Source of the DNA: an uncultured Bacilli bacterium
GTDB lineage: Bacteria > Bacillota_I > Bacilli_A > RF39 > UBA660
Direction of reading: 5' to 3'
Assembly (NCBI GenBank): GCA_944371305.1
Contig: CALVXM010000011.1
Coordinates: forward strand, 1 to 38,053
DNA length: 38,053 nucleotides
Shown here: piece by piece, positions 1 to 38,053 of the stretch
How the letters are laid out: the number at the start of each line of letters is the position of its first letter
How positions within the stretch are numbered: position 1 is the stretch's first letter
Made by a program: the position numbers and the translations under genes
The notes under the pieces: model-generated
What the model saw: the letters and a program-made list of their open reading frames with translations, nothing else
Told to the model about the DNA's origin: nothing
Database searches by the model: none

Positions 1-12
1 GAGTGATTATAT

Positions 13-273
13 ATGTTAACAATAGAAACTAAAGAATTAAAGATAAGTGATGAATTAAAAAGAAAGGTTGAAATGATATGTAGGTTTGCTAATACTTCTT
101 ATACTTTGATAAATGGAGATATTAAAAGTACAAATATTGCTTATACGAAACCTCATATATTAGAAATTAAAGATAATTATCATTTAATATTTGAAGATTA
201 TGATTATGATGATAAAAACTTTGAAATAGAAAAAATCGAGCAAATTTCAAATGCTCGATTTCATAAACTATAA
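13..273 (+). CDS. Hypothetical protein, 86 aa
   Basis: I do not recognise this family. It is a charged, soluble-looking protein rich in Lys, Asp and Glu, with no signal peptide or membrane segment and an acidic Tyr/Asp run near residues 60-66. A GAGTGAT just before the ATG can serve as ribosome binding site, but only 12 bases of upstream sequence are present, so a longer start cannot be excluded. It is one of only three plus-strand protein genes in the window. Its stop codon lies inside a small hairpin (267-285), and a plus-strand terminator follows about 80 bases later. Confidence 0.5.
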   Translation: MLTIETKELKISDELKRKVEMICRFANTSYTLINGDIKSTNIAYTKPHILEIKDNYHLIFEDYDYDDKNFEIEKIEQISNARFHKL

Positions 274-412
274 TTCCATTATAGTAAATACTACGCTATT
301 GGCAGAGCCAATAACGGTGTGAAAAAGGGAAATTCCCATTTTAAAGCCTTCTAAGCATAATTTTAGCAAGGCATAAAACTAAGCAAAATTATGTTTTCTT
401 TATTTCATTTTG
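274..412 (+). other. Structured non-coding stretch between convergent genes
   Basis: No reading frame of note is present. It holds a GC-richer hairpin at 294-316 (CGCTATTGGC, loop AGA, GCCAATAACG, one mismatch), a small GGGAAATTCCC palindrome near 328, and two mutually exclusive hairpins. GCCTTCTAA (346-354) can pair with TTAG-C-AAGGC (ending 372), while CATAATTTT (356-364) can pair with AAAATTATG (385-393). The second is followed by a U-rich run on the plus strand. Function is unknown. It may be a structured 3' UTR or a small RNA. Confidence 0.35.
356..402 (+). terminator. Probable intrinsic terminator of the first gene
   Basis: The stem CATAATTTT-A-GC pairs with GC-AAAATTATG around a 15-base loop and is followed on the plus strand by TTTTCTTTATTT. 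There is no comparable U-run on the minus strand, so it most likely ends transcription from the 86-aa gene. Confidence 0.5.
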
Positions 413-1162
413 TCATTTGCTAAAATCATAAAATTTTACATCACCATAATATAAAACTGTCACATCCTTTAAATAATTTGCATCATCATAAAAATATTCT
501 TCAAAATAAGAACCACCCGATGAACAAAGCACACAATAATCATTTTTTGAAACTTTTTTGTATGAATTTAATGATTTATAATTAACAACATATAATTTTT
601 TAAATATTGAATAATTAATAGAAGTTAATTTATTTTGTAAATTTTCAAAATTATTACCATCAATATATTTTACTACACCTTGCAAATAAGTTTTTTGCAT
701 TATCTCTTGTAAATTATTACCATCATAATATATATCTATCAAGCCTTCAATATCCCCTGAATATGAACCATAATAAAATTGATATTTATATGATGTTCCA
801 AAATCATTGTTAATGAATTTTATTAAATCGTTTGTAATTAAATCATATTGATAATTGTCAATACCTTTTTCAGTTTGTTGTGAACCATCAATAACCACTT
901 CAAACCATTTATTATTATATTTTGCATTAACAATAATTTCTTCATTACAACTGCTACTAAAATTATCAGAATTATCAAATGTGCATTTAGCAGTTCCAAT
1001 TTCTGGGGTAAAACCATATTTACTTTCAATATATTTAATTGTATTTTCTTTTGCTTGGGCAAAATATTCTTTTCTTTTTTGTTTTTCTTCGTCAGAAAGT
1101 CCACAACCTGTAATTATTAACAACAATAACAAGCACATTCCACTATATATTATTTTCTTCAT
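413..1162 (-). CDS. Predicted lipoprotein, 249 aa
   Basis: The N-terminus is a classic lipoprotein signal: MKK, a hydrophobic run to residue 19, then the lipobox ITGC with the lipidated Cys at residue 20. It should be anchored on the outer face of the membrane. The mature part is rich in Asn, Tyr and Asp, has scattered Cys residues, and matches no family I know. An AGGAGG precedes the ATG. The start overlaps the stop of the upstream membrane-protein gene by four bases, so the two are translationally coupled. It is the last gene of a four-gene minus-strand cluster (3021 to 413) of unrecognised proteins. Confidence 0.75.
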   Translation of the reverse strand: MKKIIYSGMCLLLLLIITGCGLSDEEKQKRKEYFAQAKENTIKYIESKYGFTPEIGTAKCTFDNSDNFSSSCNEEIIVNAKYNNKWFEVVIDGSQQTEKGIDNYQYDLITNDLIKFINNDFGTSYKYQFYYGSYSGDIEGLIDIYYDGNNLQEIMQKTYLQGVVKYIDGNNFENLQNKLTSINYSIFKKLYVVNYKSLNSYKKVSKNDYCVLCSSGGSYFEEYFYDDANYLKDVTVLYYGDVKFYDFSK

Positions 1163-1839
1163 TGATTAACCTCCTCATTAATACTAGAATTAAAATTATC
1201 TTCACAATTATTAATAATATAATTTTTTATATTACTATCTTTATCAAATAATTTATTGATCGTAAGTTTTATATTTTTATATTCCGTCTTTTTGTTATTT
1301 TCAATCACATCACAAACAATATAATAATTATCTGCTTGATTTAAATCATAAGAGTAAATATTTGTAATTTTAAAAGCTTTGCCACTAAATTTATTATTAT
1401 TTAGTTGGTTTAAAATATAAGTCGGATTATTTAATTTTATTAATATATTTAAATATAAAAGTTGATTTGATTCACTAAATTTCAATTTAACATTATCCTT
1501 AACATATTCATTTAAAGAATAATTTAGTTGTTTAGAAATATGTAGTTTAAATGCCTTACCTATATTTGAAAACACATAATTAGCAAAATAATTATCAGAT
1601 ATAAACTCTTCATCAGTTGGAGTAAATCTAATAACATTTGGAAAGACTCCGATTTTATAAAATTCCTGATTATCTTCATTTAGAATATAAGCATTACAAT
1701 TAAAATATTTTTTTAACAAAAAGTATACTACCAAATTTAAGATAATAAATAATATTATCCATAAAACAAATAATATAATGCCTATTTTAGAATTAAAGCA
1801 CATATAAACCAAAATAAATAAGAAACTAATATATAACAT
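1159..1839 (-). CDS. Membrane-anchored hypothetical protein, about 226 aa
   Basis: Two hydrophobic segments (about residues 2-15 and 19-42) are followed by a long Asn/Lys-rich soluble part with no recognised domain. The start is doubtful. The annotated ATG has no ribosome binding site, while a perfect AGGAGG lies about 36 bases upstream at 1875-1880. That site leads into GTG/ATG starts whose frame hits a stop after a dozen codons. Removing one base from the T5 run just upstream would join those starts in frame to this gene. A one-base insertion, assembly error or true short upstream ORF are all possible. It is coupled to the lipoprotein gene downstream. Confidence 0.6.
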   Translation of the reverse strand: MLYISFLFILVYMCFNSKIGIILFVLWIILFIILNLVVYFLLKKYFNCNAYILNEDNQEFYKIGVFPNVIRFTPTDEEFISDNYFANYVFSNIGKAFKLHISKQLNYSLNEYVKDNVKLKFSESNQLLYLNILIKLNNPTYILNQLNNNKFSGKAFKITNIYSYDLNQADNYYIVCDVIENNKKTEYKNIKLTINKLFDKDSNIKNYIINNCEDNFNSSINEEVNQ

Positions 1840-1880
1840 AATTAATAAAAATTTTATACATATATATCACATATCCTCCT

Positions 1881-2411
1881 TTAGAATAATTCATTTAAAC
1901 TATTCTTTATATAATTTAAATCTATTTCTTTATTATGAAATGATAAATTAACACTGCCTATATAATTATTAGAATTATAAATATATGCTGATACTGTAGT
2001 TTCTTTATTATTAAATGGATATTTATTTTCATAGTAATTTTTAAAATTATATAGAACATTAGATAATTCATCAATTGATTTAAAATTGTTGTATTCCACT
2101 TTTATATCTGCATTACTCATATGAGTATCTAACTTTATTCGTGAATCATTAAATTCTATTATATATTTAGTTAATGCTTGTTCGTGATAATCATTTTTTA
2201 AGGCATATTCACAAGTCCCATAACTAGATTCTTCACGTATGTCATTAATTTCAAATTCAATATTAGTTGTATTAGAGATTATTTTATATTTATGTCCCTC
2301 ATTTTTATCATCATCATTATCGGATTGACAATTACTTTCAACGTTTTCCACATGTTCTTTATTTAATATTTCAAATTTTTCATTAGGGAAGTTTTTGTTT
2401 AAATGTTTCAT
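1881..2411 (-). CDS. Hypothetical protein, 176 aa
   Basis: Not recognised. It is an acidic, Asn-rich protein with an Asp run near residues 32-36 and no membrane segment. The N-terminal region (HLNKNFPNEKFEIL) resembles the mature start of small Firmicute lipoproteins, but no signal peptide is encoded and the preceding codons give none. GAGGG precedes the ATG. Its stop is followed directly by the orphaned AGGAGG site of the next gene. It probably belongs to the same transcription unit as the neighbouring unknowns. Confidence 0.55.
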   Translation of the reverse strand: MKHLNKNFPNEKFEILNKEHVENVESNCQSDNDDDKNEGHKYKIISNTTNIEFEINDIREESSYGTCEYALKNDYHEQALTKYIIEFNDSRIKLDTHMSNADIKVEYNNFKSIDELSNVLYNFKNYYENKYPFNNKETTVSAYIYNSNNYIGSVNLSFHNKEIDLNYIKNSLNELF

Positions 2412-2451
2412 AATTCCCTCATTTCTAAATTAATTTTATAATTACGTATTT

Positions 2452-3021
2452 TTATTTACTATCATTTACCTCTTCAAAAAATTTCAAATCATTAAAATTG
2501 TTCTTTATCCATTCTTTATTATAAAATTTATTATTTTTTGAGTATGTTTTCGAATATATGGTACAAGAAGTATCTTTTGAACATGTTTTAAAGTAAAATG
2601 CGCAGTAATGCAACATTAAATAAATAATTGGTAATTCTAAATATTTATAATCGTCTAAAATATATCCTTTTGTTTGAAATTCAATATTTTTAGCAGTATT
2701 AACTATTTCGGAGATTTGTTTATCGTTATCATACACCATATAATGTGCAACAAATCCGTTGCCAACATCATACACATTATATATTTTACTTTCATATTCT
2801 AATGAAAAATATTTAAAAAATAATCCCTTTTTTACTTTTTTGATATTTATGTTATCAAAATTAAATTCTTGCCCTTGTTCATTATTTAAGGTAAATTTAT
2901 TTAAGAGTTGATGTCTTTTAATTTTTAGGCAGTCTAGATTTCCAGTAGCAATATACTTTTTTTGCTTATTAACATATACCTCAAAAGATAAATTATTTTT
3001 ATGTTTTAAGTCAATAATCAT
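2452..3021 (-). CDS. Hypothetical protein, possibly tubby-C-terminal-like, 189 aa
   Basis: A beta-rich sequence with alternating hydrophobic residues (FEVYVNKQKKYIATGNL, YNVYDVGNGFVAHYMVYD) that resembles small bacterial proteins with a tubby C-terminal/LURP-like fold. That is pattern similarity only. A hydrophobic stretch (LPIIYLMLHYCAFYF, about residues 130-144) could be a buried strand or a membrane segment. An AGGATT site lies 9 bases before the ATG. It is the first gene of the four-gene minus-strand cluster. No terminator separates it from the next gene. Confidence 0.45.
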   Translation of the reverse strand: MIIDLKHKNNLSFEVYVNKQKKYIATGNLDCLKIKRHQLLNKFTLNNEQGQEFNFDNINIKKVKKGLFFKYFSLEYESKIYNVYDVGNGFVAHYMVYDNDKQISEIVNTAKNIEFQTKGYILDDYKYLELPIIYLMLHYCAFYFKTCSKDTSCTIYSKTYSKNNKFYNKEWIKNNFNDLKFFEEVNDSK

Positions 3022-3291
3022 AATTCACTAATCCTATCTATTATAAATTTTATCATATTTTTTAATAATTTGATGTTTTTTTAGTTAAATTAGCAAAATT
3101 TCTCTCTATTTTACTAAAAATAGTGTATACTAAATGTAGTTAGTAATTATTACTACCTATAAATTTATGCCTATTGGTTGTTGTACTTCCACCAAAAGGG
3201 CACCATAATTAGTATTATTCAAATTGTTAGGAATTTGATTACTTCTAAAAAACAGCTATTATAAGATGTTTTTTTTATAAAATTATATACG

Positions 3292-3328
3292 AAAAAAAGT
3301 AAGAATTTTTCATTTTTTTCTTACTTTT
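3292..3328 (-). terminator. Strong hairpin, probable second terminator
   Basis: An 11-bp perfect stem, AAAAGTAAGAA (3295-3305) with TTCTTACTTTT (3318-3328), is followed by three further U's on the minus strand. It sits 45 bases beyond another terminator and may act as a backup. Confidence 0.6.
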
Positions 3329-3372
3329 AATGAAATACATCCTATCAGAAAATTAATAGTTTGTCGAACAAA

Positions 3373-3397
3373 AACAATAACCAAAATAGTTATTGTT
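3373..3397 (-). terminator. Intrinsic terminator
   Basis: AACAATAAC pairs with GTTATTGTT around a 7-base loop and is followed by TTTTTG on the minus strand. It starts 13 bases after the stop of the 139-aa gene. Confidence 0.7.
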
Positions 3398-3410
3398 GTT
3401 TAAATTATAA

Positions 3411-3830
3411 TTATTTTTGAAGCATTTTCAACAAATTGATTTTGAACATATCTTTTTCTTGATTTTCTTTTGAAACCATAACTCCTTTATAAGTAGTTAA
3501 CTCAGATTGATGACCTTCTCCTAATATTCCCTCAGGAGTAATATGATCAAGCATAACAATTTTTTCATTTAAATATACAATGTAGTGCAGTTTAATGTCA
3601 CCATGAACTTTAGAAAAAATTACGTCAGTCGGAAGTTTTAATTCATAAGTTTTAGAATTATTTTGTTCATTAGTTGATACAACTTCGCCTAGAAACTTTC
3701 CTTCCTTAAGTGATGGATAAAAAGAAAAATATAGTTTTTTATAAGCTAACATATTATATTTTTTCAAAGATCTTTCATATTTTCTAAATTCATTTTCATT
3801 AGTATACTCAAAAATATAATTTTCCTTCAT
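3411..3830 (-). CDS. Hypothetical protein, 139 aa
   Basis: Not recognised. It is a soluble protein with a Lys/Tyr-rich N-terminal third and a beta-looking middle (KLHYIVYLNEKIVMLDHITP). There is no signal peptide or membrane helix. AGGTGATTAG directly precedes the ATG and fixes the start. It is a single-gene unit: the upstream surface-protein gene has its own terminator at 3900-3918, and this gene has one just downstream. Confidence 0.6.
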   Translation of the reverse strand: MKENYIFEYTNENEFRKYERSLKKYNMLAYKKLYFSFYPSLKEGKFLGEVVSTNEQNNSKTYELKLPTDVIFSKVHGDIKLHYIVYLNEKIVMLDHITPEGILGEGHQSELTTYKGVMVSKENQEKDMFKINLLKMLQK

Positions 3831-3899
3831 CTAATCACCTCGACTCTCTTCTATTCTTCTTAATTTTAGCACATATAAGGTTAAAAGTCAAACAAAAAA

Positions 3900-3918
3900 A
3901 GAAGTGATTTACACTTCT
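3900..3918 (-). terminator. Intrinsic terminator overlapping the stop codon
   Basis: GAAGTG and CACTTC form the stem, followed by a run of seven T's on the minus strand. The stop codon of the surface-protein gene (3909-3911) lies within the hairpin. Confidence 0.8.
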
Positions 3919-5399
3919 CTTTTATTTCCTGTTAATCTGTAACCTAAATTTAATAAAGTTTGATCATTTTGGCTCTTACTCCATTTATAAGTTGTTCCAG
4001 CATATGATAATTGAGTACGAGTTCTATAACGATAATAGTTAACATATCCGTATACTGGATCTCTTCTTGTTTTTTCAACTTCTTCAGTAACTGTTACAGG
4101 AACCTTTTTAGTAATTGTTTCATAAATAGGTTCGTATTTATATTGAACTTCAGTTTTAATACAGTTAGTTCCACTTAACTTATAATCACTTCCATAAGCT
4201 GAACAAGAATATCCTTTATTAGTTGTTACAGTTTTATAACATTTTGTACTTGATCCTGATCCTTCTTTAGTATAACCACTAGGACAAGAATAAGTAGTAG
4301 AAGCAGCTTTGTAAGTTCTAGTATGTTTTTTATAAGTATAAATTGTAACATTCTTACATACATCTGTACAATCAACAGTTGTCTTATGACTTATATATTC
4401 ATTCCATGTTGTTTTATTTGGATAAGCTGCTAAAGCTGATTTAGAAGTTATATAAGTTCCTGCACTCCAACTACCATAGCTTGCTGGAGTAGTGTTTTTA
4501 ATAACATTACCATACACTTTGCTAGTTGAAGTATTTTGTTTAGCTGGTTTGGTATCAACTACTTTAGTACCATTTTCAACTTTTTTAGTACCAGTTTGAA
4601 CTTTTTCAGTTACAGTCTTATATTCAGTATGGGTTTCATAATCGATATAAGTAACTGTTTTATAACCAGTTATTTCGTATTCACGTTTAATTTCTACTTG
4701 TCTTAAGTTGTTAGCTGTTACTCTTGTTTTACTCCAACTAGACCAAGGTCCCCAACCTGAATAACTATTTTGTGTATCTAAACGATATTCATATTCATAT
4801 TTTTTATTAACAACTGGTGTTTCTGGATCTGGATCCTCTGGAGTTGGATCTGGTTTTGGATTAACCGTTGGTGTCTCTGGTTTAGATGGTGTAGGGTCTG
4901 ATGGTTTAGCTTCACATAAAGCTGAATCACAGTAATCATAACATCCCATATAAACTATAATATAATCTGCATAATCTGAACATGTTAATTGAACTTTCAT
5001 TTGATATTCATTATCCATCTTAGTTACTTTAACGTAAGATTTATCAATATCACATGATTCATTGTTACTATCCTTAAATGGTATTACTAATTTTTTCTCT
5101 AACATTTCACCTAAAGTCAATGTTACCGAATCACCTAATTTTTGAGGTAATCTTTCATTGGTGAAATATCCTTGAGCAGCAGACTTCATGCTTTCAACAT
5201 TATCAGTAAACAATCTACCATATAAAGCTTCTAATTGTGCACTTATCTCTTCACTTAATTCTTCTTTTCCGACAAAATTTTCTTTTAAATAACTTTTTGT
5301 TGGAAATAACCAAATCATAATGAAAATAAATAAAATTACTAACAAAAGTTGTAAAATTATGTCTTTAAAACTAAATGTGTGTCTTCTTTCTTCATACAT
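3909..5399 (-). CDS. Membrane-anchored surface protein with Pro-rich linker, 496 aa
   Basis: One membrane helix (about residues 14-31) near the N-terminus follows a short charged cytoplasmic tail, so the bulk should lie outside the cell. A helical region (36-110) is followed by a Cys-containing domain (about 117-160), then a Pro/Thr/Asp linker (about 166-197). The large C-terminal part is rich in Tyr, Thr and Trp. It contains GWGPWSSWS near 216-224, like the Trp ladder of thrombospondin type-1 repeats, and several Cys pairs. There is no LPXTG sorting signal. The linker is typical of wall-spanning proteins. A good promoter lies upstream and its own terminator downstream, so it is monocistronic. 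Function is unknown; adhesion or a wall role is a guess. Confidence 0.7.
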   Translation of the reverse strand: MYEERRHTFSFKDIILQLLLVILFIFIMIWLFPTKSYLKENFVGKEELSEEISAQLEALYGRLFTDNVESMKSAAQGYFTNERLPQKLGDSVTLTLGEMLEKKLVIPFKDSNNESCDIDKSYVKVTKMDNEYQMKVQLTCSDYADYIIVYMGCYDYCDSALCEAKPSDPTPSKPETPTVNPKPDPTPEDPDPETPVVNKKYEYEYRLDTQNSYSGWGPWSSWSKTRVTANNLRQVEIKREYEITGYKTVTYIDYETHTEYKTVTEKVQTGTKKVENGTKVVDTKPAKQNTSTSKVYGNVIKNTTPASYGSWSAGTYITSKSALAAYPNKTTWNEYISHKTTVDCTDVCKNVTIYTYKKHTRTYKAASTTYSCPSGYTKEGSGSSTKCYKTVTTNKGYSCSAYGSDYKLSGTNCIKTEVQYKYEPIYETITKKVPVTVTEEVEKTRRDPVYGYVNYYRYRTRTQLSYAGTTYKWSKSQNDQTLLNLGYRLTGNKREV

Positions 5400-5432
5400 A
5401 TAAATTCCCCCTCTTTTTTAATTATGGCGTAT

Positions 5433-5461
5433 ATCCTACCATAAAATCTCTTTTTTGTCAA
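5433..5461 (-). promoter_or_regulatory. Sigma-A type promoter of the surface-protein gene
   Basis: On the minus strand TTGACA (5456-5461) and TAGGAT (5433-5438) are separated by 17 bases, 34 bases before the start codon. Just upstream of the -35 is a 10-bp inverted repeat with one wobble (ATCAATATTC 5465-5474, GAATATCGAT 5481-5490) that could bind a regulator. Confidence 0.7.
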
Positions 5462-5530
5462 CTTATCAATATTCTAAAATGAATATCGATAAATTATCTC
5501 CGTTGTTGGCACCTATTATAACACTTTTTT

Positions 5531-5803
5531 TTATTTTGTCAAATCAATATTAACAATAGTACATCCGACATTAAAAGGATATATTTTATATTCTAAAACA
5601 TTTTTATTTTGTTTTAAAACATCTTTTGTTGTTTGTCTTAAAATACCACCACCAATTCCATGAATAATAATAACAAACTGATTCTTCAATTTGATATTAT
5701 CATTAATAAAATCGTTAATCAAAACTCGAGCAGTTTCACGATCAAAACCATGAAGATCTAAAGTTGGTAAATTATCGATAAAAATAATATCATTTAAACG
5801 CAT
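5531..5803 (-). CDS. Smr domain protein, 90 aa
   Basis: A stand-alone Smr domain, the nuclease/nucleic-acid-binding domain found at the C-terminus of MutS2. The signature DLHGFDRETAR (about residues 14-24) and the HGIGGGILR loop (about 48-56) are both present and fill the protein. The frame stays open further upstream, but the ATG at 5803 is chosen because a GGAAG site precedes it and the domain starts just after. It overlaps the end of the PfkB gene by 14 bases, so the two are coupled. The substrate (branched DNA or mRNA) cannot be told from sequence. Confidence 0.8.
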   Translation of the reverse strand: MRLNDIIFIDNLPTLDLHGFDRETARVLINDFINDNIKLKNQFVIIIHGIGGGILRQTTKDVLKQNKNVLEYKIYPFNVGCTIVNIDLTK

Positions 5804-6677
5804 TATAAACAACTTCCATCTCTTCTTTAGTAGGAATTGAATTACGTGTCCCAATTCGACTAACCGAAATAGCTCCAGCATAATTAGATAGTTTTAAAAC
5901 TTCTTTTATATTATATCCTAAGGATAGATAATAAGTGAAAGCCCCGTGGAAGATATCACCTGCTCCAGTTGAATCAACACTCTTCACTTTAATAGAAGGT
6001 GTTATTTCATCATTATATAGACATCCTTTATCCTCTAAAGTGATAACAATTTCATTTTTAAACATTTCTTTTAATTTGTTATAGATTACTTTTAACGTGT
6101 TAAAATTACTATAATCCATTTTTAAACCCGTAACTTTTTCCGCAAAATCTTTAGAACAAACTACCCATTTAACCATTTTACACAACTCAATTACTTCAAG
6201 TCGATCCCTTCCAGCATCGATTATCGTAAGAGCATCAGGGTATTTTTTTAATACTTCAACACTTCTTTCATATTCTTGGCCATCAATTAATATGACATCT
6301 GGTTTAAAATTTAATTCAAATGGTTTCATCTCTACTTTTTTAGGTTTATATGCAAATGTAGTTCTAGAGCCATTGGCCTTATTAGCAATTACTATACTAG
6401 AAGTTGTCTCATGATCTTCACGAAGTTCTAAAAAATCGGTATTGACATTAACCTTTTTAAATTCTTCTTTAATCTTTTTACCATAATAATCGTTGCCAAC
6501 AATACCTGCAAAATAAGTTTCTGCGCCAAAACTACCTAAAAGATAAGCAGCAGTACTAGCAGGACCGCCACCACATTCAATTTTTTCCTGAATACGATTT
6601 TTGGTATTTTCAATTGGAAATTCGTCCATTGGTAATGTAATATCATAAGTAGCATGACCTAAGCATAATATTTTCAT
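5790..6677 (-). CDS. PfkB-family carbohydrate or nucleoside kinase, 295 aa
   Basis: A cytoplasmic ATP-dependent sugar kinase of the ribokinase/PfkB family. It shows the N-terminal glycine motif GGGPASTAAYLLGSFG (36-51) and the C-terminal anion-hole motif DSTGAGD (235-241), in which Asp241 is the expected catalytic base. Length is normal for the family. The substrate cannot be assigned: the family covers ribose, fructose, KDG, adenosine and pseudouridine, and no transporter or catabolic genes flank it. The neighbours are an Smr protein and PPDK, the latter transcribed separately with its own terminator. Confidence 0.85.
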   Translation of the reverse strand: MKILCLGHATYDITLPMDEFPIENTKNRIQEKIECGGGPASTAAYLLGSFGAETYFAGIVGNDYYGKKIKEEFKKVNVNTDFLELREDHETTSSIVIANKANGSRTTFAYKPKKVEMKPFELNFKPDVILIDGQEYERSVEVLKKYPDALTIIDAGRDRLEVIELCKMVKWVVCSKDFAEKVTGLKMDYSNFNTLKVIYNKLKEMFKNEIVITLEDKGCLYNDEITPSIKVKSVDSTGAGDIFHGAFTYYLSLGYNIKEVLKLSNYAGAISVSRIGTRNSIPTKEEMEVVYNAFK

Positions 6678-6730
6678 TCTTTATCACCTATATATATTTT
6701 ATCATTTTATCTATACAAATACAATAAAAA

Positions 6731-6748
6731 AGACAAATTACATTGTCT
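6731..6748 (-). terminator. Terminator of ppdK, overlapping its stop codon
   Basis: AGACAA pairs with TTGTCT and is followed by TTTTTTATTG on the minus strand. The ppdK stop codon (6738-6740) lies inside the loop side of the hairpin. Confidence 0.75.
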
Positions 6749-9362
6749 CTTTTACAACTGCTTGAGCAGCAGCAAGTCTAGCAATTGGTACTCTAAATGG
6801 AGAACAAGATACATAATCTAAACCAATTCTATGACAGAATTCGACGCTAGCAGGATCTCCTCCATGTTCACCACAAATACCTAAATGAATATCACTTCTT
6901 GTTTTTCTACCTTTAATAGCAGCCATTTCTACTAATTGTCCAACACCAGTTTGATCTAATTTAGCAAATGGATCACTTTCAAATATTTTTTTATCATAAT
7001 AATCATTTAAGAATTTACCGGCATCATCTCTTGAGAAGCCATAAGTCATTTGCGTTAAATCGTTAGTTCCAAAACTAAAGAATTCAGCTTGTTTAGCAAT
7101 TTCGTCAGCCGTTAAAGCCGCTCTTGGAATTTCAATCATTGTTCCAATTTTATATTTTAAATCAACATTGTTTTCTTTAATGATACTATCAGCAGTTTCA
7201 ACAACTACTCCCTTAACATATTCTAATTCTTTAACATCACCAACTAATGGAATCATAATTTCAGGAGTAACATTCATACCTTTTTTATTAACATTAATTG
7301 CTGCTTCGATAACAGCTCTTGTTTGCATTCTAGCAATCTCAGGATAAGTGATAGCTAAACGACAACCACGATGTCCCATCATTGGATTGAATTCTTTTAA
7401 TGAATCAATTCTATTTTGAACTGTTTCTAAACTCATATTTAAACTTTCAGCCAAAGGTTTCATTTCTTCAACTGTATGAGGTAAAAATTCGTGTAATGGT
7501 GGATCTAGATAACGAATTACAACTGGATCTCCTTCCATAGCTTCGAACAATTGTTCAAAGTCACCTCTTTGATAAGGTAAAATTTTAGCTAAAGCTTCTT
7601 CTCTTTGCTCTAAAGTGTCAGCTAAAATCATTCTTCTAAAGTTAAAGATCCTAGTCTCTTCGAAAAACATATGCTCAGTACGACATAAACCGATTCCTTC
7701 AGCACCAAATTTACGAGCTTGAATAGCATCCTTAGGAGTATCAGCATTAGTTCTAACTTGTAATTTTCTAGTATTATCAGCCCAAGTCATGAATGTTTCA
7801 AAATCACCACTAATAGTAGCTTCAACAGTTTTAATTTCTTCACCATAAACATTACCGGTTGAACCATCAATAGAAAGATAATCGCCTTCTTTAAAAATTT
7901 TACCATCTCTAGTTTTTAAAGTTTTAGCTTCTTCATCGATAATTAATTCTCCACAACCAGAAACACAACATCTACCCATACCACGAGCAACAACAGCTGC
8001 ATGTGAAGTCATTCCACCTCTAACGGTTAAGATACCATTAGCATCGTTCATACCTTGAATATCTTCAGGAGAAGTTTCTAATCTTACTAGTAAAGTTTCC
8101 TCGCCTCTTTTTCTAGCTTCGCTAACATCACTAGCTGTAAAATAAATACGACCAGTACCAGCTCCAGGAGAAGCAGCTAAACCTTTAGCAATAGGTTTTG
8201 CTTTCTTTAAAGCTTCATTATCAAACATTGGATGTAGTAATTGATCTAATTGTTTTGGTTCTACTTTAAGTAAAGCTTCTTCTTTAGTAATCATTCCTTC
8301 ATTAACTAAATCGACAGCAATTTTTAAAGCAGCAGGTGCTGTTCTTTTTCCATTTCTAGTTTGCAACATAAATAATTTTCCATTTTCAATCGTAAACTCC
8401 ATATCTTGCATATCTTTATAATGATTTTCCAAAGTTTTAGCAATTTTAGCAAATTGTTCATAAACTTCTGGCATAACTGTCTGTAAAGTTGAGATTGGTT
8501 GTGGTGTACGAATACCTGCTACGACATCTTCTCCTTGTGCATTGATTAAATATTCACCATATAATTTATTTTCACCAGTGGCAGGATTTCTAGTGAAAGC
8601 TACACCAGTACCTGATCTATCGCCACTATTTCCATAAACCATCTCTTGAACATTAACAGCAGTTCCCCAACTACCTGGAATATCATTCATTCTTCTATAA
8701 ATAATAGCTCGTTCATTATTCCAAGATCTAAATACAGCAGTTACTGCTTCAATTAACTGTTCTTTAGGATCTTGTGGGAAATCAACACCAGCTAATTCTT
8801 TATAGATAGATTTAAATTTATCAGTGATTTCTTTCATATCTTCAGCAGTCAAATCTGTATCATATGAAACACCTTTATTTTCTTTAAATTCATCTAATAC
8901 TCGTTCAAAACTAGATTTAGGATATCCTTTGACAACATCAGCAAACATTTGAATAAATCTACGATAAGAGTCATAAACAAAACGTGGATTGCCTATTTTT
9001 TCACTAAATTTTGAAGCAACTTCATCATTTAATCCTAGATTTAAAACTGTATCCATCATACCAGGCATACTAGCTCTAGCTCCACTTCTTACTGATACTA
9101 ATAACGGATTTTCTAAATCACCCATTTTTTTACCAGAAGTTTTTTCCAAATTATTTAATTTGTTCATTATTTGGTCAATAACTTCATCAGCTATTTTTTC
9201 ACCATCAGCATAGTATTTATTACAAGCTTCTGTAGTTACTGTAAATCCATCAGGAACAGGTAAACCAATACTTTTCATTTCCGCTAAATTAGCACCTTTT
9301 CCTCCTAATAGATTACGCATATCTTTATTTCCTTCGTTAAAAGAATAAACATATTGTGTCAT
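6738..9362 (-). CDS. ppdK: Pyruvate, phosphate dikinase
   Basis: Interconverts pyruvate + ATP + Pi and PEP + AMP + PPi, a common PPi-linked glycolytic enzyme in anaerobic Firmicutes. All three parts are visible: the N-terminal ATP-grasp domain (about 1-340, with GGKGANLAEM at 20-29), the swivelling phosphohistidine domain with GGMTSHAAVVARG in which His454 carries phosphate, and the C-terminal PEP/pyruvate barrel with FGTNDLTQM and GICGEHGGDP. At 874 aa it is full length. A strong GAGGAGGG site precedes the ATG and a TATAAT lies about 40 bases upstream, although no good -35 is seen. No PPDK regulatory kinase (DUF299) gene is adjacent. Confidence 0.97.
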   Translation of the reverse strand: MTQYVYSFNEGNKDMRNLLGGKGANLAEMKSIGLPVPDGFTVTTEACNKYYADGEKIADEVIDQIMNKLNNLEKTSGKKMGDLENPLLVSVRSGARASMPGMMDTVLNLGLNDEVASKFSEKIGNPRFVYDSYRRFIQMFADVVKGYPKSSFERVLDEFKENKGVSYDTDLTAEDMKEITDKFKSIYKELAGVDFPQDPKEQLIEAVTAVFRSWNNERAIIYRRMNDIPGSWGTAVNVQEMVYGNSGDRSGTGVAFTRNPATGENKLYGEYLINAQGEDVVAGIRTPQPISTLQTVMPEVYEQFAKIAKTLENHYKDMQDMEFTIENGKLFMLQTRNGKRTAPAALKIAVDLVNEGMITKEEALLKVEPKQLDQLLHPMFDNEALKKAKPIAKGLAASPGAGTGRIYFTASDVSEARKRGEETLLVRLETSPEDIQGMNDANGILTVRGGMTSHAAVVARGMGRCCVSGCGELIIDEEAKTLKTRDGKIFKEGDYLSIDGSTGNVYGEEIKTVEATISGDFETFMTWADNTRKLQVRTNADTPKDAIQARKFGAEGIGLCRTEHMFFEETRIFNFRRMILADTLEQREEALAKILPYQRGDFEQLFEAMEGDPVVIRYLDPPLHEFLPHTVEEMKPLAESLNMSLETVQNRIDSLKEFNPMMGHRGCRLAITYPEIARMQTRAVIEAAINVNKKGMNVTPEIMIPLVGDVKELEYVKGVVVETADSIIKENNVDLKYKIGTMIEIPRAALTADEIAKQAEFFSFGTNDLTQMTYGFSRDDAGKFLNDYYDKKIFESDPFAKLDQTGVGQLVEMAAIKGRKTRSDIHLGICGEHGGDPASVEFCHRIGLDYVSCSPFRVPIARLAAAQAVVKETM

Positions 9363-9413
9363 ATCTTGCCCTCCTCATTGTCTAACACCCTTAAATTATA
9401 TCATAAAAATTTA

Positions 9414-9440
9414 AAAAAAGAATAAAATTTATTCTTTTTT
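9414..9440 (-). terminator. Hairpin downstream of the aminopeptidase gene
   Basis: AAAAAAGAATAAA and TTTATTCTTTTTT are perfect complements. Together with the hairpin at 9448-9466 it forms a tandem terminator between the aminopeptidase gene and ppdK. Confidence 0.55.
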
Positions 9441-9447
9441 AGTTAAA

Positions 9448-9466
9448 AATGTCATTTTTTGACATT
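9448..9466 (-). terminator. Intrinsic terminator of the M29 aminopeptidase gene
   Basis: AATGTCA pairs with TGACATT around a five-base loop. On the minus strand it is followed by TTTAAC. It begins 12 bases after the stop codon. Confidence 0.6.
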
Positions 9467-9477
9467 ATTTTATTAAA

Positions 9478-10662
9478 TTAATTAATAAAATTACCATTTT
9501 GCATAATTATTTCTTCAGTATCATCATCTTTTATTCCGATAATTTCCAAATCGCTTGTACCAAACATAAAGTCGACATGATTATTACTTTGATTTATCTG
9601 TTTAAATACTTCCTCTTTATTACTAATACATTCTAAATAGGCTGACCCTAAAGCCATATGACAAGAGGCATTTTCATCGTACAAAGTTTCATAGAAAATT
9701 AAACCAGAATTAGATATTAAAGAATTATAGTTAACCAAAGCTATTTCACCCAACATATTAGAAGTATCATCAAATTCAATAATCGATTTTAACGCATCGT
9801 AACCTTCCTTAGCCTTAAAATCAACTACTTTACCTTGTTCAAATCTAATCATGAATTTATCGATTAAAACCCCGTTATAAACTAAAGGTTTAGAATTGTA
9901 AACTATGCCATTAGCACCGTATTTATATGGCGCTGTAAATATTTCTTCAGTCGGCATATTTTCAATAACAATTTTATCATCTACTTTAGTTGCCCCACTA
10001 GCCCAAATATGATCTTTAGGAAGTTCAATCGTTAAATCAGTTCCTAACGAATTTTTAAAATATAAATATTTATATTGTTTTTCATTCATATGAGTAGCTC
10101 TTGATTCTGTAATATTAATTTTTTCTTTCCACGCCGCAATAGGATTTTCTTGATCAACTAAACACATTTTATAAATAGTATTCCATAATTTTTCAACATT
10201 ATCTTTTTCATTTGGAAACATTTTATCAGCCCAAGTTTTAGTAGCAACTGATACGATACTCCAAACAATTTCATTATTAAGTTGTTTTTCTTTAAATAAA
10301 GGTCTTGATGTCCTAGTTATTTTAGCAACATGTTCTAATTTTTTATTATCGATATCAGTTGTTTCTTCATAAGCACTTAACATCAAAAAAGCAGCATTTT
10401 TTTTAGCATATTCATCAAAAATCTTTTTATTCCAAAAAGGACTTTCTTCTAACTCTTCTAAAGTAAAATTTTTAAGTTGTAATTGTTTTAACACTTCATC
10501 GCTATAATCGATATAAATATCTCTAACACCTCTTGCATAAGCTTTTGCAACTATTATTCGAATGAAGTCATAAACCTCGATTGGTCCTGATATAAGTAAT
10601 GGCTGATTACTTGAAATGTTTAAACAATTTTCTAATATTAAATCTGCATATTTTTCTTTCAT
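9478..10662 (-). CDS. M29-family aminopeptidase
   Basis: A metal-dependent aminopeptidase of the AmpS/PepS/aminopeptidase T family (MEROPS M29), which releases N-terminal residues from peptides in the cytoplasm. The C-terminal half carries the family features: a Glu in MIRFEQGKVVDF, Glu and His in FYETLYDENASCHMALGSAY, and the final His/Asp segment NNHVDFMFGTSDLEI, which supply the two-metal site. Length (394 aa) is close to the usual 400-410. GAGGAATATAA precedes the ATG. It is transcribed alone, diverging from the sigma-factor operon, and has tandem terminators. The exact specificity is not predictable. Confidence 0.9.
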   Translation of the reverse strand: MKEKYADLILENCLNISSNQPLLISGPIEVYDFIRIIVAKAYARGVRDIYIDYSDEVLKQLQLKNFTLEELEESPFWNKKIFDEYAKKNAAFLMLSAYEETTDIDNKKLEHVAKITRTSRPLFKEKQLNNEIVWSIVSVATKTWADKMFPNEKDNVEKLWNTIYKMCLVDQENPIAAWKEKINITESRATHMNEKQYKYLYFKNSLGTDLTIELPKDHIWASGATKVDDKIVIENMPTEEIFTAPYKYGANGIVYNSKPLVYNGVLIDKFMIRFEQGKVVDFKAKEGYDALKSIIEFDDTSNMLGEIALVNYNSLISNSGLIFYETLYDENASCHMALGSAYLECISNKEEVFKQINQSNNHVDFMFGTSDLEIIGIKDDDTEEIIMQNGNFIN

Positions 10663-10713
10663 TTATATTCCTCCATACTTATTATATCTTTTTTTTAAAA
10701 ATTTATATAGAAA

Positions 10714-10742
10714 TTGACATTAATTTATTCATAATATACAAT
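10714..10742 (+). promoter_or_regulatory. Sigma-A type promoter of the sigma/anti-sigma operon
   Basis: TTGACA (10714-10719), 17-base spacer, TACAAT (10737-10742), about 75 bases before the sigma-factor ATG. Nearer the gene, a small hairpin (CATTG-TCT-CAATG) abuts the GAGAGGAG ribosome binding site and could partly hide it. Confidence 0.6.
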
Positions 10743-10816
10743 TATTTTAGATAAATCAAAAATTTTTGCAATAAAATTAATAGTTACAGCATTGTCTCAA
10801 TGAGAGGAGTAAGAAG

Positions 10817-11317
10817 ATGGAGTTAGATAGCTACTTAGAAAAGATTTCTTTTAACGATCATCAAGCATTTGATGATTTATATAATTTAATTAATACTAAC
10901 GTTTACAGTTTTGCATTAAGTATTTTAAAAAATCACGATGATGCTTTGGATATAACCCAAGAAACATTTATATCGATCTACCACAATGCTTATCGTTATC
11001 AAAGTCAAGGAAAACCGATGGCTTGGATTTTAACTATCACCAAAAATTTAGCTTATATGAAAATAAGAAGCAACAAAAAAGAAGTTGATATTAATAATAT
11101 CGAATTTAAAACGAATGATAACTACGATAAAATATTAATTAATTACTTATTAGAAAATTTAAACGATTTAGAAAGACAAATAATTGTTTTACATAGCCTA
11201 AACGGATTTAAATTTCATGAAATTGCCGATATTTTAGACTTAAAATTAACTACTACTCTCTCTAAATATCATCGAGCAATTAAAAAATTAAAAGAACTTA
11301 TGAAGGAGGAACAATGA
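10817..11317 (+). CDS. ECF-type RNA polymerase sigma factor
   Basis: A 166-aa two-domain sigma factor. Region 2 (about residues 16-85) contains FDDLYNLINTNVYSFALSIL and the DALDITQETFISIY core. Region 4 (about 112-160) is a helix-turn-helix with LERQIIVLHSLNGFKFHEIA. The partner is surely the next gene, which overlaps the sigma stop codon by four bases (ATGA) and has the structure of an RsgI-like membrane anti-sigma protein. The expected job is to switch on an envelope or extracellular-signal regulon when the anti-sigma protein is cleaved. GAGAGGAG precedes the ATG. Target promoters cannot be read from this window. Confidence 0.9.
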   Translation: MELDSYLEKISFNDHQAFDDLYNLINTNVYSFALSILKNHDDALDITQETFISIYHNAYRYQSQGKPMAWILTITKNLAYMKIRSNKKEVDINNIEFKTNDNYDKILINYLLENLNDLERQIIVLHSLNGFKFHEIADILDLKLTTTLSKYHRAIKKLKELMKEEQ

Positions 11318-12678
11318 AAAATATCGAAAATAAAATTAATAAGGCTTTTCATAATATCGACCTTCCCGAGTTCGATAATAAAAAATTAAATGAAAAGAAA
11401 GGATTTGTTTATATGGAAAAGAAGAAAAGAAATATAGTACCTTATTTGGTAACAACATGTACTTTGGTATTCTGTTTATTAATTGGGTTTGGGATTTATA
11501 ATAATAATTTTAAGGTTGCTTCAAAAATTGGAATAGATGTTAATCCGAGTATTGAATTGAAAATCAATAAAAAAAATAAAGTTATCGATGTAATTGCTAA
11601 TAACGATGATGGTAACAAAATATTAAGTGGTATGGATTTAGATGGTAGCGATATGAATGTAGCCATTAATGCTTTAATCGGTTCGATGGTTAAAAATGGT
11701 TATATCGATGAATTAGCTAATTCAATATTAATATCTGTCGAAGGAAATTCTGAGGCTAAAAACGAAAAATTACGTCAAGAAATAGTAAATCAATTAAACG
11801 CTAATCTAACCAATAATAACTTCTCAATTGTTAGTCAAACAGTATCTAATAATCAAAGCTTGGAAAGTATTTCAAAAGAATATAACATATCATTAGGTAA
11901 AGCCCAATTAATTCAAGATATTATTGCTAACAACAATTTATTAACTTATGATGATTTAGCTAATTTTTCCATCAATGAATTAAATTTAATCTCAAGTAAT
12001 AACGAAAATATTAAAGTTGAAGGAAATGCCAGTGATAAAGCATACATCGGTTTTGATAAAGCTAAAGAAATCGCTTTAAAACATGCTGATGTAACTGATG
12101 TTACTAATTATGAAATAGAAATGGATTACGATAACATTATCGTCTACGAAATCGAATTTAAAGTTGATAATACTAAATATGAATATGATATCGATGCTAA
12201 AACTGGTGACATAGTTAAATATGATATCGACAGTCATCGTAATATTGATACAAGTAATACCGAAAGCACTTCTAACACAATATCTCGTGACGAAGCTTTA
12301 GATATTGCCCTAAAACACGCAAAAGCTAACAACGTTACAACTAAAAAAATTGAGTTAGATGATAATTCATATGAAATTGAATTTATATATAATAACAAAG
12401 AATATGATTATGACATAAGTTTAACTGGTAAAATATTAGAATATTCTATCGACAGTTATTATTATGATGATGATTATAATACTAGTCATGCGAAAATAAC
12501 TCGCGATGATGCCTTAGATATAGCTTTAAAACACGCCGGAGTTAGTAATGTCACTAATACCGAAATTGAATTAGACGACAATGAATACAATATTGAATTT
12601 AGAGTTAATCGTCAAGAATATGAATATGAAATTAATGCCACTACAGGTAAAATAATTAGTTATGAAATAGATAATTAA
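11314..12678 (+). CDS. RsgI-like anti-sigma protein with three PepSY repeats, 454 aa
   Basis: Domain order: a short cytoplasmic N-terminus (1-40) expected to hold the sigma factor, one membrane helix (about 41-61), an RsgI-type periplasmic domain (about 66-160) starting GIDVNPSIELKI, a linker, then three PepSY repeats (about 245-306, 322-380, 394-453). Each repeat has an A-IALKHA helix followed by a YEYDI-type strand. In RsgI proteins the Asn-Pro bond of the DVNPS motif self-cleaves during signalling; here it is Asn77-Pro78. PepSY domains elsewhere bind or inhibit proteases, so this sensor may respond to protease or wall state (inference). It is translated in a four-base overlap with the sigma gene, with AAGGAGG before its ATG. 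Confidence 0.85.
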   Translation: MKNIENKINKAFHNIDLPEFDNKKLNEKKGFVYMEKKKRNIVPYLVTTCTLVFCLLIGFGIYNNNFKVASKIGIDVNPSIELKINKKNKVIDVIANNDDGNKILSGMDLDGSDMNVAINALIGSMVKNGYIDELANSILISVEGNSEAKNEKLRQEIVNQLNANLTNNNFSIVSQTVSNNQSLESISKEYNISLGKAQLIQDIIANNNLLTYDDLANFSINELNLISSNNENIKVEGNASDKAYIGFDKAKEIALKHADVTDVTNYEIEMDYDNIIVYEIEFKVDNTKYEYDIDAKTGDIVKYDIDSHRNIDTSNTESTSNTISRDEALDIALKHAKANNVTTKKIELDDNSYEIEFIYNNKEYDYDISLTGKILEYSIDSYYYDDDYNTSHAKITRDDALDIALKHAGVSNVTNTEIELDDNEYNIEFRVNRQEYEYEINATTGKIISYEIDN

Positions 12679-12691
12679 AATTACTAATAAT

Positions 12692-12723
12692 AAAAATCCT
12701 TTCTAGAAATTGAAAGGATTTTT
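12692..12723. terminator. Bidirectional terminator between convergent genes
   Basis: An 11-bp perfect stem, AAAAATCCTTT (12692-12702) with AAAGGATTTTT (12713-12723), gives U-runs on both strands. It serves the anti-sigma gene on the plus strand and overlaps the last stop codon (12722-12724) of the minus-strand DUF2207-like frame. Confidence 0.85.
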
Positions 12724-13669
12724 ATTTATGCGGTAATCCAGCATTATATTTGGCAAAATAATGACATTTTAAAGAAATATTATTAATATATTCCAAAACC
12801 GCCAAATCAATATTATTTTGAATTACAACATTATTATCAATAGGAATTTTTTTTAGATTTTCAATCACTTTTCTTGAATTACCAAATAAACAAGCAAACA
12901 TTACATAATCTAGCCATAAATCGGGATTCATCATATTTAAATTATAGTTTTCTTTATTTTGTAAGAATAAATTTAAACCGTATATTTTTCGGTAATCTTC
13001 ATATAAAACATCCGCCATTACGTAATATTTTTTACAATTTTCTTTGTCTTTTTTCCAGATTAAATTTTTATCAAACAACTCTTTTTTCCCAACGTATCTT
13101 GCTTCATTTTCAAACTGTTCATATCGTTTATAGCTTACTCCTCTAACCCATTTTTTATATTCTTATCCTCTTAAAATTCCATCTTGACTCATACTAATAA
13201 ACATTTCATATAATTCACTTTCAAATTGACGACCTTCAAATGGCAATGGTGCAACAAATTGAAGAAAAATTTCACCATTATTTTTAATTACCTTAATTTT
13301 ATTATTTTTAATCCAGTATAACAAAACCGCTCCAATGATATTCATCTTCTCATAACTACATGTATTTATACCAATTAAACCAGCGGCATAAAAAACATCA
13401 TTGCATGGAACATCTTTAAAATAAGGTGTATTACTCTTATTAATTTTCTTATTATCGAGATATCCATATATTTGAATGCGCCCAACTATATATGCTATAA
13501 AATAATACGCACCACCAATTAACCAAACGATAAAAAAGAATTTAATAAATCTACTCATAATTTCCAATAGTCATAATATATCAAATATAGCATAATAAAT
13601 GAATGTTGGCGCTGCAAATACCATAAAAAGAATCAATATACTTAAACTAAATACTATCATAAACATCAT
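12722..13669 (-). pseudogene. DUF2207-like membrane protein broken by two in-frame stops
   Basis: One continuous minus-strand frame of 316 codons is interrupted only by TGA (13571-13573) and TAA (13163-13165). Piece 1 (13669-13571) encodes a 32-aa hydrophobic peptide. Piece 2 (from ATG 13558 or TTG 13567 to 13163) has a membrane helix, then TPYFKDVPCNDVFYAAG and the IIGAVLLYWIKNNKI helix typical of the cytoplasmic part of DUF2207 proteins. Piece 3, from the codon after TAA to 12722, continues that domain (EYKKWVRG, ADVLYEDYRKIYGLNLFL, LWLDYVMFACLFGNSRKV). The shared frame and continuous homology pattern argue for a recent single gene with two nonsense changes. The large extracellular domain of typical DUF2207 proteins is missing. 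Its start overlaps the end of tdk. Confidence 0.7.
13571..13669 (-). CDS. Small hydrophobic peptide, 32 aa (possible independent gene)
   Basis: Begins ATGATG inside the last codons of the thymidine kinase gene, preceded by AAGAAGAG, and is almost wholly hydrophobic (one or two short membrane segments). It may be a true small membrane protein translated by coupling to tdk. Equally it may be the N-terminal fragment of the broken DUF2207-like gene, whose frame it shares. The same-frame relation favours the fragment reading. Confidence 0.4.
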   Translation of the reverse strand: MMFMIVFSLSILILFMVFAAPTFIYYAIFDIL

Positions 13670-14273
13670 CACTCTTCTTATAAATTTCTTGAAATTGTTT
13701 TGAATAAGGTAACAGCACTTTTTTCATAAAACAACTTTCACATAGTGGCTCATATGATTCATCTTCACCAATCAAAATTTGTTCACCATCAAATAAATAT
13801 TTCCCATTTATTTTTCTTGCATTAAAACGTGCTTTCTTACCACAATTACAAATTGCCACTAATTCTTGTAACGCATCAGCATAACTAAGTAAAGCCTTAC
13901 TTCCTTCAAATAGATTACCTTGAAAATCAACTTTTAAACCATAACATATAACAGGAATGTTCCATTCTTTAGTTATTATAACCAATTCTAAAACTTGATT
14001 CAAAGTTAAAAATTGTGCTTCATCAATAATTAAACAGGTAATGGCATCCTTTTTTTTAACATAATTAAATAAACTATCATCATTTTTTAAAAGAATATCC
14101 ACTTTCTTTTTCATTCCAATTCGCGATGAAACAAATTCATTAGCTTTAGTATCGATTTTTGGTTTAATTACCAAAGCTTTCATTCCTCTTGAATTATATT
14201 TATAAGCAGTCGTAATAACTTCAATCGTTTTACCAGCGCTCATCGCACCATAATTAAAATATAACTTTGCCAT
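13647..14273 (-). CDS. tdk: Thymidine kinase
   Basis: Phosphorylates thymidine to dTMP with ATP in the salvage pathway (type II, TK1-like). Visible features are the P-loop GAMSAGKT (9-16), the DEAQ motif (84-87) with Glu85 as the likely general base, and zinc-binding Cys residues at 142, 144, 178 and 181 flanking the lasso loop. Length (208 aa) is normal for the family. Its AGGAG site overlaps the end of the xerD-like gene, two bases away, so both are probably in one transcript (15929 down to 12722). Confidence 0.95.
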   Translation of the reverse strand: MAKLYFNYGAMSAGKTIEVITTAYKYNSRGMKALVIKPKIDTKANEFVSSRIGMKKKVDILLKNDDSLFNYVKKKDAITCLIIDEAQFLTLNQVLELVIITKEWNIPVICYGLKVDFQGNLFEGSKALLSYADALQELVAICNCGKKARFNARKINGKYLFDGEQILIGEDESYEPLCESCFMKKVLLPYSKQFQEIYKKSDDVYDSI

Positions 14274-14275
14274 AG

Positions 14276-15154
14276 TTACTCCTTTTTAGCCCTAGGATGA
14301 GCATCTAAATAAACTTTTCGTAATCTTTCATTAGAAACATGAGTATATATTCCAGTAGTTGCTATATTTTCATGACCCAATAATTCTTGAACGATTTTTA
14401 AATCTGCCCCTTCATTTAGTAAATGGGTGGCAAAAGTATGTCTTAATGTATGGGGTGAAATATTTAATTTTAAGCTACTTTTTTTAACAATATCATCAAT
14501 AATCATCCTGATTGCTCGATCAGTTATCTTATTTCCAAATTTATTTAATAATAAATATTCATTATTTTTATTTAATTTACTACGACTTTTAATTAAATAT
14601 TCATCTAACAATTTAGAACATACTTTTCCATATAAAACAAATCTTTCTTTTTTTCCCTTACCTAGTATTAAAATACGTTTGTTACTAAAATCAATATCCG
14701 ATATTTTAATATTAACTAATTCACTTACTCTTATCCCACAAGAATATAAAAGCTCTAAAATAAGTAAATTTCTTAAACCTAAAACATCATTTTTATTGGG
14801 AACCGTAAATAAAATTTCTAAATCATTATAGTTAATATAATTAGGTAGTTTTTTTTCAACTTTGGGATTAGTTATTAAAAGACAAGGATTATCTTTAATA
14901 AATTCATTTTTGGTTAAATACTTGAAAAAACTTTTTAAACTACTTATATGTCTTGAAATACTACTAGCCGTATATTTTTTATCGTGTAAAAATTGTAGAT
15001 ATTTTCTTAAAAAATTATAATCAATCAACTTAATATCAATATTATTACAATAATCTTTAAATAAATTTAAATCTTTTTTATAACTATTTATCGTATTATA
15101 TGAATAACCTTTATTTTCTAAGTAAATATAAAAATCATCTAGTTTTTGGATCAT
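14276..15154 (-). CDS. xerD: XerD/XerC-like tyrosine recombinase
   Basis: A 292-aa site-specific recombinase with the standard SAM-like N-terminal core-binding domain (1-90) and a C-terminal catalytic domain. The full catalytic set is present: Arg142 (CGIRVSEL), Lys166, His235 and Arg238 (HTLRHTFATH), His261 (LLGHENI), Tyr270 (TTGIYTHV). Size and motifs match the chromosome-dimer-resolving Xer enzymes rather than an element-borne integrase, and no attachment repeats or phage genes are nearby. XerC versus XerD cannot be settled by eye. The start has AGGTGA upstream and overlaps the preceding gene by 20 bases. Confidence 0.85.
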   Translation of the reverse strand: MIQKLDDFYIYLENKGYSYNTINSYKKDLNLFKDYCNNIDIKLIDYNFLRKYLQFLHDKKYTASSISRHISSLKSFFKYLTKNEFIKDNPCLLITNPKVEKKLPNYINYNDLEILFTVPNKNDVLGLRNLLILELLYSCGIRVSELVNIKISDIDFSNKRILILGKGKKERFVLYGKVCSKLLDEYLIKSRSKLNKNNEYLLLNKFGNKITDRAIRMIIDDIVKKSSLKLNISPHTLRHTFATHLLNEGADLKIVQELLGHENIATTGIYTHVSNERLRKVYLDAHPRAKKE

Positions 15155-15929
15155 TTATATCACCTAAACCATCAGGACGATATTCTGTTTCCATTTTAGC
15201 TAAATCATCTAAATCAAAGGGGATATCATCAATATGATAAGTTAATCCATCTATTACAAAATAGTCTTTATTTTGACTTGGTTTATTATCATTAACAATC
15301 TCATATTCAATTTTTTTTTCGTTTTCTTTTTCCTCTAAATATTTTTTATATATTGCTTCAATAGTCTTTAAATATGGGCGTTTTTTCCTTTCTATCTCAT
15401 AAGCTTTAATAATAATTCTTAAAGCATCATAAAAAGTAGTTTTACTTCCTTTTATTTCCCTTCGAATCAATTCAACTCGACTTTTAACTCTAAAATCACT
15501 ATATTTGATTTCACGACAAACAAATGGTGAAACTAACCTTCTAAAACCATATTGGTTATAACCGATTTTTTCTAACTCAACAAATTTTTCCATTGTGAGT
15601 TTATCTTTAACAAGTTCTTTAAATGCCACTAAATGTTTTTTATATAAAACTCTTTTTTCTATGAAATTTAACGAATTATTACTATCTCTTGCTTCTAAGA
15701 TAACAATCCTCCCATTAAATCTCCTGCCACTTCTATTAGATACTGCTTCAATATAATTACGATTCTTTTCTAAAAAATCTGCAATTTTTTTTTGATAAAA
15801 TTCTCTTATTTGATCTGAATTTTCAAATTTTCTCGTCGTAAAACTATCAATTTTATCAGCTTCATCTTTCATTAATGTTAAGCTTATTTTTCCTTCATCA
15901 TCTAAAACTAAGCTTAAAGTTCTTTCCAT
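15135..15929 (-). CDS. Hypothetical cytoplasmic protein, 264 aa
   Basis: Not recognised. It is a highly charged, Lys/Glu/Arg-rich protein with mixed helix, no membrane segment, and an acidic tail near DDIPFDLDDLAKMETEY. The frame is open to 16025, but that would run into the terminator of the upstream ATPase gene and add a hydrophobic leader. The ATG at 15929 (MERTLSLV) has AGGAGTGG at the right distance and is clearly the real start. It overlaps xerD by 20 bases and heads the unit with xerD and tdk. Confidence 0.65.
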   Translation of the reverse strand: MERTLSLVLDDEGKISLTLMKDEADKIDSFTTRKFENSDQIREFYQKKIADFLEKNRNYIEAVSNRSGRRFNGRIVILEARDSNNSLNFIEKRVLYKKHLVAFKELVKDKLTMEKFVELEKIGYNQYGFRRLVSPFVCREIKYSDFRVKSRVELIRREIKGSKTTFYDALRIIIKAYEIERKKRPYLKTIEAIYKKYLEEKENEKKIEYEIVNDNKPSQNKDYFVIDGLTYHIDDIPFDLDDLAKMETEYRPDGLGDINDPKTR

Positions 15930-15998
15930 ATTTACCACTCCTACATTAAGTATAACAAACTTAAGTTTTTCGGTCAATAAAAAGAGTATGTAAAATAT

Positions 15999-16058
15999 AA
16001 AATGTAACCTATAAAGTGGACTCAAAAAAAGAGAGACCTACTTTATAGGTTACATTTT
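15999..16058 (-). terminator. Long 19-bp inverted repeat at the end of the ATPase gene
   Basis: Two perfect 19-base arms (15999-16017 and 16040-16058) flank a 22-base loop. The ATPase stop codon (16057-16059) lies in the first transcribed arm. It is much longer than the other terminators here and is not followed by a strong U-run on the minus strand. It may act as a terminator, an RNase III substrate, or be a short element remnant. Confidence 0.5.
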
Positions 16059-18648
16059 ATTTTTTAGCTATCTTCTTTATTAATTTATAAAGTTCAACAA
16101 TAACTAATGGTACTAATGAAAGCGATATTACAATTAACCATTCACTCATACTAAGATTATGTAAAGACAAAAAGTTGGCAATCGGTGGAATAAAAACTAA
16201 TAACAATAAAATTATTAAAGATATTCCCATCGCACCATACAAATACCAATTTCTCGCATGTTTTTTAGAAAAAAACGAAATACTTGGAGAATGTTGATTT
16301 AAAGCATGAACAATTTGAGAAAGTGATAAAGTAATAAATCCCATTGTAATACCAATTGAAGGACTATCTTGATAACCAATATAATAAGCGATTAAAGTAA
16401 TCATTGAGATAATAATCCCATGAAAAATAACCCTTTTAATTAATCCTTCTTCAAATAATGTTCCAACTTTAACGGGCTTTTGATTCATAATATTGTCAGT
16501 TGCCGGATCAACTCCTAAAGCTAAGGCTGGAATTGTATCGGTAACTAAATTAATAATTAAAATATGAACGGCCAAAATAGGTGTTCCAATATTAAATAAC
16601 ATAGAAATAAAAATAGTTAATACTTCAGATATATTTCCAGCTAACAAATATTGAATAACTTTTTGAATATTAGAATAAATTCTCCTACCTTCACGAACTG
16701 CATATTCAATCGTCGTAAAATTATCATCCAATAAAATCATGTCAGAAGATTCACGAGCTACATCAGTTCCACCTTTACCCATCGCAATACCAATATCAGC
16801 AGTTTTTAAAGCCGGTGCATCATTAACTCCATCACCAGTCATAGCAACAATGTTTTTTTGTCTTTGTAAAGCATTTACTATTCTTAATTTATCATTAGGA
16901 CTAATTCTTGCAAAAACAGAAGTCTTAAGAACAATTTCATCTAACTGTTCGTCGGACATTTTACTTAATTGTTCACCAGAAATAGCAAGATCTCCTTCTT
17001 GATATATATCTAATTGTTTAGTGATAGCTAAAGCAGTATCAACATGATCGCCAGTTATCATAACAACTTTAATTCCTGCTTTATGACAAGTTTGGATTGC
17101 TTGTTTTACTTCTTCGCGTGGTGGATCAATCATACCTAAAATACCAATGAAGATTAAATCTTGTTCTATTTTATCTTTATCAGGTATAAAATTAACATCT
17201 TTTTTCGCAAAACCTAAAATTCTAATTGCTTGTTTTGATAAATTACTGCATAAATTATTGATTTTAATAATATCATCTTCAGTTATATCTTTAACCCCAT
17301 TACCAACTAAGACTTTATTACATAAAGGTAAGACCGAATCAATAGCTCCTTTAGTATAAACAGTATAATTATTATCTTTTAATTTATTAATAGTTGTCAT
17401 TCTCTTTCGAACTGAATCAAATGGTAATTCTAAAACTCTTGGATAATTGACTGACACTTCTTGATCTTTAGCAAAGGTAAGCAAAGCACCTTCAGTAGGA
17501 TCACCAATCATTTTTTCATCATCAATAGTTGCATTATTACATAAAATAGCGGCATATAGTAATTCCAAATTAGTTACTTTATAATCTTCAGTTTTAGCTT
17601 TGCCACCTACAAAATCTTCGTATAAAGCAAAATTCTTAACTGTCATTTTATTTTGTGTTAAAGTACCAGTTTTATCTGAACAAATTACTGTTGTACTACC
17701 TAAAGTTTCAACTGCTGGTAATTTTCTTATTAAAGCATTTTGTTTTGCCATTCTTTGAACTCCTAATGCCATAACAATAGTAGCAGTTGCTGGTAGCCCT
17801 TCTGGAATAACAGAGATTGCTAAAGAAATAGCAATCATTAAAACTGTTACAACATCCTTACCATATAATAAGCCAATAATAAAAATTATGATACTAATTA
17901 TAATACCAGTTAAACTCAAAACCTTACCAATTTTATTTAGTTTTCTTTTTAAAGGTGTATCTAAATCATCAGTATTATCTAACATATGAGCAATTTTGCC
18001 AACCTCAGTATCCATTCCTGTAGCTATAACTACTCCTAGACCAGTCCCATAAGTCACAATAGTTGAAGAAAAAGCCATATTAGTTCTATCACCTAAAGTT
18101 ATATCATCATTTAATATATCTTTTTCATTTTTATAAACTGGTACCGATTCGCCTGTTAAAGCCGCTTCAGAAATTTGTAATTGTGATGTTTTTATTAACC
18201 GAAGATCAGCTGGAACGATATCACCATCTTCAATCAAAACAATATCTCCAACTACTAAATTCTTAGAACAAATAATATCTTTTTTTCCATCTCTAATTAC
18301 TTTAACATTAGGAGCACTAATACTTTTTAAAGCATTAATTGCATCTTCAGCTTTTTTTTCTTGAATAATGCTGATAGTAGCATTAACAAAAATTATAATT
18401 AAAATAACAATGCTTTCTGCTTTTTCTCCTAATAAAAATGACACTATAGATGCTACAAATAAAATTATAATCATTGCATCCTTAATTTGGTTAAAAATCA
18501 TGTTTAATAAAGTTTTTTTCTTCTTTTGATTTAATTCATTATAACCATTTTTTTCTAATCGTTCAGTTGCTTCTTTAGTTGTCAGGCCATCAATATTTCC
18601 ATTTACATTTTTTAAAGCATCTTCTATATTCATCGTATAATATTTCAT
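16057..18648 (-). CDS. P-type cation ATPase, probably Ca2+-transporting
   Basis: An 863-aa integral membrane pump of the P2 (SERCA/PMR1-like) group. It has an N-terminal cation-ATPase domain (1-45), the actuator motif TGES (165-168), the membrane motif PEGLP (282-286) that lies in the ion-binding helix, the phosphorylated Asp325 in DKTGTLT, and the hinge TGDGVNDAPALK. Cytosolic ions are expelled at the cost of ATP. Ca2+ is the likeliest cargo by family, although Mn2+ cannot be excluded. Its ATG overlaps the stop of the FAD-protein gene by four bases and is preceded by AAGGGTG, so the two form an operon. Confidence 0.92.
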   Translation of the reverse strand: MKYYTMNIEDALKNVNGNIDGLTTKEATERLEKNGYNELNQKKKKTLLNMIFNQIKDAMIIILFVASIVSFLLGEKAESIVILIIIFVNATISIIQEKKAEDAINALKSISAPNVKVIRDGKKDIICSKNLVVGDIVLIEDGDIVPADLRLIKTSQLQISEAALTGESVPVYKNEKDILNDDITLGDRTNMAFSSTIVTYGTGLGVVIATGMDTEVGKIAHMLDNTDDLDTPLKRKLNKIGKVLSLTGIIISIIIFIIGLLYGKDVVTVLMIAISLAISVIPEGLPATATIVMALGVQRMAKQNALIRKLPAVETLGSTTVICSDKTGTLTQNKMTVKNFALYEDFVGGKAKTEDYKVTNLELLYAAILCNNATIDDEKMIGDPTEGALLTFAKDQEVSVNYPRVLELPFDSVRKRMTTINKLKDNNYTVYTKGAIDSVLPLCNKVLVGNGVKDITEDDIIKINNLCSNLSKQAIRILGFAKKDVNFIPDKDKIEQDLIFIGILGMIDPPREEVKQAIQTCHKAGIKVVMITGDHVDTALAITKQLDIYQEGDLAISGEQLSKMSDEQLDEIVLKTSVFARISPNDKLRIVNALQRQKNIVAMTGDGVNDAPALKTADIGIAMGKGGTDVARESSDMILLDDNFTTIEYAVREGRRIYSNIQKVIQYLLAGNISEVLTIFISMLFNIGTPILAVHILIINLVTDTIPALALGVDPATDNIMNQKPVKVGTLFEEGLIKRVIFHGIIISMITLIAYYIGYQDSPSIGITMGFITLSLSQIVHALNQHSPSISFFSKKHARNWYLYGAMGISLIILLLLVFIPPIANFLSLHNLSMSEWLIVISLSLVPLVIVELYKLIKKIAKK

Positions 18649-20027
18649 ATGTTCACCCTTTTTATTATATCCTTAGCTGCTACCAATCCTGTTGCTGCAG
18701 CTGTTACAATATTACCAGATTTTCCAGCGCCGTCACCAATAAAATAAATATCATAATTTTCTAGTTTAAATTTATTATTAGTATCAATTTCATTACTGAA
18801 AAATTTAATCTCCGGTCCATACAATAAAGTATCATCATTGTTGACTCCAGGAATTATCTTATCTAATTTTTCTAATCCTTCTAAAATATTAGTTATAATG
18901 CGATGAGGTAAAACTAAAGCTAAATCACCAGCAACACAATCTTTCAATGTAGGTGTTATAAAACCTTTATTGATTCGATGCCATTCCGATCTACGACCAT
19001 TTTTTAAATCTTTTAAAGTTTGAATAATGGGTTTACCATCGCCTAAAACATTGGCAATCTTAGCAATACTTTCTCCATAAGCTCTAGTGTTAGTAACCGG
19101 TTGCGTTAAGGTTACTTTTGAAATAAAAGCAAAATTAGAGTTATTTGATTTTATATTTTTTAGAGCATGACCGTTGACACAAATATATTCATTATATTTC
19201 TCTTTAGCCACAAAACCGCCAGGATTAGTACAAAATGTTCTTATTTCATCACCATAAGTATCAGTTTTAATGAAAATGGTCGGGTCGTAGATAATATTGG
19301 TAATTTCTTCTAAAATTTCTTTTCTCACCTCAACTCTAACACCAATTTCAATACTTTTAGAGGTATAAGGTATTTTATATTTATCAGCAAGTTCTTGAAC
19401 CCATTTCGCTCCTGTTCTTCCCGGAGCTACTATAACATACTTAGCTGATATTTTTTGATCTTTTGTAATAATTTGATGATTATTCTTTCCTTTGGAAACA
19501 ATATCTAACACATCAAAATTTTCTTTCACTTCAACTTTATTAGCAATCAATTCCTCAGTTATATTATGGATATAAATTGGTAATTTATCACTTCCTAAAT
19601 GTTTTTGTTTAATAATCATCAATTTAGCTCCAGTAATAGCAACTTTTCTTTTAATCTCTAAAGCTTCTTTCATATTAGTTGGATATGTTTTACTATCCAT
19701 TTTAAAATGATTAAATATATCTTCAGTTTCATCAATTAAATTATTTGCTTCATTTTCATCCATATATTTCATCAAGTCTGATTTACCAATTTTAGGAGTA
19801 AAATTTAATTTACCATCAGAAAAAGTTCCCGCTCCACCATATCCTGATAAAATATTACATGGCTTGCAATTAGTGCAAGGAATATTTTTTTTATTCATCG
19901 GGCACAATCTATTTTTAGCAAATTTACCTTGATCAACTAATAGTATTTTTAAATTACTATTTTTACTCAATTCATAAGCAGCAAACAATCCAGCTGGACC
20001 TGCACCAATTATTACGACATCGTACAT
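18645..20027 (-). CDS. FAD-dependent oxidoreductase (HI0933/YhiN-like fold), 460 aa
   Basis: The N-terminal dinucleotide-binding motif GAGPAGLFAAYEL (8-20) and the C-terminal FIGDGAGKSGNIVTAAATG segment mark an FAD-binding flavoprotein. A Cys cluster (CPMNKKNIPCTNCKPC, about residues 42-57) precedes GYGGAGTFSDGKL, a pattern common in uncharacterised FAD-dependent dehydrogenases of Firmicutes. The substrate is unknown and the protein is soluble. AAGGTGATT precedes the ATG, and the gene is coupled to the cation ATPase. The functional link between the two is not evident. Confidence 0.8.
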   Translation of the reverse strand: MYDVVIIGAGPAGLFAAYELSKNSNLKILLVDQGKFAKNRLCPMNKKNIPCTNCKPCNILSGYGGAGTFSDGKLNFTPKIGKSDLMKYMDENEANNLIDETEDIFNHFKMDSKTYPTNMKEALEIKRKVAITGAKLMIIKQKHLGSDKLPIYIHNITEELIANKVEVKENFDVLDIVSKGKNNHQIITKDQKISAKYVIVAPGRTGAKWVQELADKYKIPYTSKSIEIGVRVEVRKEILEEITNIIYDPTIFIKTDTYGDEIRTFCTNPGGFVAKEKYNEYICVNGHALKNIKSNNSNFAFISKVTLTQPVTNTRAYGESIAKIANVLGDGKPIIQTLKDLKNGRRSEWHRINKGFITPTLKDCVAGDLALVLPHRIITNILEGLEKLDKIIPGVNNDDTLLYGPEIKFFSNEIDTNNKFKLENYDIYFIGDGAGKSGNIVTAAATGLVAAKDIIKRVNI

Positions 20028-20081
20028 ACAATCACCTTATTAATTATAACACATTTTAAGTGCTTATTTAAAGCAAAAAAA

Positions 20082-20100
20082 AGAAACATTACTTGTTTCT
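20082..20100 (-). terminator. Terminator overlapping the stop of the 345-aa gene
   Basis: AGAAACA pairs with TGTTTCT around a five-base loop, then TTTTTTTTGC on the minus strand. The TAG stop (20099-20101) begins the stem. Confidence 0.8.
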
Positions 20101-21136
20101 ATTTTTTTATGACTTTTTCTTGTTTTTTCATATTATCAATGGTTATTGTTTTAGCATATTTAATAGCTTTTAATAGTTCAAATAAAATTTCCTGTTTTTG
20201 TTCTTCACTAACAGATATACTATAACCATATTCAGATTCAATTAAACCTTCAGTGATATTATACCTTATACTAAATTCTTGAGCTAACCTCTCACCATAA
20301 TAGTCAATAACAATGTATTCACAATTTAAAGAAGGAGAAAAATAATGTGAAGCCGTTAAATATTCACCATCTTTAATTAAATAATGCAAATGGTAAGCAA
20401 AACTTTGATAATCACGATAAAAACTAACCCGATTACCACTGCTTAAATCCTTAATATTTAATTCACATGGGCAACTGTTTTTTCTACTATCGCGAAAAGG
20501 ATGCGTACTTATTTCTACTTTAGATGCATAACTTAAAGAATTATCTAGTTCTATATCTTTATTAGAAAAAGGATTTATCGTTCTATCAAAGTCATCTAAA
20601 GCACTTCGAAAAATGACACCAAAAGGCGTTGTGTTTTCTTTTTGAATAGTTTCATTATAAGTAGCATTTTTTTTCATCCAATCAGCAGTTGATAATGATA
20701 AGTCAATATGATTAGTTAAACTATCATTTAATTGTTTCATCAACTCATCAAACTTCAATATGTTATCTGAAGATAAGCCTTTTTTCTTATTTAAATAATC
20801 TTGATACTCTAATAAAAACGTTACTAATCCTTCTTTGGTATCAATATGATAAGTATGAATTTCACCATCAATAGTCTCATCACAAGGATCAGTTACCGTT
20901 TTTTTACCATCAACTCTAATTCCATAAGAATTATTTAAATATTTATTATAAATGTACTTAGAAAAATTTAATTTAATATCACCATTAATTATAACATAGT
21001 AATCACCACTAAAATGAATATATAAATCATTCCATAAATATACATCCTGATCAAATCCATTTTTATCTCTAAGACTAGCAATAATAGTATTAATATCAAA
21101 AATTTCCATTATTTTTTTAAATTCTAAATGATTCAT
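20099..21136 (-). CDS. Hypothetical protein, 345 aa
   Basis: Not recognised. It is a soluble, acidic, Tyr/Asn/Asp-rich protein without signal peptide or membrane helix. A central segment (about 105-145) looks helical; the rest alternates in a beta-like way. A CPCELNIKDL stretch (about residue 223) holds a Cys pair. GAGGAGATGATTT precedes the ATG. It follows the UDG-like gene by 33 bases and is probably cotranscribed with it from the promoter at 21896-21924, ending at the terminator on its own stop codon. Confidence 0.6.
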   Translation of the reverse strand: MNHLEFKKIMEIFDINTIIASLRDKNGFDQDVYLWNDLYIHFSGDYYVIINGDIKLNFSKYIYNKYLNNSYGIRVDGKKTVTDPCDETIDGEIHTYHIDTKEGLVTFLLEYQDYLNKKKGLSSDNILKFDELMKQLNDSLTNHIDLSLSTADWMKKNATYNETIQKENTTPFGVIFRSALDDFDRTINPFSNKDIELDNSLSYASKVEISTHPFRDSRKNSCPCELNIKDLSSGNRVSFYRDYQSFAYHLHYLIKDGEYLTASHYFSPSLNCEYIVIDYYGERLAQEFSIRYNITEGLIESEYGYSISVSEEQKQEILFELLKAIKYAKTITIDNMKKQEKVIKK

Positions 21137-21169
21137 AAATCATCTCCTCGTTGTTCTATTATAACAAAA

Positions 21170-21847
21170 CTAGTTTTTTTTAATATATTGTTTTTGTATG
21201 TAATCTTCTACCTCGCTTTTTATTCCTAAGCGGTGTAGATAAGCAGGGTGATAAGTCCAAACAATAGAGTTTTTACTATCCTCAACTATTGGATTACTCT
21301 TAGTTGGATATTTATCTAGTAAAATAGATTTTTTACTTTCTAAATATTTAATCATAATATTGTAATAATTCCAAGTTGGCCCAGTGACGAATAAGGTTAA
21401 ATCTGGATTAAAAAATTGTGATAAAAATAATAAATTTTCAACACTTAGTTTTTCTAATTCTTCTTTGTAAGGAGGTGTCCCAATTCCCTCTTTTTTACCA
21501 GCTATATAAGCATTGGACCAAATAACATGATGATGTAAAACTTCTCTTTTGCAACCTAAGGTTTTACATATAAAATCCCAAAAATCACGATTAGTACAAT
21601 GACGTTTGTAAAAAAAATTAAAATAGGCATTTTCCAATAAATCACAATTAATTTCTTCTGAGCTACTATTATTAACCCAGCAATTAGTTTCTTGGCCAAT
21701 ATAAAACACTTTAGGGTTAGATTTAATAACATCATTGACATATATATCATTAGATGAAACTAATAAAGGATAGGAAAATAAAGATTTATGAGGTAACAAC
21801 TTATATTTTTCGATTAATTGTTCATTAAATATTCTTAATTTTGACAT
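21170..21847 (-). CDS. Uracil-DNA-glycosylase-like protein, 225 aa
   Basis: Tentative. The order of motifs recalls the UDG-like fold: VFYIGQETNCWV (about 47-58) in the place of the GQDPY-type loop, HHHVIWSNAYIAG with an Asn in the middle, LFVTGPTWNYY (about 152-162), and a late WTYHPAYL resembling the HPS loop. Such proteins include base-excision enzymes and many uncharacterised relatives, so a glycosylase activity is not claimed. AAGGAGG precedes the ATG and a near-consensus promoter lies 49 bases upstream. The 345-aa unknown follows in the same unit. Confidence 0.45.
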   Translation of the reverse strand: MSKLRIFNEQLIEKYKLLPHKSLFSYPLLVSSNDIYVNDVIKSNPKVFYIGQETNCWVNNSSSEEINCDLLENAYFNFFYKRHCTNRDFWDFICKTLGCKREVLHHHVIWSNAYIAGKKEGIGTPPYKEELEKLSVENLLFLSQFFNPDLTLFVTGPTWNYYNIMIKYLESKKSILLDKYPTKSNPIVEDSKNSIVWTYHPAYLHRLGIKSEVEDYIQKQYIKKN

Positions 21848-21895
21848 ATTATCCTCCTTTTTAGTTAAATTTTACTTATAAAGTCAATAGTGTTT

Positions 21896-21924
21896 ATCAT
21901 AACAAATTAATTTAAAGTTGTCAA
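21896..21924 (-). promoter_or_regulatory. Near-consensus sigma-A promoter
   Basis: Minus strand TTGACA (21919-21924), 17-base spacer, TATGAT (21896-21901). It reads into the UDG-like gene and the 345-aa gene. Confidence 0.75.
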
Positions 21925-21935
21925 AATAATTATAA

Positions 21936-22130
21936 TTAATCATCAAAAATATAAGAACCAGCCATACGATATTTCAGTGTTTGACTCTTAAATTATCATC
22001 TAGTTTTTTATTTCATAAATATATTTATCTTTTTTCAACTTCATCAGTTATATAAGTATCGCTATTACTAAACACAAATACTAAATAATCTGAAACTTAA
22101 AAAATACTTTTCATAGTATTCATAGTATTT
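21936..22130 (-). pseudogene. Probable decayed gene remnant
   Basis: No intact gene fills 21848-22308, but the minus strand carries protein-like pieces in shifting frames. From 22130 leftwards these are KYYEYYEKYFLSF, then DYLVFVFSNSDTYITDEVEKR, then NKKLDDNLRVKH, and finally LKYRMAGSYIFDD before a TAA at 21936-21938. They are separated by frameshifts and stops. This is by-eye reading and chance cannot be ruled out. The remaining part of the gap holds only the promoter at 21896 and the terminator at 22254. Confidence 0.35.
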
Positions 22131-22253
22131 ATAATTAATAACATTAAATATGATTTAAATACTTATTTTAAAGAATTACTTATATAAGAACAAAACCACT
22201 ACTCCATATTAGTTTGAAATTCAATATTGTCTTATATAATTATAAATAAAAAA

Positions 22254-22275
22254 AATTGAACATAAAAGTTCAATT
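22254..22275 (-). terminator. Intrinsic terminator of the DUF3841 gene
   Basis: AATTGAAC pairs with GTTCAATT and a run of eight T's follows on the minus strand. It starts 34 bases after the stop codon. Confidence 0.75.
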
Positions 22276-22308
22276 AATTTCCATATGATGCGAGTAAGAA
22301 AGTTAATT

Positions 22309-22983
22309 TTATTTTAGCATTTTATAATAATCTTCTCTCCAATTTTTGGTCTTACCATTGCTTCTTATATAATTCAATGATCCGTATCTATAATTATCAT
22401 CATTTAGGATTTCAATTTTTTCTACTTCACTTAATGATATTCTCCATACACAGCCTTGTAAAATATCACTATCTAATGTAATACATTTATCAAAACTATC
22501 TCTTATTTTTTTACATATATTTAAAAATTCTTTATCTTCTCTATGTATTTCATATTTGTCAGGTCTAACATATGCTTTCAATTCTTCTAAAGTTATATTT
22601 TTTTCTTCAAGCAATTTATCAAATTTTTCTTTATCTCTAATATTATTAGGAATATAAACATTGTTTAATAAGAAAGAATATCTTCTAAAATCTGTAATAA
22701 AAACATCTTTCTTGTCTTTTTTAAAAGTAATTTTGACATCAAATCCTTTCACTGGTTCTCCTTTATGTTTTTGTGGACATATGTTGTTATAGCATTTCAC
22801 CCAGCACCAAATTGGGTATTTAGTATTATATTTATTTTCTATTTGTTTGTTCATTTTTTCCAAAACCCATTGATAAATATGTCCTGCCTTTTTCATATTA
22901 ATAAATTTTTCATTACACTCTAAATATCCTTTATTGACTAAATCTTTTAATGCTTCAAAAGATTGAAAAGTTACTAATCTCAT
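22309..22983 (-). CDS. DUF3841-like protein, 224 aa
   Basis: The pattern fits the DUF3841 family: an N-terminal MRLVTFQSFEALKDLVNKG, a YQWVLEKMNKQI helix, then YPIWCWVKCYNN and a VFITDFRRYSFLLNNVYIP strand. The family's function is unknown. GGGAGG directly precedes the ATG, but this site also ends a short open frame that reads as the tail of a broken upstream gene, so the gene was once the second in a pair. Its surroundings (21936-23637) are full of gene debris, consistent with a decaying accessory patch. Whether it is still expressed is uncertain. Confidence 0.6.
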   Translation of the reverse strand: MRLVTFQSFEALKDLVNKGYLECNEKFINMKKAGHIYQWVLEKMNKQIENKYNTKYPIWCWVKCYNNICPQKHKGEPVKGFDVKITFKKDKKDVFITDFRRYSFLLNNVYIPNNIRDKEKFDKLLEEKNITLEELKAYVRPDKYEIHREDKEFLNICKKIRDSFDKCITLDSDILQGCVWRISLSEVEKIEILNDDNYRYGSLNYIRSNGKTKNWREDYYKMLK

Positions 22984-22986
22984 AAT

Positions 22987-23230
22987 TTACCTCCCTTTTT
23001 CTAAAAAATCTAAATGACAATTTTCATTTCTAAAACTGATACTAATATGATTTAATGTATTAGAATTCATCGAAAGATTAGCATCATATTTAGAAAAATA
23101 TTCTTTTTGTGAAATGGTATCATACCATATATTTTTCACACGTTAAATTAGATTTTCCTTTATATTTTTTTGGCTAATTCTTTTACTTTCAAAATTTTCT
23201 AGCTTTATTTAATTTATTATTATTTGACAT
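22987..23230 (-). pseudogene. Decayed gene upstream of the DUF3841 gene
   Basis: AAGGAGTG and an ATG (23228-23230) start MSNNNKLNKARKF, which stops after 13 codons. A neighbouring frame continues with LENFESKRISQKNIKENLI to a TAA. The same frame then continues RVKNIWYDTISQKEYFSK and on for 30 more codons to a TAA (22987-22989), which sits on the ribosome binding site of the DUF3841 gene. One frameshift and one stop would restore a coding unit of about 80 codons. The product is unknown. Confidence 0.5.
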
Positions 23231-23368
23231 AATAATACACTCCTTTCAACATTAGGCGATTTTCAACAAATTTAGTTTTTCTTATCTTTATACAATTTTA
23301 CCATAAAATTTTATTGTTTTTAAGACCTACAATTTCAAATCATCACTTTTATCATTATTTTTATTATC

Positions 23369-23637
23369 TTATATTATATTAATATCATCATCAATAATTT
23401 TTTCTTCGTGTAATTCTTGTATGAAGTCATCATATTTATCATTTGAAAAGAATTTGTCTTGCAAAAATTCTATAAATTTTCGCCATAGTTTTTTAGATAA
23501 ATCTTTAATAAACATTTCATTAGAATAATTAAATGTTAGAAATATAATCCTTTTAATAATAATTTTATGAGATTTGATGTAGCTAAATTTGTCTTACGAA
23601 TCTTTCTAATATTACCATTTTAATCTATTATTTCTAA
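23369..23637 (-). pseudogene. Second decayed gene remnant
   Basis: The clearest part is a 48-codon frame from ATG 23513-23515 to TAA 23369-23371, beginning MFIKDLSKKLWRKFIEFL. Upstream, another frame reads NGNIRKIRKTNLATSNLIK and runs into the same region, so a longer gene with at least one frameshift and one stop is likely. The family is unknown. Together with the pieces at 22987-23230, it accounts for most of the 742-base gap between the DUF3841 gene and the tRNAs. Confidence 0.4.
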
Positions 23638-23651
23638 ATTTAAATACTAAA

Positions 23652-23681
23652 AAATATCAACTTCTTTAGAAATTGATATTT
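23652..23681 (-). terminator. Terminator of the tRNA-Arg/tRNA-Thr transcript
   Basis: AAATATCAA pairs with TTGATATTT, and the inner TTCT/AGAA bases can extend the stem. TTTTTTAG follows on the minus strand. It lies 45 bases beyond tRNA-Thr. Confidence 0.65.
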
Positions 23682-23726
23682 ATATATTTAAGCCCTAAAC
23701 TATAAAAAGTTCGACTAATTTCCCTA

Positions 23727-23800
23727 TGGTGCCGAAAGACAGAATTGAACTGTCCGCTGATCCTTACCAAGGACCTGTTTTACCACTAAACTATATCGGC
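23727..23800 (-). tRNA. tRNA-Thr (anticodon GGT)
   Basis: A full cloverleaf is readable: acceptor GCCGATA/TTTCGGC with one U-U mismatch, D arm GTTT/AAAC, anticodon stem GGTCC/GGATC with loop TTGGTAA, T arm GACAG/CTGTC. Discriminator A is followed by an encoded CCA. It lies 55 bases after tRNA-Arg on the same transcript. Confidence 0.92.
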
Positions 23801-23855
23801 AATACATTAAACTATATGACATAATTATTAAAAAAATACTTTATATCAAAATAAA

Positions 23856-23932
23856 TGGCGTCCTCGATTGGATTTGAACCAACGACACCGGCCTTAGGAG
23901 GGCCGTGCTCTATCCAACTGAGCTACGAGGAC
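23856..23932 (-). tRNA. tRNA-Arg (anticodon CCT)
   Basis: Acceptor GTCCTCG/CGAGGAC, anticodon stem CGGCC/GGCCG with loop CTCCTAA, a T arm containing GGTTCAAATCC, discriminator G, and encoded CCA. It reads AGG codons. A promoter lies 8 bases upstream of its 5' end. Confidence 0.95.
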
Positions 23933-23940
23933 ACAATACC

Positions 23941-23969
23941 ATTATATTATTTAATGTTTAAAAATGCAA
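23941..23969 (-). promoter_or_regulatory. Promoter of the tRNA-Arg/tRNA-Thr pair
   Basis: Minus strand TTGCAT (23964-23969), 17-base spacer, TATAAT (23941-23946), ending 8 bases before the mature tRNA-Arg 5' end. Confidence 0.6.
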
Positions 23970-23974
23970 TAAAA

Positions 23975-23992
23975 AAGTAGAATTATCTACTT
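23975..23992 (-). terminator. Terminator overlapping the stop of the HD gene
   Basis: AAGTAGA pairs with TCTACTT around a four-base loop, then TTTTATTGC on the minus strand. The stop codon begins at 23991. Confidence 0.75.
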
Positions 23993-24491
23993 ATTTTATA
24001 AAATTAAATAATAGTAAGATTGCTAAATTAGATGCATATCTCAATTTATGACCTAATTTATGACTAAATTCATTTAACGCTACCTTTTTATCATATAAAC
24101 TTACAATCCAACTTTCCTTATATTTAGGAACTACAAAATTTAAAGGAAACATATGACTACGAATAATATCAGCTTCTTTAGGAGAAATGTTAAATTTTTC
24201 TAAAGCATTTATTTCAGCTTTCATAGGATGATTAAAAGTTGAAATAAATTTTTCTTTTAAACTAACATTTTCATCATCAAAAAAATCGTGTAATAATCCA
24301 CCAATAGCTGCTGATTTATAATCCAAATCATATTTTCTAGCAAATTTATAAGCATTATATGAAACTTTTAAAGAATGATCAAAACGTGATATACCATGAT
24401 GCTCACATTTCTTCAACCTTAAAAATTCCTCATTATTTAATATATCATTAACTATTTCTAAGTATTTATCATCAAGATTGTTAATATCCAT
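23991..24491 (-). CDS. HD-domain phosphohydrolase, about 166 aa
   Basis: A single HD domain of the metal-dependent phosphohydrolase superfamily. The first His is in FDHSLKVSYNAY, the signature HD pair is in GGLLHDFFDD, and a later His sits in a FNHPMKAE segment with a distal Asp in LYDKKVALNE. Substrates across the family range from nucleotides to cyclic dinucleotides, so none is assigned. A GTG four codons upstream lies inside the GAGGTGA ribosome binding site, so the ATG at 24491 (MDINNL) is taken as the start. It is a single gene with its own terminator. Confidence 0.8.
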   Translation of the reverse strand: MDINNLDDKYLEIVNDILNNEEFLRLKKCEHHGISRFDHSLKVSYNAYKFARKYDLDYKSAAIGGLLHDFFDDENVSLKEKFISTFNHPMKAEINALEKFNISPKEADIIRSHMFPLNFVVPKYKESWIVSLYDKKVALNEFSHKLGHKLRYASNLAILLLFNFIK

Positions 24492-24550
24492 CGCTATCTT
24501 CACCTCGAACTATAACATTATATCACAATTATAGAAAAAATATAATAGTT

Positions 24551-25597
24551 TTAGCTCATATTTTCAGAAATTTTGAAATCTTTTCCCTCTGGTTGAATTT
24601 GAATATAGGTATTTCCATCGTTTACTCGTATTTCCTGACCATTTAAAAACTTATAGACAGTCTTATTAGCTGGTGCATCCTTTTCCCATGTAATTGGAAC
24701 AGCGTAACCATTAGATATTAAATAACCATCACCAGACCCAATATTATCAATTTCTTGACGACCATAATCATCCATACTATAATTTCTTACCTGATAAGTT
24801 ATAATATTTTTAGCGGTAAAAGTCTCTCCAGTTACGTAATCTTTACGTTCTACATCATTACTATATTTTTTATATACTTTAGCAGTACTATCATAAACGA
24901 ATTTATTAGTTTGATAACTAGAATATTCAATCAAAACTTCATCAGCTTTCAATGCCCCTTCCATATCGGAAAAATCTAATTGATCAATACTATAATTCAA
25001 CAACGGTTCTTCTTCTGATGTTGCACGATACTCTTTTTTAGCAATAGTCTCTTTTAATTTTTCCATACTAGTATAAACCGTATGTTCAGTAGCAACACCT
25101 AAAGATTTATCGCGCCAAAACGGATTATCATCAACCATACCATTAACATTATTAATTCCTAAATTATATATATCAGATTCAGCTTGTGGACTCCAACCAA
25201 AATGTGTATAAACAGCATCATTTTCTTGTGCATAATCTAAAAAATAATGTCTAGAACTTCGAACAGTACCAATTCTTTCGGTATCAGCATCTTTAAAAAC
25301 TGCAAGCATTCTTGTTATACCACCTTCAACCACGATTTCATAAACCAAATAAGCATCATTTAATCCAGTCTGTAAAGGTTGCGCTACTTTATGATTGTTA
25401 ATCATAATAGCAATTGGACGGCTATTAGATTCCAAATCTAAAACTTGTAATTTTTTCTCTTCTACTTTAGTATCATTTCCATTATTATTAGGAACATTGT
25501 CTTCTTTTTTATTAAAAAATATAAAATAAATAATTACTCCTATAATTACACACACTAATAAAAATGCAAAAATAATCCGACCCCATCTTAACTTCAT
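24551..25597 (-). CDS. DUF3048 (YerB-like) exported protein, about 348 aa
   Basis: An N-terminal membrane anchor (about residues 7-27) and a low-complexity spacer are followed by the DUF3048 domain, with RPIAIMINNHKVAQP, VYEIVVEGGITRMLAVF, RIGTVRSSRHYFLDYA and VYTHFGWSPQAESDI in the family's order. The C-terminal part (IGSGDGYLISNGYAVPITW and INGQEIRV-like strands) is the usual second half. The role is unknown, probably at the cell surface. No lipobox is seen, unlike B. subtilis YerB. Of two near ATGs, the one at 25597 has the better spacing from GAAGGAGT. It starts only 23 bases after tRNA-Thr(CGT) and probably shares its transcript. Confidence 0.88.
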   Translation of the reverse strand: MKLRWGRIIFAFLLVCVIIGVIIYFIFFNKKEDNVPNNNGNDTKVEEKKLQVLDLESNSRPIAIMINNHKVAQPLQTGLNDAYLVYEIVVEGGITRMLAVFKDADTERIGTVRSSRHYFLDYAQENDAVYTHFGWSPQAESDIYNLGINNVNGMVDDNPFWRDKSLGVATEHTVYTSMEKLKETIAKKEYRATSEEEPLLNYSIDQLDFSDMEGALKADEVLIEYSSYQTNKFVYDSTAKVYKKYSNDVERKDYVTGETFTAKNIITYQVRNYSMDDYGRQEIDNIGSGDGYLISNGYAVPITWEKDAPANKTVYKFLNGQEIRVNDGNTYIQIQPEGKDFKISENMS

Positions 25598-25620
25598 AAT
25601 CATACTCCTTCATAAAAAAA

Positions 25621-25696
25621 TGGTGCTGGAAATAGGATTCGAACCTACGACCTACGCGTTACGAATGCGTTGCTCTACCAACTAAGCTATTCCAGC
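25621..25696 (-). tRNA. tRNA-Thr (anticodon CGT)
   Basis: Acceptor GCTGGAA/TTCCAGC, an anticodon arm with loop TTCGTAA, a T arm containing GGTTCGAATCC, discriminator A, and encoded CCA. One pair next to the anticodon loop is A-C. It lies directly upstream of the DUF3048 gene. Confidence 0.93.
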
Positions 25697-25706
25697 AGCT
25701 AAGTTA

Positions 25707-25735
25707 ATTATATCATAATATTTAAAAACTACCAA
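25707..25735 (-). promoter_or_regulatory. Promoter of tRNA-Thr(CGT) and probably DUF3048
   Basis: Minus strand TTGGTA (25730-25735), 17-base spacer, TATAAT (25707-25712), ending 10 bases before the tRNA 5' end. No other promoter separates the tRNA from the downstream gene. Confidence 0.55.
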
Positions 25736-25762
25736 GAGAAAATAAATAACAATGTAAAGTAA

Positions 25763-25788
25763 AAAAACATATATTTCTATATGTTTTT
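25763..25788 (-). terminator. Terminator overlapping the stop of the DUF1700 gene
   Basis: AAAAACATATA pairs with TATATGTTTTT around a four-base loop, with more T's following on the minus strand. The stop codon (25787-25789) enters the stem. Confidence 0.8.
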
Positions 25789-27133
25789 AAAAATTATCGA
25801 TATCAATAATATTTATTGTTTTTTTATTACCATAAATTTTATAGTTAAATTCCTGTAATTTTTCATAATTCATAAACTTATCATCTTTTAAATTAGCAAT
25901 AATTTCATCATATAAATTCCAACCATTTTGCACCTCATAAATTGGAAAAATTTCAATTTTATTTTGATTAGACCATGTTTCAATATTTGCATAATCATCA
26001 TAATAATAAACTACAACTGAAATTTGTCCATCAGTCATTTTTTCATCAAAAACAACTTCATAATTGCCTCTTAATTTTAAAATCGTACTCTTGTCAACAC
26101 TAAAATTAAGTGTTTTAATATCATATTCATCTAAAGTTACTAACTCGATATTTTTAAAAGTATCAAAAGTGACAAAAGTACCAATTGCTAATAAGATAAT
26201 GCCGATAAAAAATGGATAAATAACAGTTTTTTTATTAGTAAAAATATTTTTCAAGACACAAAACACAAACGAAAATAAAATAGTTAAACTAATTAAAATT
26301 AATAATATACCCCATAGATTAATACCAATTATTAAATAATAAATAACTGCTACTATCGCAAAAATTAAACCAACAATTATAAAAACAATAGGGAAAAGAA
26401 AAAATAGAAAAATAAATATTTTAATGATAGTTTTGATAATAGAAACTAAATATGATTTATTATTTACTTCTTTTTTTTTACTTTTTTCTTCTGTTATAGA
26501 TTCAGTTTTAATCTCTTCTTTAGTTGATTTTTTACTTGTTTTTTTTGATTTTGATTTTTCTTCTTTAGTATTTTTAATGTTATCTTTAAACAAAGCAAAA
26601 CCGATCAAAATACAAACAACAAAATATAATATCCAAACTAATAGGCCCCAAACTACATTTAAAACAACATCTAAAGGAAAAAACGCGATATCAAATATGG
26701 CATGTCCCAATCCTAATAATCCCCAAAATGGCAATCCTAAAACAGCACATATAATTAGTAAAATTATTATTTTAATAATCATTTCACAAATAAATTCTAA
26801 AGTGATATTATCTTTTTGCTTAATATCATTAATCAAATTACTAGCAAAATTTGATAACTTTTTAGCACTTTTATCGATAAATTTTTCCAAATTATGTAAA
26901 GTATCAGAATCATCTTCGATAATATTTTTAGGATTGATTTTATAAGCTTTTAAAATCTCTTTACTTAATTCATCAACATCACCAAAATCTTTAATAGCTT
27001 CCTCTTCCGTTTTACCATTTTTAATCTTCTCATCAATATTATCACTATATTCTTCAATAATATCATTTACTTCATTTTCTTCTAAAATACTTAAATTTTT
27101 CTTTAATTTTTTTATAAATGATTTTTTATTCAC
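25787..27133 (-). CDS. DUF1700 (HAAS-type) membrane protein, 448 aa
   Basis: The N-terminal HAAS/DUF1700 helical domain (1-65: FIKKLKKNLSIL, IIEEYSDNIDEKIKNGKTEE, AIKDFGDVDELSKEIL) is followed by at least six membrane helices in two blocks (about 112-185 and 232-320), separated by a Lys/Ser-rich charged loop (about 187-220). A C-terminal external domain (about 330-448) completes it. PadR-DUF1700 pairs are a standard regulatory cassette of envelope stress or antimicrobial response in Firmicutes. Here the padR gene lies upstream and overlaps by eight bases. The role of the membrane protein itself is unknown. Confidence 0.85.
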   Translation of the reverse strand: MNKKSFIKKLKKNLSILEENEVNDIIEEYSDNIDEKIKNGKTEEEAIKDFGDVDELSKEILKAYKINPKNIIEDDSDTLHNLEKFIDKSAKKLSNFASNLINDIKQKDNITLEFICEMIIKIIILLIICAVLGLPFWGLLGLGHAIFDIAFFPLDVVLNVVWGLLVWILYFVVCILIGFALFKDNIKNTKEEKSKSKKTSKKSTKEEIKTESITEEKSKKKEVNNKSYLVSIIKTIIKIFIFLFFLFPIVFIIVGLIFAIVAVIYYLIIGINLWGILLILISLTILFSFVFCVLKNIFTNKKTVIYPFFIGIILLAIGTFVTFDTFKNIELVTLDEYDIKTLNFSVDKSTILKLRGNYEVVFDEKMTDGQISVVVYYYDDYANIETWSNQNKIEIFPIYEVQNGWNLYDEIIANLKDDKFMNYEKLQEFNYKIYGNKKTINIIDIDNF

Positions 27134-27449
27134 CTTTCATACACTCCTTCATAAATTTATTAACACTAGTTACAAAATCATTCCAATTCTTTTTTAATTC
27201 TTTGACTCTCTGTTTACCTAAAACTGTTATTTTATAATACTTTCTAGCTGGTCCTTCAGTTGAGTCTACCAAATAAGTTTCAAAATATTTATCATTTGTC
27301 AATCTTTTTAATAATGGATAAATGGTTCCATCATTCACATCGACAAATTTAGAAACTTCTAAAACTAATTCATAACCATACATATCTTTTTTACTGACAG
27401 CTAACAAAACAACTAATTCCAGGACTCCTTTCTTAAATTGGGTATTCAT
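27126..27449 (-). CDS. PadR-family transcriptional regulator, 107 aa
   Basis: A small winged-helix regulator. The PadR signature is clear: KGVLELVVLLAVSKKDMYGYEL (without its last residues in the family's usual form), then DGTIYPLLKRL and a wing with ARKYYKITVLGKQRV. The C-terminal helix (about 90-107) should mediate dimers. It sits first in the operon with the DUF1700 gene, behind a near-perfect promoter. A palindrome at 27512-27534 may be its operator, as PadR proteins usually repress their own operon. GAGGTGG precedes the ATG. Confidence 0.9.
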   Translation of the reverse strand: MNTQFKKGVLELVVLLAVSKKDMYGYELVLEVSKFVDVNDGTIYPLLKRLTNDKYFETYLVDSTEGPARKYYKITVLGKQRVKELKKNWNDFVTSVNKFMKECMKGE

Positions 27450-27466
27450 AAACCACCTCTGCTATA

Positions 27467-27495
27467 ATTATATACCTACTACCTTGCATTGTCAA
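27467..27495 (-). promoter_or_regulatory. Consensus sigma-A promoter of padR-DUF1700
   Basis: Minus strand TTGACA (27490-27495), exactly 17 bases, TATAAT (27467-27472). This is the best promoter in the window, so strong repression is to be expected when the operon is off. Confidence 0.85.
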
Positions 27496-27511
27496 GTACT
27501 AAATATTTAAA

Positions 27512-27534
27512 AATAGTATATTGACTATACTATT
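27512..27534. promoter_or_regulatory. Palindrome upstream of padR: operator or tRNA-Leu terminator
   Basis: AATAGTATA, five bases, TATACTATT: a perfect 9-bp inverted repeat 16 bases upstream of the padR -35. It could be a PadR operator. It also lies about 65 bases past tRNA-Leu and is followed by TTTAAAT on the minus strand, so it may be that tRNA's terminator, although an all-A/T stem is weak. Confidence 0.4.
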
Positions 27535-27599
27535 TTATTTCTTGAATAACATCCAAAACTGACTGCTTTTAGCAATTTATTACTTTAAAACTCTAAATT

Positions 27600-27685
27600 T
27601 GGTGCACGAGAAGGGACTTGAACCCTCACGAGTATATCTCACAAGCCCCTCAAGCCTGCGTGTCTACCATTTTCACCACTCGTGC
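27600..27685 (-). tRNA. tRNA-Leu (anticodon GAG)
   Basis: A class II tRNA of 86 bases including CCA: acceptor GCACGAG/CTCGTGC, anticodon stem CAGGC/GCTTG with loop TTGAGGG, a long variable arm, and a T arm with GGTTCAAGTCC. It sits between the ABC exporter terminator and the padR promoter. Confidence 0.93.
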
Positions 27686-27690
27686 AGATA

Positions 27691-27715
27691 AAAAACTAGA
27701 TAAATTCTAGTTTTT
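27691..27715 (-). terminator. Terminator overlapping the stop of the ABC permease gene
   Basis: AAAAACTAGA pairs with TCTAGTTTTT. The TAG stop (27707-27709) is part of the stem. tRNA-Leu starts six bases beyond. Confidence 0.8.
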
Positions 27716-29035
27716 GCTTTTTAAAGCTTTAAACATTTTTTTCCATAATCCATTTGAAGAATAGTTTAAAATTCCAACCTTATAAACTTTTAAGCCATAT
27801 TTAATTAAAGCAAAAATAGTTATTGCCATTAAAACAATTGAAATAAGTACATCAATAACTGTAAATTCACCCATGACTAATAATGAAGGGCTTAAAATAG
27901 CGGAAATAAATGGAACATAACCTAAAATATTTATAATGATAGATCCTTCAAATGCACCAGCCATCATAGCTAAGTAATAATCTAATAAAACGATTAAGAT
28001 GATAGGTGTTTGTAGTTGTTGGAAATCTTCCGTATTCGTAGTTACACTAGCTAAAATTCCTGCCACTAAAGAATAACCAATAAAAGTTAAAATCATCAAA
28101 ATCAACACAAGAGGAATAATATATTTAAGTGAATCAATAAAACTTGGCGTAAATAAACCACCCAACATTCCTGTCAATTGACCAATTATATTCCCTACTC
28201 CAGCACTATCTCCAAAGAAGCCTCTAGATATCAAACCTAAAACAGCATATAAAATTAATAAACCACCTTGGATTAAAATAAAGAGATTACCTGCTATACA
28301 TTTACTAAAAAAATGAACTTTAGGGGAAACATTAGAAATAATTATTTCCATACCTCGAGTTGTTTTTTCATCATTTATTTCAGCACCAATCATTTGAACT
28401 AAGAAAATAACTAAAATAAAAAATGGTAAAATAAAGATTGGGAAGACAGTTGACATAATAATGGACATATTTTCATCAGCGGAATCTTTACTTTCATCTA
28501 AAACAGTTCGATTAATTACTACGCCACTATTTATAGCTAACATTTCTTCTTCACTAATATCAAATTTAGTCATGGCTAAAGCAACTTTAACACTATTAAC
28601 AGCACTATTAATAGTAGCCATATCCATACTATCGACAAAATTATTACTAATCATTTCAACATTAACGATGTTTTCCTCATCTAAATCAAAAACTAAAATT
28701 AATGAATCCTTTTCTTTTTCATCAGTCTTAATTATTTCAGTAATTTCATCTTTAGTTTTATCACTATTAATTAATTCATACTTATCTTCTTCTTCTGTTA
28801 AATTAAAACTAGCTAAAGTAGCATTTTTAAAAATATCAAAAGAGGTTTTTGTATTATCGACGACATATATTTTAGTTGTTTGATTAAAATCGCCGCCAAA
28901 GAAATTAATAATGTAATCAATATTAGCTAAACCAACTATTACTAAAGCAATACATATATTAGCAATATAGAACCATTTCGTTTTAATTTTTCTTTTTAAA
29001 CTAACACCAATTAAAAACTTCAATTTATTTTTCAT
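27707..29035 (-). CDS. ABC exporter permease (NatB-like), about 442 aa
   Basis: An ABC-2 type permease with one N-terminal membrane helix (about 20-40), a large extracytoplasmic loop (about 45-185), and five more helices from about residue 190 (IMSTVFPIFILPFFILVIFL) to 425. This is the layout of NatB and related sodium or drug exporters. It overlaps the ATPase gene. The ATG at 29035 (MKNKLK) is preferred over a GTG three codons earlier. With the ATPase it forms a complete two-gene exporter. Cargo (Na+, peptide or drug) cannot be told from sequence. Confidence 0.82.
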   Translation of the reverse strand: MKNKLKFLIGVSLKRKIKTKWFYIANICIALVIVGLANIDYIINFFGGDFNQTTKIYVVDNTKTSFDIFKNATLASFNLTEEEDKYELINSDKTKDEITEIIKTDEKEKDSLILVFDLDEENIVNVEMISNNFVDSMDMATINSAVNSVKVALAMTKFDISEEEMLAINSGVVINRTVLDESKDSADENMSIIMSTVFPIFILPFFILVIFLVQMIGAEINDEKTTRGMEIIISNVSPKVHFFSKCIAGNLFILIQGGLLILYAVLGLISRGFFGDSAGVGNIIGQLTGMLGGLFTPSFIDSLKYIIPLVLILMILTFIGYSLVAGILASVTTNTEDFQQLQTPIILIVLLDYYLAMMAGAFEGSIIINILGYVPFISAILSPSLLVMGEFTVIDVLISIVLMAITIFALIKYGLKVYKVGILNYSSNGLWKKMFKALKSKN

Positions 29036-29924
29036 ATGATTCACCCACTTTTGCTACAAATATTTCATTTAAACTTGGTTCTTCAACAGAAAATTTAGTT
29101 ATATTGTTACACTTACTAACATATTTAAAAACATCTTCAACAATATCCTCACTTTCAATTTTAACTTCATATTCATCAGCTTTATTAATGACTGATACAA
29201 CTCCTTTGATTTTTTTAATCTTATCAGGTTCAATTTCACCTTTTATTAAAATATTTTTTTTGCGATATTGTTGCTTTATTTTCTTTAATTCTCCAGCCAA
29301 AACCGACTTACCATTCATCAAAACAACTAACTTTTTACAAAATAATTCAACATGTTCCATACGGTGAGATGAAAAAATTATCATACTGCCAGCTTTAGAC
29401 ATCTCGACAATTTCTTTTTTAAATAATTCGACATTAAATGGATCTAAACCACTAAATGGTTCGTCTAAAATAAGCAATTTAGGATTATTAATAATAGCTG
29501 TTATGAATTGTACTTTTTGTTGATTACCTTTTGATAATTCTTTTATCTTTTTATCTAAATATTCTGGTATTTCAAATTTTTCTAGCAATTCTTTTAATCT
29601 TTTAATTATTTGTTCTTCCTTCATCCCTTTTAAAACACCATAATAAATAGCTTGTTCTTTAACTGTCAATTTAGTAAGTAAACTTCTTTCTTCAGTTAGA
29701 AAACCAATTTTATCAGTAACGCTATAATCTATCTTTTTGCCATCTAAAGTAATACTACCTTCAGTCATGTCAAGTAAGCCCATAATCATTCTAAATGTCG
29801 TTGTCTTACCAGCTCCGTTAACACCTAATAGACCAAATATTTCACCAGGTTTAACTTCGAATGATAAGTTATCGACAGCTTTAAAATCACCATAATATTT
29901 TGTAACATTCTCTACTTTTAGCAT
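29025..29924 (-). CDS. ABC transporter ATP-binding protein (NatA-like)
   Basis: A 299-aa ATPase subunit with Walker A GVNGAGKTT (about 34-42), the ABC signature here written LSKGNQQK (about 134-141), Walker B LLILDEPFSGLDP (about 151-163) and the switch His in FSSHRMEH. The C-terminal 80 residues are the extra domain found in NatA/EcsA-type exporters. It overlaps the permease gene by 11 bases and starts directly after the stop of the 110-aa unknown, so it shares the rseP transcript. Confidence 0.92.
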   Translation of the reverse strand: MLKVENVTKYYGDFKAVDNLSFEVKPGEIFGLLGVNGAGKTTTFRMIMGLLDMTEGSITLDGKKIDYSVTDKIGFLTEERSLLTKLTVKEQAIYYGVLKGMKEEQIIKRLKELLEKFEIPEYLDKKIKELSKGNQQKVQFITAIINNPKLLILDEPFSGLDPFNVELFKKEIVEMSKAGSMIIFSSHRMEHVELFCKKLVVLMNGKSVLAGELKKIKQQYRKKNILIKGEIEPDKIKKIKGVVSVINKADEYEVKIESEDIVEDVFKYVSKCNNITKFSVEEPSLNEIFVAKVGESYEK

Positions 29925-30257
29925 TTATAACCACCTCGAATTTTTTATTTTTTTTAATTTTTCAATTTCGTATTCTTTATATACTTTGATTAATTTTCTA
30001 ATAACTTTGTCATAACTATCAAATATCTCATTATTCGATAGTTCAAAATAACTTTGAGTATATTTATAAAAATCTTCTTTTTCTGTATAAAGCCCCATAA
30101 TCATATCTATTTTTAATTTACTTTTTTCACTTTTTATATTAAATATATACTCCTGATAACAATTGATGAGAAATTTAGAAATAATATCGTTTTCTAAGTA
30201 TAAGAAATTAACGATTTTATCATAATGCGGACAACTATTAACGCTAATTAAATTCAT
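29925..30257 (-). CDS. Hypothetical protein, 110 aa
   Basis: Not recognised. It is a mostly helical, Lys/Tyr-rich small protein with no signal or membrane helix. It is tightly packed: four-base overlap (ATGA) with rseP upstream and no gap before the ABC ATPase gene, so it is surely translated as part of the cdsA-rseP-ABC unit. It may be an accessory of the exporter or of the protease, but nothing in the sequence shows which. Confidence 0.6.
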   Translation of the reverse strand: MNLISVNSCPHYDKIVNFLYLENDIISKFLINCYQEYIFNIKSEKSKLKIDMIMGLYTEKEDFYKYTQSYFELSNNEIFDSYDKVIRKLIKVYKEYEIEKLKKIKNSRWL

Positions 30258-31294
30258 TTAATGATAAACCTTACTATATCATTATAAGTAACTGCAATCA
30301 TAAGTCCCATCAATAATATAAGACCAATAGCATGAATCGTATTTTCCACACTTGGTTTAACTGGTTTCCTGCGAATTTTTTCAATTATTAAAAATAGAAT
30401 TCTGCCACCATCAAAAGCTGGAATTGGTAACAAGTTAATAAAACCGACATTTAAACTTAAATAACCTGTCAAATAAACAATATTTAAAAATCCCGCCTTC
30501 GCACTTTCGCCTACGATATTATAAATACCCACTGGTCCCGATAAATTAGATAAACTAAGTTTACCAGTAAATAAATAACCAATTATAATAAACATTTGTT
30601 CAATTAAACTAGCGAATTTAGTAAAAGCATACTTAATGGCTTCAAAAAAACCTTTTTCAATCGTATTATCTAGAGAAAAACCATACTGATAACTAACATT
30701 TTCACCATCTTCAATTTTTAGTGGTTCAATTTTAATAGTTTCAATTTGATCAGATCTTAAAACCTCAACTTCTAAAATACTACCATAATTAACTTGATAT
30801 TCAATCATTAATCGATCGATACTATTAACTTCAACACCATTGATTTTTTTAATAACATCTCCTGTTTTTAATCCTGCTATATAACTTGGACTATCAATAG
30901 CAACATTAGAAACAATTGGTTTATTATTTGGATTTCCATTTATTAATCCAATAATAAAGAAAATAACAATAGCAAAAATAAAATTAAACATCACGCCAGC
31001 AACAATAGTCAAAAATCGTTGCAACCAAGTTTTAGATTGAAGCATTTTTTCTTTTGGTACCTTTTCATCAATATCTAAAGCTTCCCCTGCCATAGAACAA
31101 AAACCACCAATTGGAAACAATCTGATTCCGTATTCAGTTTCATCATTTTTTCGTTTAAATTTAAATATTCTAGGACCCATTCCAATACAAAATTCATAAA
31201 CGTAAATACCCGCTTTTTTAGCGAAAATAAAGTGCCCAAGTTCATGAATAAAGATGGTAATACTTAAAACTAATATGAAATATATAAGTGTCAT
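30254..31294 (-). CDS. rseP: RseP-type site-2 intramembrane metalloprotease
   Basis: A zinc protease that cuts membrane-embedded substrates such as anti-sigma factors and leftover signal peptides. The active-site HELGH is in the first helix (His17, Glu18, His21). A PDZ domain follows (about 118-195, with SPSYIAGLKTGDVIKKINGV), and the last helices carry NLLPIPAFDGGR, which provides the third zinc ligand. Length (346 aa) is normal. Position directly after cdsA is the conserved Firmicute arrangement. It is a candidate to finish cleavage of the RsgI-like protein encoded at 11314-12678 (inference). AAAGGATG precedes the ATG. Confidence 0.93.
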   Translation of the reverse strand: MTLIYFILVLSITIFIHELGHFIFAKKAGIYVYEFCIGMGPRIFKFKRKNDETEYGIRLFPIGGFCSMAGEALDIDEKVPKEKMLQSKTWLQRFLTIVAGVMFNFIFAIVIFFIIGLINGNPNNKPIVSNVAIDSPSYIAGLKTGDVIKKINGVEVNSIDRLMIEYQVNYGSILEVEVLRSDQIETIKIEPLKIEDGENVSYQYGFSLDNTIEKGFFEAIKYAFTKFASLIEQMFIIIGYLFTGKLSLSNLSGPVGIYNIVGESAKAGFLNIVYLTGYLSLNVGFINLLPIPAFDGGRILFLIIEKIRRKPVKPSVENTIHAIGLILLMGLMIAVTYNDIVRFIIK

Positions 31295-31308
31295 TTAATC
31301 ATCCTTTG

Positions 31309-32094
31309 CTATAAGAAATTAATAAAATATATGAGCGCTAGAGCGACAAAAAGCGCACTATCTAGTCGATCTAAAACTCCGCCATGACCAGGCATCAAAT
31401 TAGAAAAATCTTTAATATTATTTTGTCTTTTAATTAGTGAGAAAAACAAATCGCCAATCTGTCCGATAATCGATAAAAATAAAGTAATAAACACAAGCAA
31501 GAAAACATTGATACTTTGGTTAATAACAATTAAATAAAATAAAACGCTAATCAAAGTTCCAAAAAAGGCACCTCCTAAACAACCTTCCCAAGATTTATTA
31601 GGCGATATCTCATTTATTTTATGTTTTCCAAATAAAGTTCCTGTCGAATGAGCAAAAGTATCTGTCATCGTTGTAATTAAAAGAAAATAAATAAAATACA
31701 TTAAACTCATATTTCTAATAATAATTAAAGTCGAAAAACCAACACCTAAAAATAAAGTAACTCCTATTAAATAAAAACATTTATCAACTTTAAAATTACT
31801 TTTATGCTTAAACAAAAATAAAATACCAAATATTAATAAAACAATCCCAACAACTTTAAAATCTAAAACAGCTGTAATATCATTTTGCACAATACTAGAA
31901 CCAACTAAAAATAAAAAACAAATATAACTTACTAATCTAATCCAATAATCATCTTTAATAATTAAATCCAATATTTCTTTATAAGCGATTAAAGATACTA
32001 CCAAAGCTAAAAGATAAAAAGGAATTCCGCCAAAATATATTAGGGGAAGTGTTATTATTAAAGCTATGATTGCACTAATTATTCTTTTTTTCAT
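31309..32094 (-). CDS. cdsA: Phosphatidate cytidylyltransferase
   Basis: Makes CDP-diacylglycerol from phosphatidic acid and CTP at the membrane, the branch point of phospholipid synthesis. Multiple membrane helices are present, with the CdsA signature near the C-terminus (GQIGDLFFSLIKRQ then FSNLMPGHGGVLDRLDS). The frame opens five codons earlier at a TTG, but GGAGGA lies inside those codons, so the ATG at 32094 (MKKRIISA) is the start. rseP follows after 14 bases. The uppS gene that often precedes cdsA is not here. Confidence 0.93.
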   Translation of the reverse strand: MKKRIISAIIALIITLPLIYFGGIPFYLLALVVSLIAYKEILDLIIKDDYWIRLVSYICFLFLVGSSIVQNDITAVLDFKVVGIVLLIFGILFLFKHKSNFKVDKCFYLIGVTLFLGVGFSTLIIIRNMSLMYFIYFLLITTMTDTFAHSTGTLFGKHKINEISPNKSWEGCLGGAFFGTLISVLFYLIVINQSINVFLLVFITLFLSIIGQIGDLFFSLIKRQNNIKDFSNLMPGHGGVLDRLDSALFVALALIYFINFL

Positions 32095-32213
32095 TTTTGA
32101 TTCCTCCAAATTCTTATCACACTCTATTTAATATTATAATATAAATGATAATTTAATACAAGAAAAAAGAAGATAAATTCTTCTAACACTTTTAAATTTA
32201 CATTTATTCATCA

Positions 32214-32238
32214 AAAAACCAAATTAATTTTGGTTTTT
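32214..32238 (-). terminator. Terminator overlapping the stop of khpA
   Basis: AAAAACCAAA pairs with TTTGGTTTTT around a five-base loop, followed by further T's on the minus strand. The stop codon begins at 32237, at the foot of the stem. Confidence 0.8.
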
Positions 32239-32482
32239 AAAACGAATCAATATTAATTTTTACTTTTTTAAGTCCATTTGCATATGATGAAGCTTGCACT
32301 ATTGTCCTAATTGCATTAGCAATTACACCTTTTTTACCGATGACACTACCAATTACACTTTCATCAACTAAAACTTCAATAGTAATAAATTCTTCATCAT
32401 CTTCAAATTGTTTAACTGATACCATATCAGGATCAGTTACAACACTTTTAACTAAAAATTCAGTAAGTCCAACTAAATTCAT
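32237..32482 (-). CDS. khpA: KH-domain RNA-binding protein KhpA
   Basis: An 81-aa single KH domain with the GxxG loop in IGSVIGKKGVIANAIRTIV (about 47-65). KhpA binds RNA, usually as a partner of KhpB, and affects cell division and elongation in Firmicutes. The gene follows rpsP by two bases, the conserved order in this phylum. The neighbouring ffh, rimM and trmD genes often found here are absent. Confidence 0.92.
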   Translation of the reverse strand: MNLVGLTEFLVKSVVTDPDMVSVKQFEDDEEFITIEVLVDESVIGSVIGKKGVIANAIRTIVQASSYANGLKKVKINIDSF

Positions 32483-32484
32483 AA

Positions 32485-32763
32485 TTACTTATCCTTTGCA
32501 ATTTTTGATTCGTGAAACTTTTGCATAATACCTTGTTGTTTAAATAAATTTCTAACAGTATCCGTAGGAATAGCGCCATTATTTAACCATTTTAATGCAA
32601 GTTCTTCATTAATTTTAACTTCAGCTGGTTCCATGATTGGATTATATGTTCCTACAACTTCAATAAATTTACCATCTCTTGGGCTTCTTGAATCAGCAGC
32701 TACAACACGATAAAATGGTCTTTTTTTAGCTCCCATTCTTTTTAATCTTAATTTAACAGCCAT
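32485..32763 (-). CDS. rpsP: 30S ribosomal protein S16
   Basis: A 92-aa protein matching S16 from the first residue ([20 protein letters not shown], then [19 protein letters not shown]). S16 is a primary-stage 30S assembly protein. AGGAGTG precedes the ATG. It is cotranscribed with khpA and separated from the upstream cotE gene by a strong terminator. Full length and unremarkable. Confidence 0.98.
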
Positions 32764-32810
32764 TAATTAATCACTCCTTTTCTTCTGATTCATTATAACA
32801 TACAAAATAA

Positions 32811-32840
32811 AAAGTGTCAACTATTTTTGGTTGACACTTT
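32811..32840 (-). terminator. Terminator overlapping the stop of cotE
   Basis: An 11-bp perfect stem, AAAGTGTCAAC with GTTGACACTTT, followed by TTATTTTG on the minus strand. The stop codon (32839-32841) is in the first arm. Confidence 0.85.
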
Positions 32841-33372
32841 ATTGTATGTAATTTTCATCAACTTTATTAATTTCTTCTAAATCTTCATCTGTTACTTCAT
32901 CATCGATTTCTTCCCAAGGCTCTTCATCTTCTTCGATTGCAATCTTAACTTTTGTTTCTCCTACTATTTCAACGCCTAATTCTTTTTCAATATCAAAAGA
33001 TATTTGTTTATTATCTAAGATATTAACACCTAAACAATTAGGTTGACTTAATGTTCTTACAATAATATCTGTTTCAGCACTTAAATCAGCATTTTCTTTT
33101 ATTTTAACATTAAACAAATCATTATATTCGATTTTTTGATTAACAACAGTCGTTTTAGAATCATTATCATAAGAATACCAAATATTGACATCAAAAGAAC
33201 CATCGACCCCTATTTTGTCTCCTGATTTATAACCTTTAAATTTATGATTAATCACCCAACATCCTAAAACTGTCGTCGGTTGATCATTAGTGGTTATTTT
33301 ATAATTGTTTTTAAAATATTTTTTACCTTTCCCAATAACAGCTTTAGTAACTATTTCTTTAAACAATGCCAT
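32839..33372 (-). CDS. cotE: CotE-family outer spore coat protein
   Basis: The sequence follows CotE from end to end: EIVTKAVIGKGKKYFK (6-21), TTVLGCWVINHKFKG (about 33-47), VDGSFDVNIWYSYDNDSKT (about 56-74), then LSQPNCLGVNI and EKELGVEIVGETKVKI, and an acidic tail. In Bacillus, CotE is the morphogenetic scaffold that recruits the outer coat to forespores. No other sporulation gene is in the window, so it may mark a spore-forming host, a relic, or a reused scaffold protein. AGAGGTGATGAT precedes the ATG. It is a single gene with its own terminator. Confidence 0.87.
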   Translation of the reverse strand: MALFKEIVTKAVIGKGKKYFKNNYKITTNDQPTTVLGCWVINHKFKGYKSGDKIGVDGSFDVNIWYSYDNDSKTTVVNQKIEYNDLFNVKIKENADLSAETDIIVRTLSQPNCLGVNILDNKQISFDIEKELGVEIVGETKVKIAIEEDEEPWEEIDDEVTDEDLEEINKVDENYIQ

Positions 33373-33455
33373 ATCATCACCTCTCTAGTTTAATATATGC
33401 ATTTATTATTTATTTGTACATAAAACCTATTAATTCAAAGAAAAAACTTAAAAAA

Positions 33456-33479
33456 AGATTATTGAAAAATCAATAATCT
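33456..33479 (-). terminator. Intrinsic terminator after the lipoprotein/microgene unit
   Basis: AGATTATTGA pairs with TCAATAATCT around four bases, then TTTTTTT on the minus strand. It lies 85 bases after the lipoprotein stop but exactly on the second in-frame stop (33478-33480) of the microgene at 33511-33552. Confidence 0.85.
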
Positions 33480-33510
33480 AAATTTGATAAAGGTTAGTAA
33501 AAGTTCCATC

Positions 33511-33552
33511 TCATCGACTAACAATTGTCTCTTTCTTCAACATTTTTTTCAT
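33511..33552 (-). CDS. Micro-ORF of 13 codons with TGA, same frame open to 33478
   Basis: AGGTGAGG is followed two bases later by ATG and the peptide MKKMLKKETIVSR, ending at TGA (33511-33513). The frame then continues DGTFTNLYQI to TAG (33478-33480), which lies on the terminator stem, as most real stop codons in this window do. Either a very small basic peptide is made, or a gene of about 24 codons has been cut by a nonsense change. No similarity is known to me. Confidence 0.4.
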   Translation of the reverse strand: MKKMLKKETIVSR

Positions 33553-33563
33553 ATCCTCACCTA

Positions 33564-34445
33564 CTAATTCAATTTAGCAAAATTTATAATTTGACCATTT
33601 TCAATAATTGCCTCGTATCCATCAGATTCAACTATGCCACTAACAATAATGCCATTTTCAACATTTAAATCAATTTTATTAGGTTTAATACCGTCAAAAG
33701 TTAAATCTTCGTTACTATATTTTTTAACTTCTGGATTAGTCATCAAATCTTCTCTTACTTCATCTAAATAATTGTCGACATTAATTCTTTTTTCATATAT
33801 ATCATAACTAAGAGCATTAGATGAAACTTCCGAAGGAATTGTCAATTCACCAACTTCATCAAACTTACTAAACTCGATCACTAGTTCTGATTCATATTCA
33901 ATATTATCGATAGTTAAATTGATAGTAGCATGAATACTTTTAATTTTATGATTATCGATATTAATACTAAAATTAGGGGCATTAATAATATTAGCATTTT
34001 TAAATTCATCAATATAACTTAAAAATGATTTTAATTGTTCTTGATTTAATTGAATGTTGTAATTGTTATCACTTTTAACAATGCTTCCAAACTCGCCCAA
34101 TAAATTAAAATCCATAAATTTATGGCCAGTTTCTTGTTTATACCAAGCATCCTCATAGGTGAAATATTTATTATTGCTATCATAATAAATTTTTTCAGAG
34201 GTGCTTTTTCCAAAATATAAGGTGTTTTTTTCGACAATCGCCATGCCATCGTTAACATCAATTTCGTAAGTTATGTTTTTATTGATATCGTTCCCTGCGC
34301 CTTCTTTGGTTAAAACAATGCTTTCTTTAATGTGATAGTTATTTAAATGTTCCATCTCATCAATCGATTTGTCCAAATCTTTCTCAGCACTACTACAACC
34401 AGTTAAAAATAAGCCCCCAATTAGTAAATATTTCAACCATTTCAT
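33564..34445 (-). CDS. Predicted lipoprotein, 293 aa
   Basis: MKWLKYLLIGGLFLTGC is a lipoprotein signal with the lipidated Cys at residue 17. The mature protein resembles the LolA-like/DUF6612 type of small Gram-positive lipoproteins: an early KDLDKSIDEMEHLNNYHIKE segment, then long beta strands (YEIDVNDGMAIVEK, YYDSNNKYFTYEDAWYKQE). This is shape similarity only and function is unknown. A second, shorter domain follows residue 230. GAAGTGAAGAT precedes the ATG. The gene lies between metK and the microgene, and its transcript ends at 33456. Confidence 0.75.
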   Translation of the reverse strand: MKWLKYLLIGGLFLTGCSSAEKDLDKSIDEMEHLNNYHIKESIVLTKEGAGNDINKNITYEIDVNDGMAIVEKNTLYFGKSTSEKIYYDSNNKYFTYEDAWYKQETGHKFMDFNLLGEFGSIVKSDNNYNIQLNQEQLKSFLSYIDEFKNANIINAPNFSINIDNHKIKSIHATINLTIDNIEYESELVIEFSKFDEVGELTIPSEVSSNALSYDIYEKRINVDNYLDEVREDLMTNPEVKKYSNEDLTFDGIKPNKIDLNVENGIIVSGIVESDGYEAIIENGQIINFAKLN

Positions 34446-34477
34446 ATCTTCACTTCCCTATACTTATATAATATCAA

Positions 34478-34505
34478 AAAAATTAGTTTTTTACAACTAA
34501 TTTTT
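34478..34505 (-). terminator. Terminator overlapping the stop of metK
   Basis: AAAAATTAGTT pairs with AACTAATTTTT around six bases, followed by TTGATATT on the minus strand. The stop codon (34504-34506) begins the stem. Confidence 0.8.
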
Positions 34506-35589
34506 ACAAATCAATGATTTGTTCCCAAGGTAGATTACTATCTCCAAAATGACCATAACTAGCTAAATTATAATAGATTGGTCTTAATAAATCTAATTCT
34601 TTAATTATATTATCAACACTGAAATTAAAGTTATTTTTAACATAATCATTTATTTTTTCAAGACTTTTTTTGTTAGTATTGAATGTTTCAATATTAATGC
34701 TGATAGGCAATTCCTTTCCGATAGCATAAGATAATGCAACTTCACATTTATCACAAAATTTATGCGCGACAATGTTTTTAGCAACATACCTAGCATAATA
34801 AGCGGCACTACGGTCTACTTTAGAAGGATCTTTACTACTAAAGCAACCACCACCAACTCTACCAACACCACCATAAGTATCGATGACTATCTTTCTTCCA
34901 GTAGTTCCACTATCACCAAATGGTCCTCCCACTATAAAAGAGCCACTTGTATTAATCAATATCTTAGTATTTATCATCAATTCTTTAGGTATTACTTCAT
35001 CGATAACTTTTTCTTTTATATATTTTTTCAATTCTTCTTGACTAACTTCTTTTTTGTGTTGTGAGGAAACAATTATTGTATCAATCCTTACAATTTTATC
35101 ATCATCATATTCTACAGTAACTTGAGCTTTACCATCCGGCATTAAAATAGAATTAGCATTACTTTTTCGTACTTCAGCTAACTGTTTAGTCAATTTATTA
35201 GCTAATAAAATAGGTAAAGGCATGAATTCGTCTGTTTCACAAGTTGCATAACCAAACATAATCCCTTGATCACCTGCACATATTTTATCTTTATTAACAG
35301 CTTTGTTTATTTCATTAGATTGTTCACTTACCTTAACCAATACTTCAAATTCCTCGTTATAACCAATATCTTTAAGCACTTCTTTAGCAATTTTTGCATA
35401 ATCTAATTTAGCTTTAGTACTAGCTTCACCATATATTAAAACAAAATTATCTTTAATCGTAGCTTCAACAGCCATATGACTATTTTTATCTACTGTTAAT
35501 GCTTCATCTAGTATTTTATCGCTAATTTTATCACATATTTTATCTGGGTGTCCTTCGGTTACTGATTCACTTGTTATTAATTTTTTCAT
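34504..35589 (-). CDS. metK: S-adenosylmethionine synthetase
   Basis: Makes SAM from methionine and ATP. Characteristic motifs are SVTEGHPDKICDKISD near the N-terminus, CAGDQGIMFGYA in the first third, GGPFGDSGTTGRKIVIDTYG and KDPSKVDRSAAYYARYVAKN in the middle and late parts. At 361 aa it is shorter than the usual 380-400, and the phosphate loop reads GGCFSSKDP where most enzymes have GGAFSGKDP. The catalytic Lys and Asp positions are kept, so it should be active. It is controlled by the SAM-riboswitch-like leader at 35616-35726. GGAGGT precedes the ATG. Confidence 0.96.
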   Translation of the reverse strand: MKKLITSESVTEGHPDKICDKISDKILDEALTVDKNSHMAVEATIKDNFVLIYGEASTKAKLDYAKIAKEVLKDIGYNEEFEVLVKVSEQSNEINKAVNKDKICAGDQGIMFGYATCETDEFMPLPILLANKLTKQLAEVRKSNANSILMPDGKAQVTVEYDDDKIVRIDTIIVSSQHKKEVSQEELKKYIKEKVIDEVIPKELMINTKILINTSGSFIVGGPFGDSGTTGRKIVIDTYGGVGRVGGGCFSSKDPSKVDRSAAYYARYVAKNIVAHKFCDKCEVALSYAIGKELPISINIETFNTNKKSLEKINDYVKNNFNFSVDNIIKELDLLRPIYYNLASYGHFGDSNLPWEQIIDL

Positions 35590-35615
35590 TTAAATTACCT
35601 CCATTACATTATATG

Positions 35616-35642
35616 AAAAAAACTCTATGAAAGAGTTTTTTT
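35616..35642 (-). terminator. Riboswitch-controlled terminator before metK
   Basis: An 11-bp perfect stem with a five-base loop and U-run, 27 bases upstream of the metK start. Its loop and part of its stem (CTTTCAT) are complementary to the closing strand of the aptamer, which gives the antiterminator. Confidence 0.85.
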
Positions 35643-35726
35643 CTTTCATCGTTATTAGCTTTACCACCTAACCTAATAGGTTGGTATGAGTTCATTGAGC
35701 TAATCCTCTCCCTCATTCTTGATAAA
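35616..35726 (-). promoter_or_regulatory. SAM-I-like (S-box) riboswitch with terminator, P4 apparently missing
   Basis: Read on the minus strand. P1 is TTTATC (35726-35721) with GATGAA (35650-35645). A second helix pairs ATTAGCT (35704-35698) with AGCTAAT (35660-35654). P3 is AACCT/AGGTT. S-box blocks are recognisable: ATCAAGA, GAGGGA-like, CTC-AATGAA-CTC in place of CCC-GATGAAA-CCC, CCAACC, and AGGTGGTAA. No P4 hairpin lies before P1 closes. The 3' strand of P1 (ATGAAAG, 35649-35643) can instead pair with CTTTCAT (35633-35627) in the terminator AAAAAAACTCT/AGAGTTTTTTT (35616-35642). SAM binding should therefore end transcription of metK. A TATAAT abuts P1, so the true promoter is unclear. 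Confidence 0.8.
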
Positions 35727-35747
35727 ATTATATTCAATTTTTAAATA

Positions 35748-37166
35748 TTAGTTAACAATTTCACCATCCATACTCCATGTTTTAACACTAGTTATCTTTA
35801 CATTAACAATTTTTCCTAAATATTTACTATCAGCTTTAACATTAACTAATTTCATAGTATCAGTATAACCTTTTAAATAATCTTTCTTTTTTGAACTATA
35901 ATCTTCTAATAACACCGGTACTATTTTATTTAAATATTTATCATTATTTTCTTTAGAGTATTTATTCACTAATTCATTTAATTTTTGTAATCTATTTTCC
36001 TTGATATCTAAAGAAACATCATCTTGCATTTTACTAGCAGGAGTCCCGATTCGTGGTGAGAAGATAAAAGTGAATGCACCATCGTATTTACACTTATCAA
36101 CTACATCTAATGTATCTTTAAAATCTTCCTCTGTTTCATTTGGAAAACCAACAATAATATCAGTCGTAATAGAAACGTTAGGTATTTTTTCTTTTAATTT
36201 ATCAAATAAATTTAAATATTTTTCTTTTGTATAACGTCTACCCATTAACTTTAATATTTTATTAGATCCAGACTGTAATGGCAAATGAATATAAGGCATA
36301 ATATTATCGTATTTACTAATAATATCAATCATATTATCGTCAAAATCCCAAGGATGACTAGTTACAAACCTAACACGATTAATTTTAGTTTTAGCCACAT
36401 CTTCCAATAAATTAGCCATATTATAATCAATATCTAAATCCTTACCATAAGCATTAACATTTTGTCCTAATAATGTTACTTCTTGATAACCATTTTTAAT
36501 TAAATCTTCGACTTCTTTTATTATATACTTAGGTAATCTACTTCTTTGTTTACCTCTTGTATAAGGTACAATACAATAAGTACAAAACTTATCACATCCA
36601 TACATAATATTGACCCAAGCTTTATATTTACTATCTCTTTTAACCGGAATATTTTCAATTACATCCCCTTCACAAGAAAACACTTCGATTTCTTGTTTTT
36701 TATTAGTATAAGCTTTTTCGATAATATTAGGTAAATTAACAATATTATGAGTTCCAAAAACAAAATCAATCCATTTATATTTTTTCATTATTTCATCGAC
36801 AATAACTTCTTCTTGAGCCATACACCCACCAAAACCAACCATTATATTTTTAGTATAACTTAAATGTTTAATTCTTCCTAATAAACCGAATACTTTGTTA
36901 TGAGCATTTTCTCTTATAGCACAAGTATTTAAAATAATTAAATCGGCTTCTTCTAAAATATCTGTCTTAGCATAACCCATATCAGATAATATAGCACTTA
37001 TGTTTTCAGAATCATGTTCATTCATCTGACAACCATAAGTTTTAATAAAATATTTTTTATTTTTTCCTAAATTTTTTTGATTGTCATTTAATTTATAATC
37101 ATCAGTTTTAATTAAAACTTTATTATTAGTTCTTTTCCTTGCTTCAACTAAATTAGGTATATGCAT
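35748..37166 (-). CDS. miaB: tRNA-2-methylthio-N6-dimethylallyladenosine synthase MiaB
   Basis: A radical-SAM enzyme that adds a methylthio group to position 37 of tRNAs reading U-starting codons. The N-terminal methylthiotransferase domain has TYGCQMNEHDSE (Cys46), NTCAIRENAHNKVFG and GFGGCMAQEE, which bind one iron-sulfur cluster. The radical-SAM motif is CDKFCTYCIVPYTRGKQRSR. A TRAM domain closes the protein (about 405-472). Length 472 aa is normal with a short N-terminal extension. It consumes SAM and lies directly upstream of metK, so read-through from its promoter (37189-37217) may feed the metK leader. Confidence 0.95.
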   Translation of the reverse strand: MHIPNLVEARKRTNNKVLIKTDDYKLNDNQKNLGKNKKYFIKTYGCQMNEHDSENISAILSDMGYAKTDILEEADLIILNTCAIRENAHNKVFGLLGRIKHLSYTKNIMVGFGGCMAQEEVIVDEIMKKYKWIDFVFGTHNIVNLPNIIEKAYTNKKQEIEVFSCEGDVIENIPVKRDSKYKAWVNIMYGCDKFCTYCIVPYTRGKQRSRLPKYIIKEVEDLIKNGYQEVTLLGQNVNAYGKDLDIDYNMANLLEDVAKTKINRVRFVTSHPWDFDDNMIDIISKYDNIMPYIHLPLQSGSNKILKLMGRRYTKEKYLNLFDKLKEKIPNVSITTDIIVGFPNETEEDFKDTLDVVDKCKYDGAFTFIFSPRIGTPASKMQDDVSLDIKENRLQKLNELVNKYSKENNDKYLNKIVPVLLEDYSSKKKDYLKGYTDTMKLVNVKADSKYLGKIVNVKITSVKTWSMDGEIVN

Positions 37167-37188
37167 ACTATCACTTCCCTAGTTATAA

Positions 37189-37217
37189 ATGATAACATAT
37201 TTAAAATTTAAATTCAA
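37189..37217 (-). promoter_or_regulatory. Probable miaB promoter
   Basis: Minus strand TTGAAT (37212-37217), 17-base spacer, TATCAT (37189-37194), 22 bases before the ATG. Confidence 0.5.
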
Positions 37218-37250
37218 TATAAAAGTTAAATCTTTATTTGTTCTATAATA

Positions 37251-37284
37251 AATAGTGTTGGCATTTTTTCTTACCAACATTATT
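37251..37284 (-). terminator. Hairpin after the DUF6273 gene, probable terminator
   Basis: AATAGTGTTGG pairs with CCAACATTATT (one wobble) around a 12-base loop. The U-run on the minus strand is weak (CTATTTATT). It separates the DUF6273 gene from miaB. Confidence 0.5.
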
Positions 37285-37330
37285 GTTTATTATCAATATT
37301 TTTATGTTTTATTTATAAGCGAAGTTTATT

Positions 37331-37354
37331 TTTATATAATCTCTTTTATATAAA
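37331..37354. repeat. Perfect inverted repeat just after the DUF6273 stop
   Basis: TTTATATAA (37331-37339) and TTATATAAA (37346-37354) flank a six-base loop, six bases beyond the stop codon. In known DGRs a hairpin or cruciform stands just downstream of the target's variable region. It is too far from a U-run to be a terminator. Confidence 0.55.
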
Positions 37355-37360
37355 TTAAGT

Positions 37361-38053
37361 TTAAAAGGAATCTGCACGGACGCCGTTGGTATTCATAGGG
37401 TTGTTGTTGTTGATGTTGCCATTGTTATTGACGTTACGAACGGTAGACGAACTCTCGCGATTCCCTAACCAGAAATAATCCTTTATATTCAAATAAGAAT
37501 CTTGTGCGCCTGCTCTTGTATATTGCTCCTCATCTAATAATCCCACTTTTTTAGTTATTGTTATTTCATCGACATCAGTATATATTCCTACATTAAATGT
37601 ATTATCTAATATATTATTTTGAATACTACTATCTAAACTATTATAAAAATATTCATTTAACCAATTGTTGATATAACTACTTTCATATTCTTCTTGCGTT
37701 TCCCAAACTTTACTTGTTGGTTGTATTGCTGTTAATGGTTGCTGAGATACCAATAATAATGTATTCTCTTCTGTATCTATTTCCATTACTCGCCAATGAT
37801 GACTCCCATACCATAAATGATTATTTGTTACAATATCATTTCCACCTTTATAATAATAGATATTACTATTTGTTTCATCTTGCACTAATCCTTTGGTTCC
37901 AACTTGTTCTAATAATGTTGATATTAAATTTGGCTTCTCTTCGTTCACTTTGCATTCTTCATCATAGCGAAATACATATTGATTATGTGCCTCATCCCAC
38001 CTATATAATACACATCCTGTCATTTCTTCATTGGTTACTGGATTAGTTATATC
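37361..38053 (-). CDS. DUF6273-domain surface protein, 3' part only; DGR target-like C-terminus
   Basis: The 5' end lies beyond the window. The frame stays open to the last base, so the ATG at 38023 is not the true start. Visible sequence has a DUF6273 pattern: HHWRVMEIDTEENTLLLVSQ, INNWLNEYFYNSLDSSIQ, then KKVGLLDEEQYTRAG and DYFWLGNRESSSTVRNV, ending in GVRADSF. The last 25 or so residues are Asn-rich, and 8 of the last 11 Asn codons are AAC, in a gene neighbourhood that otherwise prefers AAT. The same stretch uses GC-ending codons (CGC, GAG, TCG, GTC, GGC). This codon pattern, the WLG...GVR frame and the inverted repeat downstream match DGR-diversified lectin-like proteins. No reverse transcriptase is in the window. 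Confidence 0.75.
   Translation of the reverse strand, partial: DITNPVTNEEMTGCVLYRWDEAHNQYVFRYDEECKVNEEKPNLISTLLEQVGTKGLVQDETNSNIYYYKGGNDIVTNNHLWYGSHHWRVMEIDTEENTLLLVSQQPLTAIQPTSKVWETQEEYESSYINNWLNEYFYNSLDSSIQNNILDNTFNVGIYTDVDEITITKKVGLLDEEQYTRAGAQDSYLNIKDYFWLGNRESSSTVRNVNNNGNINNNNPMNTNGVRADSF

Follow-up and report, generated by a model that had tools for sequence, protein, structure and literature searches.

Organization of the metK leader

The window, which is the whole stretch of 38,053 nucleotides analysed here, carries metK, whose product synthesizes S-adenosylmethionine (SAM), on its minus strand, and the element under study lies in the leader between this gene and miaB. The locus is composed of the following parts.

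34504..35589 (-), metK, methionine adenosyltransferase (TIGR01034, 490.3 bits against a cut-off of 309.4; three Pfam MetK domains)
35602-35598 (-), GGAGG, ribosome-binding site of metK
35643..35728 (-), P4-less SAM-I aptamer (RF00162, 52.9 bits; R1, a model built from P4-less sequences that include the window's own, 86.7 bits)
35748..37166 (-), miaB, the gene upstream of the aptamer (TIGR01574, 558.6 bits; open reading frame)

The metK product has 361 amino acids, and its start lies 53 bases 3' of the aptamer; on the other side, P1 begins about 20 bases after the miaB stop. Together, the aptamer and terminator occupy about 35615-35728, so the interval 35616-35726 given in a sequence-only reading of this DNA was correct within 2 bases. 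No convincing promoter for the metK leader was found in the miaB-metK leader region. The best -10-like box, TATAAT at 35732-35727, was rejected as a promoter: it overlaps P1, would start the transcript too late and is absent from related leaders. Transcription of metK may come from read-through of miaB or from a promoter within miaB. A search for plasmid copies of the leader returned none.

Identification as a SAM-I aptamer

The sequence-only reading described a SAM-I-like aptamer on metK and proposed searches with the SAM-I, SAM-IV and SAM-I/IV covariance models. The SAM-I model RF00162 aligns to 35728..35643 (-) along its positions 1-108 (window E-value 1.5e-9), and the score of 52.9 bits exceed the curated gathering score of 44.4 bits; with a metK recognized by TIGR01034 downstream, the assignment to SAM-I holds. 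A search of a 601-base piece gave the identical match, and RF00162 matches nowhere else in the 1.14-Mb genome. The SAM-IV and SAM-I/IV models, RF00634 and RF01725, matched nothing in the genome, even with the threshold relaxed to E 10. The bases reported to be highly conserved in SAM-I, namely G11, A12, C44, A45, C47, G56, U57, G58, A6, U7, A87 and U88 (PMC3764141), are invariant or almost invariant in 95 P4-less sequences; the ligand-pocket bases of P1, J1/2 and P3 are invariant or at least 90% conserved there. Folded alone, the aptamer is only moderately better than shuffled sequences (z -1.97).

Single position numbers follow the T. tengcongensis structure, in a mapping of our own that we take to hold for the window aptamer. 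Its parts are listed below.

35721..35728 (-), 5' strand of P1, AUUUUAUC (covariation helix 1; MFE fold)
35686..35716 (-), P2a, kink-turn and P2b overall
35716-35712 with 35690-35686 (-), P2a, AUGAG/CUCAU (98.9% of cells paired)
35711-35709 and 35696-35691 (-), kink-turn, GGA..AAUGAA (tandem G.A/A.G)
35708-35706 with 35699-35697 (-), P2b, GAG/CUC (100% of cells paired)
35700..35704 (-), pseudoknot strand AUUAG in the P2b loop (covaries with 35658-35654)
35685-35677 with 35670-35663 (35663..35685) (-), P3, ACC-AA-CCU..AGG-U-GGU, including the ligand-pocket CAACC and GGUG
35654..35658 (-), pseudoknot strand CUAAU in J3/4 (four core pairs and a fifth A-U pair)
35651..35659 (-), junction pair 64-85, G 35659 with C 35651 (paired in 91/95)
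35651..35653 (-), AAC, the only bases from the extended pseudoknot strand to P1; the expected P4 site
35643..35650 (-), 3' strand of P1, GAUGAAAG, also used by the antiterminator (covariation; MFE fold)

In this aptamer J1/2 is AAGA, and J3/4 is AAAG followed by the pseudoknot strand CUAAU.

Absence of P4

The order in canonical SAM-I is pseudoknot strand (65-68), P4 (69-82), 83-85 and P1. In the window, the pseudoknot strand CUAA(U) is separated from the P1 strand GAUGAAAG by (U)AAC alone. Since the pseudoknot strand runs straight into (U)AAC and P1, P4 is gone and its surroundings are kept. The initial claim that AAC leaves no room for P4 is confirmed by the alignment, in which 17 RF00162 model positions of the P4 region correspond to one base. 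Among the P4-less sequences, the distance from the four core pseudoknot pairs to P1 is 2-4 bases in all 95, which rules out a shifted or alternative P4 for want of space. A P4 hairpin in the core is used to tell SAM-I from SAM-IV (PMC7270179); no such hairpin is found here, and the element is therefore classed as a P4-less variant rather than as canonical SAM-I.

Covariation and the junction pair 64-85

To the alignment of 95 distinct P4-less aptamers from the family and class (A1), we applied the pairing scheme of the known SAM-I fold. Standard pairs occupy 94.4% of the cells, compared with 80.2% in shuffles, 424 cells are changed on both sides, compared with 126, and double changes are found at 22 of the 29 pairs. 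Because the sequences are related, these shuffle counts are not probabilities; slid versions of the structure, which keep the relatedness, reach only 29-44% paired (maximum 44.3%). The covariation among relatives that the sequence-only reading had called for is thus present, and P1, P2, the kink-turn, P3 and the pseudoknot are all kept in the 95 sequences. That reading had also pointed to a compensating change from GGG/CCC to GAG/CUC, which lies in P2b and proved to be real: the column pair 22/32 is G-C in 57 of the 95 sequences, A-U in 37 and U-A in one. The outer P3 pair is C-G in 65 and G-C in 30, and the tandem pairs of the kink-turn are G.A in 88/95 and A.G in 92/95.

The pseudoknot, unnamed in the earlier reading, is the best-supported tertiary feature of the predicted structure. 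Its four core pairs are formed in 95, 93, 91 and 85 of the 95 sequences (95.8% of cells), and each of them is changed on both sides. The combinations of P2 loop and J3/4 strand across relatives include AUUAG/CUAAU, GUUAG/CUAAC, CUAG/CUAG and CAAG/CUUG, and in the window's subgroup a fifth pair is A-U in 14/23 and G-C in 6/23. Pairing of the window's P3 loop, UAUUAG, with CUAAUA was considered and rejected, since it is the P2 loop, and not the P3 loops, that covaries with this strand. The P3 loop has six bases, and no conserved partner for it was seen.

Regarding the junction, the pair 64-85 was predicted for SAM-I (PMC2258182) and lies within the A85-U64-A24 triple (PMC9580860). Among the P4-less sequences it is paired in 91/95 (G-C 64, G-U 17, U-A 4, C-G 3, A-U 3), whereas 32 P4-bearing sequences have U-A in 24, A-U in seven and C-A in one. 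Counted over 99 P4-less sequences, 68 have G-C and 16 have G-U, compared with none of the 32 with P4. This change accompanies the loss of P4 in most comparisons; however, the association is not significant because the independent losses are too few. The G-C pair was accordingly rejected as a necessary compensation for the loss of P4, and four P4-less sequences keep U-A.

Expression platform

Downstream of P3, the 3' strand of P1 is shared between the aptamer and a predicted antiterminator.

35642..35649 (-), 5' strand of the antiterminator, AUGAAAGA
35627..35634 (-), 3' strand of the antiterminator, UCUUUCAU, within the 5' arm and loop of the terminator
35615..35643 (-), terminator hairpin, GAAAAAAACUCU-UUCAU-AGAGUUUUUUUC, with the U-run inside the 3' arm (fold -13.5 kcal/mol)

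Complementarity between the 3' strand of P1 and the terminator had been noticed from the sequence; the pairing is clear, although its length is 8 bp (AUGAAAGA/UCUUUCAU) and not seven. Without constraints, the leader folds at -31.2 kcal/mol into P1, P2, P3 and a hairpin of 12 bp that runs out into the U-run; the fold with the antiterminator enforced has -28.8 kcal/mol. The terminator stem is A/U-rich with a core of 4 bp, and a consensus terminator scan did not flag the hairpin at 35615..35643. In 97 P4-less leaders, the 3' strand of P1 pairs with its own downstream region at a mean of -8.2 kcal/mol, compared with -5.5 kcal/mol for the corresponding regions of leaders that differ in P1. The own region is the better partner in 87/97, in agreement with the clear terminator/antiterminator platform first described, and 96/97 leaders have four or more consecutive U within 70 bases. 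The predicted terminator/antiterminator pairing is thus conserved, and the element would act as the usual OFF switch by transcription attenuation.

Comparison with other SAM riboswitches

The window element shares with SAM-I, or S-box (RF00162; T. tengcongensis 2GIS), the P1 helix, kink-turn P2, P3, the pseudoknot and the pocket bases, as well as the metK context and control by a terminator. It differs in having no P4, in the 2-4 bases from the core pseudoknot to P1, in a pair 64-85 that is mostly G-C rather than U-A among P4-less sequences, and in the fifth pseudoknot pair of its subgroup.

We considered whether the element instead belongs to SAM-IV or SAM-I/IV, or truly bridges to them, with the absence of P4 as a class property. 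Like the window element, SAM-IV has the SAM core and no P4; in addition, it carries P5 and the second pseudoknot, PK-2, and its P2 contains a 4-nt turn of another kind (PMC6890682). Our pattern scan for P4-less elements also picks up some SAM-IV-like actinobacterial sequences, two of which score best as RF00162. However, P5, PK-2 and the SAM-IV turn are not seen in the window element: the terminator/antiterminator lies directly 3' of P1 where P5 would follow, the P2 internal loop is the SAM-I kink-turn with its G.A/A.G pairs, and the six-base P3 loop offers no conserved partner. The SAM-I/IV variant has the superfamily core in common, but its P2 has no internal loop (PMC2864571) and its P4 helix is present (PMC6890682), both opposite to the window element. 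Taken with the failure of RF00634 and RF01725 to match, these features make all of these readings very improbable. The suggestion that the element stands between SAM-I and SAM-IV is therefore not upheld, since the kink-turn and pseudoknot are of the SAM-I type and the P5/PK-2 module is absent; the absence of P4 is by itself no bridge between classes.

Distribution and evolution

RF00162 has a match in 10 of the 18 genomes of the genus, the window's included, and all ten matches are 84-89 nt long and without P4; nine leaders are of the window type and one (G002) is of another type. An eleventh genome (G001) has a metK whose P4-less leader escapes RF00162 but is found by the tailored P4-less model with 68.0 bits. 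In this leader (L257:1359-1445, +), P2 is weakened (AUGAAAAAGAGG..CUUAAGUGAACUCAU) while the pseudoknot and terminator are intact, and its aptamer begins directly at the miaB stop codon. Apart from this case, the expectation that standard models could miss the variant is not borne out, as RF00162 has a match in 80 of the 291 family genomes and the tailored P4-less model in 81.

Measured from the GGUGNN motif of P3 to the end of P1, distances have a bimodal distribution, with 16-20 bases in P4-less elements and 27-38 where a P4 hairpin is evident. None falls at 23-26, and the two values of 22 come from matches truncated or shifted at contig ends. P4-less elements are also present in other families of the class. 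The pattern scan of named genomes returned at least 117 stretches, most of them clearly SAM riboswitches by sequence, and 16 of 19 loci checked score above the RF00162 cut-off. Since the pattern demanded G at position 64, the scan is uninformative on that base. The matches listed include Anaerococcus tetradius, Acholeplasma oculi, Absicoccus, Solobacterium, Fusibacter and Ruminococcus, along with Erysipelotrichaceae and many uncultured Clostridia and Bacilli. Judged from these sequences, P4-less SAM-I is a common variant in many gut Firmicutes and relatives. We found no published description of it in a search mainly of openly readable papers. The variant is apparently undescribed so far, a status that is provisional also because such sequences are already gathered by the Rfam model.

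At least five changes between presence and absence of P4 are required on a tree built from 79 MetK proteins, two of them forced by well-supported branches. P4-less leaders fall into two large groups, of 23 MetKs (including the window's) and of 27 with a MetK of about 340 amino acids, and three single cases. On this tree the predicted P4 state has changed more than once, and metK lies downstream of the aptamer throughout the window's subgroup.

The reduced genome of 1.14 Mb, the weakened P2 of G001 and the seven of 18 genus genomes, most of them incomplete, that have neither metK nor the riboswitch would suit a SAM-I relic in decay, without function and in the course of losing its helices. Such decay is highly unlikely, as the covariation is strong across MetK proteins differing by up to about 36%, the ligand-pocket bases are invariant and the antiterminator pairing is kept.

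Proposed mechanism and significance

The element is very probably a P4-less SAM-I (S-box) riboswitch in which binding of SAM would lead to termination before metK. The sequence, structure, covariation, gene context and absence of P4 are what the analysis establishes. We infer SAM binding, termination and the direction of regulation as follows. P4 would have been cleanly removed, leaving P1, the kinked P2, P3 and the pseudoknot between the P2 loop and J3/4. When SAM is plentiful, it would be bound between P1 and P3 and P1 would form; the terminator at 35643-35615 could then fold, and transcription would stop before metK. When SAM is scarce, the 3' strand of P1 would pair with the 5' half of the terminator as an antiterminator, and metK would be transcribed. 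Less firmly, the pseudoknot, with five pairs in the subgroup, and the G-C pair 64-85 may have replaced P4 in stacking under P1. P4 makes no contact with SAM in the known structure, the pocket bases are kept and metK, the classic target of SAM feedback, lies downstream; a working aptamer for SAH or another analogue instead of SAM is thus highly improbable, although helix loss and a changed junction pair could alter the pocket.

The published view of the SAM-I aptamer is that of a four-way junction, with SAM as the driver of coaxial P1-P4 stacking, a step treated as part of the switch (see the summary in PMC4971091). A natural and widespread P4-less form suggests that P1-P4 stacking and the P4 criterion are not general requirements, and its recurrence implies that P4 is not essential. 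It is about as likely as not that these riboswitches form a widespread architectural subclass, stable in its own right, in which SAM control would operate without the P1-P4 stack and with the pseudoknot and G-C 64-85 as the platform of P1. The P4-less riboswitch is a variation on a known one and no new regulatory principle. It would be useful for testing models of SAM-driven P1-P4 stacking, and with a length of about 84-89 nt it provides a minimal SAM-I aptamer for work on structure and folding.

Other genes and contigs with P4-less elements

P4-less elements were also observed beside other genes. A small Cys-containing protein of 84-101 amino acids, with no Pfam or NCBIfam match, is encoded directly 3' of a P4-less aptamer on L040, L056, L057, L064 and L092. 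P4-less SAM-I-like elements are also present on about 30 contigs that IMG/VR lists as viral, including L266, L271, L272, L281, L297, L306 and L353; they may lie in phage or in host flanks. Finally, in at least 13 genomes a compact (about 260 amino acids), divergent MetK-like protein lies behind a P4-less SAM-I riboswitch.

L002:627-1409 (-), compact MetK-like protein

The protein is also encoded on L050, L051, L055, L059, L063, L066, L068, L071, L077, L081, L099, L104 and L121. It matches only the Pfam MetK N-domain (38.5 bits), and TIGR01034 gives 45 against a cut-off of 309. Its full length matches the phage family phrog_1569 ("unknown function") with 242 bits, and 24 phage records contain proteins with 60-80% identity to it, in several of them next to DNA methyltransferase genes.
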